NCBI GenBank assembly: GCA_004296455.1
Contig: AP018280.1
Span: 3,844,001-3,908,000 of the forward strand
Direction of reading: 5' to 3'
Origin: Calothrix sp. NIES-4101
GTDB taxonomy: Bacteria > Cyanobacteriota > Cyanobacteriia > Cyanobacteriales > Nostocaceae
DNA length: 64,000 nucleotides
Shown: one piece after another, positions 1-64,000 of the stretch
Layout: the number at the start of each line of letters is the position of its first letter
Numbering within the stretch: position 1 is the first letter of the stretch
Program-made: the position numbers and the translations under genes
Notes under the pieces: generated by a model
Told to the model about the DNA's origin: nothing
Seen by the model: only the letters and a program-made list of their open reading frames with translations
Database searches by the model: none

Positions 1-997
1 TTGCTAACTGCAAACATAATATGGGCGATTCTGAAGGAAATATTTTCAGACTTGGTAAGTTTTCCTGGATTAATGCTTGCAAATATTCAACATTGTTCCA
101 TAATTGCATTCTTCGCTGCGGTTCATTTTTAATTATCTCAATACCTGCTAAAGCTGCTGCTGTATCTGCAGGAGACAAAGCAGTCGTATAAATCCAACTA
201 GGGGCACGATTCCTGAGGAACTCAATTAAAGTACTATTTCCCGCCACATATCCCCCCAAACTACCCACAGCTTTACTCAGGGTTCCCATTTGAATTAATT
301 GTCTACCTGTACAACCCAAATGCTCAACACAACCCGCACCATTTTTACCTAAAACACCCGTACCATGCGCCTCATCAACTAACACCATGCTGTTAAATTC
401 TTCAGCAATATCCAAAATTTCTGGCAAAGGGCATAAATCACCATCCATGCTAAAAACGCTATCAGTAATAATTAGACAGCGACGGTAATTTTGCCGTTGT
501 TGAATCAGTTGATTTTTTAAAACTGCCACATCATTATGTGGATAATCAATCACATATGCACCACTCATAACTGCCCCATTTTTGAGGCTGGAATGGTTGT
601 ATTGATCAGATAAAATTAAATCCCGTTTACCCACCAAAGCGGTAATTGTGCCAATATTCGCCAGATAGCCAGAACTAAAAACGATCGCATCCTCAGTTTG
701 TTTCAAAGATGCGATCGCACTTTCTAATTCTCGATGTAATTGCCGATGTCCTGTGAGTAGTCTCGAACCAGTTGTTCCCGTTCCTAATTCTTGAATGGCA
801 TTGATTGCAGCAATTTTTAACCTGGCATCACCAGCTAAACCTAAATAATCATTACTGGCAAAATTAATTACTTCTCTTCCTTCCAAATTAATTACAGCAC
901 CTGAACCACTGCGAATAGTTTGGACAGAACGATACCAATCGGCACGGTGGATTGTTTCGAGAGATTCTTCTACCCATGAATAAGGATTATTGGACAT
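1..997 (-). CDS. bioF: 8-amino-7-oxononanoate synthase, C-terminus cut by window edge
   Basis: PLP-dependent enzyme of biotin synthesis that condenses pimeloyl thioester with alanine. The reading frame starts at ATG 995-997 and stays open past base 1, giving about 332 residues; family members are near 385, so roughly the last 50 are outside the window. Visible family signatures are [10 protein letters not shown] near the N-terminus, the substrate-loop stretch [27 protein letters not shown] (the aspartate that contacts the PLP ring nitrogen) and the PLP-lysine motif [13 protein letters not shown]. No frameshift is seen in the visible part. It could be another alpha-oxoamine synthase such as Kbl, but the overall pattern fits BioF best. 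Confidence 0.9.
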
Positions 998-1153
998 TTG
1001 CAAGAATTATTCACGCAGAGTCGCAGAGATAGGGAAATAATGATAGAACTAAGTAGATGACCTAAGTATATTGAGAATTACCAATGATTGCAGATAACTT
1101 CAAAAAATAATATTGATGCACTCTGGGTTAAAAATAATCCCCAATCCACAATC

Positions 1154-1783
1154 CTAGACTTCCGTACTGCTCAGATGAGCAATAGATTGACGTATCCAAT
1201 CCTCAACAAAGGCATCTTTAGGCAACCCAATATCTTCGCTGACGTAGTGCAAAGCATGACTAACTTCGCTGGCTGTGTAACCAAGTGCTAACAAAGTACT
1301 TTGTACCTCTTCCAAAATACTCGGCGCAGGTCCTTGAGTAGCGACGAAGAAACCTGCTGTTTTCCGCCATTCGATTAATTTACTCTTAAGTTCCAAACAG
1401 ATACGTTCTGCGGTTTTCTTACCCACACCCGGAGCTTGAATAATTAGCTGGACATTGGTGGTGACAATCGCCTGCACTAACTCCGGTACTTCCAGCGTAT
1501 CCAGTAATGCGATCGCTAATGCCGCACCAATTCCGCTCACACTTAACAAATGTTTAAATAAATCCCGTTCCGATGGTGAGCCAAAACCATACAACAACGG
1601 AACTTCTTCGCGGATTTGGTAATGGGTGAAAATTTGGACTGTATCACCCATACTCGGTAATTGTTTCGCCAACCTCCCCGGAATCAACAAATCGTAGCCC
1701 ATACCATTTACCTCGAGGGTAAGCGTATGACGACTCCCACTACTTTGAACACCAGCAACAATTCCTTTGAGATAACTGATCAT
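1154..1783 (-). CDS. ruvA: Holliday junction DNA helicase subunit RuvA
   Basis: 209-residue RuvA, the junction-binding partner of the RuvB motor in branch migration. The protein starts [11 protein letters not shown], the usual RuvA opening; a frame extension 16 codons upstream exists but lies inside the neighbouring gene and is not needed. The N-terminal OB fold is followed by helix-hairpin-helix motifs ([15 protein letters not shown] and [19 protein letters not shown]) and a C-terminal domain ending near QSIAHLSS. Its ATG (1781-1783) overlaps the TGA of the upstream phosphatase gene (1780-1782) in an ATGA junction, so the two are probably translationally coupled. Length is normal for the family. 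Confidence 0.95.
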
Positions 1784-2595
1784 TCTAAGAAACCAAAATG
1801 TTTCAAACCTTCTAAAATTCCACCTGCACAAATATTCTTTGCCAGGTAGCGATTATCAGCAGGATTTTCGCTATGCCATTGAATTAACTCTGGACGAGCA
1901 TTCCCTACTATAATTCCTCTTTCTTCTCCTGCGGCAAATAAAGCAATATCATTGCCGGAATCGCCACAAGCAACGGTTTGTTCGGCTACAAATCCCCACT
2001 TTTGACGTAGAAACCGCATTGCCTGACCTTTATCGCTGTTCTTGGGCACAATGTCAAGGTCAATTCCGCTACTGTAGATTAACTTTATATTTAAACCACA
2101 TTTTTGCAATTCTGTCTCAAGTTTTGGCAAAATTCTTTCGGAAGCTGATTCTTCAAGGAAAAAACTGACCTTAAAAGGTCGTTGTTCAGTATCGGGTTGT
2201 GATTTTAGTTCATCAAACTTATCAGTAATTGATACCACAGTATTGCGGTTCCATCCTGTCGCAATTTGTGCAGACCAATCGCGATCGCAATTATCACCCT
2301 TCGGGTTCGCCAGTTTACCAGAAAGGATATCTTCCCCAGGGACTGACTCACTACTATTTATGTAAATTTCTGTACCAACGGCAACAACTAATGCATCTGG
2401 TTCAATCAGTTTTTTCTCTGCTGCTAATTGACGATACAGCACAGATGAGCGCCCAGTCGCATAAACGATTTTCGAGCCATGCTCTTGGCGATGTTGACTT
2501 AATCTATGGTTGAGTTCTTGTAATGCTTTATCGTCTTCAGTATCGTGATTAACAAGAGTATTGTCCAAATCGGTTACGAACATAAACTGAGACAT
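1780..2595 (-). CDS. Sucrose-phosphate phosphatase (HAD superfamily)
   Basis: 271-residue HAD hydrolase of the sucrose-6F-phosphate phosphohydrolase type, which removes the phosphate in the last step of sucrose synthesis. HAD motif I is [10 protein letters not shown] (residues about 6-15, with nucleophile and acid/base aspartates). Motif II is ATGRSSV, and the motif III/IV region is the lysine in [11 protein letters not shown] together with [11 protein letters not shown]. The family stretch [12 protein letters not shown] is present. In cyanobacteria sucrose serves as compatible solute and as carbon carrier to heterocysts. The stop overlaps the ruvA start, an unusual pairing of sugar and DNA-repair functions that is probably positional. 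Confidence 0.88.
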
Positions 2596-2832
2596 AGCAA
2601 CCTCGTATGATAGTTTTCACCATCACAAAGTTTATGTTGTTTTGTGACTATTTGTTAACCAGGCTGAAAAATTAACATTCCCAACTTCTTAAAAAAGCCG
2701 AGAATCGAAATTGCTTAGTTTTTATATATAGCAGTCTATGTTTTCATTGAATACAGAGAGAGGCGTGACTGTATTGACATGAAACCATCTGTATAAATTC
2801 ACGTATTTTCACAAATTCAGAATCTTTAGATA

Positions 2833-3402
2833 CTAAACAAAACTCAACCAGTTAAACACATCTTCCACTTTTAATTGCCAATTTTGTAAAACATCTAAAA
2901 CAGGCAAAATATCTTGCTTATCTTTTACTTCTGGTAATTGATTAGGTTGAAAAACAGTAATTGATTCATCATCAGGGTCAAGAAAATAACCTAACTTTGT
3001 CCCATTTTGAATGCAAAATATAATTTTCCGAATCACTTTGTTAGCAGATTGTTCCGGTGAGAGAATTTCAATAACCCAATCTGGAGCAATTTCAAATTTA
3101 TTCGCAATTCTCCCTTTCTCATCCAGAGGAATTCTTTGCCATTCAAAGACAGCAATATCTGGCACTATAGATTTACCAGCAAAAGTACAGCGTAATTCAG
3201 TTAATGCTAATACTGATTTTTGAGATTCTCCCACTTGATTAATGGAAGTAGATAAACATGTCTGAAGTCGGCTATGTTTTCCTTGTGGCATAGGTTTCTG
3301 ATAGATTTCCCCATCAAAATATTCGCTAGCAGGTTTTGTTTCCGGCAACTTTAAAAACTCATCTAAACTTAGTACTGATGTTGGTTGAATAGATAACGTC
3401 AT
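2833..3402 (-). CDS. Uma2 family (DUF820) putative restriction-like nuclease
   Basis: 189 residues of the Uma2/DUF820 family, which is greatly expanded in cyanobacteria and has a PD-(D/E)XK nuclease fold. Visible marks are the opening LSLDEFLKLPETKPASEYFDG, the SRLQ stretch after PQGKH, the core SIVPDIAVFEWQR (catalytic Asp region), the family signature APDWVIEILSPEQSANKV, and the C-terminal GYFLDPDDESITVF. The biological role of this family is not established; association with mobile DNA is common. It stands alone, with about 240 bp of gene-free DNA upstream of the phosphatase side and 170 bp to xseB. Confidence 0.9.
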   Translation of the reverse strand: MTLSIQPTSVLSLDEFLKLPETKPASEYFDGEIYQKPMPQGKHSRLQTCLSTSINQVGESQKSVLALTELRCTFAGKSIVPDIAVFEWQRIPLDEKGRIANKFEIAPDWVIEILSPEQSANKVIRKIIFCIQNGTKLGYFLDPDDESITVFQPNQLPEVKDKQDILPVLDVLQNWQLKVEDVFNWLSFV

Positions 3403-3570
3403 AAATAATCATTCCCTACTTTGTTAAAATTCAGGAGTTGCGACTCAGCAATCATTAAAAACTGCAAAATTAATTAAATAATAATTCAACTGTAATTGAT
3501 TATTCTCCAAGTCCCCCTATCTCTCCATCTCCTCATCAGTTTTATCCTAATTATTGAGACAGACTTGATA

Positions 3571-3795
3571 TCATTCATCTTGGAGAGTTTCAATCAATAA
3601 ATCCACTTGCTGTTGACGTTCCTGCAAAAAACGATCGCATTCTTTCAAACCCTCCACCGCAGTTGCAAATTGCTCAAACACCTCCGCCAAATCCAAATCA
3701 CCACCCTCAATCTTGGCGATAATCTCCTCAATCTCCCTCACCTTGCCCTCATAACTCCAAGTTCCTTCTTTCTTCCCAGCCTTACCCTTAACCAT
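3571..3795 (-). CDS. xseB: Exodeoxyribonuclease VII small subunit
   Basis: 74-residue small subunit that combines with XseA to form the single-strand exonuclease VII. The conserved pattern is [31 protein letters not shown], followed by a helical stretch with [12 protein letters not shown]. The length is typical. The start lies 20 bp after the xseA stop on the same strand, so the two are one operon in the usual stoichiometric pairing. Confidence 0.93.
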
Positions 3796-3815
3796 CTCTT
3801 CCCTTTGCGCGACAT

Positions 3816-5039
3816 TTACTCAATTACCTTTACCTTCACATTACCTTCCCCCAACAGCACAGACAACTCTTCCCCCATAGATAATTGTGACTGCGATCGC
3901 ACAATTTCCCCATTTTCTTTTCTTACCACCGCATACCCCCGCAACAAAACCGCCTTGGGGTCGAGAGTTACTAACTTCTGTCGCAACATTTCCACATGTT
4001 GTCGAGACTGCTGCAACTTCCCTGCTGTCGCTTGCAATAACCTCTGACGCTTCCAAGCTAGCTTCTGTACCTCCTGGGAAAGCTGTTTATTTAACCCCAC
4101 CCTCTGCAAACGATTTCTTAAACCCTGCAATCTATCCTCAGCATCCCCCAATAAAAAACGTACTGCATCAAACAACCCATCAATCCGATTTAAATGCTGA
4201 TTATACAAATCCGTCAGTGCTGGAATTACCCGCTCCGCAGCTGCTGTTGGAGTATGCACATATACATCAGCCGCTAAATCAGCCAAAGACTCATCCCGTT
4301 GATGTCCAATACCCGTAATCACGGGAATTTTGCAACTTGCAACAGCCCGCACCACCCGTTCATCGTTAAAACAAGCCAATTCCTCAACCGCACCTCCACC
4401 ACGCGACAAAATTAAGACCTCCGCACGCCCATCTTTTTCCACCCTTTGAATTGCTTTGACAATAGAATTTGGTGCTTCCTCCCCCTGAACAATTGCTGGA
4501 GAAAACAACACATGTAACCCTGGATACCTTCCCCGTAAAGTCCTTTGAATGTCACCCCAAGCAGCAGCAGTCGGAGAAGTAACCACAGCAATTGTCTTGG
4601 GATGGCTGGGAATATTGCGCTTTCTCTCCTCTGCAAATAACCCTTCTGACTCCAAGCTACTTTTGAGTTGCTGATACCGCAGTGCTTGTAAACCTTCCCC
4701 AGCAGGTAAAACTTGCCACACCTGAAGTTGATATTCTCCACGAGAAGGGTACAACCTAATGCTACCCAAAATAATTACCTGTTCCCCCTGATTAGGCATC
4801 TGCATTAATTTGGGAACTTGGCTTTTCCAAGTAACACATTTAATTGATGCACCACCACCTGGGTCTTGGAGTGTAAAAAATAACCCCACACGGTGATTAT
4901 TTGCACTAGAAACTTCACCAATCACCCAGATGTGGCGGAGAATTTCATTTTCTTCCAAAAGCAACTGAATATATTCAGTTAAACCAGCAACGGAAACGGC
5001 AGTATCAGGGATAGATGTACTTAGGAAGTCAAGATTCAT
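3816..5039 (-). CDS. xseA: Exodeoxyribonuclease VII large subunit
   Basis: 407-residue catalytic subunit of exonuclease VII. An N-terminal OB-fold domain (about residues 15-110, [20 protein letters not shown]) binds single-stranded DNA. The catalytic XseA domain carries [13 protein letters not shown], the [18 protein letters not shown] motif, [27 protein letters not shown], and a long C-terminal helical region that ends in a short [16 protein letters not shown] segment. The order xseA then xseB is the standard bacterial operon. No defect is seen. Confidence 0.95.
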
Positions 5040-5114
5040 GGAGATAGTAGGTATTTTAGGGACATCAATATTATTGATTGTTGCAAATCTCCAGCATCTT
5101 GATTCAGTTACTTG

Positions 5115-5981
5115 CTAATCCCTAATGTCAATATCGTACAAATCACAGAGAGTGCGGATTTTTTGCTTAACAAGCGATCGCACATTCTCTGGCGATACTA
5201 CCATACAGTCAGGTGTGTATTGCATAATCTCCCGAATAAACCAAAATGTAGATGAAACCCTTCTTATCACCTTTTTGACGCGCAGTCTTTCTGGTATCCA
5301 TTCAGTTAATGTATCTTCTGGTTTTGCTTGATAAGCAAAAGCTAAACCCCCAAATAAATGCATTTCCACCTCAATTTCTGCTAAACGCGATCGCCATTCT
5401 CCACCAATTTCCGTTACAGCAGCATCTTGTATCCGATCTAGACGCAAAGACCAGTTATGTTGTAACTCATCAACATCGAAATTTCCTTCCGTCTTCTCAC
5501 ACCAACAATCTAAATACTGACGCTTTTCGTGATTGGTAACTATTGCATAACGCACAGTAAAATCCCATACACGATGAGATGCATCTTGGTAGGAAAGTTG
5601 AAAGGGTTGCTGACGTTTAATATATCTATCAACTTGTAAACGCCAATCTGGGGGAGGATTACCCAGAAATTCCTCAATTTGAGTCCTTAAGGGTATTGAT
5701 AACTCGCTACGCTCTAAAAGTAACTTTGCTATTTCCTGAGCTTGCTCATTTTGCCCAATATCTATTAACCCACGCATTGCTCGATCCAATGCACGGATAC
5801 GACTTTGCGACCAATCATTATTGTTACCGAGTAATAGCTGACGACGAGCGATCGCTTCTATTAGTTTAGAGATATTTGGCTTTTCTCCCCATTTCATCCC
5901 AAACTCTAACGCTAAGGTTTCGAGTTCAGCTTTATCCCGTTCTGAAATTGATAGTGTTATTGACTGACCTTTACGACTCAT
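5115..5981 (-). CDS. WYL-domain transcriptional regulator of the CRISPR-Cas I-D locus
   Basis: 288 residues from the chosen ATG at 5979-5981; an upstream in-frame ATG at 6053 would add 24 unlikely residues. The N-terminus (QSITLSISERDKAELETLA followed by ISKLIEAIARR) looks like a ribbon-helix-helix DNA-binding unit, and the middle and C-terminal part fits a WYL domain (FQLSYQDASHRVWDF, YLDCWCEKT, LRLDRIQDA). WYL regulators bind ligands or nucleic acid and often control CRISPR-Cas; a related gene, sll7009, sits at the same position beside the Synechocystis I-D locus. The gene is transcribed away from cas3, and the shared intergenic region holds three palindromes. Function as a cas repressor is inferred from position and relatives. 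Confidence 0.8.
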   Translation of the reverse strand: MSRKGQSITLSISERDKAELETLALEFGMKWGEKPNISKLIEAIARRQLLLGNNNDWSQSRIRALDRAMRGLIDIGQNEQAQEIAKLLLERSELSIPLRTQIEEFLGNPPPDWRLQVDRYIKRQQPFQLSYQDASHRVWDFTVRYAIVTNHEKRQYLDCWCEKTEGNFDVDELQHNWSLRLDRIQDAAVTEIGGEWRSRLAEIEVEMHLFGGLAFAYQAKPEDTLTEWIPERLRVKKVIRRVSSTFWFIREIMQYTPDCMVVSPENVRSLVKQKIRTLCDLYDIDIRD

Positions 5982-6088
5982 AATTATACGGACACTTTTA
6001 TGCGGACACATCTTGTCAATAACTATTTTGGATGGCAATATGGTGATTAACAACAGTTTACGGACATTATTTCAGTAGAAATCAAAAA

Positions 6089-6215
6089 CTCGCACCATTA
6101 GCGCGAGAAAATTCCAGAGCTTTTAATAATCATTCACAAAACTGCAACTATTGGTTGCAGAAATTTATTAGTCTTAATTGCTACACAAGCTAAAAACTGT
6201 CACCATTGGTGGCAG
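6089..6215. promoter_or_regulatory. Three operator-like 19-bp palindromes between WYL regulator and cas3
   Basis: Three related imperfect palindromes lie at 6089-6107 (CTCGCACCATTAGCGCGAG), 6142-6160 (CTGCAACTATTGGTTGCAG) and 6197-6215 (CTGTCACCATTGGTGGCAG). Each is preceded by AAA and followed by AAATT or AAAATT. They are spaced 53 and 55 bp start to start, close to five helical turns, so a protein bound at each would sit on one DNA face. They fill the divergent promoter region of the WYL gene and cas3, and the third overlaps the extreme upstream end of the cas3 reading frame. They are not copies of the CRISPR repeat of this locus. A role as the WYL regulator's binding sites is inferred. Confidence 0.65.
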
Positions 6216-6253
6216 AAATTGATTTGACTTTGTATGAAGGTTGCATTGGTTGT

Positions 6254-8365
6254 ATGTCAGTCATTTATAGCATTAAGTTGAAACCTGTTTATTCTCAAAC
6301 TGTCACCACTCCTACTAGTATAATATTGCCAGATAGTTGTTCGCTTTCTTGGCATCAAGCGGAGACTTACAAAGAATTGCAAGACCCAAATATTGAGGTT
6401 ATCTTCAATACTGCGATGACTGGGGATGGTAAAAGTTTAGCTGCTTTTATCTCGGCGATGAACCATCGTACCTATAGTTTGGCAATGTATCCAACCAATG
6501 AGTTGGTAAGAGATCAAGAAAAGCAAGTACAAGGATATAAATCGCAATTTTTACCAAAATACGACCCACAGATATATCGTTTAACTGCGGCTATTTTGGA
6601 TGATTATATTAATATAGGAAAATTGCCTTCTAGATTGGAAGGGTTAGAAGATATTGCAGCTTTAAATGAAATTATCCTAACTAATCCAGATTTATTTCAC
6701 TATATCCATAACTTTTATTACCTGCGAGGTAAAATAGACAATCCCGACAGATTATTTCGTCGTATTGATGAGAGATACAAGCTTTTCATTTATGATGAGT
6801 TTCATATTTTCTCCTCCCCTCAAATTGCAAGTGTTGTTAATACAATGCTGCTGATTCGGAATACTGCCAATCATCCGAAAAAATTTCTCTTTCTGTCTGC
6901 AACGCCAAATCATTTACTGCAAGGATATTTAGAAAATGCAGGGATAAAGACTAAAATAATCAATCCTATTGATGTAGCTGCATATAAATTTGATTCAGAT
7001 AGTGATGATTCCAACTGGAGACAAATTAGTCAACCAATAGATTTGATTTTTCCTCAACGATTGGAGCCGAATTTACGTTCTAGCTATGAATGGCTCGAAG
7101 AAAATATCGAACAAGTAATTTTAGAATTTTTTCAAAATAATCCTAATAGTAAAGGAGCAATTATTCTTAATTCGATCGCCGCAGTCAAGAAATTATTACC
7201 TAAATTGAAGGCAGTTTTTGAGCCACAATGGCAGGTAAGGGAAAATACTGGATTAACTGGAGAAACCCAAAAGAGAGATTCCGTTGCAGAAGCGGATTTA
7301 CTTGTCGGAACTTCTACAATTGATGTTGGTGTCGATTTCAGAATTAATTTTTTGATTTTTGAAGCTGCGGATGCGGGAAATTTTATCCAGCGTTTTGGTA
7401 GGTTGGGGAGACACGCAGGTTTTGAAAAATATCAAGCCTATGCTTTAATTCCTAATTTCCTACTTGCTAGATTATTTGCAGATAAATCACCCCCACTCGA
7501 AGATAAAGAAACCTATGACAGAATCACATTTACTAATGCTATTCGTAGTGCATGGATAGATAGAAATGAATTTGAAAGATATCCCAAACGCTGGGGTGGT
7601 ATTCAGTCGGCTTATATTTACTCTAAGCTCCAAGGTAATTACCACATGAAACAGAAATATCCCGATGTAGCGAAAAAATTCGGTACAGACGTTCAAAAAG
7701 CCTTGGGGATTAGTATTAAGCAAATGAACGGACAGTTCTACCACTGTCAAAATGAGGGAAAAACAAAGATTATCGATGAAGCAAGAAGTTTCCGAGGTAG
7801 TAGCCAGTTAGATTGTGCAATTTATGATTTAACCAATATTGAGGAACCAGAGGTAGATAGATTTAAAACTTATAATCTTCCCGGTATTCTGAGCAACTTT
7901 ATTTTTGAATTGTGGGATGAGAATAGCTTTATGGAGAAGGCAAAGAAAGCAGGAGTTTCTACTAAGCGATTTGAGAAGGCTTTGTGCTATCTGAAATTAA
8001 AAGATTTTCGAGATGTGCGAGAAGATTGGCACTTTCACTATCCAGGGAATATCCGCGAACTAGCGAAAACAAGTAAAGTGCAGGTTTTGAAAGATTTGGA
8101 GATTTGCCAACCCCACGGTTACGGTATTCAACAGATAAGCGATGCAGTCAGTCGTCGTAAATTGGTTTGTTTCATCAGCGATCGCGATCGCAATTATTTA
8201 CGCGCTGTTCTCAGATTACCTATGCATTTTCAAGTTTACCCTTTAACCGACCAAGCGGAGAATCGAGGTTCCTGGTATTCCATAGCTTTTGGGCAGGACG
8301 CTTTATTGTTGGAAACCCTTACATGGCATTGGAAACCCAAGGAGGATGAGGGATGGATATGCTAA
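6254..8365 (+). CDS. cas3: Type I-D CRISPR-associated helicase Cas3'
   Basis: 703-residue superfamily 2 helicase that unwinds target DNA after Cascade binding in type I-D. Walker A is MTGDGKS (about residues 55-61), the DEAD-box equivalent is YDEFH, motif III is LSATP and motif VI is QRFGRLGRHA. There is no HD nuclease domain; in I-D systems that domain is in Cas10d, and it is found there here. I chose ATG 6254; a TTG at 6206 is in frame but lies inside the third palindrome. It is the first gene of the cas operon, read away from the WYL gene, with 36 bp to the next gene. Confidence 0.92.
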   Translation: MSVIYSIKLKPVYSQTVTTPTSIILPDSCSLSWHQAETYKELQDPNIEVIFNTAMTGDGKSLAAFISAMNHRTYSLAMYPTNELVRDQEKQVQGYKSQFLPKYDPQIYRLTAAILDDYINIGKLPSRLEGLEDIAALNEIILTNPDLFHYIHNFYYLRGKIDNPDRLFRRIDERYKLFIYDEFHIFSSPQIASVVNTMLLIRNTANHPKKFLFLSATPNHLLQGYLENAGIKTKIINPIDVAAYKFDSDSDDSNWRQISQPIDLIFPQRLEPNLRSSYEWLEENIEQVILEFFQNNPNSKGAIILNSIAAVKKLLPKLKAVFEPQWQVRENTGLTGETQKRDSVAEADLLVGTSTIDVGVDFRINFLIFEAADAGNFIQRFGRLGRHAGFEKYQAYALIPNFLLARLFADKSPPLEDKETYDRITFTNAIRSAWIDRNEFERYPKRWGGIQSAYIYSKLQGNYHMKQKYPDVAKKFGTDVQKALGISIKQMNGQFYHCQNEGKTKIIDEARSFRGSSQLDCAIYDLTNIEEPEVDRFKTYNLPGILSNFIFELWDENSFMEKAKKAGVSTKRFEKALCYLKLKDFRDVREDWHFHYPGNIRELAKTSKVQVLKDLEICQPHGYGIQQISDAVSRRKLVCFISDRDRNYLRAVLRLPMHFQVYPLTDQAENRGSWYSIAFGQDALLLETLTWHWKPKEDEGWIC

Positions 8366-8401
8366 AAATCAGAGAACTAAGACAAATTTGGAGGAAGACA
8401 A

Positions 8402-8659
8402 ATGACAACAAATGATTTACTTTCTCGAATTTTTATCGATCCAAATATTTGCTCTGGAAAACCCTGCATTCGCGGACATAGAATTTGGGTATCTTTGGTT
8501 CTGGATTATCTAGCAAGTGGTACATCTATTGAAGAAATTCTTGAAGCATACCCCAGCATTGAAAGAGAAGATGTGTTTGCTTGTATTGCTTATGGTTCGG
8601 AAATGGCAAGAGGTGCTTTTGTGGAGTTACCTTTAGATACAAAAGAAGCGAGTGCATGA
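8402..8659 (+). CDS. DUF433 antitoxin-like protein inside the cas operon
   Basis: 85-residue DUF433 protein. The family signature is visible as RIFIDPNICSGKPCIRGHRI, followed by VLDYLASGTSIEEILEAYP and DVFACIAYGSEMAR, which together form a winged-helix-like fold. DUF433 proteins are usually antitoxins encoded just before a DUF5615 PIN-like toxin, with overlapping genes. Here the stop (TGA 8657-8659) overlaps an ATG (8656-8658) of a very short toxin-like frame. The gene sits between cas3 and cas10d, where canonical I-D loci have nothing, so it arrived by insertion. Whether it now has a regulatory job on the cas operon is unknown. Confidence 0.85.
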   Translation: MTTNDLLSRIFIDPNICSGKPCIRGHRIWVSLVLDYLASGTSIEEILEAYPSIEREDVFACIAYGSEMARGAFVELPLDTKEASA

Positions 8660-8706
8660 AATTAAAGCTAGATGAAAATATAGATTCAGAAATTTCAAGC
8701 AATTGA
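8656..8706 (+). pseudogene. 16-codon stub of a DUF5615 PIN-like toxin
   Basis: A 16-codon frame overlapping the DUF433 stop by ATGA reads MKLKLDENI then DSEISSN and stops at 8704-8706. The beginning matches the typical DUF5615 opening (M-K-hydrophobic-LDEN, with the acidic residue of the PIN-like active site), and the ATGA overlap is the usual antitoxin-toxin junction. Everything after about residue 9 of the toxin is missing. I read this as a toxin gene deleted down to its first codons, leaving an orphan antitoxin. The short match is suggestive rather than proof. Confidence 0.55.
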
Positions 8707-8724
8707 ACTAGAGGAATAGGGTTT

Positions 8725-11700
8725 ATGAATGAATTTGAAGATAATTTTGATGATTTACCAGAAGAGGTACCAGATTTTGATGCAAATCGGGAAGATGATG
8801 ATGAGTCACCAATAAAAAAAGAGTTACTAGCAATTCGCTTATTTAAAAAAGCAGTTCAAAAAGCAAGAGGTAATCAAGGTAATGAGATTCTAGAACAATT
8901 CACAGAATATGTTTTACCGAATTTAATACAACAATTAGCAGGTGCGACAGCAAAAGGTGGTAAGTTTTTTGAAGTTACTATTCCCAAAATTAATGCCGAA
9001 CGTGCCAAAGAAGGAAAGCTACCTGTTGATAGTACCAGAAATGCGGGAGACCAATCTTTAGTTGCTCATTTACTGAATGGTTTCTTTCCTACCTATAGAA
9101 TTATTAGACATCTACAAACATCATCTGTCACAAGTCCAGTTAAACGCAACTGCGATCGATTACAAGTTTGTATTTATATCACTTCTTATTTGCTGCATGA
9201 TTATGAGAAATTTCCCGAATATAAAGATTGGTTAATTGCTAGCGATCGCGAAGAGAAATTTAGTCTCAGGGATTGGGAATTAAATCCACCTAAAAAAGAA
9301 GATGCGCCAAATTTAGGACGTGATTATATCGCCAAAAAAATCAAAGATTTTGGTTTGCATCATTTATTGGGTGAAGATTGGCAAGATTTGATTGATGATA
9401 TTATTGAAATTAGTAGCAATTCTGGCGTTAAACATGATTCAGATTTAGGACTTACTACTCGTGGTTTAAAAACCTTAGAAGATGATAGATTAGATAGTAG
9501 AATCAGACAAGATTTAATCGATTTAGTATCTCTGTCAGATATTTTTGCTTCGGTAATCAAACATCCGAGGGATGCAGAACATCCTCGACTGATAAAATTA
9601 ATCGATCGCTTAAGCAACCATCAACTCAAGCTTACCTATCACTCACTCTCAGAAAATCGTGGTGTTCTCACCAATATCCTCAATAATGCTCTAATTGAAG
9701 CTCATCCAGAAGAGTTTTATACACCATTACTTTACTTACCCGATGGTGTTGTTTATTTAGCTAGTACTGACGCACCAACAATCAACACAGATAATATTCA
9801 GAATTGTGTTGTTATTAAGGTTAAATTCCTTTGTGCGGAGAAACTAAGAGAAAGACAAACCGGGTTTAACCGTGATGGTAAAGGATTGAAATTTGCAGAT
9901 TACTACTGGCTATTCTTTGATGCGATTGGATTAATGGAAGTCAGCATCGATGCAGCTTGTAGATTACTTCCCGATAGTAAAAATGCATCTAGTGGTAAAC
10001 GTAGTGAAAGTTTACAAAGCTATCAAGCGCAAGGGGAACTATCTGCTGACTTAAATGTACAATTTACTGCTGAAATTCGTATTGATCGCTTGGCTGAATT
10101 TGGGGATATTTTGTGTCGGGGAATTTGGGGTAGCTGGAGTGAAAAGGTTAAGCAAGCACAAAAAGATATACCAAAAGCCAAAAGGAAAGTACCTCCCGAA
10201 TTAGATTTAACAGTAAAACTGGCTGAATATTTAGGATTATCCAATGAAATACCAGCAGTTAGACACATTCAATCCTTAAAGAAAACAGGTGGTGTTCCCC
10301 TAGATTGGTATTACCTAGCAGCACAATATTTCCGTAATAATCCTGGTAAAGATTTTGCCGAAATATTAGAAGTAATGCGAGGAATGGTAAATTATGCTGC
10401 AAGTTTAATTCAGCCGATTCTCGAAGATTTTCAAGATATTCTTGATGGATGGGAGGATTTAAAAACCTACGTCCAACGAGTAATCTCATTACCGACAGGA
10501 GCAGTTATCACACCAGAAAGTGACCCATTTTTACTTGAATTGCAACGTTATAATGCAGCCAAGATAACTGGAAGAGGACGGGAAAACGTCTGTGCAATGT
10601 CAAGTTCTGCTTACACTGTTACCGAACAAATGGAGTCAGCAACTTTATTTGCACCACAAGTTTATAGCAACCGTCAAATTTTATTTAATGCTCAAGCAGC
10701 GAAACGTCAAATCTGTTCGATTTGGTCAATTGAAATCATGCTGAGACAGATTTTGATGAACCAAAAAAATGCTGTTGGAGGTGACTTTGAAGGTCGTAAG
10801 TATCGCTATCTATATCTTTATCCCACTTACTTTTTTACACCAGAAACTAATAAATTCTTGCAATTAGCCTACAATCAATTTGCCAGAACTAGGTTTGACG
10901 CAGAGTTACGCAAGCATTTTATTACGGAACAGCAAATAGCAGAATTCGGCATCACAAATTACCAAAAAGTCGATACTCTGTTAATTAAAGAGAATCTCCA
11001 AGTAGAGGATGACAGAACTTTTAAAATTAGTTTTCCTGAACAAGAAACCCTAACGTTCTTTTTCTTGGGACTACCCCCAGGAAGAGATGCAACAGATACT
11101 GAATCTTGGGTGACACCAGCTTGGTTAGCATTTGCATTACCTTTAGTAATGGATGTGAAAGTTGTTGCGTCAGAATCTCCTGTTCCTCCTTTTATTAGTG
11201 GTGCTGATTTTGAAGAAACCGTGTTATTAGATGGAGAGCATCAAGCAATTCATTCTCTAATTAAAAAAGATACCTATCGTTTAGATAGTATACTTCCCAT
11301 CGACTCAAATCAGCGCGATTTTTCACCACTAAATGCGCTAACTGCTGCTTATGCAATCCACTTAGAAGTTAATCGTAAAAAGGATGGTGACCCAGATTGG
11401 GGAAAACTATCAGATTTAGCTAGAGATTTAGAAACAAGTCCACTTTATGTATTTCATTACTTGAATAAATGGCTCCGAAAGCAAGACAAAATAGAGACTG
11501 TCTCTATTGCCAAAACTCGCTTGTATTTAGAATTTTACTACTACTTTGAACCAGGAGGAGAATCAGTGAATCAACTGCGTGAATTAACTATGCTTTACCG
11601 CAAATTTTATCGAGCAAAAAGCCAATATGCAAAAGCAAATGCGGTTCTCAAACCAATTGACGAAGCTGCGGATGTAATTTTGAAAATTGATAAAGCGGTT

Positions 11701-12069
11701 GCTTCTGATGCAGATTCATTAATAGATGTGGTTGCAGCACGTTTAGCAAAATTAATGAATAACGTTAGACGAAGAACTGCGGAAGGAAAACCAACCATTA
11801 CTTTTGTGGATGGAAAGTGGAAACCAGCTTTAACTTCCGAAGAAGAACGTCAAGCAGTATATGACTTTGCCAAATATTTTGTTAAAGAAATTTTTGAGGG
11901 AAGTTTTAAAAGCGATCGCGCACGTTTAGCTGGTACGCAACTGAATCTAATTCGCGATACTTGCGAATATCTTTATCGTCTTGCAGATGACGAAGAACGA
12001 AAAAATCGTAAAGTCGATGAACCGGATGAATTACCAGAAACAGAAGTTGATGTTGATAATGCAGCTTAA
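8725..12069 (+). CDS. cas10d: Type I-D Cas10d (Csc3) large subunit with HD nuclease
   Basis: 1114-residue large subunit of the type I-D effector, supplying PAM recognition and target cleavage. After an acidic N-terminal stretch, the HD-domain residues are visible: QSLVAHLLNG (H115), YLLHDYEKFPEY (H158-D159), and a later HHLLGEDW and LVSLSDIFASVIKH. The remainder is the divergent Cas10 palm and C-terminal helical region. I see no intact GGDD motif, as expected for Cas10d, which does not make cyclic oligoadenylate. It follows the DUF433/toxin remnant by 18 bp with an AGAGGAAT ribosome-binding stretch, and precedes csc2 by 64 bp. Length is normal for the family. Confidence 0.92.
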   Translation: MNEFEDNFDDLPEEVPDFDANREDDDESPIKKELLAIRLFKKAVQKARGNQGNEILEQFTEYVLPNLIQQLAGATAKGGKFFEVTIPKINAERAKEGKLPVDSTRNAGDQSLVAHLLNGFFPTYRIIRHLQTSSVTSPVKRNCDRLQVCIYITSYLLHDYEKFPEYKDWLIASDREEKFSLRDWELNPPKKEDAPNLGRDYIAKKIKDFGLHHLLGEDWQDLIDDIIEISSNSGVKHDSDLGLTTRGLKTLEDDRLDSRIRQDLIDLVSLSDIFASVIKHPRDAEHPRLIKLIDRLSNHQLKLTYHSLSENRGVLTNILNNALIEAHPEEFYTPLLYLPDGVVYLASTDAPTINTDNIQNCVVIKVKFLCAEKLRERQTGFNRDGKGLKFADYYWLFFDAIGLMEVSIDAACRLLPDSKNASSGKRSESLQSYQAQGELSADLNVQFTAEIRIDRLAEFGDILCRGIWGSWSEKVKQAQKDIPKAKRKVPPELDLTVKLAEYLGLSNEIPAVRHIQSLKKTGGVPLDWYYLAAQYFRNNPGKDFAEILEVMRGMVNYAASLIQPILEDFQDILDGWEDLKTYVQRVISLPTGAVITPESDPFLLELQRYNAAKITGRGRENVCAMSSSAYTVTEQMESATLFAPQVYSNRQILFNAQAAKRQICSIWSIEIMLRQILMNQKNAVGGDFEGRKYRYLYLYPTYFFTPETNKFLQLAYNQFARTRFDAELRKHFITEQQIAEFGITNYQKVDTLLIKENLQVEDDRTFKISFPEQETLTFFFLGLPPGRDATDTESWVTPAWLAFALPLVMDVKVVASESPVPPFISGADFEETVLLDGEHQAIHSLIKKDTYRLDSILPIDSNQRDFSPLNALTAAYAIHLEVNRKKDGDPDWGKLSDLARDLETSPLYVFHYLNKWLRKQDKIETVSIAKTRLYLEFYYYFEPGGESVNQLRELTMLYRKFYRAKSQYAKANAVLKPIDEAADVILKIDKAVASDADSLIDVVAARLAKLMNNVRRRTAEGKPTITFVDGKWKPALTSEEERQAVYDFAKYFVKEIFEGSFKSDRARLAGTQLNLIRDTCEYLYRLADDEERKNRKVDEPDELPETEVDVDNAA

Positions 12070-12133
12070 ATTTGAATTTTTTCAATAACTCATCTCACTT
12101 TGTCAAAACTAACCTAATTCTTTGGAGAAACAC

Positions 12134-13147
12134 ATGAGCTTTTTAAAAACCGTTGACGCTAAATTTTTCCACAGTGAAATCCCTGCAAAGCCAATGGGTA
12201 AGTATGCACATTTTATTACTATTCGTGTAACCGAATCTTATCCGTTATTCCAAACTGATGGAGAATTGAATAAAGCGAAAGTTAGAGCGGGAATTCAACA
12301 TCAAGAACCAATTAGTCGTTTAGCAATGTTTAAACGCAAGCAATCTACACCCGAACGTTTAACAGGAAGAGAATTACTTAGAAATTACAAAATTGGTGAT
12401 TGGGAAAAATGTGACTATAACGTTGATTTTAGTAAAACAACTCCCGATTGTATCTTCTATGGTTTTGCAATTGGTGACGCTGGTTCAGAAAAATCTAAAG
12501 TTGTTGTAGATACAGCTTATTCAATTACACCATTTGATGATTCTCACCTTAATTTTACTCTCAATGCACCATTTGAAAATGGGACAATGAGTCGAAATGG
12601 AGAAGTAACCAGCAGAATTAACAGCCAAGACCACATTTTACCGCAAACATTCTTCCCTAGCATTGTCACACTTAAAGACCCAACAGAAGCGGGATTTTTA
12701 TATGTGTTCAATAACATCATTAGAACCCGTCACTATGGAGCGCAAACAACAAGAACAGGAAGGGTAAGAAACGAGTTAATTGGAGTTATCTTTGCTGACG
12801 GAGAGATTGTTAGTAACCTGCGCTGGACACAGAAAATATATGACTTATTAAACTTTAATGGGAAAATTAACCCACCCGATCCACTCAACGAAGATAATGT
12901 TCGTGAAGCTGCGACAAAAGCAATTGCGGAACTGATGACTCAAGAGTTTATTTCCCATAATGATTATATAGGCGATCGCTTTGTTCCCTTACTTGATGAA
13001 GTCAAGTTAATTACAAGCAATGAAAATAAGCTCAAAGAGCTATTAACTCAAGCAAATGTAGAATCTTCTGCTTATGCTCAGAAATATATTTCTAAAAATT
13101 CTGAAAAAGGTAAGAAAGGTAAAAAAGCAAGTGCTGCAACGGAGTAA
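12134..13147 (+). CDS. csc2: Type I-D Cascade backbone protein Csc2 (Cas7d)
   Basis: 337-residue Cas7-family protein that polymerises along the crRNA to form the I-D Cascade backbone. The start MSFLKTVDAKFF is chosen because GGAG lies at 12124-12127 and because a TTG four codons upstream overlaps this site. Family features include the KYAHFITIRVTESYPLFQTDG opening (RRM fold) and the stretch ARGHYGA-like RTRHYGAQTTRTGRVRNE. The C-terminus is rich in lysine (KGKKGKKASAATE). The next gene, csc1, starts 5 bp after its stop, indicating tight co-transcription. Confidence 0.9.
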   Translation: MSFLKTVDAKFFHSEIPAKPMGKYAHFITIRVTESYPLFQTDGELNKAKVRAGIQHQEPISRLAMFKRKQSTPERLTGRELLRNYKIGDWEKCDYNVDFSKTTPDCIFYGFAIGDAGSEKSKVVVDTAYSITPFDDSHLNFTLNAPFENGTMSRNGEVTSRINSQDHILPQTFFPSIVTLKDPTEAGFLYVFNNIIRTRHYGAQTTRTGRVRNELIGVIFADGEIVSNLRWTQKIYDLLNFNGKINPPDPLNEDNVREAATKAIAELMTQEFISHNDYIGDRFVPLLDEVKLITSNENKLKELLTQANVESSAYAQKYISKNSEKGKKGKKASAATE

Positions 13148-13152
13148 AAATT

Positions 13153-13860
13153 ATGGTTTTCATTTACCGTTGTCAGATTGAGTTACACGATAGTATTTAT
13201 TTTGCCACCCGCGAAATCGGTAGACTCTACGAAACTGAACCCATAATTCATAATTACGCGCTCTGCTACGCGCTGGGATTAGTAGATAGCGACAAATATG
13301 CAACCACTGTCCCAGAAGAACATTCCTATCGCTATTTTTGCCCCGAACAAGTACCAAAATATGAGGAGCATTTAACCCCGCTAAATCAACAGGGTATTTA
13401 TGTAACACCAGCTTGCTCTGTTAGCCATACATCCATCCTCAATACATGGAAATATGCGAATAATAATTACCATGTGGAGATGGAGAAAACCCAGAAAAAT
13501 ATTCCCAGCTTTGGCAGAGCAAAAGAGATTGCACCAGAAAGTATATTCGAGTTTTTTGTAATTTCTCAAAAAGAACTCAAATTCCCAAAATGGATTCGTT
13601 TGGGAAAATGGATGAGTAAGGCAGAAGTTACTGTGGAAAAATTACCACAACCAGAAACTAAGAGGGATTTATTTATCTGCACTCACCCATTAAACCCGTT
13701 GGATGTCATGTTTAGCAATCAAGTAATTAGTTACGATGTGGTAAATATGCCCCCTGTTAGTTTGATTCAAAATGTGCAAATGCGCGGACAATACTACTAC
13801 TTTGAAAATATCAAAGATGTCATATTACCTGTAAATATTTCCTATCGTTTTCGGAATTAA
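13153..13860 (+). CDS. csc1: Type I-D Cascade subunit Csc1 (Cas5d)
   Basis: 235-residue Cas5-type subunit that caps the 5' handle of the crRNA in the I-D Cascade. The opening VFIYRCQIELHDSIYFATRE is the start of the RRM-like fold seen in Csc1, followed by EPIIHNYALCYALGL and FGRAKEIAPES. The gene lies 5 bp after csc2 in the canonical order csc2-csc1. Its stop at 13860 is 26 bp from the end of the convergent gene at 13887-14291. Confidence 0.88.
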   Translation: MVFIYRCQIELHDSIYFATREIGRLYETEPIIHNYALCYALGLVDSDKYATTVPEEHSYRYFCPEQVPKYEEHLTPLNQQGIYVTPACSVSHTSILNTWKYANNNYHVEMEKTQKNIPSFGRAKEIAPESIFEFFVISQKELKFPKWIRLGKWMSKAEVTVEKLPQPETKRDLFICTHPLNPLDVMFSNQVISYDVVNMPPVSLIQNVQMRGQYYYFENIKDVILPVNISYRFRN

Positions 13861-13886
13861 GTTTTGGACGCAATACCTATGCGTCC

Positions 13887-14291
13887 CTACTTTCCAAAAC
13901 CAGAACTACGCTTTTTCGTTTTCACAGATTGATTTGCTAGAAATTCTTTTGCAAAACCACCTTTATCTTGTAAAAATAACTTGCGAGTACGCTGACGTTG
14001 ATATTCTTTTAATTCTGCTGCGAGGGGATGATTAGAATCTATTTCTAGGTGAGTTATGGAAACACAATAGGCTGTTTTATCTGTGGGGTCAGATGTTAAA
14101 GCACAGGAAATACCACCTTCATCACCAGTATAAAGAACAGAGGTGACTTCATATTCTTTGTCAGGATTGGCAATTTCTCCCTGTTGTTTTAACATTAGCA
14201 AAAATTGCTTTCCGGGACGAACTTTCATTGGTAAGCTGGCTTTTAATTTCTCAGTTAGTGCGATCGCTTGACTACGATCATCAATTTTCAT
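13887..14291 (-). CDS. Conserved cyanobacterial hypothetical protein, antisense within cas operon
   Basis: 134 residues, no function recognised. The sequence is soluble and mixed alpha/beta, with a recognisable core YEVTSVLYTGDEGGISCAL followed by VSITHLEID and HPLAAELKEYQRQR, and a basic C-terminus (KTKKRSSGFGK). I believe similar proteins occur widely in cyanobacteria outside CRISPR loci, but I cannot check that here. It is read against the cas genes, between csc1 and cas6, and so separates the effector block from the processing and adaptation genes. No transmembrane segment or signal peptide is seen. A CRISPR role is not supported beyond location. Confidence 0.7.
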   Translation of the reverse strand: MKIDDRSQAIALTEKLKASLPMKVRPGKQFLLMLKQQGEIANPDKEYEVTSVLYTGDEGGISCALTSDPTDKTAYCVSITHLEIDSNHPLAAELKEYQRQRTRKLFLQDKGGFAKEFLANQSVKTKKRSSGFGK

Positions 14292-14349
14292 AAGTTTTTC
14301 TCCTAATTTTTAGCTTTTTCCAGGTTTGTTATCTAATTCGTTAAAATCT

Positions 14350-15189
14350 ATGCCTCACAGTCTCATCCTTAACATCATTCCCCAATCTCCCATCTACCCT
14401 AACTATCTTACAGGGAGACATTACCACGCCTTATTCCTCAATCTTATCAGTTCGGTCGATCGCACTCTCGGTGATAAGTTACATGACTCTACCGCAGATA
14501 AGCCTTTTACTCTGTCTCCTTTGCAAGTCAAGATGGATGAGGGTATACGACAACGCAGAGAAGCTGGAAACAGTCATATATTACAATATCAGCAGCAAAA
14601 ACCTATTCCCCCTGGTACTCCTTGTTGGTGGAGAATATCATTACTTGATGACACCTTATTTAGCAAACTAACGCAACTATGGTTGAATATTAACCCCGAA
14701 CAACCTTGGCATCTGGGTTCTGCGGATTTATTTATTACTAGCATTCTTGGTACTCCACAGTTTACGCAACCTTGGGCAAATGCTTGTTCCTATGACCAAT
14801 TATACGATCGCGCCAGCAAAAGCGAAAAAACTATTAATTTTGCTTTGGCGACACCTACTGCCTTTCGTCAAGGGAGTTACGATACTGCTTTACCTAGTAG
14901 GGATTCGGTGTTTAAGAGTTTGTTGCAACGCTGGAATAAATATAGTGGGATGGAGTTTCAGTCTGATTGGATTGAGTCGATTTTTCCGAGTTTTTTTAAC
15001 ATCAAGACTGAAATTGCTAGCGATTCTCGTAGTAAATTTATTGGCTGTGTCGGTGAGATTAGTTATCGGATTATGGGTGATGTGGAAGTTGGATTAATTA
15101 AACAAGTTAATGCTCTTGCTGATTTTGCTTTGTATGCAGGAGTGGGGCGGAAAACACCTATGGGAATGGGAATGTTGAGGAGGATTTAG
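14350..15189 (+). CDS. cas6: CRISPR pre-crRNA endoribonuclease Cas6
   Basis: 279 residues from ATG 14350 (a TTG eight codons upstream is possible). Cas6 cuts the repeat RNA 3' of its hairpin, leaving the eight-nucleotide handle AUUGAAAC at the 5' end of each crRNA. Two ferredoxin-like folds are expected; an early histidine pair in GRHYHALFLNLI is the likely catalytic region, and the C-terminal glycine-rich loop is GVGRKTPMGMGMLRRI. The partner repeat hairpin is present in the array 2.4 kb downstream. The start is only 58 bp from the 5' end of the antisense gene, so it may have its own promoter. Confidence 0.88.
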   Translation: MPHSLILNIIPQSPIYPNYLTGRHYHALFLNLISSVDRTLGDKLHDSTADKPFTLSPLQVKMDEGIRQRREAGNSHILQYQQQKPIPPGTPCWWRISLLDDTLFSKLTQLWLNINPEQPWHLGSADLFITSILGTPQFTQPWANACSYDQLYDRASKSEKTINFALATPTAFRQGSYDTALPSRDSVFKSLLQRWNKYSGMEFQSDWIESIFPSFFNIKTEIASDSRSKFIGCVGEISYRIMGDVEVGLIKQVNALADFALYAGVGRKTPMGMGMLRRI

Positions 15190-15290
15190 AATAAATATTC
15201 AGTCAAATTCTGAAGATTTAACTAATAGTCAATCAGCAATAAGCAATAAATAATTCACTAATAAATATCACAACTAGCAATAATTAACCC

Positions 15291-15878
15291 ATGACAGAAT
15301 ATATTCCCATTGCGGCATTGAACCAATTTGCCTATTGTCCGCATCGCTGTTGGCGGATGTTTTGTATTGGTGAGTTTACTGATAATCAATACACAATCGA
15401 AGGAACAAGTTTACATGATAGGGTACATACAACAGGCGAAGGGAATAGAGAGGAAACTTGTCAAGTTCGAGCAATTTGGTTGAAGTCGGACAAATATCAA
15501 TTAATTGGGAAATCCGATTTGATTGAGTTAGAAAATGGCGAATGGATACCAGTTGAATATAAGCGGGGAAAGAAAGGTGAATGGGATAATGATGAATTAC
15601 AAGTTTGCGCTCAAGCTTTGTGTTTGGAGGAAATGACGGGAAAAGTTATCAAAAATGGGTATGTTTATTATGCTCAGACTCATCAAAGGCAATTAGTAGA
15701 AATTTCTGATGAGTTGCGACGGGAAACTATTAACACGATTGCTGATGTGACAAGATTAATTGAGACTGGAGCCATGCCACAAGCAGTTTATAGCCCAAGG
15801 TGTCGTGGTTGTAGTTTGTATGAGCAATGCCTGCCCAAGCTGGCAGAAAAGGTTAACAAATATTGTGAGGTGGGTTGA
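15291..15878 (+). CDS. cas4: CRISPR-associated Cas4 exonuclease
   Basis: 195-residue PD-(D/E)XK nuclease that trims prespacers and helps select the PAM. Catalytic residues are visible as GKSDLIE (D76) and PVEYKRGK (E89, K91). The iron-sulfur cluster cysteines are at the N-terminus (C16 and C20 in AYCPHRC, one probably used) and the C-terminus (C171, C174, C180 in CRGCSLYEQC). It lies between cas6 and cas1 in the standard I-D order, about 100 bp after cas6 and 75 bp before cas1. Length is typical. Confidence 0.92.
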   Translation: MTEYIPIAALNQFAYCPHRCWRMFCIGEFTDNQYTIEGTSLHDRVHTTGEGNREETCQVRAIWLKSDKYQLIGKSDLIELENGEWIPVEYKRGKKGEWDNDELQVCAQALCLEEMTGKVIKNGYVYYAQTHQRQLVEISDELRRETINTIADVTRLIETGAMPQAVYSPRCRGCSLYEQCLPKLAEKVNKYCEVG

Positions 15879-15953
15879 GATAATTGTTAACGCGATTTTT
15901 TGCTATTTTTCTACTTGTTTTTGCTGAATTTTAATAAAATTTGGAGATAATTT

Positions 15954-16958
15954 ATGGGTACTGTTTACATTACTCAAGAAGATACTTTTATTGCCAAAAT
16001 TGATGAAAGATTAAATGTAAGATTTGAGAAAAAGACGATTTTAGACGTACCATTACTAAAAATTGATGGTGTAGTGATTATGGGGCGTGCAACTATTTCA
16101 CCAGCCGTGATCACAGAACTTATTCAAAACAAAATTTCTTTAACTTTTCTCACAATTAATGGTAAATATATAGCCCGTTTGGAACCAGAAATGACTAAAA
16201 ACATTTTCCTCCGTTCGGCTCAGTGGAAAGCTGCTGGTGAGTCAATTCAAGCAATTCATGTAGCAAAAGCTTTTGTTAGAGGAAAGCTCAAGAATTATCG
16301 CAATTCACTGTTAAAAACTCAACGAAACTATACCGAAATTGACACTAGCGAAGGAATTAGTCAAATTGAAAGCTCTTTAGTGTCTTTAGAAAAAGCAACC
16401 ACAATCAATTCAATTCGCGGTTGTGAAGGTGCTGGTAGTGCAGCATATTTCGGCTGTTTTAATGATTTTATTCGTGTCGATAATTTTAGTTTCAATAATC
16501 GCAATCGTCGTCCACCAATAGACCCTATAAATTCTCTTTTGAGTTTAGGATATTCATTACTGCGTCACGATATTCAAGGTGCATTAAATATTGTTGGTTT
16601 CGACCCATATTTGGGATATTTACATACCGAACGTTATGGTAGACCATCTTTAGCATTAGATTTGATGGAAGAATTTCGTCCTTTGATTGTTGATTCTTTA
16701 GTTCTTGGCACAATTAATCGCAAGATGTTCAAACCATCTGATTTTGTGACGGAGCCTGTTAGTAATGCAGTTTCTTTAACTAAGGAAAAATTACATGAAT
16801 TCCTCAAGCTATATCAACAAAAAAAGCTAGATAAAATTACTCATCCTGTTTTAGGGGTTAAAAAAAGCTATCAAGAAATTTTTGAAATTCAAGCACGTTT
16901 GTTAGGTAAATATCTCATGGGTGAAACTGATAAATATCCACCTTTAATTATGAAGTAA
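15954..16958 (+). CDS. cas1: CRISPR integrase Cas1
   Basis: 334-residue Cas1, the metal-dependent integrase that inserts spacers with Cas2. The N-terminal beta domain is followed by the helical catalytic domain with E158 (IRGCEGAGSAAYF), H224 (GYLHTERYGRPSLALDL) and acidic residues D236/E239-240. A GGAG-like site (TTGGAGATAATTT) precedes the ATG at 15954. It is complete and intact, so spacer acquisition is likely functional. The gap to cas2 (133 bp) contains a GAGAAACC/GGTTTCTC inverted repeat at 17018-17034, a short palindrome of the sort dispersed in cyanobacterial genomes. Confidence 0.95.
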   Translation: MGTVYITQEDTFIAKIDERLNVRFEKKTILDVPLLKIDGVVIMGRATISPAVITELIQNKISLTFLTINGKYIARLEPEMTKNIFLRSAQWKAAGESIQAIHVAKAFVRGKLKNYRNSLLKTQRNYTEIDTSEGISQIESSLVSLEKATTINSIRGCEGAGSAAYFGCFNDFIRVDNFSFNNRNRRPPIDPINSLLSLGYSLLRHDIQGALNIVGFDPYLGYLHTERYGRPSLALDLMEEFRPLIVDSLVLGTINRKMFKPSDFVTEPVSNAVSLTKEKLHEFLKLYQQKKLDKITHPVLGVKKSYQEIFEIQARLLGKYLMGETDKYPPLIMK

Positions 16959-17091
16959 TAGTCAGATTTTTTCATGTTCTTGGATTTAAGTAATTAGCCA
17001 TCATCTGACTCTTTGATGAGAAACCCGGTTTCTCCCTGCGCGACTATTTATCATCAGCCTTACTACTTTTTATCCCTCATATCCTTGATTT

Positions 17092-17367
17092 ATGATGTTT
17101 GTTGTTGTTTCTTACGATATTCCTGAAGATAAACGCCGTACTAAAATTCATAAGATTCTTAAATCCTATGGACAGTGGATGCAGTATTCTGTTTTTGAGT
17201 GCGATTTAACTGATACTCAGTATGCTAAACTACGATCGCGTCTTTCTAAAGTGATAAAACCTAAAGAAGATAGCATTCGTTTTTATTCCCTCTGTGGTTG
17301 CTGCCAACCAAAGGTAGAGCGTATTGGCGGTGAAATGCCACGGGATAACACAATATTTTTTGCTTGA
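17092..17367 (+). CDS. cas2: CRISPR-associated Cas2
   Basis: 91-residue Cas2, the structural partner of Cas1 in the adaptation complex. The ferredoxin-like fold begins VVVSYDIPEDKRRTKIHK (conserved aspartate in SYD), continues with YGQWMQYSVFECDL and ends with the RFYSLCGCC strand. Two adjacent ATG codons (17092 and 17095) are possible starts. Its stop is 263 bp before the first CRISPR repeat, so the leader follows directly. Confidence 0.95.
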   Translation: MMFVVVSYDIPEDKRRTKIHKILKSYGQWMQYSVFECDLTDTQYAKLRSRLSKVIKPKEDSIRFYSLCGCCQPKVERIGGEMPRDNTIFFA

Positions 17368-17630
17368 TATTTGCTAGCTGGTTGCGCTAACCTGTGGGTG
17401 TTGGGAACTGTCTGTAAAATTTAGTGCCTGAATTGTTGATTCTGTCTCGGTTTGAGCGCTTTTTCCCTGTTTTGAGGTTGGCGCAATTCTTGAAAGCTTT
17501 TCTATATATGGGTTTCAGATTTTTTTGTTGGGGTTGCTCTTGACAAGCGATCGCTTGAAACAGTATTTTTTATGAGACTAGCGCAACCGCACCTTGAAAA
17601 CTAAATACAGTAATGGTTCTGTACCAAGCT
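17368..17630 (+). promoter_or_regulatory. CRISPR leader between cas2 and the array
   Basis: 263 bp with no open frame worth reporting, upstream of the first repeat in the transcription direction. It contains the inverted pair GGTTGCGCTA (17380-17389) and TAGCGCAACC (17579-17588), a related GTTGGCGCAA stretch near 17476, and a HIP1 octamer near 17548. The last 45 bp before the array (ending GTACCAAGCT) are where Cas1-Cas2 recognition normally occurs. Leader identity follows from position and from the decay of repeats at the opposite end. Confidence 0.7.
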
Positions 17631-18439
17631 ATTGCAATTCAAACTAATCCCTATTAGGGATTGAAACGTGCATGATGTTGATAACCAAGGATTAATTTAC
17701 ATTGCAATTCAAACTAATCCCTATTAGGGATTGAAACTAATTAAAAAGCTTGGGGCTATCAGATACTTAAATTGCAATTCAAACTAATCCCTATTAGGGA
17801 TTGAAACACTTCTATGCCAAAGCGATCGCCGGACTGAATTGCATTGCAATTCAAACTAATCCCTATTAGGGATTGAAACTTAACCTAAAAACCGCGATCG
17901 CAGTTCATTTAAAAATTGCAATTCAAACTAATCCCTATTAGGGATTGAAACAGTTATAAATCGCACATCCAGCTTCGTAATATACTGGATTGCAATTCAA
18001 ACTAATCCCTATTAGGGATTGAAACTTAAAGAATACTAAGCAAAGATATCTTAATATGATAAAATTGCAATTCAAACTAATCCCTATTAGGGATTGAAAC
18101 CAATGAATATGTCGGCAATGGGTGCAGCCGCTCAAAGGAATTGCAATTCAAACTAATCCCTATTAGGGATTGAAACAATTAAAGGTAACTGATGTATTAC
18201 CTATCATTAAATTGCAATTCAAACTAATCCCTATTAGGGATTGAAACTTTGAAGTTATACATCAACGAATGTAGTAACCTCAATATTGCAATTCAAACTA
18301 ATCCCTATTAGGGATTGAAACCCCGGTTTTTCTGATTTTCCTTTGTATCAAAGTATTGCAATTCAAACTAATCCCTATCAGGGATTGAAACTGGTTAAAA
18401 GCTTCTCTGTAATGCATCTTTACATAATTGCAATTCAAA
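17631..18439 (+). CRISPR. Type I-D CRISPR array, 11 full repeats and one truncated
   Basis: Eleven 37-nt repeats begin at 17631, 17701, 17771, 17843, 17915, 17989, 18064, 18140, 18211, 18285 and 18355. They start ATTGCAATTCAAAC and end in AATCCC-TATTA-GGGATT plus GAAAC, a six-bp hairpin with an eight-nucleotide ATTGAAAC handle. Ten are identical; the last full one has C for T in the hairpin loop. A twelfth repeat keeps only 13 nt (18427-18439). The 11 spacers are 33-39 nt. Loss of repeat identity at the right end and the ATTGAAAC end place the leader on the left, next to cas2. Spacers 3 and 4 each contain the HIP1 octamer. I saw no spacer match inside this window. Confidence 0.97.
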
Positions 18440-18567
18440 ATAAGTAGCCAGGTTTAATTAAAGGTAGGATGTGTTAGGTGTAGCCTAGGCTGTTGACTTT
18501 GTTGGTTTTAAGGCACCATTGCTTCATACAATAATAGTGTCGTTAATACTTAGCACATTCAAAGCCC

Positions 18568-18819
18568 ATGCAGGAGTTTAAAAGCCCAGTTAGTAGATTA
18601 GCACGTTTGTTTCAGAAAGGTCGAGATAACTGGAAAGAAAAAGCACTATTAAAACAAAAAAAGATTAGAGCCTTAGAAATCAAGGTTAGAGATCTATTAG
18701 ATTCAAGAGAAGAATGGAAAAATCGCGCGTTGATGGCAGAGTCAAAACTAAAAGAGTTAAACATTGAAGGAGATTTAGACGAAAAAAAGAGGAAATTCAA
18801 GTCGAAGCAGAAATCATAG
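18568..18819 (+). CDS. IS small upstream frame (coiled-coil OrfA)
   Basis: 83 residues, highly charged and predicted coiled coil (KKIRALEIKVRDLLDSREEW, then MAESKLKELNI). It ends at 18819, five bases before the transposase ATG. Near its end the zero-frame codons GAA AAA AAG contain the heptamer A AAA AAG (18783-18789), a classic -1 slippery site. After a -1 shift the frame reads EEIQVEAEIIEAM and enters the transposase at its ATG without a stop. So the product is probably both a short OrfA and the N-terminus of a fused transposase. Confidence 0.7.
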   Translation: MQEFKSPVSRLARLFQKGRDNWKEKALLKQKKIRALEIKVRDLLDSREEWKNRALMAESKLKELNIEGDLDEKKRKFKSKQKS

Positions 18820-18824
18820 AAGCT

Positions 18825-20126
18825 ATGGAATTAAATGTGAAGGGTCATCATTATGATGCCAAAATAATTCAGCAAGCACTCTTACTTTTAATTGAATGTG
18901 GTATCAGTTTTAGAGGAGTAGAAAAAGTATTTGAGTTGTTTAATAATTATGAAGAGCAGGCAACTCCAAGTTTCAGTTGTGTGAGAAAGTGGTTGGCTCG
19001 GATTGGAATATATGAATTGACAAAAGAGAAAGAATATCGTGATGATTGGATATTTATTGTCGATTTGACATTAGAATTAGGGAAACAAAAAGCGTTGGTA
19101 ATTTTAGGCGTTTCACAGCAGCATATTGAAGAAAATGTGATGAAGCAGAAAAGAGGGTTGGCGCATGAAGACGTGAAAATTTTCGGATTAGAAATTATGG
19201 ATTCTACGAAAGGAGAGATTATAGAATCAAAACTAGAAAAAATCAGTCAAAAAGTCGGCGTACCAGTACAAATAGTAGCGGACAATGGTAGCGACCTAGC
19301 TCGTGGAATCAAGCTATACCAGCAAAATCACCCAGATATTATCTATACCCATGATGTGACTCATGCAATGGCTTTACTTTTAAAATACCAGCTAGATTCG
19401 GATGAGAGATATCAGTCATTTATTCAAAAATGTAATATCAGCAGACAAAAATTACAACAAACAGATTTATCATTTTTATCTCCTCCAACACAACGTTCTC
19501 AATGTCGTTTTTTTAATGTAGAAAGGTTGACAAATTGGGGGATTAAATTACTAAATTCTTCTCCAGACACTTTAATTAAATTAATGCCAGATTCTGACCC
19601 TTCGCTGATTACTCAGAAAATAGTAGATAAATTGGGATGGTTAGTTGACTACGAATCAGACCTAATTCAATGGAACCAAATGGTGTCACTCACACGAGGT
19701 GTTGAAACTCAACTCAAACAATCAGGAATTAGTCATAAAACTCTCGATTTTTTTGAACAAAATAAAGTTATATTTGATGATAATTCTCTCCAGAAACTTC
19801 AACAAAGTATTTTGGGTTATTTGTCTGTTCAATGCCGAAAAATTAAAAACCAATCTACTTTTTTAGCTACTTCTGATGTGATTGAGTCATTGTTTGGAAA
19901 ATATAAGCAATTTTCCGCGCGCTGTCCATTTAAAGAAATGGGTCAGATGCTGCTAACCATCTGTTTATCTACTATGAATCTGACGACAGCTTTGATTAAA
20001 AACGCACTTGAAACAATTAGTTTTTCAGACGTTGAAGCATGGCTATCTGAAGTTTTTGGTCAATCCACACTATCAAAACGAAAAACGTTGTTTTCAGGGG
20101 ATTGTGACGACATTAAAAGTGCATGA
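18825..20126 (+). CDS. DDE-type transposase of unassigned IS family
   Basis: 433 residues from ATG 18825. An N-terminal helical/HTH region (ALLLLIECGISFRGVEKVFE, CVRKWLARIG) is followed by an RNase H-like core: FIVDLTLELGKQKA (first Asp), IVADNGSDLARG with DVTHAMAL (second Asp region) and SDVIESLFGKYKQ (Glu). The frame is intact, so the element may be active, especially as a -1 frameshift from the upstream frame would make a longer protein. I recognise it as a cyanobacterial transposase type but not its formal family. Confidence 0.75.
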   Translation: MELNVKGHHYDAKIIQQALLLLIECGISFRGVEKVFELFNNYEEQATPSFSCVRKWLARIGIYELTKEKEYRDDWIFIVDLTLELGKQKALVILGVSQQHIEENVMKQKRGLAHEDVKIFGLEIMDSTKGEIIESKLEKISQKVGVPVQIVADNGSDLARGIKLYQQNHPDIIYTHDVTHAMALLLKYQLDSDERYQSFIQKCNISRQKLQQTDLSFLSPPTQRSQCRFFNVERLTNWGIKLLNSSPDTLIKLMPDSDPSLITQKIVDKLGWLVDYESDLIQWNQMVSLTRGVETQLKQSGISHKTLDFFEQNKVIFDDNSLQKLQQSILGYLSVQCRKIKNQSTFLATSDVIESLFGKYKQFSARCPFKEMGQMLLTICLSTMNLTTALIKNALETISFSDVEAWLSEVFGQSTLSKRKTLFSGDCDDIKSA

Positions 20127-20174
20127 ACTTTTACCATGTCAAAAGGCACAGAGTCAACAGCCTAGACGCAACCG

Positions 20175-20208
20175 TCCCCCAATCGGGGGTTTGGGGGAGA
20201 ATCCCCCA
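20175..20208. repeat. GC-rich inverted repeat (CCCCC/GGGGG)
   Basis: CCCCCAATCGGGGG (20176-20189) is followed by GGGGGAGAATCCCCC (20193-20207), two short palindromes that can also pair with each other. This type of C/G-run repeat is dispersed in cyanobacterial genomes. It lies between the IS and the convergent membrane-protein gene and could act as a bidirectional transcription barrier. Confidence 0.5.
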
Positions 20209-20280
20209 AGTCTTGGTTCTCAACAAATCAATTTACGAACAACCTTAACTGTAGCTTGCGACTTTACGAGTAGCCGCTAG

Positions 20281-23200
20281 CTATACAAACATTACCGCAA
20301 CAGCACCACCAATCGCCGAAAAGATTGCTGAAACAACAGCCGTCACAAACAACCACCAAGCAGCACTAGCTACAGCTTTCCGCGTCTCCTCAGCTTGGCG
20401 CTGTGCCTGATGTTTTACCTCTTCTAAACGTCGCTGCGCCTCATTTTGAATACGTTCAGCCCTTTGCAACACATTGTTACGCGCCCGTTCAATCTGATCA
20501 ATAATTTCATTGGCATCATCGGGAGAAATATCCTCACGAGAACTCATAATCGCCACTAAAGTATCACGGTTGAAAGAGTGCAATCTGTCGCGTAAAGCCT
20601 CAAAACCCGCTTGCGGATCATCAAATAACTGCCGCACATCCCGGCGAATGCTATCGTAGTTCAATTCAGGACGATCTAAAGAATTTAAGTAATTGCGAAT
20701 GCGAGCAAAAATGCCATCAATCACATCTTGCATCCGTCGCTGAATGTTGCGAACTTGCTCAACAAACTGCTCCCGTACCGAGATAATATTATCAGCAATG
20801 CGCTCGGCTTCAATATCAGTAATATCTTCCCGAATCTTCAGTAAAGCAACAATCGTATCGCGATCAAAATGGGAAAGTCGTTCAGAAAAACTTTCGATTC
20901 CCACTCTAGGGTCATGCAGCAACAAATTAATGTCGCGTTTAATACTTTCTGGATTTAACTCTTCCTTCCCAGTTCCCCGTAAATATTCCTCCAAATATGC
21001 TTGGAATGTTTGCGCTCGTTCCTGTGTTCTAACTGCTAATCTCCGAGGGGCACGGATAATATCTTGAATCGAGGTTTGTACCGAATTAATAACTTGGTTA
21101 ACTTGTTCCTCACTTAAATCCTGACGCTGACTCAGTAATTGTACTAATGTATCTCTATCAAATTGCGACAATCGATAGCGTAGAGCAGTTAAACCTTGCT
21201 GAGGATTTTGTAGCAGACGATTTAAATCTCTTTGAATGCCTTCAGGATTCAATTCATCCTTGCCAGTGTTACGTAAATAATCAGCAATTGTGGTGCTAAC
21301 TGTATCATATTGTTCCTTGGCTTGAGCAATTACAGCTTTAGGTGCATGTTGAACGTCATGCCAGGAATGCTCCACATTATCAATAATTCGATTTGCTTCA
21401 GCTTCACTTAAATCTTGGCGTTGGCTAAGTAGCTTCACTAAAGTATCGCGGTCAAAACGAGAGAGTCTGGCGCGAATTGCAGCCATTCCCGCCTGTGGGT
21501 CGTCAACTAAGCGTCTCATATCAGCGCGAATCCCATCGGGGTTGAGTTCGGCTTTCCCAGTATTCCGCAGGTATGACTCTAAATTCAGCCACAGCGTCTC
21601 TGCTTCATATTGAGCTTGTTCCGCCAACCCTTTCGACTCAATTAAAACACGATCGCGCTGTTTTTCTAACTGGTCGAGAATTGGTTCTACCTCCTGGAAT
21701 TGCATGTCGTTGCGTTGGAGTAAAATCTCGCGCATCTGTTGACGTTCAATTAGACTTAACCGTCGTGAGAGGGTTTCGTAATCGGCATCTGTGTCTGTCA
21801 ACAACGGCTTAAAATTTTGCTCGATTTCTTCGGGAGTCAAATTTGAGAGGGGAGTGACTAACAAATAGCTTTCGACTCGACGCTGCAAAGCATAACTAAT
21901 TTCCCGTTCCTCAGCTGCGATCGCATTGAGCAAAACTTCCTGGCGAATCGCTTCGAGGTGGTCGCTAACACGCTGAATTTCGCCCTGGGTCAACAATCCT
22001 CGTTGGTGTAAAATATTGGCGAAATCGTTGCGAGAAAGAAGTTGTAGTTCTTGGCGCACCTGGGCGGGGTCAGCTGCGGGGTCGTAAATAATATCACGAA
22101 ATTCCCGATCAATTTTTTCGGGACTTAACTGCCAAGCGTAAGTATTGAGCAGATAATTTTCGACATCAGCCCGAATTAAGCTATAGGGTTGTTTCGGGGT
22201 GGGAATCCCCAACTTATCGGCTTGTTCTGTAACTTTATTTTTCGCCTGATTTAAAGTTTCCAGGATTTTTTCCACATCAAAGTCTGATAAATCAGTTCTT
22301 CCCAACACAATCCCCGTCAGTGCCGAGATTCCTTGTTGCAAAGTGCTTTGAACTGGGCCAGGAGTTTTTTCTGCTGCCTTGTAGTCAGTTTTTTGTTGCG
22401 ATCGCATTTCCGCAATCAAACTATCCAATTTGGCATTGAGTTCGTCAGTTTTACTCTGTCCCGGCTTAAGATTTTTGAGATAATCGACCAACTCACCCAT
22501 CCGGTCTTGTCCCCCTGGGTTACGAGATTGTTGACTGACAACCTGCTGCCATACTGTATATAAAGTATCAGCAATCCGGTTCACATCCCGTTTCGATAAA
22601 TCGGTGCGATCGCTCACCAAACTCACCAGGCGATCGCGACTGACTTGACTACTAAGGTCAGCAGTACTAGTAACAGCTTTCAGTTCGGGATCATTGAGGA
22701 TATTTTCAAACTCAGCCCTAATTTTTTTGACATCTAATTCTTGTGGGCGAAGCTTTTCTAAGTAATCCTCAATATTATCTCGAATGCCCGCCGGGTCAAG
22801 GGCGCTACCAAACTCTTTACGTAATGCCGCCGCCGCCGCTTCCGCAGTCGCCACAACTTGATTATTTACAGCCTTTGCACCCATTGCAGCAGTAGCCGTT
22901 CCCATAATTGCCTGGAAACCAGATGTCGCAGTATTTATCACATTTCCAATCAAGGAACCGACTGTAGTGGAACTTACCCACACTAACAACAAGAAATAAG
23001 CACCCCAGATTACTAAACCCAGAATTGCCCCCAAGCTAGGGCTAAGTATGAGCAAGCTGAGTTTAACAGCCAAAAAAGAAGCGATCGCCAGGGCAATAGT
23101 AACGGTGATAACAGTCCACAAACCTACAGCCGTACCGATTTTACGGATTGTACCGCCAAAACTGCCACTTTCCCCATCACTCGAATCAGAATCGGAATTA

Positions 23201-23424
23201 TGCCCTAAATAGGAAATCCCCGCAGCAACTGAGAGATTGGTTAAAACGAACTGAATTGCAAAAGCGAGAATGACACCAGCGATTAGAGCAACAAAAAAAC
23301 GAGGTCCAGAAGTAAATATTGAAGTTTGTGCTGGTGAAATTTGTGTAGTGTCTACTGGAGTTTGCAAAAACCACATTATTGGTGACTTTACTAATCCCCA
23401 TGTAATTTTTAGAGTTTGAAACAT
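20281..23424 (-). CDS. Large membrane protein with about seven tandem 80-110-residue helical repeats
   Basis: 1047 residues, function not recognised. The N-terminal third has hydrophobic segments at about 45-70 (FFVALIAGVILAFAIQFVL), 95-120 and 125-150, and a glycine/alanine-rich stretch. The rest is a tandem array. A typical unit is a YLRNTGK(A/D)ELNP(D/E)GI helix, a DDPQAG linker, an RLSRFDRDTLVKLLSQRQDL helix pair and an NRIIDNVE helix. I count about seven full units plus one partial; three consecutive units are very similar. A charged coiled coil then leads to a last transmembrane helix (about 1020-1045). The gene is monocistronic. It suggests a membrane-anchored scaffold; some databases may mislabel such proteins as transporters. 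Confidence 0.7.
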   Translation of the reverse strand: MFQTLKITWGLVKSPIMWFLQTPVDTTQISPAQTSIFTSGPRFFVALIAGVILAFAIQFVLTNLSVAAGISYLGHNSDSDSSDGESGSFGGTIRKIGTAVGLWTVITVTIALAIASFLAVKLSLLILSPSLGAILGLVIWGAYFLLLVWVSSTTVGSLIGNVINTATSGFQAIMGTATAAMGAKAVNNQVVATAEAAAAALRKEFGSALDPAGIRDNIEDYLEKLRPQELDVKKIRAEFENILNDPELKAVTSTADLSSQVSRDRLVSLVSDRTDLSKRDVNRIADTLYTVWQQVVSQQSRNPGGQDRMGELVDYLKNLKPGQSKTDELNAKLDSLIAEMRSQQKTDYKAAEKTPGPVQSTLQQGISALTGIVLGRTDLSDFDVEKILETLNQAKNKVTEQADKLGIPTPKQPYSLIRADVENYLLNTYAWQLSPEKIDREFRDIIYDPAADPAQVRQELQLLSRNDFANILHQRGLLTQGEIQRVSDHLEAIRQEVLLNAIAAEEREISYALQRRVESYLLVTPLSNLTPEEIEQNFKPLLTDTDADYETLSRRLSLIERQQMREILLQRNDMQFQEVEPILDQLEKQRDRVLIESKGLAEQAQYEAETLWLNLESYLRNTGKAELNPDGIRADMRRLVDDPQAGMAAIRARLSRFDRDTLVKLLSQRQDLSEAEANRIIDNVEHSWHDVQHAPKAVIAQAKEQYDTVSTTIADYLRNTGKDELNPEGIQRDLNRLLQNPQQGLTALRYRLSQFDRDTLVQLLSQRQDLSEEQVNQVINSVQTSIQDIIRAPRRLAVRTQERAQTFQAYLEEYLRGTGKEELNPESIKRDINLLLHDPRVGIESFSERLSHFDRDTIVALLKIREDITDIEAERIADNIISVREQFVEQVRNIQRRMQDVIDGIFARIRNYLNSLDRPELNYDSIRRDVRQLFDDPQAGFEALRDRLHSFNRDTLVAIMSSREDISPDDANEIIDQIERARNNVLQRAERIQNEAQRRLEEVKHQAQRQAEETRKAVASAAWWLFVTAVVSAIFSAIGGAVAVMFV

Positions 23425-23868
23425 CGTATTCTTTTCCTCTATTCCTTAAACTTGGTGGGATAAAATTACACGAAGCTATAATTTTTTATCTATAGGAATA
23501 TAGAACTCCTAAGTCTTAAGAATCTTGTAAATTGCCTATCTTCTGCATCCATCCCTGGGTTTAAGCGTCTCTCCAACGACAGGTAGAAGTTTTTTTCATC
23601 TAGGCTATCTTCAGATAGCGATCGCTCTATCAACACCGAACAACAAAAATTTATAATCTTACTAATCATTGATGAGGACTCTGTTTCAGACAGTATTCTT
23701 ACCTCTAAATGCTTGTGTATAACTTCCTATAGATAGATATTGACATGTAAAGATTTATTAAAAATCTCGTCCTTTGGAAGTGGTTGTATATTGTATCCCC
23801 CGACAGAAAACAAGTGATTGATGACTCGTTAGATTGGAATCAAGAAACGAATTTTTGGGGGAAGAAAA
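23425..23868. other. Gene-free divergent upstream region, membrane protein / hli
   Basis: 444 bp between the divergent starts of the repeat protein and the Hli gene. It contains a HIP1 octamer near 23620 and a TTGACA hexamer at 23740-23745 that could be the -35 element for the Hli gene. The frames of about 67 codons on the minus strand here have no family features. Nothing else recognised. Confidence 0.5.
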
Positions 23869-24072
23869 ATGGAAACACGTCCGAGTACAGAATTGCCAAC
23901 GATTGCCAATGAATATAATGGCAAAGACCGTAATGCATTTATTTTCGGTTGGACTCCTCAAGCCGAATTATGGAATGGACGTTTGGCAATGATTGGATTT
24001 CTAGCTTACTTACTGTGGGACTTGAGTGGTTATAGTGTCCTACGAGATGTATTACATTTTATTGGTTATTAG
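23869..24072 (+). CDS. High-light-inducible protein (single-helix chlorophyll-binding, Hli/Scp)
   Basis: 67-residue one-helix protein of the light-harvesting-like family. The chlorophyll-binding motif is ELWNGRLAMIGFLAYLLWDL (Glu and Asn-x-Arg ligands, then AMIGF), in the single thylakoid helix at about residues 33-55. The soluble N-terminus ends NAFIFGWTPQA, the usual lead-in. These proteins bind chlorophyll and carotenoid during photosystem II assembly and under excess light. A GGGGGAAG stretch just upstream may be the ribosome-binding site. A strong terminator follows. Confidence 0.93.
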   Translation: METRPSTELPTIANEYNGKDRNAFIFGWTPQAELWNGRLAMIGFLAYLLWDLSGYSVLRDVLHFIGY

Positions 24073-24112
24073 TGATTAATTACTAATGATTAATTACTAA
24101 TTGATATTAGTG

Positions 24113-24150
24113 ATATCTCCGATTTAAATCCCAAATCGGAGATATTATTT
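24113..24150. terminator. Intrinsic terminator after hli
   Basis: A perfect 13-bp stem, ATATCTCCGATTT (24113-24125) and its complement (24133-24145), with a 7-nt loop and the run TATTT on the plus side. It terminates the Hli transcript and may also serve the convergent histidine-kinase operon that ends at 24221. Confidence 0.8.
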
Positions 24151-24220
24151 ATAAATGATTGATAAATTACTTATAAATCTCAAATATTAAATTATTAAAT
24201 AAAATACTAAATATTAAATA

Positions 24221-25339
24221 TTAGCCAATTTTTACCTTTGGTAAACGGAACCAAAACCGAGAGCCTCCATCAGGAAGAGGAGAGTAACCAATTTCACCTC
24301 CCCAACGCTCAATAGTAATCCGGCAAAAATATAGTCCGAGACCAATACGGCCTTTTTTCTCTTTTCCTTGAGAGAACTTTTGAAATAAATTTGCAATCAT
24401 TTCTGGTGGGACTCCACTACCTTGATCATTAATATGCACAAGAATAAAATCTTGATCCTGAAATAATTCAATCACGACAGCAGACTCACCGGGACTATGG
24501 CGAAAAGCATTTTCAACTAAATTTGAAATCACTCTTTCTAAACGTGATTTATCAGCAATTACTCTCCAATCTGCGTTGAAATCAATATTATGAGCTAATT
24601 TTAGTTGCATATGATTCAGCACAAAATTAGGCGTTAAGATTGTGATTACCTCTTGAGTAATTTTCAGAATATTTGGTGCATTTTTAACATCAATATCAAA
24701 AGATTCAAATGATTGTACTTCCGCAGAAAATGCATCCAATACTTCTCGAATCAGCATTTCCTGCTTAATTGATTGTCTGCGACCTATTTCTAAGCGTTCC
24801 TTACCTTTAGGAGTTAAATTTTCTAATTCTAATAGAGCTAAACAGCAATTAATGCCACTGAGTTGACCTGCAATGTCATGAATAATACAATGAATGAGGA
24901 TTTCTTTTTTTTGATTTTCTTTCAATATTTGATAATAGTTTAAATTATTTGCACGAGCTTGTTGGATGATTGAAAACTTTTCAATGTAATCTTCATCTAA
25001 CAATTCAATAACTAATATTTTTTGATTTTTAACACTAATGGCTGATGCTTCAAAATGACATTCTTTACCACCTAAGTCCTGTTCTACCCAGATTCCAGAT
25101 TTAAGCGGAAAATTCTCATTTCGCTGCCAAAATTCCTCTGCATCAACCAAAAAGTTTTCTAAGAAAGGAAATTGTTCTTCGGGAATTAAAACCTCCATCC
25201 CTGATATTATTTTGCTATTACAAATATCTTTTACCCAAGTAGGAACACTAGCACTTACACGGAAACGACCTATATTAAGATATTCTAAAACCAAAACATT
25301 TAAAGCTGCAAATAGGTCTGCGGTAATATAGTTGTTCAT
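24221..25339 (-). CDS. Sensor histidine kinase, last gene of GTPase/OmpA cluster
   Basis: 372 residues. The N-terminal half (1-145) is PAS-like (IWVEQDLGGKECHFEASAIS, ILVIELLDEDYIEKF). The dimerisation segment holds the probable phospho-acceptor H in LIHCIIHDIAGQLSGIN. The ATPase domain has the N box (VISNLVENAFRHSP), G1 (HINDQGSGVPPEM) and G2 (KGRIGLGLYFCRI) motifs. No transmembrane segment is seen, so it is cytosolic and must be recruited by a partner. It lies 45 bp after the PAS-like gene at 25385-25789, in the same operon. No response regulator is adjacent. Confidence 0.88.
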   Translation of the reverse strand: MNNYITADLFAALNVLVLEYLNIGRFRVSASVPTWVKDICNSKIISGMEVLIPEEQFPFLENFLVDAEEFWQRNENFPLKSGIWVEQDLGGKECHFEASAISVKNQKILVIELLDEDYIEKFSIIQQARANNLNYYQILKENQKKEILIHCIIHDIAGQLSGINCCLALLELENLTPKGKERLEIGRRQSIKQEMLIREVLDAFSAEVQSFESFDIDVKNAPNILKITQEVITILTPNFVLNHMQLKLAHNIDFNADWRVIADKSRLERVISNLVENAFRHSPGESAVVIELFQDQDFILVHINDQGSGVPPEMIANLFQKFSQGKEKKGRIGLGLYFCRITIERWGGEIGYSPLPDGGSRFWFRLPKVKIG

Positions 25340-25384
25340 AATATCAACATGCCGCTGATAATTTTACTGAAATTTGAGGATTAA

Positions 25385-25789
25385 TTAAGATTGATTGAAT
25401 ATTCGAGTTAGTTTTTCATCTCTGAGAACAGATTCATTTGCATATTGTTGAATTAATGATAATTGTATTTCATCAATTGTCGCATCCAGCAGTAATACCC
25501 AATCACCTTCTTCTGAGGGGAACATATGAATATCTGCACAAATACCTTCATCTGTTTTCAAACAGGGTAGAAATAAGGGAAAATTATCTAAGGGAAGAAG
25601 TCCTTCTAAAAAGAAAATTTGCTGTTCAACCTTTTCTCCTTTGTGTAAGTTACTAACTCCGTAATCTGCCAATTTACCTCCCCAAGATGATAGACATCCA
25701 TCTTTTGTGACGAGAAGATAAGCGAGTGAACGACTTTCGAGCATGAGATTCATCAGATAAGTAATTACAGATATGGGGACATCTAACAT
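25385..25789 (-). CDS. PAS-like small protein coupled to a Ras-like GTPase
   Basis: 134 residues. The fold looks PAS-like: SLAYLLVTKDGCLSSWGGKL, DYGVSNLHKG, QQIFFLEGLLPLDNFPL, then DIHMFPSEEGDWVLLLDAT and a terminal helix QLSLIQQYANESVL. Its ATG is directly next to the GTPase stop (25789/25790), so translation is probably coupled. I do not know a defined function. Likely roles are a sensor or effector domain acting with the GTPase or the kinase that follows; this is inferred only from gene order. Confidence 0.6.
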   Translation of the reverse strand: MLDVPISVITYLMNLMLESRSLAYLLVTKDGCLSSWGGKLADYGVSNLHKGEKVEQQIFFLEGLLPLDNFPLFLPCLKTDEGICADIHMFPSEEGDWVLLLDATIDEIQLSLIQQYANESVLRDEKLTRIFNQS

Positions 25790-26287
25790 TTACCCCTCCA
25801 AGATTTTTTGAGCAATAGTTTCAAAAACTTCTTCTACTCCTTGACCTGTTTTCGCACTAGTTTGAATAATAATCCAGCCTTTTTGTTCTAGTTTTTCTAT
25901 TTCTGCTTTATCAATTTCCCATTCATCAGTCAAATCAGATTTGTTAATAACAAGAATAAATGGAACCTTGCCAATAGTTTCTTCGACTCGATTTTGCAAA
26001 CTGAAGGCTTTTTCCAGAGTATTATAACGAGTGACATCGACTACTAGTAAATAAGCAGAGGAACCTCTTAGATAGGACATACGTACTTTTTGAAATTCAT
26101 CTTCACCATATAAGTCCCAAAGGATTAGATTAAGTTCTTTGCCGCGATAATTAATAGTTTTTTTATCTATTTTCACACCTACTGTTGTTTGATAATTATC
26201 CGAAAATATACTATGAACATATCTCGCCACTAAACTGGTTTTTCCAGTTGCAAAAGCACCCACCATACAAACTTTTTTCTGGAGCAT
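25790..26287 (-). CDS. Ras/Rab-like small GTPase
   Basis: 165 residues with all five G motifs. G1 is GAFATGKTSLV (residues 10-20), G2 is the threonine region in YQTTVGVK, G3 is WDLYGEDEFQ, G4 is INKSDLTD and G5 is QTSAKTG. The fold is the minimal small-GTPase domain without a lipidation tail. At G3 the position of Ras glutamine 61 is glutamate, so intrinsic hydrolysis may be slow and depend on a partner. It lies 17 bp after the OmpA-type gene. Prokaryotic small GTPases of this kind (MglA being the best known) set cell polarity and motility; the role here is unknown. Confidence 0.9.
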   Translation of the reverse strand: MLQKKVCMVGAFATGKTSLVARYVHSIFSDNYQTTVGVKIDKKTINYRGKELNLILWDLYGEDEFQKVRMSYLRGSSAYLLVVDVTRYNTLEKAFSLQNRVEETIGKVPFILVINKSDLTDEWEIDKAEIEKLEQKGWIIIQTSAKTGQGVEEVFETIAQKILEG

Positions 26288-26304
26288 ATAAAACTAGTAA
26301 TAAT

Positions 26305-28092
26305 TTATTTATTAATATTTGTGATAGTAAGTTTAAAACTAACTCGACGATTAATATCTATATCTTGATTTTCTCTTGTTGTGGATGAACTCAGCGATTT
26401 ATTTGCACCTAATCCCTCTGTGGTAATGTTTTCTTGATTTAATCCTCGCGCAATTAAGTAATATTTTATTTGTTCCGCACGTGCTTGACTTAACTGCAAG
26501 TTGTATTGTTCACTTCCGGTAATACTGGTATGTCCAATAATATTAATATTGATGTTTTTCTGCAAATATTTTGCGATGAAGTTACTTTTTTGTAAATTAA
26601 CAATAATTGTTTCTAATTTAGGTTTTTCGCTGGCAATTAAGTCAGTTTTTCCTTCCTGAAATAAAAGTTTTTCACGTTCTATTTCTGCTTGATACTTTTC
26701 CAATTCGCTAATATCTAGATTAGTCAATTTATTTTCTGAAAATTGAGTGATTCCGGGAATAAAACGCCACATGTTACGGGCTTCTAATATCCATTTTTGA
26801 GGTGCTGAACCAATAGCATAGAGAATACCATTACTTTCCACTTTGAGTGAGACTGTTTGAGGTGGTTGCAGTAATGCTTCTGCACGTTTAGTAATAAATT
26901 CAGGTTGTAATGATAGATAAGGTTCCAATTGATGATTAACTATTGCTGGATTTAGATTATTCTGTTTGAGGATTGTGCTGACATCTACAGCCAAAGGGTC
27001 ACGCATTCCAGTAATGATGTATTTGCCACTTTCTTTATGAACTTTAGTAATTGTTATTCCTGGTTCGGAATTGAGTTGTTTCACAAAAGTATTCCATTGC
27101 TGCTGTTCGCGAATTGTTAAAGCAGTCCAAACACATAACCCAAAGGTAATTAATCCAATGAATGTATATGCATATGTATAGTTTGTTTTTGGGGGAACTT
27201 GATAGCGAACTTCAAGGCAATTTTCCAAGTAAGCTTGACTCAGATTAAATGGTTCTGTTTCTCCTTGAAAGTTGTAAAGTTCGTTGTCGAATCGGAGATG
27301 AATTTTTTCTATAGCATCTTGAAATATTAATCTCAGTTCTTGAGGTGCATTACCGCGAATAATACCCGCGATAACTGCTGTTGGCCCTTCTTCTATCCAA
27401 ATTGTCAGTTCGCCAAAATTTAGGGTTTGCAATCGATCGCCAGTTGTGACATTAAACGAGTCGCGCACAAAGTCTTGAATAGCAGTTAGCATTGCTGAGA
27501 CTAAATCAGGGTCTTGTGCTGCTACTTGAGGTGCGACAATATGCTGAAGTAATAATCCTGTATTTTTGTGGATGAGAAATACTTGTTCGACTCGGTAAAC
27601 GAGGGTACGAAGCATCACAACTTCTGCGAAGCTTTTTCCTGTTTGTCGGGCTTCTAGTCGCCATTTAAAGCTTTGAATCGATAAACTATGCTCTAGAGTT
27701 TGATTCAATGATTGAATCATTTCTTCTAATGCAGTGGCGATCGCTCTTCGCGTGGATGGCCCCATAATGGGGAATATAGCGTCTGAAAGCACGTTTAAGT
27801 CTTTTTTGACGGATGCTTCTACCGCTTGCTCGATAGTGGGCACCATTGCTTCCACTAACTGCCGATCTTGGAGCGATCGCAATATTACCGCTTCTGGAAG
27901 GACACGACTAATATCTTCTGGTTTAATTTGCTGATTTTCAATATATTCATATATTTGATGCAGCTTATTCGGTTCTACTCCCAATAATAAAGCGCGAAGT
28001 TCGTCGAGTTCATCTTTGATTTTTTCTTTTGATTCTCGATTATCTACGTTTGGGGATTCTGTGGAAAATCCATTCGTGGAAAATTTAGTCAT
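26305..28092 (-). CDS. Envelope-spanning protein with cytosolic domain, one TM and periplasmic OmpA domain
   Basis: 595 residues, no signal peptide. Residues 1-300 are cytosolic and include a conserved-looking stretch (IHKNTGLLLQHIVAP, then AIQDFVRDSF, FGELTIWIEEGP, AVIAGIIRG) that may be a roadblock/longin-like fold. One transmembrane helix is at about 305-324. Residues 480-593 form an OmpA-type peptidoglycan-binding domain (IIGHTSITGSEQYNLQLSQA, then RGLNQENITTEGLGANKSL and NRRVSF). Such a protein can link the cytosol to the cell wall. It sits between the coiled-coil gene (140 bp upstream) and the GTPase. Confidence 0.8.
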   Translation of the reverse strand: MTKFSTNGFSTESPNVDNRESKEKIKDELDELRALLLGVEPNKLHQIYEYIENQQIKPEDISRVLPEAVILRSLQDRQLVEAMVPTIEQAVEASVKKDLNVLSDAIFPIMGPSTRRAIATALEEMIQSLNQTLEHSLSIQSFKWRLEARQTGKSFAEVVMLRTLVYRVEQVFLIHKNTGLLLQHIVAPQVAAQDPDLVSAMLTAIQDFVRDSFNVTTGDRLQTLNFGELTIWIEEGPTAVIAGIIRGNAPQELRLIFQDAIEKIHLRFDNELYNFQGETEPFNLSQAYLENCLEVRYQVPPKTNYTYAYTFIGLITFGLCVWTALTIREQQQWNTFVKQLNSEPGITITKVHKESGKYIITGMRDPLAVDVSTILKQNNLNPAIVNHQLEPYLSLQPEFITKRAEALLQPPQTVSLKVESNGILYAIGSAPQKWILEARNMWRFIPGITQFSENKLTNLDISELEKYQAEIEREKLLFQEGKTDLIASEKPKLETIIVNLQKSNFIAKYLQKNININIIGHTSITGSEQYNLQLSQARAEQIKYYLIARGLNQENITTEGLGANKSLSSSTTRENQDIDINRRVSFKLTITNINK

Positions 28093-28232
28093 TTACGAAA
28101 TCCCCCAGTCTGCGAGTGAGAATTAAAGCCCATTTGATTTAATACTATGTGTAAAACAATGACTAGTTACTCACAGTATTGTCCCACAAGGAATCTGTAT
28201 AGAAAACTACTTATTACCAGTTATTCTCAAAA

Positions 28233-28835
28233 TTACTGGGAGTTTAAACGAATTGCTAACTCACTTAATAAGTTTGCTAGAGTCGAACGGTCTGTTTTTG
28301 TAGTACGTAGTTCTGCGGCTTCGCGGCGTAATATTTCTAATATTTCCTCATATTTCTGTAATAGATCATCCTGTAAAGTCTTCGACTGATTGAGAATTTG
28401 CTCGCGAATTTCGCGTTGGCTATTACTTACCTGTTCGTCAAATTGAGTTAGTCTCTTTTCTAAAGCTGTGGTGATTTTTTTATTTTCTTCTGCTAGATTC
28501 TGTACACTTTCATCGCGATTATTTTGTTCTTGTTTCATGCGTTCGGATAGCAGTTCTAATTCTTGCTTAATATAGCTTTCAATATTATCCAAACGCTTTT
28601 TATTATCTTCACGTAGGTTAACTAATTCTTTTGACAAGCGTTCTTCTAAACGAGCAAACTTCTTTTCGACATCTCGTAATTGATTGCCAAAGAGAATGTC
28701 TCTAACCTTATCTAAATTGTTGATACCACTTACGTCATAACCGTTGTTGGTTAGTTTACTACTCTGAACTGAAGTTATTTGTGTAGAATCAAGAACATTG
28801 CGATCGTTATCGTATTCCATGTCGGGCGAATGCAT
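28233..28835 (-). CDS. Coiled-coil protein, first gene of GTPase/OmpA cluster
   Basis: 200 residues; an alternative start five codons in (MEYDNDRN) is possible. After a disordered N-terminus, residues 45-170 form a long charged heptad-rich coiled coil (VEKKFARLEERLSKEL, then EDNKKRLDNIESY). The C-terminus (EILRREAAELRTTKTDRSTL, ANLLSELAIRLN) is a short amphipathic helix that could bind a partner. No enzymatic motif is seen. It heads the five-gene minus-strand cluster. I do not recognise a named family. Confidence 0.65.
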   Translation of the reverse strand: MHSPDMEYDNDRNVLDSTQITSVQSSKLTNNGYDVSGINNLDKVRDILFGNQLRDVEKKFARLEERLSKELVNLREDNKKRLDNIESYIKQELELLSERMKQEQNNRDESVQNLAEENKKITTALEKRLTQFDEQVSNSQREIREQILNQSKTLQDDLLQKYEEILEILRREAAELRTTKTDRSTLANLLSELAIRLNSQ

Positions 28836-29195
28836 AATCCCATCCTAATATTTGAGAGAGAGGCTTTATTTCCCAAGCAAATTCTAGCACCTGACAAAAG
28901 CTGAGTATTTTTCTACACAAAATTTTTACACATCAATACAAATTAGGACTTATACTAGGACTCTAAATTTACATAATAAGTACGTAAGTATATAATGATT
29001 CAGTTTCAGTAAAAAAATACAGCAGTTGAGAATTCCGAATACAGCACCAGCAAGACTTAAAATCCAAGGATTTCAGTCAAAAGTGAAATAAATAATTACT
29101 TTATTTATCTTCTGCTCCCACAGCATTGATATTTATAATAATCATCTTGCTAAAGTCGTAATTTAGCTCGACTTAAGATATATCCGCAAGAATAA
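28836..29195. other. Gene-free region upstream of coiled-coil cluster
   Basis: 360 bp between the anion-permease stop and the cluster's first start. It is AT-rich, with no convincing frame, hairpin with T-run or repeat that I could identify. It presumably holds the promoter of the five-gene cluster. Confidence 0.4.
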
Positions 29196-30533
29196 TTACA
29201 GCAGAAATCGGAAAAATACATATAACGCAGAAGTGATGAGTTGTAGCATCATAACTGGAATACCGTAATGTAAAAAGGTTTTGAATGATATCCGTCGTCC
29301 ATGCTGTTCCGAGACACCAGCAGCGACAATGTTTGAGGATGCCCCAACTAATGTGCCATTACCTCCTAATGTTGCACCAAACATCATTGCGTAAAATAAA
29401 GGTAAAACCTGAATCGGTAACTGCCCATCAAAATCAGGTTGGAGAATCTCTGCTGAGACAAATCCAACATTCACAAGATACTGCTTGAGCAGGGGTACCA
29501 TTGCTACTACCAAAGGAATATTGGGAACAACACTTGATAATATTCCAATAAAAAATACTAAAAATATCGAACCGAAGACAATATTTTTGCCTAAAAATAC
29601 CGATAGAATACCAGATAAACTATTAATAACACCCGTTTTTTCTAACCCTCCAATTAATACGAAGATACTCATAAAAAAGATGAGAGTACTCCAGTCAACA
29701 TCGCGGAGAATATTATTCACGGAATCGATCCGACTATGATGTGCAAGCAGCATTGCTAAACCCGCACCCAAAAGAGCAACAGCAGCAGGTGAAAGCTTTA
29801 CCGGTAATTGTTCTCCAATCACAAAAAATAACAAAACTAAACCAACAATTACAGCACCTAATGTTAAAACTCGCGGATGATTAATTTGGGGATGAGGTAA
29901 TTCTTCCAAGCTTGCCAGTTTTGTTTGCCAAATTTTCCGAAATAAAATTGGTAAAATAGCAACAACTGTAATTACTGAAATTACACCCCCTAAACTCAAA
30001 CGGACTAGATAATCGGTAAAACTTAAATTAATGGCATCTCCAACAATAAAAGTTGCAGGATCACCAACAATTGTCAACAACCCCGAACTATTAGCAACAA
30101 AGACTAACAATATTAATAATGGGACAAAATTTACCCCTAATTCTTCCGCCATTGGGGGAATGAGAGGAGCGATTAACATTACAGTTGTGGCATTTGGTAA
30201 AACAGCACAAATAGGAGTTGTAATTGCCACAATCCCTAATAACAAACGCTTACCTTCACCTTTAGCGAGAATCACTAATTGCGTAGCTAAATAATCAAAA
30301 ATTTTAGTCGGTTCAAAAGCTCTAACCAGAACCATGACTCCAAAAAACAATGCCAAAGTACCGTGACTTTTGCCAATGTAACCCACAGCATCTGACAAAG
30401 TCATGACATTAGTAAATACAAGTAACAATGCGCCTAATAAAGCGGCGATTGTTAAATGTATCCATTCAGTCATGATTAAAAATATGACACAAGTAAACGT
30501 AATAATGCTAACTAGTGCTTGCCAATTCTCCAC
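29196..30533 (-). CDS. ArsB/NhaD family ion transporter
   Basis: 445 residues with about 11-12 hydrophobic helices, of the ion-transporter superfamily that includes ArsB, NhaD and SLC13. Diagnostic stretches are AVLPNATTVMLIAPL, VFVANSSGLLTIVGDPATFIVGD and, in the second half, MMFGATLGGNGTLVGASSN, the paired re-entrant loops of this fold. The substrate (sodium/proton, arsenite or a dicarboxylate) cannot be told from sequence alone. No arsR or arsC is adjacent, so an arsenic role is not supported. It is monocistronic. Confidence 0.8.
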   Translation of the reverse strand: MENWQALVSIITFTCVIFLIMTEWIHLTIAALLGALLLVFTNVMTLSDAVGYIGKSHGTLALFFGVMVLVRAFEPTKIFDYLATQLVILAKGEGKRLLLGIVAITTPICAVLPNATTVMLIAPLIPPMAEELGVNFVPLLILLVFVANSSGLLTIVGDPATFIVGDAINLSFTDYLVRLSLGGVISVITVVAILPILFRKIWQTKLASLEELPHPQINHPRVLTLGAVIVGLVLLFFVIGEQLPVKLSPAAVALLGAGLAMLLAHHSRIDSVNNILRDVDWSTLIFFMSIFVLIGGLEKTGVINSLSGILSVFLGKNIVFGSIFLVFFIGILSSVVPNIPLVVAMVPLLKQYLVNVGFVSAEILQPDFDGQLPIQVLPLFYAMMFGATLGGNGTLVGASSNIVAAGVSEQHGRRISFKTFLHYGIPVMMLQLITSALYVFFRFLL

Positions 30534-30743
30534 AGAAAACCCCTAATAAAAAATCTGAATTTGCACTTCATGAAATCGAGAAACTTACAACATTAAAGTC
30601 ATTCACATTTTTTGAATTCTCATTGTTTCTCCATAGTCTTAGATATTAGCCGAAATAAAACCACTGAGTCTATGTAGTGAAATTACATTATCTCTCAGAG
30701 AATAAAATATTTATTTTTTCTTTAGTTTTTTGGCGCGATCGCA

Positions 30744-31580
30744 TTACTCATCTTGGGTAAAGTTATATTCGAGAAAATTGAGGGCATAGTTGCGGAGTTC
30801 ATAATACTCTTTTGAGTTTCGCATAGCTGCGCGATCGCGTGGGTGCGGGAAGGGTACTTCTAATATCTCACCTATAGTTGCATGTGGTCCATTTGTCATT
30901 AAAATAATGCGATCGGACATATAAATTGCCTCATCAACATCATGAGTAATCATCATTACAGCTTGGCGATGGTTTTCCCAAATATCTAGTACTTGACGCT
31001 GTAATTTGCCACGAGTTAATGCATCTAATGCGCCAAATGGTTCATCCATTAATAGCATTTTGGGACGAATTGCCAAAGCACGAGCAATACCCACACGTTG
31101 CTTCATCCCTCCGGAAATTTCATCGGGATATTTGTCAGCAGCCGCATTTAAATTTACCATTGCTAAATGCTCATTCACAATACTAATTTTTTCGGGACGA
31201 GTGGCATTTTTTAACACTTCATCTACCGCCAAACGAATATTTTCTCTTACAGTTAACCAAGGTAATAAAGAATAGTGTTGAAATACCATCATTCTTTCAG
31301 CACCAGGTTTACGAATTTCTTGACCATCAAGTTGCACTGAGCCTGAAGTTGCTTTTTCTAAACCTGCAACTATTTTTAATAGTGTTGATTTACCGCACCC
31401 AGAATGTCCAATTACAGAGATAAATTCGTCTGCACCGATGCTAAGATTGACATTATGTAAAACTGTAAACTCACTACCATCTTTCTTACTGTAAGACTTA
31501 GATAAATTACGAACTTCCAAAAAACCATTATTCATAACACTTTGCTCTTGGTCATAATTGTGGTTAATAGTAGATTTCAT
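30744..31580 (-). CDS. Nitrate/bicarbonate-type ABC transporter ATPase
   Basis: 278 residues with Walker A GHSGCGKSTLL, signature SGGMKQRVGIARALA, Walker B MLLMDEPFGALDAL and the switch histidine in MMITHDVDEAIYMSD. It resembles the single-domain NrtD/CmpD/SsuB/TauB ATPases. It is the last gene of an operon (permease, binding protein, ATPase), 80 bp after the binding protein. Nitrate systems in cyanobacteria normally have two ATPases (NrtC and NrtD); the NrtC-type fused partner is absent here, which argues against a standard nrtABCD operon. Confidence 0.9.
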   Translation of the reverse strand: MKSTINHNYDQEQSVMNNGFLEVRNLSKSYSKKDGSEFTVLHNVNLSIGADEFISVIGHSGCGKSTLLKIVAGLEKATSGSVQLDGQEIRKPGAERMMVFQHYSLLPWLTVRENIRLAVDEVLKNATRPEKISIVNEHLAMVNLNAAADKYPDEISGGMKQRVGIARALAIRPKMLLMDEPFGALDALTRGKLQRQVLDIWENHRQAVMMITHDVDEAIYMSDRIILMTNGPHATIGEILEVPFPHPRDRAAMRNSKEYYELRNYALNFLEYNFTQDE

Positions 31581-31660
31581 TGTCTAATTTCTCCTGATTG
31601 TAAATAGAGTTGAGCGAAATAGAGGCAACACTAAGCGCCAAATACAAGAAACATATAAAG

Positions 31661-33073
31661 CTAAGACAAAAAGAAAGATTTGGGATGGTTTGCCCGAATT
31701 GAAAAACTCTTGAGATAACCAATAGGATCACTAGGATCAAAGGCTTTTTGATCAATAAATAAATCAGCACTAGCAATCTTGTAATCTTCTGTTGGTGATT
31801 TAATTCCCATCTCTGCCGCTATTTCACGGTAAAGGTCAGTGCGCCAAGCTTTTTTTGCTAATTCTTCCGCATTCTTCGGAAATTCTTTGTTTTGTCCCCA
31901 TCGAGTTGCTTGAGTCATTAACCACAAACTTTCAGATTGCCAAAGAAACGTAGAATGGTCATTAGGAATACCCGCTAAATTAGTGGGTAAATCAAAAAAG
32001 ATTGTGGTTTCCGGTAAATTGACTATCCGATTTTTCCCATCAAAACCACCATAATTATAGTCACCAACAATACCCGGATGAGTTAACTTTGGTTTTGCAC
32101 CTGTAAACGAACGACTGGAAATAATTTTGACAACTTCTTCACGATTTTTAGGGTTACTACAATATTGACAAGCTTCAATCATTGCCTTCACTAAAGACCT
32201 ATAAGTTTTCGGATTTTCATCTATAAATGACTCCATTACTGCTAATAATCTATCTGGGTGTCCCTCCCAAATTTCTCGCCCTTGAGCAAAGGTAAAACCA
32301 ATATTTTCATTACCAGAAATAGCTCGAGTATTCCAAGGTTCCGCAACCATATAACCTTGGGTTGAACCTATTCGCATGTTTACAACCATCTGCGGTGGGG
32401 GAATAATAATAATCCGAAATTCTTGATCAGGAAACATTCCTGCCGCCGCCGCTAAATAACGAACAAAATACTCGTAAATCGCTGAACTGAGAACTACTGC
32501 CCAAATACGATTTTCGGAGGGCAATTTCTGGAAATATTTACGAAAATCATGCCCAAAAGTTTCTAAATCACCATTATATTCGCGCCACGGACGTAAACCA
32601 GCTTCCCACATTGCCTTATTCATTGTTAAAGCATTCCCATGACGGTGAATAGTCATTGCTGCACACAATGGAGCATGACGCGCACCCTCCGCACCTGTAC
32701 GGGCATTTGTAACTGCACCACAAACTACAGGTGAAGCATCTAAGCGTCCAAAAATAATACCGTCCCGTGACGTTCCCCAACTGGCTTCCCGACTGAGGGT
32801 GACGTTTAAACCATACTTACGAAAAAATCCTTTTTCCCAGGCTACGGCAAAGGGAGCACAGTCGTTGACGGGGACATAACCAATAGTAAGATTTGGTTTT
32901 TCGAGGGTTTTGGGGTTGACAACTCGTTCGATTTCTAATGCTTGTTGAGAAAGATTTTGGGGGGCACGGTTGGCATTGATAGCACAGGAAGATAGGGCTG
33001 TGCCTGCGGTTGCCACTCCCAATCCTTTGATAAATTCGCGTCGCGTCCAGATATTTTTATTTGTATGACTCAT
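31661..33073 (-). CDS. NrtA/CmpA-family substrate-binding lipoprotein
   Basis: 470 residues. The N-terminus carries a twin-arginine signal (RREFIKGLGVATAG) followed by a lipobox (TALSSC), so it is exported folded and lipid-anchored. The fold is the NMT1/NrtA-type binding protein (TIGYVPVNDCAPFAVAWEKG, FFRKYGLNVTLSREASWGTSRD). This group binds nitrate, bicarbonate, sulfonates or other small molecules; the substrate here cannot be fixed by reading alone. It lies between permease and ATPase, an order that differs from the usual binding-protein-first layout. Confidence 0.88.
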   Translation of the reverse strand: MSHTNKNIWTRREFIKGLGVATAGTALSSCAINANRAPQNLSQQALEIERVVNPKTLEKPNLTIGYVPVNDCAPFAVAWEKGFFRKYGLNVTLSREASWGTSRDGIIFGRLDASPVVCGAVTNARTGAEGARHAPLCAAMTIHRHGNALTMNKAMWEAGLRPWREYNGDLETFGHDFRKYFQKLPSENRIWAVVLSSAIYEYFVRYLAAAAGMFPDQEFRIIIIPPPQMVVNMRIGSTQGYMVAEPWNTRAISGNENIGFTFAQGREIWEGHPDRLLAVMESFIDENPKTYRSLVKAMIEACQYCSNPKNREEVVKIISSRSFTGAKPKLTHPGIVGDYNYGGFDGKNRIVNLPETTIFFDLPTNLAGIPNDHSTFLWQSESLWLMTQATRWGQNKEFPKNAEELAKKAWRTDLYREIAAEMGIKSPTEDYKIASADLFIDQKAFDPSDPIGYLKSFSIRANHPKSFFLS

Positions 33074-33251
33074 CGTTGTGTATGGGAGGAGAGAATAGCA
33101 ATAATCAGGTTAGTTTGATCTAGAAATTTTTATCTAGAAAAGCTAACCACAAACTGTTACCTTAAGAGAGTTTAATCAATCACTAAAATGTGAAATGCAA
33201 TCAATTAAAATAAGAGCTTGATTGCCTGATTAATATACTCATCACGACTCA

Positions 33252-34091
33252 TTATTTACGATGAGTAACTAATGTTTGAATTTTGCCAACTCCATAGTCA
33301 AGCAATAGCCCAGTTAAACCAATTATCAATACAGCAAGAAAAACTGAATTTAGGTTTAGACGACTCCATTCATCCCATACAAAAAAACCGATCCCAATGC
33401 CACCTGTCAGCATTTCTACAGCAACAATTACTAACCAAGCGATACCCAAACTAATTCGCAAACCTGTAAAAATATAAGGCAAGCTTGCAGGCAAAATAAT
33501 CTTACTAATTTGCCTCCACTTAGGCATTTCCAAGACTCGTGCAACGTCTAAATAATCTCTATTAACACTGGATACTCCCAAAGCAGTATTAATAATGGTG
33601 GGCCATAGTGACGTAATAAATATCACAAAAATAGCCGATGGGTCTGCCAACTTAAAAATAGCCAGGGAAATAGGAAGCCAAGCAAGTGGTGAGACAGGTT
33701 TGAAAATTTGAATGACAGGGTTGAGCGCCATCATTGCTTGCTTAGACATACCAACTAAAAAGCCGAGGGGAATTGCCACTAAAGCGCCAAGGGAGAAGCC
33801 AATTAATACACGACGGAGACTTGCGAATAGCAGCCAACCAATCCCCAAATTGCCGGGACCACGTTGGAAAAAAGGATTAAGAATATAGTCAAGATTTGCG
33901 ATAAGTGCTTCTGCGGGGGTGGGCATTAATTCTGGATTGGCGATCGCAATTAGCCACCACAATAAAATTACACCCAAAAAACCCGCACAAGGCAATAAAA
34001 AGCGATCGCGCAAAATGATTAGTTTGGTACGCCGCCAAATAGCCTGACTAGCAGCTGTAGCTACAGCCGCCAAATTCAATTGAAATATCAT
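33252..34091 (-). CDS. Nitrate/bicarbonate-type ABC transporter permease
   Basis: 279 residues with six predicted helices and the BPD_transp_1 EAA loop (ARVLEMPKWRQISKIILPAS). It resembles NrtB/CmpB/TauC. The opening helices (FLLPCAGFLGVILLWWLIAI) are typical. It is the first gene of the operon, preceded by about 500 bp without genes that contain a structured-looking leader. The gap to the binding-protein gene is 178 bp. Confidence 0.9.
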   Translation of the reverse strand: MIFQLNLAAVATAASQAIWRRTKLIILRDRFLLPCAGFLGVILLWWLIAIANPELMPTPAEALIANLDYILNPFFQRGPGNLGIGWLLFASLRRVLIGFSLGALVAIPLGFLVGMSKQAMMALNPVIQIFKPVSPLAWLPISLAIFKLADPSAIFVIFITSLWPTIINTALGVSSVNRDYLDVARVLEMPKWRQISKIILPASLPYIFTGLRISLGIAWLVIVAVEMLTGGIGIGFFVWDEWSRLNLNSVFLAVLIIGLTGLLLDYGVGKIQTLVTHRK

Positions 34092-34189
34092 TATTATGCA
34101 ACCTCAGCAGTGCTTAATTGCAGGTATAAAATCCGAGCAGTACCAGCCAAGGATACCGACAAGATTGCAAGGTTAAAAATGCTATCTTT

Positions 34190-34290
34190 TCAGTTTCCTC
34201 TCAATGCCGACGAAGTTAGCTGACGGGCTAGGGCTGAGAGATGCCCCTCTCTAGAGAGTGATGAGTCCTGGTAATTGAGTGCTGAGTGCA
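34190..34290 (-). promoter_or_regulatory. Candidate structured 5' leader of ABC operon
   Basis: Read on the minus strand, this block 100-200 bases upstream of the permease ATG has nested complementarity: a stem CTCTCA/TGAGAG (plus-strand 34197-34203 with 34235-34241), an inner GCC/GGC-bounded arm (34206-34228), and the palindrome CTCTCTAGAGAG (34247-34258). The region is unusually G+C-rich for its surroundings. I could not match it to a riboswitch class I know (SAM, cobalamin, guanidine, TPP). The remainder of 34092-34592 shows nothing else. Confidence 0.4.
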
Positions 34291-34592
34291 TCAGTCCAAC
34301 AATATTCACAACTCCTAACTGTTCAAGAGATACGCCCCAAAAATTGGTTCCTCCGTTCCAGTAACTTAAAACTTACTTCATGCTGATTACAAGAATTAAA
34401 AGTTACTGAATTAGGCTGACTTACTCTGACCTGAACCGTTAGTCTAACATTACTTCAGTATTTATTTCATCTACTATAAGTATTTATTATAGTATTTATT
34501 TTACCAATTGATAATACTCTTACAAATATATCGCTTTAGATAGGTGAAATATATTTGCTTTTCTGTCATGTTAAGGTTTGCTGCAATTACAT

Positions 34593-35270
34593 TCACTCAT
34601 CGTAATTTACTCTTTTAAGTGCATCTTCTGCGGCAGCTTTCTCTGCTTCTTTCTTATTCTTTCCTTTCCCAGTTCCGTATGATTTTTCACCAACATATAC
34701 TGTCGCTAAAAATTCTGGTGCGTGTAAAGAACCTCCAGTTTGAACTGTTACATATTTAGGGGGAGTTGGGGTAATGTTACGCTGCACCCATTCTTGAAAG
34801 CGATTTTTGGAATCTACAGTAGAACGCGATAAAACTACACTTTCGGGAACTGAATCAAACAATGGCTCAATAATCTTTCTGACTGCTTCTATATTTGAAT
34901 TATGATCAAGGTAGTAAGCAGCGACTACTGCTTCAAATGTACTACTAAGAAGGTTTTCATTTTGAAAACCACCTTCACGAATTGCACCTTTACCTAAGCG
35001 CATTCTCATATCTAAACCAACTTCTATGGCAAATTTGGCAAGTTGTTTCTCATCAACTAATGCTGAACGTCTCCGAGTCAATTCGTCTTCACTTTTTTCT
35101 GGATAGCGGTGAAACAAGTAATTTCCACTCAAGTAATTTAATAAAGCATCTCCAAGAAATTCTAAACGTTCATTATGTTCTCCTTCATGGGGATTTTCAT
35201 GGATATAGGAACGGTGAGTCAGTGCAGAACGTAATAATTTTTCGTCCTTTAATTGTAGAAGTTTATGCAT
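34593..35270 (-). CDS. rnc: Ribonuclease III
   Basis: 225 residues. The RNase III domain has the signature NERLEFLGDALL (metal-binding Glu and Asp) with later ENLLSSTFEAVVAAYYLD (second Glu). The C-terminal double-stranded-RNA-binding domain spans about 150-220 (FQEWVQRNITPTPPKYVT, GTGKGKNKKEAEKAAAEDAL). It processes rRNA and other structured RNA. The start MHKLLQLKDEKLL is the only reasonable one. Cyanobacteria often have two or more RNase III-type genes; this is the full-length kind. Confidence 0.95.
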   Translation of the reverse strand: MHKLLQLKDEKLLRSALTHRSYIHENPHEGEHNERLEFLGDALLNYLSGNYLFHRYPEKSEDELTRRRSALVDEKQLAKFAIEVGLDMRMRLGKGAIREGGFQNENLLSSTFEAVVAAYYLDHNSNIEAVRKIIEPLFDSVPESVVLSRSTVDSKNRFQEWVQRNITPTPPKYVTVQTGGSLHAPEFLATVYVGEKSYGTGKGKNKKEAEKAAAEDALKRVNYDE

Positions 35271-35411
35271 TTCAATCTTGAATATTTTTCAGCTTTTAGG
35301 TTCACTATTAGGGACTAATTTCAGTGAGAACATCCTAATTTTTTAAAAAATATTAGGTAGATAGACTAACTCGTATTATTCTGTAAGAGCAGTGTAATAT
35401 ATACAAGCACA

Positions 35412-35877
35412 GTGAGTAAAAAAATTTACCTTGCTAACCCCTATGGATTCTCCCGACAGCAAAAAGCTTTGCTACTTCCTCCCATTATTTAGTAAGTTAC
35501 AGTCTTTAGGTATAGAAGTTTGGGAGCCATTTGAGCGTAACAATCAAGTGGATTTCTCGAAAACTGGTTGGGCTTATAAGGTGTCTCAAGCAGATGTCAA
35601 CGATGTCAAAAATTGTGATGGTATATTTGCCATAGTTAATGGTACGCCACCAGATGAAGGTGTGATGATTGAATTAGGTATAGCTCTCGCACTCAATAAA
35701 GCAATTTTTCTGTTTCGCGATGACTTTCGTCGCTGTACCGATAGCGAATACTATCCATTGAATTTGATGCTATTTGCTGGTTTACCAGAAGCCAATTGGC
35801 AAGATTATTACTACACCAAGGTTGAGGATATTGATTCTCCATCTAAAGCTCTATACAAGTGGCTATACAGTAATTAG
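35412..35877 (+). pseudogene. Nucleoside 2-deoxyribosyltransferase, +1 frameshifted
   Basis: The gene begins GTG 35412 in one frame (SKKIYLANPYGFSRQQKALL, then LPPII) and hits TAG at 35490-35492. The rest continues in the +1 frame (SKLQSLGIEVWEPFERNN to 35877) with the family motifs DVKNCDGIFAIVNGTPPDEG (catalytic region) and EYYPLNLMLFAGLP. Dropping one T at ATT-T-AGT joins the two perfectly. So it is either a one-base insertion (pseudogene or sequencing error) or a +1 recoding event at the stop. The enzyme would exchange or hydrolyse nucleoside bases. A TTG in the second frame at 35431 would give a protein lacking the N-terminal strand. Confidence 0.75.
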
Positions 35878-36086
35878 TGTAGAACTCTTTGTCACAACTA
35901 TCTTGAAAGTAAGCGCGATCATAATAACCCTGGGGAATATTCTACTTTTCCGAGTTGTATTTATTTAATTCAGATTCCTTAGTTTTTAACTTTACTTATA
36001 TTCCAACACCAAACGCAAGCGTTATGGTGCGAGACTTACAGCAAGAATGCTATGCTAACAGTCGATAAGATAAATCGTTTATAACC

Positions 36087-38138
36087 ATGCCTGCGTCCAC
36101 TACCCCAAATATTACTGCCTTCCCCCTGACAGCCGTTGTCGGTCAGGAAGCGATTAAATTGGCTTTATTATTAGCAGCAGTTGACCCCGGTTTAGGTGGA
36201 GTTGCGATCGCAGGTCGTCGGGGTACGGCAAAATCTGTCATGGCTCGTGCTATCCATGCTCTACTGCCACCTATCGAAGTTGTTAAAGGTGGTGTTAGTA
36301 ATTGTGATCCCAACCACCCGGAAGACTGGGATGATATCCTGCTGGCTGACTCCACCCTCAGCCTTTCCCCTAGCGAGGAGGAGGGAAAAACAGAAATTAT
36401 TCCCGCGCCATTTATTCAAATTCCCCTTGGTGTCACCGAAGACAGACTTTTAGGCTCAGTTGATGTGGAAGAATCTGTCAAACAAGGCGATACTATTTTT
36501 CAACCCGGATTACTAGCTGCTGCTAATCGAGGTGTGTTGTATGTCGATGAAATCAACCTTCTCGATGACCAAATTAGTAACCAGCTATTAACTGTACTCT
36601 CCGAAGGACGCAACCAAATTGAGCGGGAGGGAATTAGCTTCCAACATCCCTGTAAAGCCCTATTTATTGCCACATACAACCCCGAAGAAGGGGGATTACG
36701 GGAACATTTATTAGATCGGATTGCGATCGCTCTCTCGGCTGATGGCATACTTGGACTAGATCAGCGCGTTGAAGCCGTAGAACAAGCAATATCATACTCG
36801 CGATCGCCCCAAGAATTTCTCCAGCAATACAGCGAAGATATTGACTCCCTGAAAACCCAAATTATCCTGGCACGGGAATGGCTCAAGGAAGTTACTATTA
36901 CCCCTGAACAAATAGCCTACCTTGTCAATGAAGCAATCCGTGGACAGGTTCAGGGACACCGTGCCGAATTATTTGCTGTCCGGGTAGCAAAAGCCGCCGC
37001 CGCTTTAGAGGGGCGCAATCAAGTTACGGCTGAAGACTTGAAGCGGGCAGTGGAATTAGTAATTGTACCGAGAGCGACTGTAATTCAAACACCACCAGAA
37101 GAAACACCGCCTCCCCCTCCGCCGCCACCACCACCACAAAATCAAGAAGAACCAGAAGATAGTAACGAACAGGAACAGGAAGAAGAGGAAGAGCAGGAAA
37201 ACGAAGATCAGGAACAGCCGGAACAAGAACCACCAGGTATTCCCGAAGAATTTATTTTTGACCCCGAAGGTGTAATTCTTGACCCCAGTGTTTTGTATTT
37301 TGCCCAAATGGCGCAGCGTCAAGGAAAATCGGGAAGTCGCAGTTTGATTTTATCGGAAGATCGGGGACGCTACATCAAGCCGATGATACCCAAGGGGAAG
37401 GTGAAGCGTATCGCTGTAGATGCCACATTACGAGCTGCTGCGCCATATCAAAAATCACGCCGAGCCAGACAACCAAATAAGAAAGTGATTGTCGAACAGG
37501 GTGATATGCGTTCCAAGCGTTTAGTTCGCAAGGCAGGGGCATTAGTGATTTTTGTTGTTGATGCCTCCGGTTCTATGGCGCTCAACCGGATGCAATCGGC
37601 AAAGGGTGCAGTCATGCAATTACTGACGGAAGCATATCAAAGTCGTGACCAAGTAGCATTAATTCCCTTCCGTGGCGAACAGGCTGAGGTGTTGTTACCT
37701 CCGACTCGTTCCATCGCCTTAGCCAAAAATCGTTTAGAAAGATTACCTTGCGGTGGCGGTTCCCCCCTGGCGCATGGTTTAACCCAAGCCGTGCGGGTTG
37801 GTGTCAATGCCCAAATGAGTGGCGATGTGGGACAGGTGGTAATTGTGGCAATTACTGACGGGCGTGGTAATATTCCTCTCTCACGCTCCTTAGGTGAACC
37901 CCAAGACCCTGAGCAAAAACCAGATATCAAAGCCGAATTATTGGAGATTGCTGGGAGAATTAGGGCAATGGGAATGCAGCTTTTGGTGATTGATACCGAA
38001 AGTAAGTTTGTTTCCACAGGTTTTGCAAAAGAACTCGCGAAAACATCAGCAGGTAAATATTATCACCTACCGAAAGCCACTGACCAAGCGATCGCCGCAA
38101 TGACTCGAGGTGCGATCGCAGATATGAAAGGAAGATAG
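36087..38138 (+). CDS. chlD: Magnesium chelatase subunit D
   Basis: 683 residues. ChlD works with ChlI and ChlH to insert magnesium into protoporphyrin IX, the first committed chlorophyll step. The N-terminal AAA+ domain (about 10-330) has a degenerate Walker [11 protein letters not shown] and Walker [13 protein letters not shown]. Next comes a polyproline stretch (residues near 345) and a highly acidic linker (about 350-385). The C-terminal VWA domain has the MIDAS motif [11 protein letters not shown] with [10 protein letters not shown] and ITDGRGN. All regions are intact and in the usual order. The promoter lies in the 210 bp after the frameshifted gene. Confidence 0.96.
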
Positions 38139-38181
38139 AATGGGAGACGCTACAGGCATGTTAGCATTCGTGTAAAAATAA

Positions 38182-38255
38182 GTTGAACAAGTAGTGTCGA
38201 GAGGAGTTTCCGGGGTGATGTTTTTCACGGAAAACTCCGGGGCATCTTGCTCAAC
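38182..38255 (+). terminator. Long hairpin after chlD
   Basis: GTTGAACAAG (38182-38191) pairs with CTTGCTCAAC (38246-38255), 9 of 10, and GGAGTTTCCG pairs with CGGAAAACTCC inside it. The structure begins 43 bases after the chlD stop. There is no long T-run, so it may be a mRNA-stabilising hairpin rather than a true intrinsic terminator. Confidence 0.5.
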
Positions 38256-38259
38256 TTAA

Positions 38260-38518
38260 AATGAAGATACTGCAAATCGATAAATAATTGGTAGTTGCCT
38301 GAAAATCCACTTGCATCTACAGATTATATGTGAGATGATTCTATATTAATAAAAACTACACTATGTCGATTGACTAACGACAGTTTTATTAGCCAGTCTG
38401 TGCTAGCAATTTCATTTACTGACTTAGTTGCTGCAAACGTTGCCTGAAAAAGTACAGTATAACCTCGTACCTAGTATCGTCGATAGCAGATTAACTATGC
38501 ATAATCTGCTATCTTTTT
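38260..38518 (+). ncRNA. Candidate small RNA ending at an orphan intrinsic terminator
   Basis: A textbook intrinsic terminator lies at 38482-38518: GATAGCAGATTA, an 8-nt loop, the perfect 12-bp complement and TTTTT on the plus strand. It is 340 bp after the chlD stop, beyond the chlD hairpin, and no plus-strand gene lies between. The reverse orientation has no T-run, so it does not serve the minus-strand Mop gene. The likeliest explanation is an unannotated small RNA whose 5' end I cannot place; the start given is nominal. Read-through termination of chlD is the alternative. Confidence 0.4.
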
Positions 38519-38647
38519 ATCAATTAATTTTGTAATTTTGTATCTTATTTTTATATGTCACGCACCATTCATGAATATTTGGTGCGTGATGACTAGTTAC
38601 ATTTATTACAGGCTACTTAAGATTACAGTTTTAAGTTATTTTTTCTA

Positions 38648-38857
38648 CTAATCAACAGCAATTAGAACATCAGAAGATTTAACCATCACATATGCTTCTT
38701 TACCAACTACGAGATTCAGGTTATCTGCTGATGATTTTGTGATGATTGAAGTTACTTCAATGCTAGGTGCGATTTCTAAGACTATTTCCGTGTTAATTGC
38801 ACCAGGAGTAACTTTTTTAACTGTACCTTTAAATGAATTACGAGCGCTAATTTTCAT
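38648..38857 (-). CDS. Molybdopterin-binding (Mop/TOBE) small protein
   Basis: 69 residues of the Mop type: MKISARNSFKGTVKKVTPGA, TEIVLEIAPSIEVTSIIT, NLNLVVGKEAYVMVKSSDVL. One TOBE/OB domain. Such single-domain molbindins oligomerise and store or buffer molybdate or tungstate. A paralogue lies 165 bp upstream on the same strand. No modABC genes are in the window. Confidence 0.88.
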   Translation of the reverse strand: MKISARNSFKGTVKKVTPGAINTEIVLEIAPSIEVTSIITKSSADNLNLVVGKEAYVMVKSSDVLIAVD

Positions 38858-39022
38858 AATCAGTATTATTTGGGGTAATTAACTGTATCAAATGTAGTAT
38901 TTAAAAGAGAAAAACACCTCAGTGCATTCACTAATAAAAGTAAAATTACTTAGGTGTTATTTTTAATTTAAATTCATATACAACAGTGTTTTTACGGAAG
39001 AAGATTGATAAAAACAAACTGA

Positions 39023-39232
39023 TTAATCAACTGCCACCATGACATCGCTTGCTTTAATCACTGCATAGGCTTGTTTTCCTAATGATAATCCCAATGATTG
39101 CGCTGAATCTTTGGTAATAATTGCTGTTATTTCAACTCCTGGCGTAAGTTCGAGTACAACTTCCGTATTCACAACTCCAGGTATAATTTTTTTGACAGTT
39201 GCTTTAATAGTGTTGCGTGCGCTAATTTTCAT
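39023..39232 (-). CDS. Second Mop/TOBE molybdate-binding protein
   Basis: 69 residues from the ATG at 39230-39232 (an ATG three codons upstream is possible). It shares the MKISARN start, TVKKI(I/V)PG, the EV(V/I)LE strand and the final KASDVMVAVD with the neighbouring gene, so the two arose by tandem duplication. They differ at many positions (about 60 percent similar by eye), which means the duplication is old. Both probably bind molybdate, needed for nitrate reductase and, in diazotrophs, nitrogenase. Confidence 0.88.
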   Translation of the reverse strand: MKISARNTIKATVKKIIPGVVNTEVVLELTPGVEITAIITKDSAQSLGLSLGKQAYAVIKASDVMVAVD

Positions 39233-39241
39233 TGTTATCAC

Positions 39242-39593
39242 CCTGTTGGAATCAAAGAGTATAATTCTACTAGCAAATAGTAACAGCTAAATCTAAACAT
39301 TCCGACTCTGCTTCACACTTAATTAAGTATTTGTAGGGCTTGACAATAGACACTCTACAAATAGGGTTTGCTGAAGATGCTGATGAGCAATTTTCAAAAA
39401 TATTGATTAGGGTAAACCGTACTCATAATATTACTGTTTACCGCACCTTTAATTAACGTATTTCCTAAGTCGGTATTCATCACTAATTAAGTGATAAAAA
39501 CCGAATTTACACTAATTTAGATCATCACTAATATAAGAATTAAGCAACAGATTAAATTCTCAATTAACTAAACAAAAGCTAGGAGTTAAATAT
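39242..39593. other. Gene-free divergent region between Mop and Hsp20 genes
   Basis: 352 bp. It contains ATTTGTAG and its complement CTACAAAT around 39330-39361 enclosing a TTGACA, and the palindrome-like CACTAATTAAGTG near 39480. No CIRCE element (TTAGCACTC-N9-GAGTGCTAA) is present upstream of the heat-shock gene. No gene seen. Confidence 0.4.
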
Positions 39594-40007
39594 ATGGCAG
39601 TTGTACGTTACAATCCTTGGACTGAATTTAACACCATTCAACACCAAATTGACCGCCTATTTGAAGATTTGCAAGCACCCACATTTAAAACTCCCGCAGC
39701 CGAATTAACTGAAACAGAAGATTCACTGCTCCTCAAACTCGAACTACCGGGAATGGAAGCAAAAGATGTAGATGTTGAAGTTACTGCTAATGCAGTAAAA
39801 GTAGTAGCAGAACGTAAAACCGAACAGAAAGAAGGTACTCGTTCTGAGTTTTATTATGGCAAATTCCAGCGTGTAATTACCCTCAACTCTAAAGTAGAAA
39901 ATACCAAAGTTACTGCTGAATATAAGAATGGTATTTTGAATCTAACACTGCCAAAAGTAGAAGCAGAAAAGAACAAGGTAGTCAAAGTAAACTTAGAGCA
40001 AAATTAA
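39594..40007 (+). CDS. Hsp20/alpha-crystallin small heat-shock protein
   Basis: 137 residues. The alpha-crystallin domain spans about 38-130 (PAAELTETEDSLLLKLELPG, VDVEVTANAVKVVAERK, FYYGKFQRVITLNSKV, YKNGILNLTLPKVE); the GILNLTLPK segment is the conserved A-x-x-x-n-G-v-L family signature. The N-terminal WTEFNTIQHQIDRLFEDL is typical. It holds unfolding proteins in a refoldable state. AGGAG lies 8-12 bases before the ATG. A clear intrinsic terminator follows. Confidence 0.94.
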   Translation: MAVVRYNPWTEFNTIQHQIDRLFEDLQAPTFKTPAAELTETEDSLLLKLELPGMEAKDVDVEVTANAVKVVAERKTEQKEGTRSEFYYGKFQRVITLNSKVENTKVTAEYKNGILNLTLPKVEAEKNKVVKVNLEQN

Positions 40008-40059
40008 GGTTTGCAAAGCTGGTAATTGATTGTTTTTAGTGTGACATAGTTATGTGTCT

Positions 40060-40094
40060 GCCTAGTTGTAAATTCAACTAGGCTTTTTATTTTT
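40060..40094 (+). terminator. Intrinsic terminator after Hsp20 gene
   Basis: GCCTAGTTG (40060-40068) and CAACTAGGC (40075-40083) form a perfect 9-bp stem with a 6-nt loop, followed by TTTTTATTTTT. It lies 53 bp after the stop of the heat-shock gene. Confidence 0.88.
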
Positions 40095-40252
40095 GTCGTG
40101 GGTAACAACTGAAGAGTACAATGGAATCAGAAATCCGTCCATTTTTTTCATTGCACCTCAATATGGCTTGGCGTTATACAGACGGAACTCACTTTTACAA
40201 GTTCGATTAATCTTTGTACCTTTGTATTGATAACAAGGTAGGTTCTAGGAAA

Positions 40253-40534
40253 ATGGAAAATACATTACTCGATAAAATTTTTCGTGATAGTAATGGTGAT
40301 ATTGTTGTCGCCCAAAAGCCAAACCCACCACTTATTGTTTGGGTTGTAGCTAGTTTACTCAAACTAATTTTTACAAGTGGTGCAATCAATATAGGGCTAG
40401 ATACAGTAGCTTTTGGTTGTTTGTTTACTTGGGCATGGGAGGAATTATTTCAAGGCGTTAATTATTTTCGGAGAGCATTAGGTTTAGTCGCTTTAATTGG
40501 GGTTGTAGGCTCTAGAATTCTCGCCCTAAAATAG
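40253..40534 (+). CDS. Small membrane protein of unknown function
   Basis: 93 residues from ATG 40253, which follows AGGA by two bases; an upstream start 13 codons earlier lacks such a site. After a charged N-terminus (MENTLLDKIFRDSNGDIVV) it has two hydrophobic segments (about 28-50, PLIVWVVASLLKLIFTSG, and 53-90). It resembles conserved cyanobacterial membrane proteins but I cannot name a function. The pattern of good ribosome-binding site and hydrophobic helices supports a real gene. Confidence 0.6.
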   Translation: MENTLLDKIFRDSNGDIVVAQKPNPPLIVWVVASLLKLIFTSGAINIGLDTVAFGCLFTWAWEELFQGVNYFRRALGLVALIGVVGSRILALK

Positions 40535-40807
40535 TAAAAAACAACTACTTTTATATTCTTAAGGAATGTAGATTAAATTAAAGTGTAAAAGTAGGGGAGG
40601 CCAAAAGATGTGTGTATGGATTCTCTTCCTACAAAACTACTATCCTCCCTCTTTATTCCCATTTTCCTAGCATAGTATCACGTATCATTCTCAGTTATTC
40701 AATTACCCCATTACTAACTACTTTAATTTTTCTACCTTCCCATGTCTCTGAATTTCTGCGTCGATTTTATTGTTCTTTTCCGACAGCTTCATTCAAATCT
40801 AACCTAC

Positions 40808-40978
40808 CTACGGCTCTATTCCCTCATCAATCCAAACATCAATTGCTGTTTTTACCTCTAGTTCAGTCGTAGCAGACCATTCTTTTTCGTTAATAGTTGT
40901 TTGAAATACAGTTCTTTTCCCGTGGCCAACTCTTTCTATTGGGTGTCCGCGATATACATTATTTTTAGGTTTAGGCAT
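40808..40978 (-). CDS. Small hypothetical protein
   Basis: 56 residues beginning MPKPKNNVYRGHPIERVGHG, continuing KRTVFQTTINEKEWSATTEL and ending with a WIDEGIEP tail; stop codon at 40808-40810. The composition is protein-like and the frame runs against the surrounding low-complexity sequence. The function is unknown. The start is chosen as the only ATG before the run of conserved-looking codons. Moderate confidence that it is expressed. Confidence 0.5.
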   Translation of the reverse strand: MPKPKNNVYRGHPIERVGHGKRTVFQTTINEKEWSATTELEVKTAIDVWIDEGIEP

Positions 40979-41099
40979 TTATTGTTTGGCTCTTTTTTTA
41001 TCTAAATATTATTGACTATTCTAGCCAAAATATAACGAACTTGATCGCCTATCCTATATTTAATGGGGAATTATTGGGATTTAGTTTGTAAGTAGAGTA

Positions 41100-41217
41100 G
41101 CGGGCTAGCAAGCCCGCACAGCAACTCTATACCGGGAGCATCCTGCTACCTAATTTCTAGGAAGCGGGCTAGAAGCCCGCACTACAAAAAAACAATTTAC
41201 ACATTTGGGATGCTCCC
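41100..41217. repeat. MITE-like palindromic element
   Basis: Two closely similar palindromes, GCGGGCTAGCAAGCCCGC (41100-41117) and GCGGGCTAGAAGCCCGC (41164-41180), lie in a segment that also has the inverted pair GGGAGCATCC (41134-41143) and GGATGCTCCC (41208-41217). No coding frame is present. This is the look of a small non-autonomous dispersed repeat of cyanobacteria. It occupies the 278-bp gap before the VIT-domain gene. Confidence 0.6.
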
Positions 41218-41256
41218 CTCTACACCTTTATGACAATCAATCTTCAATTGAAATCT

Positions 41257-44091
41257 TTAATTTACATGGGTTCTTCGCCTTTTTGTGAAGATAAAAAATA
41301 TCATTCCGGTAATTACCAGCGCAATACCACCTGAAGATTCGGGAATTGTTGTTGTTTTTAAAGGATTGGAGGGTTTTGTGAGATTTTCCTTACCTGATTC
41401 TACTGTGCGATCGAAACGGTCTTTATCAGCTTCAGCTTCTTTTAATTGTCTACGTTGTTCATCATTGACTAAGACAATCATTGATGAATAGGGAGTAACC
41501 ACTTTAAACCTTTTTGCTAATGCGTGAATTGCATCAAGTTCGGCTAATTGGTCTAAATTTTTCTCCCGACTTAAACCTAAAATTAATTGTCGAGCTGCTA
41601 AGGGAGCGAAGGAGTCAGAATCTGTAGAGGATGTATTAGTTATGTTTTGGTTTAGTGTCTGAGTTAAGTTTTCCATCAACCAAGCGTACCCATCAACAAC
41701 GCTGATAGCAGACTTACCTAATGCTGATTTTGTCGCTTGTCTTTTGAAAACCTCAGAAATATCTGTAGATACTCCACCGCCACTATTTTCAATTGTTTTA
41801 ATGATGCTATCATCATAAGCTTTGGGAAGTGAGCCTAAATGTACTAACCACAAAGGTGAATTAATTTTGGGGAGATTTTTCTGATTCTTTGATAGTTCGT
41901 AACTACCTTCATCTGTAACTAACAACACACCATCATAAACCGTTTCTCCACGCAATTTGTCAAACTGCTGCAACATCTCTTTGAGTTGTGCAGTACCGTA
42001 AAAGGTCATTTTTTGTGGTTGAAATTGATTAATATCATCAATTCGTTTGGGTTCTGTACCAGGAATAGATGTAATGTACAAATCGGCATCATTGTCAACC
42101 AAATTATTGTTAGCGAAGCCCTCTTTTTTCAACCAATTAAATGTTTTTTCTAATTCCTGAATATGGGCATTCATACTGCGAGAAGTATCCAGCACAATCG
42201 CAAAGCGTTGATTTTTTGGTAATTGATAATCTTGTTGTTTGAGAGGCTTGGCAGTAATTTTATATTCATCTGTTGAGATACTGAAATTTACCTGTTTAAT
42301 TTGCGGTTGAGGTGTTTGAGAGGCAGGTAAATATGCTTCTAACCAACTATCTAATTTTTCAGTAACAATTCTATTCTTCACTTCCCCATTACGGATACGT
42401 TTTGTGGGATTAATCAAACCATTTGTCCAAAAGATATTTCGCTTTTCACCTAATTGTGGTAGTGCCCAACCTTTATCTTGGCGCATCACTTTGTAAGTTA
42501 ACCATAGATGCATTTCTGTTGGACTATTGGGTTGAAATCGAATTTCTACTGGTGTGCGTTTAACTGGTATGGGAAATGCCCGCAAACGATAATGTCTAGA
42601 ACCGACTTGTTCTAATAATGCTGGATCAATTGGTCTTTCTCTTTGTACCTGGCTGTTGTATACTTTTTGTGCTGCACCACGGGGAGAAAGCACATATTCA
42701 AAGCGTTTTGATAAATCTGCGGTATCACCCAACCAGATACCTGTAATCACTGCGCTTTCTGGGAGTGAGAAGGAATAAAATACTTCCTGTACATCTCTGG
42801 TTTTGTTTTCATAAACCTCATACAGTTGTACATCTGCCCAATCTCCATGTTCCTTGACTGTAACTTCTTGCTGTCGTAACCATACTTTTTTCTGGTTGAT
42901 ATTGAGCAAACCTGCTTTAGCTTCATCTAAATTAGATGTCGATTTTAAAGCATGATTGATCGCATTTTGTTCCCCTTTTTGAATGGGTGTATCAAAGAAT
43001 TGGGAGTACAGTTTTTCGGCTTTTTCAATATCAGATTCTGCCCCATTATATAAAAATGGTGACATTAATTGATTGTAGATACCTTGAATTACTTGATTAA
43101 CCGCAGTTGGGAAACCAAATATCTTTTCATACATATGTTCAATATGATTATTATCTTTCACGCTACTTAGATAGCGGTAATTTGATAAATAAGCATTGAC
43201 TAATCCAGTACGAATGATTTCAGATTTCGCTAATAATGCTTGACGTACATTATCAGTTTGTGGAGGATTTTGGAGAAGAGAAAAAGCTTGAACTTGTGGC
43301 TGTTGTTGAAAGGAAACAAAAAGAGTTATAGTTGCGATCGCAACTCCTAACATTCCCGATATTGCTTTTTTTTGTCCATACTGGGCAGCAAAGTTATTTA
43401 ATATCTTGATTCCTGATCTAGTATATAAATATGCCAGTAATGATGGCATTGCCACAAACAAGGAACAGGACATTCCCAGCAGAATAAAATACAAAGGTAC
43501 ACCAAAGAAAATTGTATAGACTGGGTAATGTATCAATGAGTCCCACAGAAAAATTGCCCACTCAAATTGAAATATTTCTTTTATTAACCAAGCAGCTACA
43601 GGTAAAGCATAAAATAGCAAAATACTACCAGCATAGACACCAAAAAATAACATTAAACTATGTGCTAGCATTTGCAGCCACGCTAGGCTACGTTTTCTAT
43701 TTGCATAACCATATAGCATTTCTAGGGCAAAAGCAGAAATACAAATCCCCACACTCAGCAAAATTTGAATGCTAGCAGGGGTAAGTTCTCGAAATATAAA
43801 TAGCCGTAATCCACAAAGTAAAACTAAAGGTGCTTCCACACCATAAAATAATCGCAACAGTTCTACTGGTTGGTTAATAAACTTTCTCGTTCCAAGAATA
43901 GTACAAACTACTGGTACTGCGATTAATATTGTCAGGGAAATTAAAAAATCGACGGGAACCAATCCCTCAAAAGTTGCCAGGATGAGAAATATCCCGACAA
44001 ATGGCAAAATTCCCAAATACACGGTTGACAAGAAAATAAGATTCCAACCCCAAAAAATAGCGGCATATATACCGTTTAAAAATTTTTTCAT
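41257..44091 (-). CDS. PEP-CTERM-type integral membrane protein with VIT and VWA-like regions
   Basis: 944 residues. About ten hydrophobic segments fill residues 1-250. A VIT (inter-alpha-trypsin) domain follows near 400-560 (LRQQEVTVKEHGDWADVQLY, VFYSFSLPESAVITGIWLGD). A VWA-like domain then shows FAIVLDTSRSMNAH (MIDAS aspartate and serines) and LLVTDEGSYEL. The C-terminus (IPESSGG, a hydrophobic helix, then KRRRT) is a PEP-CTERM-type sorting tail. I recall a family of this architecture (TIGR02921); the assignment is from memory. PEP-CTERM proteins are processed by an exosortase; none is in the window. Confidence 0.75.
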   Translation of the reverse strand: MKKFLNGIYAAIFWGWNLIFLSTVYLGILPFVGIFLILATFEGLVPVDFLISLTILIAVPVVCTILGTRKFINQPVELLRLFYGVEAPLVLLCGLRLFIFRELTPASIQILLSVGICISAFALEMLYGYANRKRSLAWLQMLAHSLMLFFGVYAGSILLFYALPVAAWLIKEIFQFEWAIFLWDSLIHYPVYTIFFGVPLYFILLGMSCSLFVAMPSLLAYLYTRSGIKILNNFAAQYGQKKAISGMLGVAIATITLFVSFQQQPQVQAFSLLQNPPQTDNVRQALLAKSEIIRTGLVNAYLSNYRYLSSVKDNNHIEHMYEKIFGFPTAVNQVIQGIYNQLMSPFLYNGAESDIEKAEKLYSQFFDTPIQKGEQNAINHALKSTSNLDEAKAGLLNINQKKVWLRQQEVTVKEHGDWADVQLYEVYENKTRDVQEVFYSFSLPESAVITGIWLGDTADLSKRFEYVLSPRGAAQKVYNSQVQRERPIDPALLEQVGSRHYRLRAFPIPVKRTPVEIRFQPNSPTEMHLWLTYKVMRQDKGWALPQLGEKRNIFWTNGLINPTKRIRNGEVKNRIVTEKLDSWLEAYLPASQTPQPQIKQVNFSISTDEYKITAKPLKQQDYQLPKNQRFAIVLDTSRSMNAHIQELEKTFNWLKKEGFANNNLVDNDADLYITSIPGTEPKRIDDINQFQPQKMTFYGTAQLKEMLQQFDKLRGETVYDGVLLVTDEGSYELSKNQKNLPKINSPLWLVHLGSLPKAYDDSIIKTIENSGGGVSTDISEVFKRQATKSALGKSAISVVDGYAWLMENLTQTLNQNITNTSSTDSDSFAPLAARQLILGLSREKNLDQLAELDAIHALAKRFKVVTPYSSMIVLVNDEQRRQLKEAEADKDRFDRTVESGKENLTKPSNPLKTTTIPESSGGIALVITGMIFFIFTKRRRTHVN

Positions 44092-44313
44092 ATACGGGTT
44101 TTTGCAAATGTATTTGTGATTGTGATTCTTGGAGTAATGATTATACTCATTGTTCCCAAATTCATCATTGAATTAACAAATACACCAGATACTTAGCTCA
44201 TTCCTGAAAAAAACTCTTCACATTTTCTTTAATTTTCTAGTAAGTACACCGTTTGCCACTAACAGAAAAATTTTTCTGTTCGATTAACCTAAAATCAGCG
44301 CTTCAAAAAAAAC

Positions 44314-44487
44314 ATGCAGAAACGAGAAAACCTCGCCCAACTTATTCGCCGCACGGTGTTGGAATTTGAACAATGGCAAGCTGAACAACTCCAAACATCA
44401 ATCGAGCCATCACAACCACAGACAAAACCTAAACGTCGTCGGCACAAAGCTACTGATACTAATTCTCCAAAAGAAAATAATAGATGA
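44314..44487 (+). CDS. Small basic hypothetical protein
   Basis: 57 residues: MQKRENLAQLIRRTVLEFEQ, then WQAEQLQTSIEPS and a lysine/arginine-rich tail (KPKRRRHKA). The frame ends at TGA 44485-44487, 60 bp before the convergent recombinase stop. The start is ATG 44314, preceded by an A-run. It has an amphipathic helix and a basic tail like small DNA-binding accessory proteins. Its position next to a recombinase is suggestive, but a link is not shown. Confidence 0.45.
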   Translation: MQKRENLAQLIRRTVLEFEQWQAEQLQTSIEPSQPQTKPKRRRHKATDTNSPKENNR

Positions 44488-44546
44488 ATATGCAGATATG
44501 GGGAGACACAGAGATTTTTGTGTTGCCAGATTTGGGAGAAACAGTA

Positions 44547-46085
44547 TTAGGAATAGCGAAACTTAACATCGAGAATCTGTCCTTTGGCAACCTGGACAGA
44601 TTTTAAACAACCCTGTAATAATTCCCGCTTATCTTCAATATCCAGTCTTTCCCAGTATATGGGGTTAGCAAAAGCTGCAACAATTCGATTTTTATGAACT
44701 AAATAACTTAGCTGCTGACTTTTTGTATCGGAAATAATACTAGCTATCTGTTGATTAATTAAATCGATCGCTTGATGAATTGCTGGGTTATTACCGGGAA
44801 TTAAACTTAACTGTCTGAGTTGTTGTTTGAGTGCGACTACTTCTTCTGATTCATTAATAATATTACTCTCAAATGATAAATCAGCGATCGCAGCTACTGA
44901 GTCGGCTTTTTGACATAGTAAAGGGATTAATTGTTGCTCAATTTGCATATCATTAATCATCTTTTTATTGGCACAGAGACGATTTTTATTATAGTTATTA
45001 CACTGATAGTAACTAATTTTTCTATCTGCTTTTTTACGGTATTGAGAAGTTTGAATAAACATCGAACTCCCACAACAACCACAATAGATTAAACCAGTAA
45101 AAATATTATTGATTTGGGTAGGTTGGCTACACCAAGCATTATTTCTATTTTTATGGGTAATTGTGAAAATTTCTTCCCTCTCATCCATTGTGATTAATGT
45201 TTGTTCGGGATGGGTATGCCAAACTATATTTTCTTCTTGATAAACCGAACTCCATTTGTTACGCTTTCTTTGATCATAGGCAGTACCACCAGCTAAAACG
45301 GGATTTTTGAACCATAGTTGCAATCCTTTGGCAGTCCATCCCAAACCAGTATTTTTGCTTTTTGGCTTCGTCAAAGCAGTACTAATATCATCACCAATAT
45401 CAATTAAATTACTACTTTCTTTGTCCTTAAAAGCAGTAATATTGCGAGTTACACCAAAGTAAGCATTTAACTGTACCGCAGTCTGTCGAAATGACTTAGC
45501 CTGGAAATAGGTGTCAACAACCAACCTCGCTACCTGTGAACATGTATATTCTTTTCTGTCTTCCAGGGTGCAGACAATGGGAGTATGGTCTAACTCGTAG
45601 CGATCGCCTTCTCTAACAAACCCAAAAGGTACAATATAATGGGGCTTTTTATTTCTGCGTCGCACTTCCAAATCCTTAGTCACCCGCAGCGATAACATTT
45701 CTGTTTCAAACTCAGCCGCAATCACCCGGATATTGGTTGCTAACTTTCCTCCCACTGTCTCTAAATCAAAACTGTCGTCCAAAGCCTCCATTTTGACATG
45801 ATGCTGCTGCAAAACATGCACAAGTTGACTAAATAAAACAATTGAACTAGTCAAGCGATCGATTCGTGTAAATATCAATTTTTGAATCGTACCCACTGGA
45901 GAAGACTTGACATAATCAATTAACCGTAATAGCCCATCCCGACGATTATTTGTGCGCTGGGCGATATCATAAAATATTTTTTTCGCCCCAGCATCTCGTA
46001 ATCTGCGGATTTGCTTTGTGAGCGCATTCCCATCTGATTCTTGCTTTTCCGATGATTCCCTGGCATATCCGATAACTTCGCCCAT
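44547..46085 (-). CDS. Large serine recombinase, XisF-like
   Basis: 512 residues. The resolvase domain begins MGEVIGYARESSEKQESDGN (serine nucleophile in ESS), followed by KLIFTRIDRLTSSIVLFSQL and AEFETEMLSLRVTKDLEVRR. The recombinase domain spans about 160-300 (KGLQLWFKNPVLAGGTAYDQ). A zinc ribbon follows (IYCGCCGSSMF with YQCNNYNKNRLCANKK), then a coiled coil. Length and layout resemble XisF, which excises the fdxN element during heterocyst development, but general transposon or phage integrases look alike. No XisH or XisI genes are nearby. The 126-bp upstream gap holds only its promoter. Confidence 0.75.
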   Translation of the reverse strand: MGEVIGYARESSEKQESDGNALTKQIRRLRDAGAKKIFYDIAQRTNNRRDGLLRLIDYVKSSPVGTIQKLIFTRIDRLTSSIVLFSQLVHVLQQHHVKMEALDDSFDLETVGGKLATNIRVIAAEFETEMLSLRVTKDLEVRRRNKKPHYIVPFGFVREGDRYELDHTPIVCTLEDRKEYTCSQVARLVVDTYFQAKSFRQTAVQLNAYFGVTRNITAFKDKESSNLIDIGDDISTALTKPKSKNTGLGWTAKGLQLWFKNPVLAGGTAYDQRKRNKWSSVYQEENIVWHTHPEQTLITMDEREEIFTITHKNRNNAWCSQPTQINNIFTGLIYCGCCGSSMFIQTSQYRKKADRKISYYQCNNYNKNRLCANKKMINDMQIEQQLIPLLCQKADSVAAIADLSFESNIINESEEVVALKQQLRQLSLIPGNNPAIHQAIDLINQQIASIISDTKSQQLSYLVHKNRIVAAFANPIYWERLDIEDKRELLQGCLKSVQVAKGQILDVKFRYS

Positions 46086-46210
46086 ATCCTATACCAAAAT
46101 TGGGATTCTGAAATTATATCTGATACTAAAATCAATGCGGAGATCGGAAATAAGCTAATACGGAAAATTTTTAATCAAACTGTAAATGTTAGCTGTGGAC
46201 ATAATATTAA

Positions 46211-47620
46211 TTACATTTCTTCTAACTCCTTACCCTTAGTTTCTTTAATTAAGAGAATGACAAAGAAAATAGAAATTGCTGAAGCAATAGTATACAAACC
46301 GTAAGCTGAACCTAAGCCAAAGTTTTTCAATAAAGGGGGGAAGGTAGTAGAAATCAGAAAATTGGCAAGCCACTGTACCGCAGCCGCTAAAGATAGGGCA
46401 GCAGCCCGAATTTTATTATTAAATATTTCTCCCAACATTACCCAAACAATTGGTCCCCAGGAGAAGCCAAAGAACACCACGTATAAATTAGCGGCAATTA
46501 AAGCAATGATTCCCGATGTACCAGGAAGAGTAGGATTTCCCGTGACTGCATCGACAGCAGCATTACCAAAAATCACAGTCAAAGTACCCAAAGTCACCGT
46601 CATGCCAATAGAACCTAGAGCCAGTAACGGTTTGCGACCAAATTTATCTACATATGCGATCGCAATCAAGGTAGTTAAAATATTTACAACCCCAGTAATC
46701 ACAGTAATCAGTAAAGAGTTTTGTTCGGAGAATCCCACTGCCTGCCACAATACACTGCTGTAGTAGAAAATAACGTTAATCCCTACAAACTGTTGCAGAA
46801 TCGACAATCCAATCCCTACCCAAACAATCGGCAATAATCCCCCACTACGACTGAGCAAGTCGGAAAATTTGGGTTTACGTTCCGTCAACACAGTTTGGCG
46901 AATTTCATCGATTTTAGCTTCAACATTACCACCAATGACTTTTTTGAGAACTACCCCTGCTTCTTCGTAGCGCTTTTGAGCAATTAAATATCGTGGTGAC
47001 TCTGGAATCATTAACGCCGCTACCCCATACAGTACCGCCGGAGGAACTTCTGTCCAAAACATCCATCTCCATGCCGTCACCCCAAACCAAAATGGTGCTT
47101 CTGCGGAACCTGCTCCCGATGCAATAAAGTAATTACAAAGTAATGCTAAAAATATCCCCACAACTATTGCTAATTGTTGCAAGGAACCGAGTCTTCCCCG
47201 TAAGTGGGCTGGTGCAACCTCCGCAATATATGCGGGAGCAATCACACTTGCCATCCCCACAGCAACACCACCTAAAGAACGCCAAAACATAAAATCCCAA
47301 ATACCAAAGGGAATTCCTGAACCAATGGCGCTCATAGTAAACATAATTGCCGCCACAACCATGGTTCTAATTCGACCTTGTCTATCGGCAATTGGCCCCG
47401 CAATCCAAGCTCCTAAGGCTGAAGCTAATAATGCTGAGGAGACAGCAAACCCTGTCATCAGGCTATCAATATTAAATGTTTTGCTCAAGGCTGCTACTGC
47501 ACCATTTATGACAGCAGTATCAAAACCGAATAAAAAACCACCTAATGCTGCGGCGACTGCAATTAAAATTACATAGGTAGAATTTTGTTCTTTAGTTGCG
47601 ATCGGACTTTTAAATACCAT
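46211..47620 (-). CDS. glcP: MFS sugar transporter (glucose permease type)
   Basis: 469 residues with 12 helices of the sugar porter family. Signatures are GFLFGFDTAVINGAV, the A-loop GPIADRQGRIRTM, IAEVAPAHLRGRLGSLQQL, IPESPRYLIA, QQFVGINVIFYYSSVL and the B-loop VDKFGRKPLLALG. It resembles cyanobacterial GlcP, which takes up glucose or fructose. It lies back to back with an exported GH31 glucosidase gene, with 765 bp between them, suggesting coordinated use of released sugar. No regulator gene is adjacent. Confidence 0.88.
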   Translation of the reverse strand: MVFKSPIATKEQNSTYVILIAVAAALGGFLFGFDTAVINGAVAALSKTFNIDSLMTGFAVSSALLASALGAWIAGPIADRQGRIRTMVVAAIMFTMSAIGSGIPFGIWDFMFWRSLGGVAVGMASVIAPAYIAEVAPAHLRGRLGSLQQLAIVVGIFLALLCNYFIASGAGSAEAPFWFGVTAWRWMFWTEVPPAVLYGVAALMIPESPRYLIAQKRYEEAGVVLKKVIGGNVEAKIDEIRQTVLTERKPKFSDLLSRSGGLLPIVWVGIGLSILQQFVGINVIFYYSSVLWQAVGFSEQNSLLITVITGVVNILTTLIAIAYVDKFGRKPLLALGSIGMTVTLGTLTVIFGNAAVDAVTGNPTLPGTSGIIALIAANLYVVFFGFSWGPIVWVMLGEIFNNKIRAAALSLAAAVQWLANFLISTTFPPLLKNFGLGSAYGLYTIASAISIFFVILLIKETKGKELEEM

Positions 47621-47790
47621 TTGCTATTTCCTACTTTCCCTGATTATTGTAATTTGCTGTATTGATTTGGCTGAATTTTGCTAGATTTATATGCAAATTA
47701 TTTGTAAATTATCTAGCGCCAATTGCCAACTAGCAAAACCCATTTTCTGCAAGAAGTTGGGTGATGTTAATTATGTTCATTTAAGTTCAT

Positions 47791-47817
47791 TAAATTTTAT
47801 CAACCTGATAAAATTTA
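47791..47817. promoter_or_regulatory. Perfect 12-bp inverted repeat between glcP and GH31 gene
   Basis: TAAATTTTATCA, spacer ACC, then TGATAAAATTTA, a perfect 12-bp palindrome with three-base spacer, 171 bp before the glcP start. It lies in a 765-bp divergent region (47621-48385) with no other clear gene or signal. The symmetry suits an operator more than a terminator since no T-run follows. No candidate regulator is known. Confidence 0.45.
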
Positions 47818-48385
47818 GATGCCAATACCGAATGAAGTTCTCTACTAATATGCAGATAAATTTGCAAATGTCAACTGAACTTCACCCCTCAATTATAGAT
47901 AGTCATGTGTTCAAAGACTATCAACGTTGATTTTCTTTACTTATTTCTGGAATTATTAAGAAAATTTTAATTTTTTTGATTTCTGTTGCGAAATTAATGT
48001 AATATCCCAATTTACATCGTATTTAATCAGACTAGTGGTGCATCAACAGAAATATTATGCCGAATATGGATCAGGTTTTCACCCCCATCAGAAGATACAA
48101 CAGTCCTAAGTTGACTAAGTCGAAACTAGCTCTGCTAGTCAGCTTTTAAAGCGTATCTTACTTATTTAGACGAGAAAAATAAGAATTTTGTCACTGTTCC
48201 AAATTATAAAAATACTCAAGCACTTCATCTCTCGATTAGTGTGTAAATCGTGATAATTTCTCATGGGCTTGTACCGAGATTCTCCTGGAGAAAATTTTGG
48301 TTTTAATGCCAACAAAGCTGAAATTGCGAGAATAGAAACATCGTATTAATCAACTTTTGTGTATATAAATTAAGTCGCTATATTG

Positions 48386-51300
48386 ATGAAAAAAATTATG
48401 AAAAATGTCATGACCAATATTTCTCATTTGATATTTTTACCTCTATCATTTTTGAGTTTGAGTAATCCTGCATTAGCAGAAATTAAACGAGTTAAATTTA
48501 GTCATAACAGTCAAGATTTAATAATTGAAGTATTAGATGACGACCTGATTCATTTTGAGCTATCAGCACAGGGCAAAAGTTCCCCAATTGACGCTCCATT
48601 ACAGACTTCACCGATGATTGCTCATAAAAATTATTCCGGTGCATCTGCCTATTCCCTGAATCAAAATATAATTGAAACCAAAGAAATACATGTCAAGATA
48701 AATCCGAATAATTTATGTATTTCTCTCACCGATAAAGTCAAAAAAGCTGCACTAACTACAATTTGCCCGCAGGATTTGCAGCAAGATTGGAAAGGTTTAA
48801 CTCTCACACCCGAAAAAATCGAAAATATCTATGGTTTGGGACAGCAATTCAAAAAATTAGGTTCAGCAGATGGTGACTGGTTGAGTCATGGAGTGCGAGC
48901 AGAACAACCCCAAGGACAAGAACAAGCACATGGAAATGGTTTTATGCCATTTGGTTCTGCCGGGATGGTGGGAAATGTCCAATTTCCGATTATGTATGCT
49001 GTCGGCAAGAATAATCTCAACTATGCTCTATTCCTTGATAACCCTTACAAACAACGCTGGGACTTTAATAGCACACCCTGGAAAGTGCAAATGTGGGGGG
49101 ATCAAATTCGCTTTTATGTAATGACAGGTAAAGATTTACCCAATCTCCGCCAAGATTATCTGGAATTAGTGGGTAAACCACCAGTGCCACCAAAAAAAGC
49201 CTTTGGTTTGTGGGTTTCCGAATTTGGTTATAAAAACTGGAACCAGGTAAAAACCCTACGAGATGGTTTACGAAAAGATAAGTTTCCTGTCGATGGCTTT
49301 GTTTTAGACTTGCAGTGGTTTGGAGGAATTATTCCCAATAGTCCAGATAGTCGGATGGGAGCATTAGATTGGGACGAAAAGAGTAATGATGGTAACGACT
49401 TTGAATTTCCCAACCCCGGCAAAGAAATTGCAGATTTTTTAGCAGATGGTATTGGTTTAGTTGCGATCGAGGAATCCTATATCAACAAGAATACCAGTAC
49501 CTATGCAGCGATGAAAGCCGCAAACATGCTGGCATACAGCAAAACTAACAACCAGTGCGATGCAACCAAGCAATCCAACCCAGTGATTCTTAAAAACTGG
49601 TTTGGTGAAGGTGGGATGGTAGATTGGTCCGATCGCGCAGCAGGTGAATGGGTGCATGACAATCGCAGATTTCCTAATTTAGTTCAGAAGGGAATTCTGG
49701 GTCATTGGACAGATTTAGGAGAGCCGGAAAAATACGACGGTAATGCTTGTTATGAAGGAATAGAAGTTGCCGCAGGCAAACGTAAAAACCAGCATGGAGA
49801 TATCCACAACCTCTACAACTTGTTTTGGAACCAGTCTATATATGAAGGTTATTTTCGCGATCGCCAGAAAATCAACCGCAGACCTTTTATTGTCACACGT
49901 TCCGGCGCACCGGGGATTCAAAGGTATGGTGCTGCGATGTGGTCTGGGGATATTGGTTCCAATCTGGAATTGCTGGCGACTCATTTAAATTCGCAAATGC
50001 ACATGTCTTTCTCTGGAATCGATTATTACGGGTCAGATATTGGTGGTTTTCGACGCGAAGGCATTCCCTATAACGAAAACCATTCTGGAAATTTACAGTA
50101 TGAAGCGGAAATGTATACCCAATGGTTTGCGAATGGTGCTTGGTTTGATGTACCCATACGTCCCCATACAGATAATAGCTTCCAAACAGAAAAGCGTTAT
50201 GAAACATCACCAAACTTGGTAGGTGACAAACAAATCAATGTAGCGAATCTCCGCCAACGTTACGAATTAACTCCTTACTATTACTCTCTTGCTTACCGTG
50301 CCTTTTTACAAGCAGAACCTTTAATTGCTCCTCTAGTTTTCTACTTCCAGAATGACCCCCAAGTAAGAAATATTGGACATCAAAAACTAATTGGTAAAGA
50401 TATGATGGTGGGAGTTGTTGCCAAACATGGGGAATATGAACGTGATGTTTATTTACCTCAAGGTAAATGGATAAATTACCATACAAATCAATGGTTAAAT
50501 AGCTCTGGTGATTGGCTCAAATCTTTTCCAACCTATATCAATGGTATTCTCCGTTTGCCAACTTTCGTGCGTTCCGGGGCAATTATTCCTTTAATGTATG
50601 TCGATGCAGACACCAAAAATACCTTCGGGGATAGGCTAGATAAAACTCAGAGAGATGAATTAATTTTGAAAGTTTATCCTGATGAAAAGCAGAATGAATT
50701 TACACTTTATGAAGATGATGGTGAGACTATTAGCTATGGTAGAAACAAAGAGGCTCGCTATCAAACTAGAATTACCAACATTAAGAATCAAAAGTTAGCA
50801 AATATTGCCACAGTAACAATTTCTAAATCGATAGGCACATACAAAAATGCAATTCAACAACGAAATAATTTAGTTCAGCTAATTGTTGAGAATGCCAAAG
50901 CGACAACCGTAAGTATGAACGGGAGAAAATTAACTCAATTCAATAGTAAAGCAGACTTTGAAGCAACTGAAAGTGGTTGGTATAATGCTGGAGAAAATTT
51001 GATTCTGGCGAAATCAGGGATTCAAAATACTCAGCAAGAGAAAAAATTTGAATTTACTTTAACTAGCATTCCTGTGACGACATCTATAAATTTTGTCTGC
51101 GATAATGCTTGGACAAATTCTGGAGAAAGCATACATGTAGTTGGCAACCAACCGCAATTAGGAAATTGGGATATTAACAAAGCCCAAGCTCTATCTGCAA
51201 ATATTAACTACGCATATATCCACAATCCACCACCAAATCATAACGGAATCGGAGCAAAAACACCAAAATGGACAGGCTTAATTTCAGGCTTGTCAACTAA

Positions 51301-51427
51301 TACATCGATTGAGTGGAAATGTGTGAAAAAACTTGCCTCCGGTAAATGGCAATGGCAAACAGGAGATAATAACCGTATCCAAAGTAAAAATATTACTTAT
51401 TCAGGTTCCAGCCAGGGAAAATTGTAG
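48386..51427 (+). CDS. Exported GH31 alpha-glucosidase with C-terminal starch-binding domain
   Basis: 1013 residues from ATG 48386 (a TTG one codon earlier is less likely). A signal peptide covers about 1-30 (LSHLIFLPLSFLSLSNPALAE-like hydrophobic stretch ending ALA). The GH31 catalytic barrel shows KFPVDGFVLDLQWFGG, the nucleophile region GHWTDLGEPEKYDG and the acid/base region YGAAMWSGDIGSN. Beta-sandwich domains follow, and the last about 100 residues (NFVCDNAWTNSGESIHVVG, QLGNWDINKA, IEWKCVKK) form a CBM20-type starch-binding module. It would release glucose or related sugars from alpha-glucans outside the cell, next to glcP. A terminator follows. Confidence 0.88.
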   Translation: MKKIMKNVMTNISHLIFLPLSFLSLSNPALAEIKRVKFSHNSQDLIIEVLDDDLIHFELSAQGKSSPIDAPLQTSPMIAHKNYSGASAYSLNQNIIETKEIHVKINPNNLCISLTDKVKKAALTTICPQDLQQDWKGLTLTPEKIENIYGLGQQFKKLGSADGDWLSHGVRAEQPQGQEQAHGNGFMPFGSAGMVGNVQFPIMYAVGKNNLNYALFLDNPYKQRWDFNSTPWKVQMWGDQIRFYVMTGKDLPNLRQDYLELVGKPPVPPKKAFGLWVSEFGYKNWNQVKTLRDGLRKDKFPVDGFVLDLQWFGGIIPNSPDSRMGALDWDEKSNDGNDFEFPNPGKEIADFLADGIGLVAIEESYINKNTSTYAAMKAANMLAYSKTNNQCDATKQSNPVILKNWFGEGGMVDWSDRAAGEWVHDNRRFPNLVQKGILGHWTDLGEPEKYDGNACYEGIEVAAGKRKNQHGDIHNLYNLFWNQSIYEGYFRDRQKINRRPFIVTRSGAPGIQRYGAAMWSGDIGSNLELLATHLNSQMHMSFSGIDYYGSDIGGFRREGIPYNENHSGNLQYEAEMYTQWFANGAWFDVPIRPHTDNSFQTEKRYETSPNLVGDKQINVANLRQRYELTPYYYSLAYRAFLQAEPLIAPLVFYFQNDPQVRNIGHQKLIGKDMMVGVVAKHGEYERDVYLPQGKWINYHTNQWLNSSGDWLKSFPTYINGILRLPTFVRSGAIIPLMYVDADTKNTFGDRLDKTQRDELILKVYPDEKQNEFTLYEDDGETISYGRNKEARYQTRITNIKNQKLANIATVTISKSIGTYKNAIQQRNNLVQLIVENAKATTVSMNGRKLTQFNSKADFEATESGWYNAGENLILAKSGIQNTQQEKKFEFTLTSIPVTTSINFVCDNAWTNSGESIHVVGNQPQLGNWDINKAQALSANINYAYIHNPPPNHNGIGAKTPKWTGLISGLSTNTSIEWKCVKKLASGKWQWQTGDNNRIQSKNITYSGSSQGKL

Positions 51428-52213
51428 AAGACTTATTATCACAATGCTCAAATTAAGCTTTTGAGCATTTTTTGAGCATTTTATTATATGTTTGCCATAT
51501 ATCGGATAGAAAGCATCATACGCCAGATTAATTCCACCGATACTTTTGATGGCAACAATTTCTCCTTTTTGTAATAGAGTACAAACAGCATCTATTTCAT
51601 CCAGCATCGAAAACATGGGAACTGTAAAAGGCTTGCCATCAGCCCGTTCTAGCCATGCCTTGGGACCACAAACATGGCAAGCTGTTGGCTGGGCATGGAA
51701 ACGACGGTTTGTGACATCTTTATAATCGCGATCGCATGTTGGGCACATCGCAAATTCTGCCATGCTAGTATTGGTGCGATCGTAGGGTATGGAACGAATA
51801 ATACTTAGGCGTGGGCCACAGTGAGTACAATTAGTAAAAGGATAGCGAAACCAACGACTGTAGGGATCAAAAATTTCGGCTTGACATTGGGGACAAGTGG
51901 CAGCATCAGCAGCAATTTGAGTATTAATTACATTATGAATACTGTTAGAAATGACAAAGTCATCGAAATTCAATTCGCCTATATATTGGGTTCGAGTTAT
52001 TTCATTTATTTTTGCTAATGGCGGGCATTCTTGTTGTAATTGACGAACAAATTCAGTTATCTTATCCTCAGTCCCTAAGATTTTAATTAATACTCCTTTC
52101 CCATCATTATAAACTTCACCCTTCAAGCCTAATGCTTTAGCTATACGATAAACATTAGGTCTAAATCCCACACCTTGAACCACTCCATCAACTCGAATTT
52201 CTTCAGTTATCAT
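51401..52213 (-). pseudogene. hypF: HypF, N-terminal fragment
   Basis: HypF makes the thiocarbamate precursor of the CN ligands of [NiFe]-hydrogenase and is normally about 750-780 residues. Here residues 1-234 match: the acylphosphatase domain (RVDGVVQGVGFRPNVYRIA), four zinc-binding CxxC pairs (C107/C110, C129/C132, C157/C160, C179/C182), and the start of the YrdC-like domain (GEIVAIKSIGGINLAYDA). After 51512 the homology ends; a 36-residue unrelated tail runs to a stop at 51401, overlapping the GH31 3' end. The carbamoyl-transferase part is absent from the window, so this copy cannot function. Alternatives: a breakpoint or an inserted DNA element. Confidence 0.85.
51443..51474 (+). terminator. 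Intrinsic terminator after GH31 gene
   Basis: AATGCTCAAA (51443-51452) and TTTGAGCATT (51460-51469) form a perfect 10-bp stem with a 7-nt loop, followed by T-run. It starts 16 bp after the GH31 stop. It lies within the non-homologous tail of the convergent hypF fragment. The stem's right half is partly repeated at 51472-51480. Confidence 0.8.
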
Positions 52214-52362
52214 GTCTAGTGCGAATACAACTTATTTAATAATAAAAATTATCTGATACTAATTATCTAATACTAACTTTCTACAATAATGTCCTGAAGA
52301 AAAGTTAATACTTTTCCCCCAAGATATCGCTACGCATCAATATTTTCGCCTCGTCATTGATT

Positions 52363-53580
52363 TTAGGAAATAGCTGTCATCTTCCATAGTAAAATTCGAT
52401 TATTGCCAGAATCCGCAATCACTGCAATATCACCACATATCTGCATCCCATAAGACCAATTAACAGTATTACGCTTAGGTAGTCCAAAATTACTATTCTC
52501 ACTCTTACTGTGAAAACCATTTTGTCCTAATAAACCATCTGCATCTTTACCCATTAAAGAGCGGATATCATCAACCTTTTTCCATCCCAGCAACCGTGAA
52601 TTTGCAGTATCAGCCACGATTAGCCAATCATCCACAGCATCGACTCCATAGGGCATACTTAAACTACTAGGATTAGGAAAATAAACACCTTGATTTAACT
52701 CCACACAATCAAAACTTTTTTGACCGACAACTACCGCACAAGGTATATTATTTTCACTAGGGATTCCATCCCAAATCATGACTCTATTATTTCCGGCATC
52801 TGTAACAACAAGATTTTTTCCCCAAACAGTAATGTCATGACACCAGCGCATACTTGATGCTGATGCAGTCGCACCACCATTTTCATTGCGAGAAAGCATA
52901 TCTGGCTGTCCTAAAACTAAGTCCGCAGGTTGACCATTTTCTGTAGGTAATTGATGCCAAATTAAGACGCGACGATTTCCAGTATCAGCAACAAATAGTT
53001 TTCCTTGATGATAAAAAACTCCGTAACACCAGTTCAAAGTATTCGCCGCAGCTATGTATTTACCTCGATTAGGTTTATTTTCCGTAAAATCCACTTGCCC
53101 TAATACTAAATCAGCAGGAACATGACTATCTTGCGGTACTTTTTTCCAGATTAAAACACGATGGTTCCAAGCATCTGCTACTGCTAAACCTTCACCACAT
53201 GCACAAATACCTGTGGGGACATTAAATGTTGTTCTTCCTGGTAGAGTTTTCGCATTTTGTCCTTCATGAAAAAAATCAGGTTGTCCAATTACCCAATCTG
53301 CGGGTTGGCTATTTTGAGTAGGTAAATTTTTCCAACCTAATAACCGATGATGTCCTGTATCTGACACCCATAAAGAACCTTTTTCTGAGACTAAACAAGC
53401 TCCTCGCGGAGCAAACATTTCTATGGCACTTGGAGCCAAAGGAACTGCTAATTGTTCAGGCGTAATTGGTTTACCTAAAATTACTTCAGCGCCTAATTTT
53501 GCAAGTGGTAACTGTAACAAACTCAGGTTTGCTTCTGGACTTATTTTTGATGTGGAAGTAATTTTAGTTTTGAAATACAT
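52363..53580 (-). CDS. NHL-repeat protein of the hydrogenase locus
   Basis: 405 residues with about six NHL-type beta-propeller blades (RGACLVSEKGSLWVSDTGHH, VPTGICACGEGLAVADAWNH, GVFYHQGKLFVADTGNR, DITVWGKNLVVTDAGNNR, MPYGVDAVDDWLIVADT). In heterocystous cyanobacteria an NHL-repeat gene lies beside hypF upstream of the hyp genes; this matches, since the next gene on this strand is the hypF fragment. Such proteins have been proposed to assist small-subunit maturation; the mechanism is not established. No signal peptide is seen. Confidence 0.8.
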   Translation of the reverse strand: MYFKTKITSTSKISPEANLSLLQLPLAKLGAEVILGKPITPEQLAVPLAPSAIEMFAPRGACLVSEKGSLWVSDTGHHRLLGWKNLPTQNSQPADWVIGQPDFFHEGQNAKTLPGRTTFNVPTGICACGEGLAVADAWNHRVLIWKKVPQDSHVPADLVLGQVDFTENKPNRGKYIAAANTLNWCYGVFYHQGKLFVADTGNRRVLIWHQLPTENGQPADLVLGQPDMLSRNENGGATASASSMRWCHDITVWGKNLVVTDAGNNRVMIWDGIPSENNIPCAVVVGQKSFDCVELNQGVYFPNPSSLSMPYGVDAVDDWLIVADTANSRLLGWKKVDDIRSLMGKDADGLLGQNGFHSKSENSNFGLPKRNTVNWSYGMQICGDIAVIADSGNNRILLWKMTAIS

Positions 53581-53742
53581 CAGTTTCGTTTGAATGTTTA
53601 TGAATATTTAACTTACTTTTAACTTTTAATTCTTATCTACTTATTAAGTATGTAGTGACAATCAAAACCAATAAGAATAGTGTAGTATCTCCTCTCTGGA
53701 AGATAGCTACTTTAGGTTTTGTATTTAATTAAACCTTATTAA

Positions 53743-54219
53743 TTATTTAACTGCCATAACATGTTTGATTTCTGGACAATATGTTTGAATTGCCTGTTCA
53801 ATTCCTTGAGATAAAGTTAAATGAGAAGTTGGACAATTTCGACATGTTCCCATTAATCTAATCTCTACAGTATCCGGCAGCTTAATTGAGACTAATTCCA
53901 CATCTCCATGATGATTCTTTAAATTAGGACGTACTTCTTCAATAGCAGCTTTTAGTCTTTGCTCTAAAGATGGTTGAGGTGGCTTGACAAGTTCGTGGTA
54001 AAGTAATACGCCATATACAACTTTGTCTGCAACGGCATTTTTTAATGCTGGCATTGATTCTTGCTTAACACTTTTAATTAAACGTGTTAATGCTTCTTTG
54101 TGTAGGGTTTCAATAGCTCTTTTTAAGCCAACAGCTACACCTCTTTGGCTTTCCTCCCAATCAGCTATAATTGCTTCAAAGCGACTGATTTCCTTAACTA
54201 ATTCTTCTAAATCATCCAT
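53743..54219 (-). CDS. NifU C-terminal-domain protein
   Basis: 158 residues. The N-terminal half (1-85) is helical without a known motif. The C-terminal half is a NifU-type domain (KAAIEEVRPNLKNHHGDVEL, then GTCRNCPTSHLTLSQGIEQA) whose CxxC pair can hold an iron-sulfur cluster. In hydrogenase or nitrogen-fixation clusters it would deliver clusters to target proteins such as HupS. It lies in the same minus-strand series as the NHL gene (162 bp) and the small membrane genes. Confidence 0.85.
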   Translation of the reverse strand: MDDLEELVKEISRFEAIIADWEESQRGVAVGLKRAIETLHKEALTRLIKSVKQESMPALKNAVADKVVYGVLLYHELVKPPQPSLEQRLKAAIEEVRPNLKNHHGDVELVSIKLPDTVEIRLMGTCRNCPTSHLTLSQGIEQAIQTYCPEIKHVMAVK

Positions 54220-54475
54220 GTGGTTATTTATTGATTTTGATTAATTTATAGAATTACTATTTAATTTTTGAACATATACATAGAAGAGAGAGTATGAGGC
54301 GTGGATTATCCTCCCACGAAACCGCCATTATGTTAGCGATATTAACGCACAATGCTGAAGGTTTTAGTGCGTTATGAACTTCGTTTTTATGTACCGTAAT
54401 GGCGCAACACGACAATACATTATTTTGTCAGCGCAAGTTTAGCCCACGCCAACAAAATTCAAACTCTACACTGGG

Positions 54476-54520
54476 TTTCGACACTTCGACAAGCTCAGTG
54501 CATCGCTACGCTCAACCCTA
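54476..54520. repeat. Dispersed CTTCGACAAGCTCAG-type repeat
   Basis: TTTCGACACTTCGACAAGCT is followed by CAGTGCATCGCTACGCTC, a sequence type found as a dispersed repeat in many bacterial genomes. The surrounding 54220-54560 (341 bp) has no gene; it contains a second short inverted pair but nothing else I can name. It separates the NifU-domain gene from the two small membrane genes. Confidence 0.5.
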
Positions 54521-54560
54521 GTTCAGTAGTTGTTTTGATAATTGACAAATATCGAAAATT

Positions 54561-54800
54561 TTATTGCGTTTTAAAATCTTTCAATAAAAATGGTACTGCT
54601 ACACCAGTTAATATGCTAGAAATTGCCACTGGTAATAATAGTGGTAGCTGTGTGAATGCTAGCAATATTAATAACAATGAACTAATTGCAGTAGCAATCA
54701 ATATTTGTTTGGTAAAATATAAAGGGTCACGAATGAGTTTGCCTTTAAAAAATAATTTGGCAGAAAACCAACCAATTTTTAACATAACTTCTTCTCTCAA
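54561..54800 (-). CDS. Small two-helix membrane protein of hydrogenase accessory cluster
   Basis: 79 residues. After an amphipathic start (MLKIGWFSAKLFFKGKL) two hydrophobic helices follow (QILIATAISSLLLILLAF and LLLPVAISSILTGVAVPFLL). Its ATG overlaps the stop of the upstream gene by four bases (54797-54800), implying translational coupling. Two small ORFs occupy this position in the extended hyp operon of Nostoc species; function unknown. Start may instead be the second ATG five codons in. Confidence 0.65.
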   Translation of the reverse strand: MREEVMLKIGWFSAKLFFKGKLIRDPLYFTKQILIATAISSLLLILLAFTQLPLLLPVAISSILTGVAVPFLLKDFKTQ

Positions 54801-55033
54801 TTTGCCAAAATGTAAATCATAACTAATCCAATTATGACTCCGGGAATTACACCCGCAGGAGCAAGTAAGCTTCCCATCATAGCGGAGAAATCATATCCAA
54901 AATCTTTTCCAGCTAATAATATTCCCCCAATAGCACCACCAAGCATAGATAATGGAATTGCTATCAGTAGCAACACAAATTCTGTTATCAGATTAATGTC
55001 ACCGATCGCTAAATTTGTAAGTATGTTATTCAT
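54797..55033 (-). CDS. Small membrane protein upstream of hydrogenase accessory cluster
   Basis: 78 residues. Two or three hydrophobic segments (LITEFVLLLIAIPLSMLGGA, IGGILLAGKDFGYDFSA, VIPGVIIGLVMIYIL) with small glycine-rich turns. First gene of the minus-strand accessory series. It is divergent from hupS, with 538 bp between the starts. Together with its partner it resembles a two-component membrane pair of unknown function. Confidence 0.65.
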   Translation of the reverse strand: MNNILTNLAIGDINLITEFVLLLIAIPLSMLGGAIGGILLAGKDFGYDFSAMMGSLLAPAGVIPGVIIGLVMIYILAN

Positions 55034-55571
55034 GATTATTTTGTTGCGATTATGTTAGCGGATTCCAGAGAGATATCACCAGGATTACGCACTTTTAACC
55101 CTTCATCGTGAACCGCGATCGCACGCAAGTTGTTTGTCACATAAGACGAACTGGTAAATTTTATCAATTATTACCCAGCCATTTGTGTTTACTGGCTTTT
55201 GCTTGATTTTATCTAACCAGTCGATATGTGAAAGCATCAGATAATACTATCTGCATCGCTCACAATTATTCTGTATTCAGAATAGCGTAAATTTAGATTA
55301 ATTTGTCATTTATTCACATTTATTTTTATTTTTTCAGTCTCATTTGATTGAGTAAGTTTACTCATCTACTTAAACTATCATGTTGATTGTTTGCAAATTC
55401 CAACATTAATACTTATCAAACTTTATTAACTAAAATAATTAATTTTTATTAAACTCAAAGTAATTATATTTGCAAACATTGAATAATAAAAAAGAATTCA
55501 TTCTTAACAGCAAAGGTAATAAAGCATCTACCTCAGCCAAATATTGATCAAAAATTACCCATACATAACAG
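55034..55571. promoter_or_regulatory. Divergent promoter region of hupS and accessory genes
   Basis: 538 bp without genes. A 7-2-7 palindrome TGAGTAAGTTTACTCA lies at 55349-55364, 208 bp before the hupS ATG. I looked for an NtcA-type GTA-N8-TAC site and found only an imperfect GTATTCAGAATAGC near 55272. A HIP1 octamer lies near 55120. Regulation by a nitrogen or heterocyst factor is likely from biology but not shown by a clean site. Confidence 0.4.
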
Positions 55572-55871
55572 ATGGCAAACGTACTATGGTTGCAAGGTGG
55601 AGCCTGTAGTGGTAACACCATCTCATTTTTAAATGCTGAGGAGCCAACAGTCTGCGATTTAATTGCCGATTTTGGAATTAATATACTTTGGCATCCTTCA
55701 CTAGGATTAGAATTAGGTGAAAATTTGCAAGCTCTGTTGCGAGATTGCATTTCTGGTAAAACACCTTTAGATATCCTCGTATTTGAAGGCACAGTAGTTA
55801 ACGCTCCCAATGGCACTGGTCATTGGAATCGCTTTGCCAATCGTCCTAAAAGCCCACAAGCACCGTTGTGA
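55572..55871 (+). pseudogene. hupS: Uptake hydrogenase small subunit HupS, interrupted after codon 92
   Basis: HupS carries three iron-sulfur clusters and passes electrons from H2 to the photosynthetic or respiratory chain; it is normally about 320 residues. The first 92 codons (55572-55847) are highly conserved: LWLQGGACSGNTISFLNAEE with the first cluster cysteine, then VFEGTVVNAPNGTGHWNRF and ANRP. At 55848 the match ends and seven unrelated codons lead to TGA 55869-55871. The rest of hupS is nowhere in the window. A tyrosine recombinase gene starts 110 bp past the junction, as at the borders of nif and hup excision elements. The gene may therefore be split rather than dead. Confidence 0.88.
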
Positions 55872-55957
55872 ATGACTTGTATTTCAAGTATTTCAGTGTT
55901 CAAAGTTGGTCATTCGCTGACACAGTAGTACAAATATAGTCACGATTTTAGGCACAT

Positions 55958-57106
55958 ATGGGACTAGATATCGAGTGGGAGTTGCAACAATTGAACTCGC
56001 GGTTAAAGGCAGGGGGGACAAGGGTGACGGTGGAATCACGGGGGAAATCGTTGTTATTGCGGGGCACATTTCCGCCAAAACCTCATTCCCAGAGAGATAA
56101 ACCTTACCAGCAACGCTTATTTTTAGGGTTTAAGGCAAGTTATGCAGGATTGCGGACATCAGAACAGAAGGCAAAGATTATTAGTGCCCAACTGGAATTA
56201 GGAACTTTTGATTGGGCTGATTGGTTGGAGAAAGGGGAGCCGCAATTGTTAGAATCTGTATCTTTTTGGCTCGAGAAGTTTGAGGCTTACCATTGGAATA
56301 AAGTTGAGAAAAATCGCAAGTCGCTCCGAACTTGGGAAGATTCGTATTTGAGAGCTTTTGCAAAATTTCCTAACCAAAATGAACCTCTATCCTTAACTTT
56401 AATACTTGAAGCGATCGCAACCACTAAACCTGATACCAAAACCCGCCAAATCGTTTGTCATGGCATGTGGAAGTTAGCTACATTCGCAGGAATTACTGGT
56501 GTGGAAAAGATTCGGGAGTTGACGGGTGGTTATTCGCCGAAGTCAGTCAACCCTAGAACTTTGCCTTCTGACGAGACAATAGCAACTGCGGTAAATTCAA
56601 TTAAACATCCCGGTTGGCGATGGTTGGTGGGAATGTTGGCTACTTACGGATTGCGATCGCATGAAGTGTTTAGTTTGGATATGTCTGAGTTCCCTATTGT
56701 TCGCGTGTCAGAGGATACCAAGACGGGAGAACGGATTGTTTATCCTTTGTATCCTGAATGGGCAGATGTTTGGAAATTGGACAAAGTCACTCTTCCCCCA
56801 ATATCCCAAAACTACGACGGGAAAAAAACACCAGGACAGAGAGTCGCTAGGTGGTTTTGGGATAGTCAGCTGAGTTTTCGTGCCTATGATTTAAGGCATT
56901 CGTATTCTCGTAGGTGTTTTGAGTTTGATATACCCACCAACCGGGCTGCAAAGTTGATGGGACATAGCGAGTCGATTCACTGCCAAACATACCGAGCTTG
57001 GATCGATGAAAAATACTATCGATCCAAATTTGAACTTGATATCTTTGGGGCAGGGAAACCACAAGCACCTAACGTTGATCTGCTGGAGTACAACGCCACT
57101 CGATAA
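55958..57106 (+). CDS. XisA/XisC-type tyrosine recombinase
   Basis: 382 residues. The catalytic set reads R233 (GLRSHE), Y310 and R313 (YDLRHS), H336 (GHSES) and Y345 (QTYRAW). Position 310 is tyrosine where most tyrosine recombinases have histidine in the HxxR motif; XisA and XisC share this substitution, so it is a subfamily mark. XisA excises the nifD element and XisC the hupL element in heterocysts, each encoded just inside the element border. Here the gene begins about 110 bp inside the presumed hupS border. Length is in the XisA range and no defect is visible. Confidence 0.85.
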   Translation: MGLDIEWELQQLNSRLKAGGTRVTVESRGKSLLLRGTFPPKPHSQRDKPYQQRLFLGFKASYAGLRTSEQKAKIISAQLELGTFDWADWLEKGEPQLLESVSFWLEKFEAYHWNKVEKNRKSLRTWEDSYLRAFAKFPNQNEPLSLTLILEAIATTKPDTKTRQIVCHGMWKLATFAGITGVEKIRELTGGYSPKSVNPRTLPSDETIATAVNSIKHPGWRWLVGMLATYGLRSHEVFSLDMSEFPIVRVSEDTKTGERIVYPLYPEWADVWKLDKVTLPPISQNYDGKKTPGQRVARWFWDSQLSFRAYDLRHSYSRRCFEFDIPTNRAAKLMGHSESIHCQTYRAWIDEKYYRSKFELDIFGAGKPQAPNVDLLEYNATR

Positions 57107-57329
57107 CGGCTGGCAAATTTATTTTTATACTTCTTAACTTGGAGTTGGAACGAGCATCGTCAATGAAGTGAATGCCCTCTACCCAGTCACCTGAATCAAT
57201 CCGTCTCATGATTGATTTTCTAGAGAAACCTTTGCCCAACTTTTCGCCAGTTTGGGCAATTGTAAGTAAGTCTTCGGGCTTGATAGTTGGCTTATTTTTT
57301 AATTTCATGTATCTTGCTGGAGCGCTCAT
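57069..57329 (-). CDS. Excisionase-like small protein
   Basis: 86 residues. The segment EKLGKGFSRKSIMRRIDSGD followed by WVEGIHFID matches the pattern of recombination directionality factors (HTH then W-x-x-G-x-H). It converges on the recombinase gene and overlaps its 3' end by 38 bp, as excisionase and integrase genes often do in compact elements. It could instead be a small regulator. If the pair is active it would control excision from hupS. Confidence 0.6.
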   Translation of the reverse strand: MSAPARYMKLKNKPTIKPEDLLTIAQTGEKLGKGFSRKSIMRRIDSGDWVEGIHFIDDARSNSKLRSIKINLPAVIEWRCTPADQR

Positions 57330-57822
57330 TCTAGCTTAGCTAGATTTTGAAGAAGTTTAGTTACCTGCGATCGCAATTGGAGAACAGAAAGATATTTCTC
57401 TAGCTATATCAATTTTTTATATTAGTTAAGCCACTATGTTGAATCTGTTGATTTATTGTGATTAACTGCTTTTTTTATGAATGATTGTACTGCTCTAAAA
57501 GCCGAGTGGTGCTTGGAATACAACTAAAGAAAGAATTTATGAATTAATTAGAGATATCAAGGAAGCAATTGTTTAAGTTTTTGGGCTCTTCGGCAAGTTT
57601 TATGGAGCTTGAGGTTTTTTTGCAGTAAAACCCTTACAAAACAATGATTACAAGCAACTATGATACTTTTTGAGGCTAAATTCCTATGTAATAAGGCTTT
57701 CAAGGATTTTTAGCTAAGTTTTCCATAAAAAGAACTGAAGAGCCAGTTTTTGGAAATCATTACGTAACCACTTAGCTCAATTAGTGAGAGAATTTTTGGT
57801 GTTAGCCAACTCAAAATTTCTT
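57330..57822. other. Gene-poor region with possible coding remnant
   Basis: 493 bp between the excisionase-like gene and the split hydrolase. A short frame ending near 57575 (WNTTKERIYELIRDIKEAIV) looks like a protein C-terminus without its start, possibly a remnant. Low-complexity A/T otherwise; one HIP1 octamer near 57368. I see no complete gene. Confidence 0.35.
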
Positions 57823-58282
57823 ATGTATCAACATAGCATCAGTTTTTTATTGACAATTTCGCTAAGCACAAACTTGCTGTTTCCGCATTCCTTAGCAGTA
57901 GCCGATTTTAAAGATCAAAAACAAATCAAAGCTGAAATTCCTACCCCAGCGATATCAATGACTACCAAAGCTGCTTTAGAAAGATTATTTACTAGTGAAC
58001 AAATACAGACTGAATGGTTTGCGCCAGAATTTTTAGCTCAAGTTCCTATAGAACAGGTGCGGAAGATAATTACAGAGATAAAGAGTCAACTGGGAAGCTA
58101 TCAAGCTGTAGAAAAAAGCGATCAAGATTACTTGGTTGTTTTCAGCCAAGGCTCAGTTCCAACTAAAATAGTTCTCAATCCTAAAGGGCAAATTTCCGGG
58201 TTGTTGTTCCAGTCACCTCAAGCCAAAGTCGCTAGTTTAGAAGCAGCAATTACTCAATTTAAGTCTTTACCCGGTAAGGTTA

Positions 58283-59581
58283 GGATCGTGGATTAAATAA
58301 GGTGTAATACTGCCAATAATATCAGTACACTAGAAGGGTAAATTGAGAACTGGTAAATGATGCACCCTTACCCTGGTGAAATTGAAGTTCAAATGCAACG
58401 ATATTATGAATCGTTGTCGGAGAAGGATTGCCGCCGATATGCAGCAATTGAAGCAGTAAAATTAGGGTACGGGGGACAGGCATACATCCGTCGCTTGCTG
58501 GGATGCCATCACGAAACCTTACAATTAGGCTTGCGAGAACTTGAGGACGAAACGGCGCTTGGGCAGGAGAGGATTCGCCAACCCGGAGGTGGACGGAAAT
58601 CAGCCTTCGAGACAATTGTTGGATTAGACGAGGCGTTTTTGCGAGTGTTGGAGAGGCACACAGCAGGTTCGCCGATGGATGAAAGTGTCAAGTGGACCAA
58701 TCTCAAGCGTCATGAGATTGCAGGATTGCTGGGAAATGAAGGAATCGAAGTGAGTGTGACAGTGGTAGACCAGTTGTTGGAGAAATATAACTTTCGTAAA
58801 CGTAAAGCAGTAAAGACCCTGGCAACAGGAGAGAATCAATATCGCAACGAGCAATTTGAGACGATTGACCAACTTAAGCACTCTTATCAAACGGCAGGTA
58901 ATCCGGTCATGAGTATGGACACCAAAAAAAAGAATTAATTGGGCAGTTATACCGGGAGGGACAACTATACACTCAAGAAACGATAGAGGTGTTTGACCAT
59001 GATTGGCCAACGCTTGCGACTGGAGTTGCCATTCCCCATGGGCTGTACGATATAACAGACAATGTGGGTTATATCCAGATTGGCATCAGCCACGATACCA
59101 GTGAATTAGCCTGTGACTCAATTCGCTACTGGTGGAACACCTATGGTAAGACGCGTTATTCTTTGGCAAATTCAATTTTGCTGTTATGTGATGGTGGCGG
59201 TAGCAATAGCTCTCGCTATTACATCTTCAAACAGGACTTACAGGCATTAGTTAATGAACTGGGCATCGAAATTCGTATCGCTCATTATCCGCCCTACACC
59301 TCCAAGTATAATCCGATTGAGCATCGTTTGTTTCCTCATATCTCTCGCGTTTGTCAGGGGATGATTTTTGAGAGTATCCAGACTGTAAAAGACTTAATGG
59401 CAAAGGCAACCACTCGCACAGGACTCAAAGTTTTTACAACGATTCTCGATAAAACCTATCAAACGGGTCGAAAAGTGGCTGAAGATTTCAAATCAAACAT
59501 GAAGATTGTTTTTGATGAATTTTTGCCCCAATGGAATTACACCGCTAAACCAGAATTACACTTTATTTAATCCACGATCCT
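58283..59581 (+). mobile_element. ISAzo13/IS630-type insertion sequence
   Basis: About 1.30 kb, bounded by inverted repeats that start GGATCGTGGATTAAATAA and continue (A/G)GTGTAAT, 25-26 of 27 matching. The target is TA, duplicated at 58281-58282 and 59582-59583, as in the IS630/Tc1/mariner group. It interrupts a serine hydrolase gene. The transposase is in two frames joined by a slippery A-run. Confidence 0.9.
58357..59570 (+). CDS. ISAzo13-type transposase needing a -1 frameshift
   Basis: The first frame runs 58357-58938 (193 residues), with helix-turn-helix features (KLGYGGQAYIRRLLGCHHET) and the first catalytic Asp in PVMSMDTKKK. The second frame (58989 onward, 193 residues) has LLCDGGGSNSSRYY (second Asp) and NPIEHRLFPH (Glu). 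In the zero frame ACC AAA AAA AAG AAT TAA includes the heptamer A AAA AAG (58926-58932). A -1 slip there reads KELIGQLYREGQLYTQ into the second frame without a stop. Without the shift the protein would lack its last two catalytic residues. The same heptamer is used by the other IS in this window. Confidence 0.8.
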
Positions 59582-60511
59582 TAGTGTTTTAATCAGGGAA
59601 GGCAAAACAACAAAAGCCGCCTTAAATCCGCAAACACCATTGGCAGTTGGTTCCGCCTTCAAATTAGCCGTACTCAAAGCATTGAAATTAGAAATTGCGT
59701 CCGGGAAACGAAGTTGGAAGGATGTAGTTGAGTTACGATCGCAGAATAAAAGTTTACCATCAGGAATATTACAAACATGGGCTGATGGCTCCTACTTAAC
59801 ACTACAAACGCTGGCAGCTTTGATGATTTCGATTAGCGACAATACAGCAACAGATACGTTAATTAATTTAGTTGGAAAACAGAAAATTGAGTCGATATCT
59901 CCTCGTAATCGTCCTTTTTTAACTACCCGTGAATTGTTTGTTTTAAAAGGTAAAGAAAATCGAGATTTACTCAAACGTTATCAAACTGGTAATGAAACTC
60001 AACGTCGAGCAACATTAAAAGAATTAACGAAAAAACCGCTTCCTAATGTAAGTGATTTTGAGGGAGTTAATCCAGTTGCCCTTGACGTGGAATGGTTTTT
60101 TACAGCTTCCGAACTTTGCGGATTAATGGAAGAAGTTGCTGATTTGCCCCTGATGAGTATTAATCCAGGTGTTGCAAATTCTCAAGATTGGCAAAAGGTG
60201 GCATTTAAAGGTGGTTCCGAGCCTGGTGTTCTAAATATGACCACTTGGTTGCAGGCGAAAAATGGTAAAAATTACTGTGTGGTTGCCACTTGGAATAACA
60301 GCAACGCACCTGTAGAACAGTCAAAATTTATAGGATTGTACACTGGTATTATCGCTCAACTGGCAAGGAGTAAGTAAACCGCGATCAGCAGAGCTTCATG
60401 CCAAAGGCATATGGCGTTACCAATGGGAAATTTATGCTAGTAAAAAGCGCCTCTAACATGGTTTGATGGAAACTCCCCAACTTTTTCTGAATTCTGTTGG
60501 CGAGGAAATAG

Positions 60512-60877
60512 TTATTTTGAGAGGGTGCTAAAAGCTTTGATTTGTTCAAATTCTTTAGCCCGCTTTTGTATTTGATCACCAATGCGATCGCAAACTAATT
60601 CACATAGATCAAAAATTACAGGGTCACTGATAGAATAGTAGACACTAACTCCCTTGGGTTGACGGGACACCAAACCCGCTTGAGTCAAAACTTTTAAATG
60701 TTTTGATAAATTTGCCTGTCCCAAACCAGTCGCTTCACCCATTTCGGTAACGTTCATCGGTCCGGTTCTCAGACAACTCAAAATCTGTAAGCGACTAGTT
60801 TCAGAAAGTATCTTGAAATATTCCGCAACGGGAGCAAGCAATTCTGGGGAATTTTGTTGAGAAAGACTCTTTGACAT
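60512..60877 (-). CDS. ArsR family transcriptional regulator
   Basis: 121 residues. The winged-helix core is TEMGEATGLGQANLSKHLKV, followed by AGLVSRQPKGVSVYYSISD. Cysteines are C35 (ILSCLRTG) and C92/C96 (FDLCELVCDRI), a pattern like the two-cysteine BigR/SqrR sub-branch that senses sulfide or redox changes, rather than the CxC-type metal sensors. It is divergent from hemF. A 12-mer, CTATATAGTTAT, occurs upstream of both genes, making it a candidate binding site. Its signal could relate to oxygen or heme metabolism; this is inferred from neighbours. Confidence 0.85.
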   Translation of the reverse strand: MSKSLSQQNSPELLAPVAEYFKILSETSRLQILSCLRTGPMNVTEMGEATGLGQANLSKHLKVLTQAGLVSRQPKGVSVYYSISDPVIFDLCELVCDRIGDQIQKRAKEFEQIKAFSTLSK

Positions 60878-60908
60878 AAAGATTAATCTAATTACACCAA
60901 TTGTATTA

Positions 60909-61096
60909 CTATATAGTTATTTTAGTCTCCCACTCCATCGTCGGTACAGTTTAGTTTGTCTATTCACATTTGCGTTTAGTATTTGCGTGAAATAGATGCC
61001 TCATTTTATACACTTAGACTGTACCGGGATTTTTAATCAAGTTTATTAAGTTTTGATACTTGTTTGCATTCTCTATTTATATAGCTATATAGTTAT
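60909..61096. promoter_or_regulatory. Shared CTATATAGTTAT sites between arsR-type gene and hemF
   Basis: The 12-mer CTATATAGTTAT occurs at 60909-60920, 32 bp before the ArsR start, and again at 61085-61096, 48 bp before the hemF ATG. The second copy lies in a longer near-palindrome TATAGCTATATAGTTATA. The exact repetition in both promoters is good evidence for one DNA-binding protein, most simply the ArsR product (autoregulation plus control of hemF). Confidence 0.6.
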
Positions 61097-61143
61097 AAAA
61101 ATAAAGTAACCATTCTGGCTTTAGAGGTAGAGGAGAATACTGC

Positions 61144-62187
61144 ATGGGTCGTCATTCAGAAAATCAAACACAATTACTTAAACTTTCTGCTAGTCAAGTA
61201 CCAGCAGATTCGCAGCAACGGGCAAAGCAATTTGTTTTGAATTTACAGGATGAAATTTGCACAGCACTAGAAGAACTTGATGGGAAAGCTCGCTTTCACG
61301 AAGACTGTTGGCAAAGAGCAGAAGGTGGACAAGGACGTACCCGTGTGATTCGAGATGGACGGGTATTTGAACAGGGAGGTGTGAATTTTTCTGAAGTATG
61401 GGGAGATAGTTTACCTCCTGCAATTTTGGCTCAACGTCCGGAAGCTGCCGGACATAGTTTTTTTGTGACGGGGACTTCAATGGTGTTGCATCCTCGCAAT
61501 CCCTACGTGCCGACGGTACACCTGAATTACCGATATTTTGAAGCTGGTCCAATTTGGTGGTTTGGTGGAGGTGCTGATTTAACACCATATTATCCCTTTG
61601 CAGAGGATGCGATTCATTTTCACCAAACATTAAAGGGTGCTTGCGATCGCTCTCATCCAGAGTACTATCCAACCTTCAAACGTTGGTGTGATGAATATTT
61701 TTATTTACCGCATCGTCAAGAACAACGAGGCATTGGTGGTATTTTCTTTGACTATCAGGATGCTAGTAGTAAGCTTTATGTCGGTTGTCAACCAGATAGT
61801 CAAGCAGCACTCTATAGTCAGCAAGTTGGGACAGTATCTCGTAGCTGGGAAGATATTTTTGCTTTTGTCCAGTCTTGCGGTCATGCATTTTTACCCGCTT
61901 ATTTACCGATTGTGCAGCGACGACAAGAAATAGAATATAGCGATCGCGAACGTCAATTTCAACTTTACCGTCGAGGTCGTTATGTTGAGTTTAATTTGGT
62001 ATACGACCGGGGAACGGTATTCGGTCTACAAACCAATGGCAGAGCAGAATCAATTCTCATGTCTTTGCCACCTCTGACACGTTGGGAATATGGCTACCAA
62101 ACACAACCGGGAAGCCCAGAAGCACAACTAACTGAATTTTTCCTACAACCCCAAGATTGGGCTAATGGGTGTTTGACCCAGAAATAA
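61144..62187 (+). CDS. hemF: Oxygen-dependent coproporphyrinogen III oxidase
   Basis: 347 residues. It converts coproporphyrinogen III to protoporphyrinogen IX with O2. Family signatures are [37 protein letters not shown], the [15 protein letters not shown] motif with HFH, and [17 protein letters not shown]; the C-terminal [20 protein letters not shown]. Complete and intact. The ATG follows a GGAG-type site. It is divergent from the ArsR gene and followed by a heme oxygenase gene 261 bp on, so tetrapyrrole enzymes cluster here. Being O2-dependent, it would not work in anoxic heterocysts. Confidence 0.95.
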
Positions 62188-62218
62188 CAACCTCATACCA
62201 ATTCACAATTCGCAATAC

Positions 62219-62280
62219 TCGCTGTCGCGTAGGCGCAAGCCTTCTCGAAGAGTGTACGCCGTTGGCGTTGTCGAAGACTA
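62219..62280. repeat. Cyanobacterial dispersed palindromic repeat
   Basis: The sequence CGCTGTCGCGTAGGCGCAAG then CCTTCTCGAAGAGTG and GCCGTTGGCGTTGTCGAAGA has several overlapping short palindromes and is of the type repeated across Nostocales genomes. It lies between hemF and the heme oxygenase gene. Confidence 0.55.
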
Positions 62281-62448
62281 GCAAGCTACGCAATTAAAAA
62301 AAACTGAGATGCAGCAAAGCTTTCACGATTTACATCTGTATCAGATTTTTCGTGAAATGGTATCACTCTCGCTTTTGCACATACTGTATCCAGCACAATA
62401 GTCAAAAAGGCACTACTTATTTTACGTATTTTGTAGGAGGTATTCACC

Positions 62449-63210
62449 ATGAGCAGCCATTTAGATATTTGCTTGCGAGAAGGTACCAAAGATTCGCACA
62501 CAATGGCGGAAAATACTGCATTTATGAAATGCTTTCTCAAAGGGATAGTAGAAAGAAGTTTTTTTCGGAAGTTACTAGCAGATTTATATTTTGTCTACAG
62601 CGCCTTAGAGGAAGAATTACAGCGCAATCAGGAACACTGCGTCATGGGGTTAATTTATTTCCCCGAACTCAATCGCAAAACAAATTTAGAGAAAGATTTA
62701 GCTTTTTATTATGGTGAAAATTGGCAAGAAGAGATTTCGCCTTCTTCAGCAGGTCAGGTATATGTTAATCGGATTCGCGAAATTGCCAATACACAACCGG
62801 AATTGCTGATTGCTCATGCTTATACTCGTTACATGGGAGATTTATCAGGTGGACAAGCATTAAAAAAAATTGCTCGTTCGGCAATGGATTTGCCAGATGA
62901 CCAGGGTACAGCTATGCATGAATTTGAGCAACTCTCGACACCTGAAGCGAAACGAGTATTTAAGGATAAATACCGTCAAGCGTTGAATTCTTTGCCTCTA
63001 GATGAGGCTATGATTGAGAAGATTGTCAACGAGGCAAATTATGCTTTTGCTTTGAATAGAGACGTATTTCACGAACTCGAAGCAGATGTGAAAGCTGCGA
63101 TCGGCGAACATGTTTTTGACTTGATTACCCGTCAAGATCGGGTTGGAAGTACAGAGCGTCATTCTCCTAAATCAGATGTAGAAGTGATAACACCTGAATA
63201 TAGTATTTAA
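62449..63210 (+). CDS. Heme oxygenase (biliverdin-forming)
   Basis: 253 residues. It opens heme to biliverdin, CO and iron using ferredoxin; biliverdin is the precursor of phycobilins. The proximal histidine is in GTKDSHTMAENTAFMKCFLK. The distal helix is YTRYMGDLSGGQALKKIA, and the central stretch LYFVYSALEEEL is the family helix. A strong GGAGG site lies about 12 bases before the ATG. It could be the O2-related isoform Ho2 or the constitutive Ho1; I cannot tell by reading. It likely belongs with hemF under the ArsR-type regulator. Confidence 0.93.
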   Translation: MSSHLDICLREGTKDSHTMAENTAFMKCFLKGIVERSFFRKLLADLYFVYSALEEELQRNQEHCVMGLIYFPELNRKTNLEKDLAFYYGENWQEEISPSSAGQVYVNRIREIANTQPELLIAHAYTRYMGDLSGGQALKKIARSAMDLPDDQGTAMHEFEQLSTPEAKRVFKDKYRQALNSLPLDEAMIEKIVNEANYAFALNRDVFHELEADVKAAIGEHVFDLITRQDRVGSTERHSPKSDVEVITPEYSI

Positions 63211-63545
63211 TGCCAAAATACTGCCTACTCTATAAGATACAGCCATTCAACGTAAGTCTGAGGGAGTAGGCTGAGTTTTTTGCCTGGTTCAGTAGGCTTT
63301 GTCTCAATCGCCAAACTTTCTGTGGGCGGTATTTTGGGTGTTAAAAAAAGACTTTTGTATTCAGATAGAGATGCTGTTTGAAGTTACACCTGCGGAACAA
63401 TTCATCATCCGCAATATCGCATTGCTGCCGATGCCCAGCAAATTTTTCAAAGCTATTTAATTTGGGTGCGACTCTTTTAGTAGTACAAAGTATGGTATAA
63501 GAGTAATAGAAGACAAGTCAACCAGAGTAATGTTTCAGCCCAAAA
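63211..63545. other. Gene-free region between heme oxygenase and transposase
   Basis: 335 bp. A short frame near 63395-63480 reads TCGTIHHPQYRIAADAQQIF then QSYLIWVRLF, which resembles the end of a coding sequence, but no start or partner is found. The left end of the ISKra4-type element may be here; I could not locate its inverted repeat. Confidence 0.35.
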
Positions 63546-64000
63546 ATGGAAAAGATGCATCCTTGGTTGTCAAAAAAGAAAAACAGGGATAAGCACGGAC
63601 ATATGCAAGCATCTACATCAAATCCAGGGATGTCTTGGGAAGAAGCACGAGAAGTATTTGAAGAAATAGTTGGTTGGCTGGACTCAGATAGTATTTGTGG
63701 GTTGGAGCATGGAGAAATAGAAAGTAAGTTGCTTGATAATGGATATGAACTACTTAGAAGGCTGTTACAAGGGTACTTTGATAAGCGTTTAACAAAAGGA
63801 GAAAAAGCCAATGCCAAGCGAATGGCAACGGTAGCTTCAGTTTACACAATCAACCCCTTTGTTCGCACAGTTGAGCAAATAGTTAACCCATCCGATAAGG
63901 ATAAGAAAATAAAGCGTCCTAAGCCTATTGGGAAAAGGGTTTGGGCTTCTGTTGCCAAGGAACCAGAAGTCGTCATTAAAGAGGCTTTCGATGAGGTATT
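63546..64000 (+). CDS. ISKra4-type transposase, N-terminal part cut by window edge
   Basis: At least 151 codons from ATG 63546, running past the window end. The stretches WEEAREVFEEIVGWLDSD, GLEHGEIESKLLDNGYELLR and RLLQGYFDKRL, followed by MATVASVYTINPFVRTVEQI, are the N-terminal pattern of ISKra4-family transposases. The catalytic core is outside the window. The exact start is uncertain because an A-rich stretch and other ATGs precede. Confidence 0.7.
   Translation, partial: MEKMHPWLSKKKNRDKHGHMQASTSNPGMSWEEAREVFEEIVGWLDSDSICGLEHGEIESKLLDNGYELLRRLLQGYFDKRLTKGEKANAKRMATVASVYTINPFVRTVEQIVNPSDKDKKIKRPKPIGKRVWASVAKEPEVVIKEAFDEV

Follow-up and report, generated by a model that had tools for sequence, protein, structure and literature searches.

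What kind of break does the hupS gene at position 55572 carry? Its resemblance to other hupS genes stops abruptly within the first hundred codons, and a recombinase gene begins just behind the break. The gene could be the victim of an insertion, a relic in decay, or one half of a gene that is rejoined when a resident element leaves. Excision of elements from hupL, nifD and fdxN in heterocysts has been reported, and the accessible text of the 2016 survey by Hilton, Meeks and Zehr counts four hupS elements in two variants (PMC4874684). The locus belongs to Calothrix sp. NIES-4101 (7.59-Mb genome, six contigs). The window is the whole stretch of 64,000 nucleotides that was analysed (C1:3844001-3908000, +), and coordinates outside it follow the numbering of contig C1.

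A hupS gene in two parts

The genome has two hupS genes. hupS1 (C1:4126544, 320 codons) is intact and shares 77% identity with hupS2 across codons 1-93, and hupS2, the gene in the window, is interrupted. A HupS search of the whole genome, with the intact HupS2 of genome G020 as query, led to three places: hupS1, the 5' part of hupS2 and its 3' part. The 5' part (codons 1-89; 55572-55837, +) was delimited by similarity to the G020 protein, to which codons 1-92 are 92% identical, and by comparison of the repeats. The initial annotation had placed the end of the match near codon 92; full-length HupS alignment indeed reaches codon 94 or 92, and past the repeat the frame enters element DNA and meets a stop at 55871. 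The 3' part that it predicted on the plus strand downstream was also found, 25.3 kb away and outside the window (codons 84-320; C1:3925139-3925849, +), with 86% identity and no internal stop.

Both joints carry the same exact 19-bp direct repeat (55819-55837, the attL core, and C1:3925137-3925155, which would be window coordinate 81137), within the range of about 10-20 bp that had been anticipated. Neither of the two outcomes named in advance as refuting, a missing 3' fragment or the lack of a direct repeat common to the two ends, thus arose. In the part of the genome examined, the sequence occurs twice, on the plus strand only, and about 1e-6 chance 19-bp matches are expected between the two regions compared (429 x 501 nt). 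Because codons 84-320 of hupS2 were found on the same strand and the repeat is exact at both joints, chance is excluded as an explanation. The enclosed element is 25,318 bp long and ends at C1:3925136, with 55819-64000 as its portion within the window; it had rightly been expected to exceed 8 kb and to have its far border beyond the window.

Joined at the repeat, hupS2 measures 963 nt, which is 320 amino acids and a stop, the length of intact genes. The joined protein retains 209 of the 212 columns that are invariant among 30 intact HupS of 320 aa (one of 31 collected was dropped for its 329 aligned letters), where leave-one-out controls break 0-6, and all 11 invariant cysteines are present. 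At the level of sequence, hupS2 is a complete gene divided between two repeats. The locus has three sequence features of interruption elements in the sense of Hilton et al. (2016), namely two parts that form a full gene, exact repeats inside the gene at both ends, and a recombinase near a border.

The recombinase and its convergent partner

The recombinase gene (55958-57106, +) starts 120 bp past the left repeat, just beyond the break as first described. Its 382-aa product is a tyrosine recombinase and a candidate integrase and excision enzyme, assigned to a clade of tRNA-Cys integrases by homology and a tree, with a Pfam Phage_integrase match below cut-off. A convergent gene (57069-57329, -) overlaps its 3' end, also in agreement with the initial annotation, and encodes an excisionase-like protein of 86 aa, a candidate recombination directionality factor. 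The protein itself resembles PHROG excisionases weakly (E 0.15), as does its orthologue from Tolypothrix sp. FACHB-123 (E 0.077); the orthologue from a metagenome contig, L225, matches them at E 0.0035. No match to it was found in Pfam or in plasmids, and a structure model built from two sequences (mean pLDDT 42.5) was too poor for use. Among 217 family genomes, 18 hold a total of 20 matches at E <= 1e-5, and 18 of these 20 lie convergent with a recombinase of the same clade at a distance of at most 6 kb; the exceptions are in G175 and, at a contig end, in G001. The small convergent gene most likely encodes a directionality factor that favours excision.

Prophages of the lambda type carry int/xis modules, and the present element resembles them in pairing an integrase with an excisionase-like gene and in having candidate arm sites at both ends. 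The repeat search placed one such candidate arm-type integrase site, 13 bp long, immediately before the recombinase start (55945-55957), and it recurs near the inner right end (C1:3925067). FACHB-123 and L225 have conserved a part of it, TTTAGGCAC, at the corresponding position.

The presence of tyrosine in place of histidine had initially been taken for a XisA/XisC signature. The residue is there, in the motif YDLRH at 310-314, and Y310-D-L-R313 is kept in three aligned orthologues. However, 36 of 40 aligned recombinases have tyrosine at this position (the other four have leucine), tRNA-Cys-linked integrases included, and YxxR was therefore rejected as proof of a developmental recombinase. 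The comparison with XisC and its hupL element is similarly divided. Both systems combine a tyrosine recombinase with YxLRH, direct repeats and an uptake-hydrogenase target, but the enzyme is only about 27% identical to the hupL recombinase of the same genome and has 382 rather than 495 aa, and the gene, repeat and orientation differ. An excisionase-like convergent partner is a feature of the hupS2 recombinase, unlike the XisC/hupL element.

Relatives of the recombinase

At least 50 of the 217 family genomes have a recombinase match at E <= 1e-60 (in some genomes, the best 8 of a larger number of candidates were scored), and among the matches listed every one other than the genome's own is at most 49% identical. 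Relatives also occur in three plasmid records (34-36% identity), and none was found by sequence among solved structures (E up to 1) or in the phage collection (E up to 1e-10). Eighteen of the family loci were fetched (L166-L183). In 13 of them, a complete tRNA-Cys(GCA) gene with the orientation of the recombinase starts 237-353 nt upstream of the match; two others, L174 (G219) and L180 (G104), have the 3' half of tRNA-Cys from the anticodon arm on, and L181-L183 are without tRNA-Cys. The anticodon arm AGGTCTGCAAAACCTCC is common to the complete and half tRNA-Cys of G219, and the half in G104 is nearly the same. These two junctions put the exchange point within the anticodon arm. A likeness between this core, AGGTCTGCAAAACCTCC, and the hupS core was judged by eye and found unconvincing. 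In one further genome (L125, G220), ARAGORN calls a tRNA-Ser(GCT) beside the integrase at the tRNA-Cys position; an altered anticodon or an error in sequencing could account for this call.

In a tree of 40 recombinases, from which L225 and XisA were left out, both hupS enzymes fall within a 22-row clade (support 100/98) together with tRNA-Cys-associated integrases, with which the recombinase shares its ancestry. The topology is compatible with the hupS pair being either nested in the tRNA-Cys clade or sister to the rest of it. The XisC-type enzyme of the same genome does not group with them; it is several well-supported branches away, on the side chosen as outgroup. The tRNA-Cys integrases share with the hupS2 system a clade, 43-49% identity, a convergent excisionase-like gene, and a recombinase in the same orientation just behind its target. 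In contrast, their target tRNA stays complete, whereas here a protein gene is cut. No tRNA gene was found in the NIES-4101 locus L025 or in L089 (FACHB-123) or L225, which separates these hupS elements from integration at tRNA-Cys, and none accompanies a second copy of the clade behind hupS2 (L026). That copy, whose match begins at residue 63, lies in a stretch behind a XisF gene (L026:8993-19186, C1:3926993-3937186). Other genes of the stretch encode an excisionase-like protein, a protein whose ParB matches stay below the curated cut-offs, and a 1032-aa protein that matches no family.

Cargo of the element

Behind the recombinase and its partner, which occupy the left end, the element carries a probable beta-lactamase-family gene (57784-60377, +) whose two halves flank an insertion sequence encoding a transposase of the ISAzo13 type (58357-59570). 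Of these halves, 57784-58296 has no significant family alone and 59640-60377 matches Beta-lactamase2. Family searches confirmed the three genes that had initially been assigned to the element: an ArsR-family regulator (60512-60877, -), hemF for oxygen-dependent coproporphyrinogen oxidase (61144-62187, +), and a heme oxygenase (62449-63210, +). The start of an ISKra4-family transposase gene (63546-64000, +) runs past the window. Additionally, AcsF-type (aerobic) and BchE-type (anaerobic) Mg-protoporphyrin ester cyclases are both encoded on the element (L025:10989-13765, C1:3908989-3911765), the former being one of three copies in the genome. A NACHT protein and two insertion sequences are among the cargo, and four CRISPR-like 46-nt repeats with a spacing of 73-78 nt lie inside the element (L025:18766-19037).

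An ORF cut at the locus edge (L026:2-454) resembles endolysin families of PHROGs, with E 6.8e-26 for the best match. Among the element ORFs searched, none was recognised as a phage portal, head or tail gene; the PHROG comparison covered 10 cargo ORFs together with the recombinase and its small partner, and the remaining ORFs were searched with Pfam and NCBIfam only. Within that scope, the element in NIES-4101 lacks the structural genes of a complete prophage.

The same junction in two other sequences

A scan of 84,980 species genomes, which detects close relatives only, returned a single relative of the recombinase, that of Tolypothrix sp. FACHB-123 (L089), at 80% identity. In this genome, the recombinase follows hupS codons 16-89 and is accompanied by an excisionase-like gene that is 79% identical. 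The other end of this hupS piece, at codon 15-16, borders on a XisF-like serine recombinase gene, so that hupS is cut twice in FACHB-123. Similarly, L225 (IMGVR_UViG_3300036045_000523), a viral-labelled metagenome contig of 66 kb, has hupS codons 13-88 followed by the recombinase (67% identity) and the excisionase-like gene (59%). These codons are flanked by two elements, the upstream one with a match to a replication initiation protein. Roughly 10 and 13 kb from the junction, the element at codon 88 has ORFs with PHROG matches to a portal (E 2.7e-67) and a head maturation protease (E 6e-57); Pfam did not recognise either protein. No further hupS piece lies between the junction and these ORFs in L225, which ends inside the element, and the contig may be chimeric. 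These matches are a point in common with prophages. Rescanning the viral collection with an alignment of the three recombinases returned the same contig only.

The left ends of all three sequences can be aligned. This bears on whether the NIES-4101 assembly wrongly joins unrelated stretches inside hupS. Only this genome, and therefore a single assembly, shows the right border and the 3' part of hupS; apart from this, no point in favour of such an artefact was found. Against it, L089 and L225 each show the left junction independently, with the recombinase behind hupS after about codon 89, and both hupS2 parts are on a single 7.2-Mb contig. An assembly artefact is thus extremely improbable.

Insertion sites in hupS across the family

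HupS matches were obtained in at least 214 of the 217 family genomes. Piece-by-piece inspection covered 35 genomes, mostly those with several or weak matches, 32 of which matched; genomes with a single strong match were taken as unsplit, and the second matches of G076, G078, G079, G128 and G221 were left out. Splits were found at codons 15-20 (n=20), 203-210 (n=2) and 276-282 (n=4), some genes being cut at two sites. None of the 35 inspected genomes, from 217 surveyed, is split at codons 84-92, the site used in NIES-4101.

Among the loci fetched, 11 of 12 genomes with the codon-15 site have a serine recombinase there that shares 65-93% identity with the FACHB-123 enzyme, and none was seen in G200. 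The site near codon 206 has a XisC-like enzyme (43% to the NIES-4101 one; G215 only, as G219 was not fetched), and the site near codon 280 a XisF-like enzyme (35-36%; G068, G107 and G213, with G214 not fetched). The combination of the codon 84-92 site with the present recombinase was seen only in NIES-4101, FACHB-123 and L225. As a separate observation, a second hupS copy in G230 (C1:4554932-4555690, L200) stops matching at codon 254-256, and no remainder of it was found.

hupS interruption elements are already known as a kind. Those covered in the accessible text of the 2016 survey likewise lie inside hupS, with direct repeats at both ends and a recombinase just inside the border (PMC4874684), and the codon 84-89 site may be one of the two variants counted there. 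In the literature search, 'hupS' together with 'interruption element' occurred in that paper only.

Selection on hupS2 and the case for excision

Comparison with the orphan hupS2 of G013 gave a dN/dS of 0.055 for the gene as a whole; the values were 0.033 in the 5' part and 0.063 in the 3' part. In comparisons with G020, G221, hupS1 and G005, dN is 0.078-0.104, with dS from 1.4 to saturation. Over the 74 codons shared with FACHB-123, 39.5 of 51.7 synonymous and 12.5 of 170.3 non-synonymous sites differ (dN 0.077, synonymous sites saturated). These substitution patterns indicate that purifying selection acts on both parts of hupS2. The recombinase (0.085) and the excisionase-like gene (0.067) are also under purifying selection.

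The partner gene has fared differently. The genome has one hupL, which is itself in two parts; beyond that, hupL was matched only weakly, at 36% and 33%, within a 486-aa frame (matches at C1:2865857-2867221). Behind hupS2, a 23-aa C-terminal remnant of hupL2 persists, with 52% identity (E 6e-4) and an internal stop. In G013, hupL2 is down to 21 + 27 codons and hupS2 is intact. That hupS2 is kept while hupL2 decays argues that hupS2 is still in use, and HupS2 perhaps works with HupL1. Part of the selection on hupS2 could predate the element if NIES-4101, FACHB-123 and L225 acquired theirs in separate insertions: a shared site could stem from repeated insertion by a site-specific integrase.

Decay had been offered from the start as an alternative for this locus. 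In its full form, this alternative holds that hupS2 is a pseudogene in decay which a rearrangement has split, and that the recombinase next to it is unrelated. The reduction of hupL2 to a C-terminal remnant fits this, as does the nearby hypF, which is split as well, with its halves in opposite orientation. Decay partly describes the operon, which has lost hupL2. For hupS2 itself it was rejected on the exact 19-bp repeat and the intact joined frame of 320 codons; purifying selection speaks against it too, as do the recombinase orthologues found at this codon in two further sequences. We regard it as very improbable.

The main rival is an insertion that merely inactivates, because hupS2 has lost hupL2 and an intact hupS1 exists. 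Here, an ordinary integrative element or defective prophage would have disabled a redundant gene, and excision would perhaps be rare and take place outside heterocyst development. The recombinase's clade is otherwise mostly tRNA-Cys-associated, and one element at the site, that of L225, has matches to a phage portal and head protease, both of which agree with this scenario. Several observations do not. Although hupL2 has decayed, both parts of hupS2 still have an open frame, dN/dS is near 0.05 and every invariant cysteine is intact, and the left junction is common to three diverged sequences. Moreover, the family has four different cut sites in hupS, two of which come with serine recombinases; this is compatible with a gene that can bear interruption because it is mended when needed. 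An inactivating insertion is unlikely on balance, although it deserves to be taken seriously.

The explanation that we consider probable is a gene-interrupting integrative element in hupS2, whose excision would rejoin the gene, most likely in heterocysts. The integrative element would sit at codons 83-89, and the tyrosine recombinase would recombine the 19-bp cores of attL and attR, releasing a 25.3-kb circle and leaving an intact hupS2 of 320 codons; catalysis by this enzyme, the functions given to the small protein and to the arm sites, and heterocyst timing are presumed. Site-specific excision by this recombinase is very likely. The explanation as a whole is favoured by the far hupS part on the same strand, the exact repeats, the restored frame, the selection on hupS2, the conserved pair of recombinase and excisionase-like gene, the shared left junction, and the hupL element and interrupted TPR gene in the same hup cluster. 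The close kinship of the recombinase with tRNA-Cys-associated integrases, rather than with known developmental enzymes, counts against it.

The uptake hydrogenase works beside nitrogenase. Heterocysts are the most likely place of excision because the target is an uptake-hydrogenase gene, as for the hupL and nifD elements; by this analogy, and given the retained gene, excision there is likely. On the other side, hupS1 is intact and hupS2 is without hupL2, so hupS2 may be dispensable in heterocysts. No NtcA site (GTAN8TAC) was found in the four regions scanned (near hupS2, at the recombinase, at the right end, and upstream of hupS1), which says little because the region upstream of hupS1 is without one too.

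Other interruptions around the hup genes

An element of about 5.8 kb (C1:4128238 to C1:4134007) interrupts hupL1; it has a XisC-like recombinase and a 17-bp repeat, CCACAGCAGTTATATGG. This contains the 16-bp hupL repeat of Anabaena PCC 7120, printed as CACAGCAGTTATATGG in the accessible text of its source (PMC3610870). A TPR gene is also divided. Residues 222-317 are encoded beside hupS2 (L026:8663-8950, C1:3926663-3926950) and residues 7-221 beside hupS1 (C1:4125151-4125795), 198 kb apart in the same orientation, with a XisF-type recombinase at the border; the element ends have the inverted sequence TTTAGTTACATCACTATA, with GGTA in common. The hup cluster thus holds three elements, and removal of all three would line up hupS2 with the TPR gene, hupS1 and hupL1.

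Two further observations concern the surroundings. hypF is split near codon 228 (window 51401-52213, -, and C1:3709390-3710793, +; 186 kb apart in opposite orientation), and its joint has an exact 13-bp repeat, ATTAATCTGGCGT, at which recombination would invert rather than excise. The window also holds a XisF-type serine recombinase gene (44547-46085, -), one of 12 matches in the genome above the family cut-off.

Origin and implications

The origin of heterocyst interruption elements is described as unclear in the accessible text of the 2016 survey, where virus or phage remnants are hypothesised (PMC4874684). Within the reach of our searches, the rare insertion site, the ancestry shared with tRNA-Cys integrases, the conserved candidate directionality factor and the phage-gene element at the same codon are new. 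They raise a more specific possibility, to which we give about an even chance: that a lineage of temperate phages uses hupS codon 88 as its attachment site, and that the NIES-4101 element is a domesticated, capsid-less descendant taking part in a heterocyst-specific rearrangement. Such a descendant would have kept int, xis and att sites, and its integrase would share ancestry with the tRNA-Cys integrases.

A single integrase lineage connects tRNA-Cys-associated integration with two hupS elements, one bearing phage head genes and the other, which has further interruption elements as neighbours, showing no recognised capsid gene. That an environmental sequence carries an element with phage genes at this position of hupS suggests how removable elements arise. 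If this is true, a phage in a gene used only by a terminal, non-dividing cell could be removed in that cell while the lineage keeps the phage. The small convergent gene would then be the dedicated directionality factor of a developmental tyrosine recombinase, and, as this candidate is conserved, the switching of direction is directly testable in a two-protein assay. Removal of the element together with the neighbouring hupL and TPR elements would rebuild the whole hup cluster.
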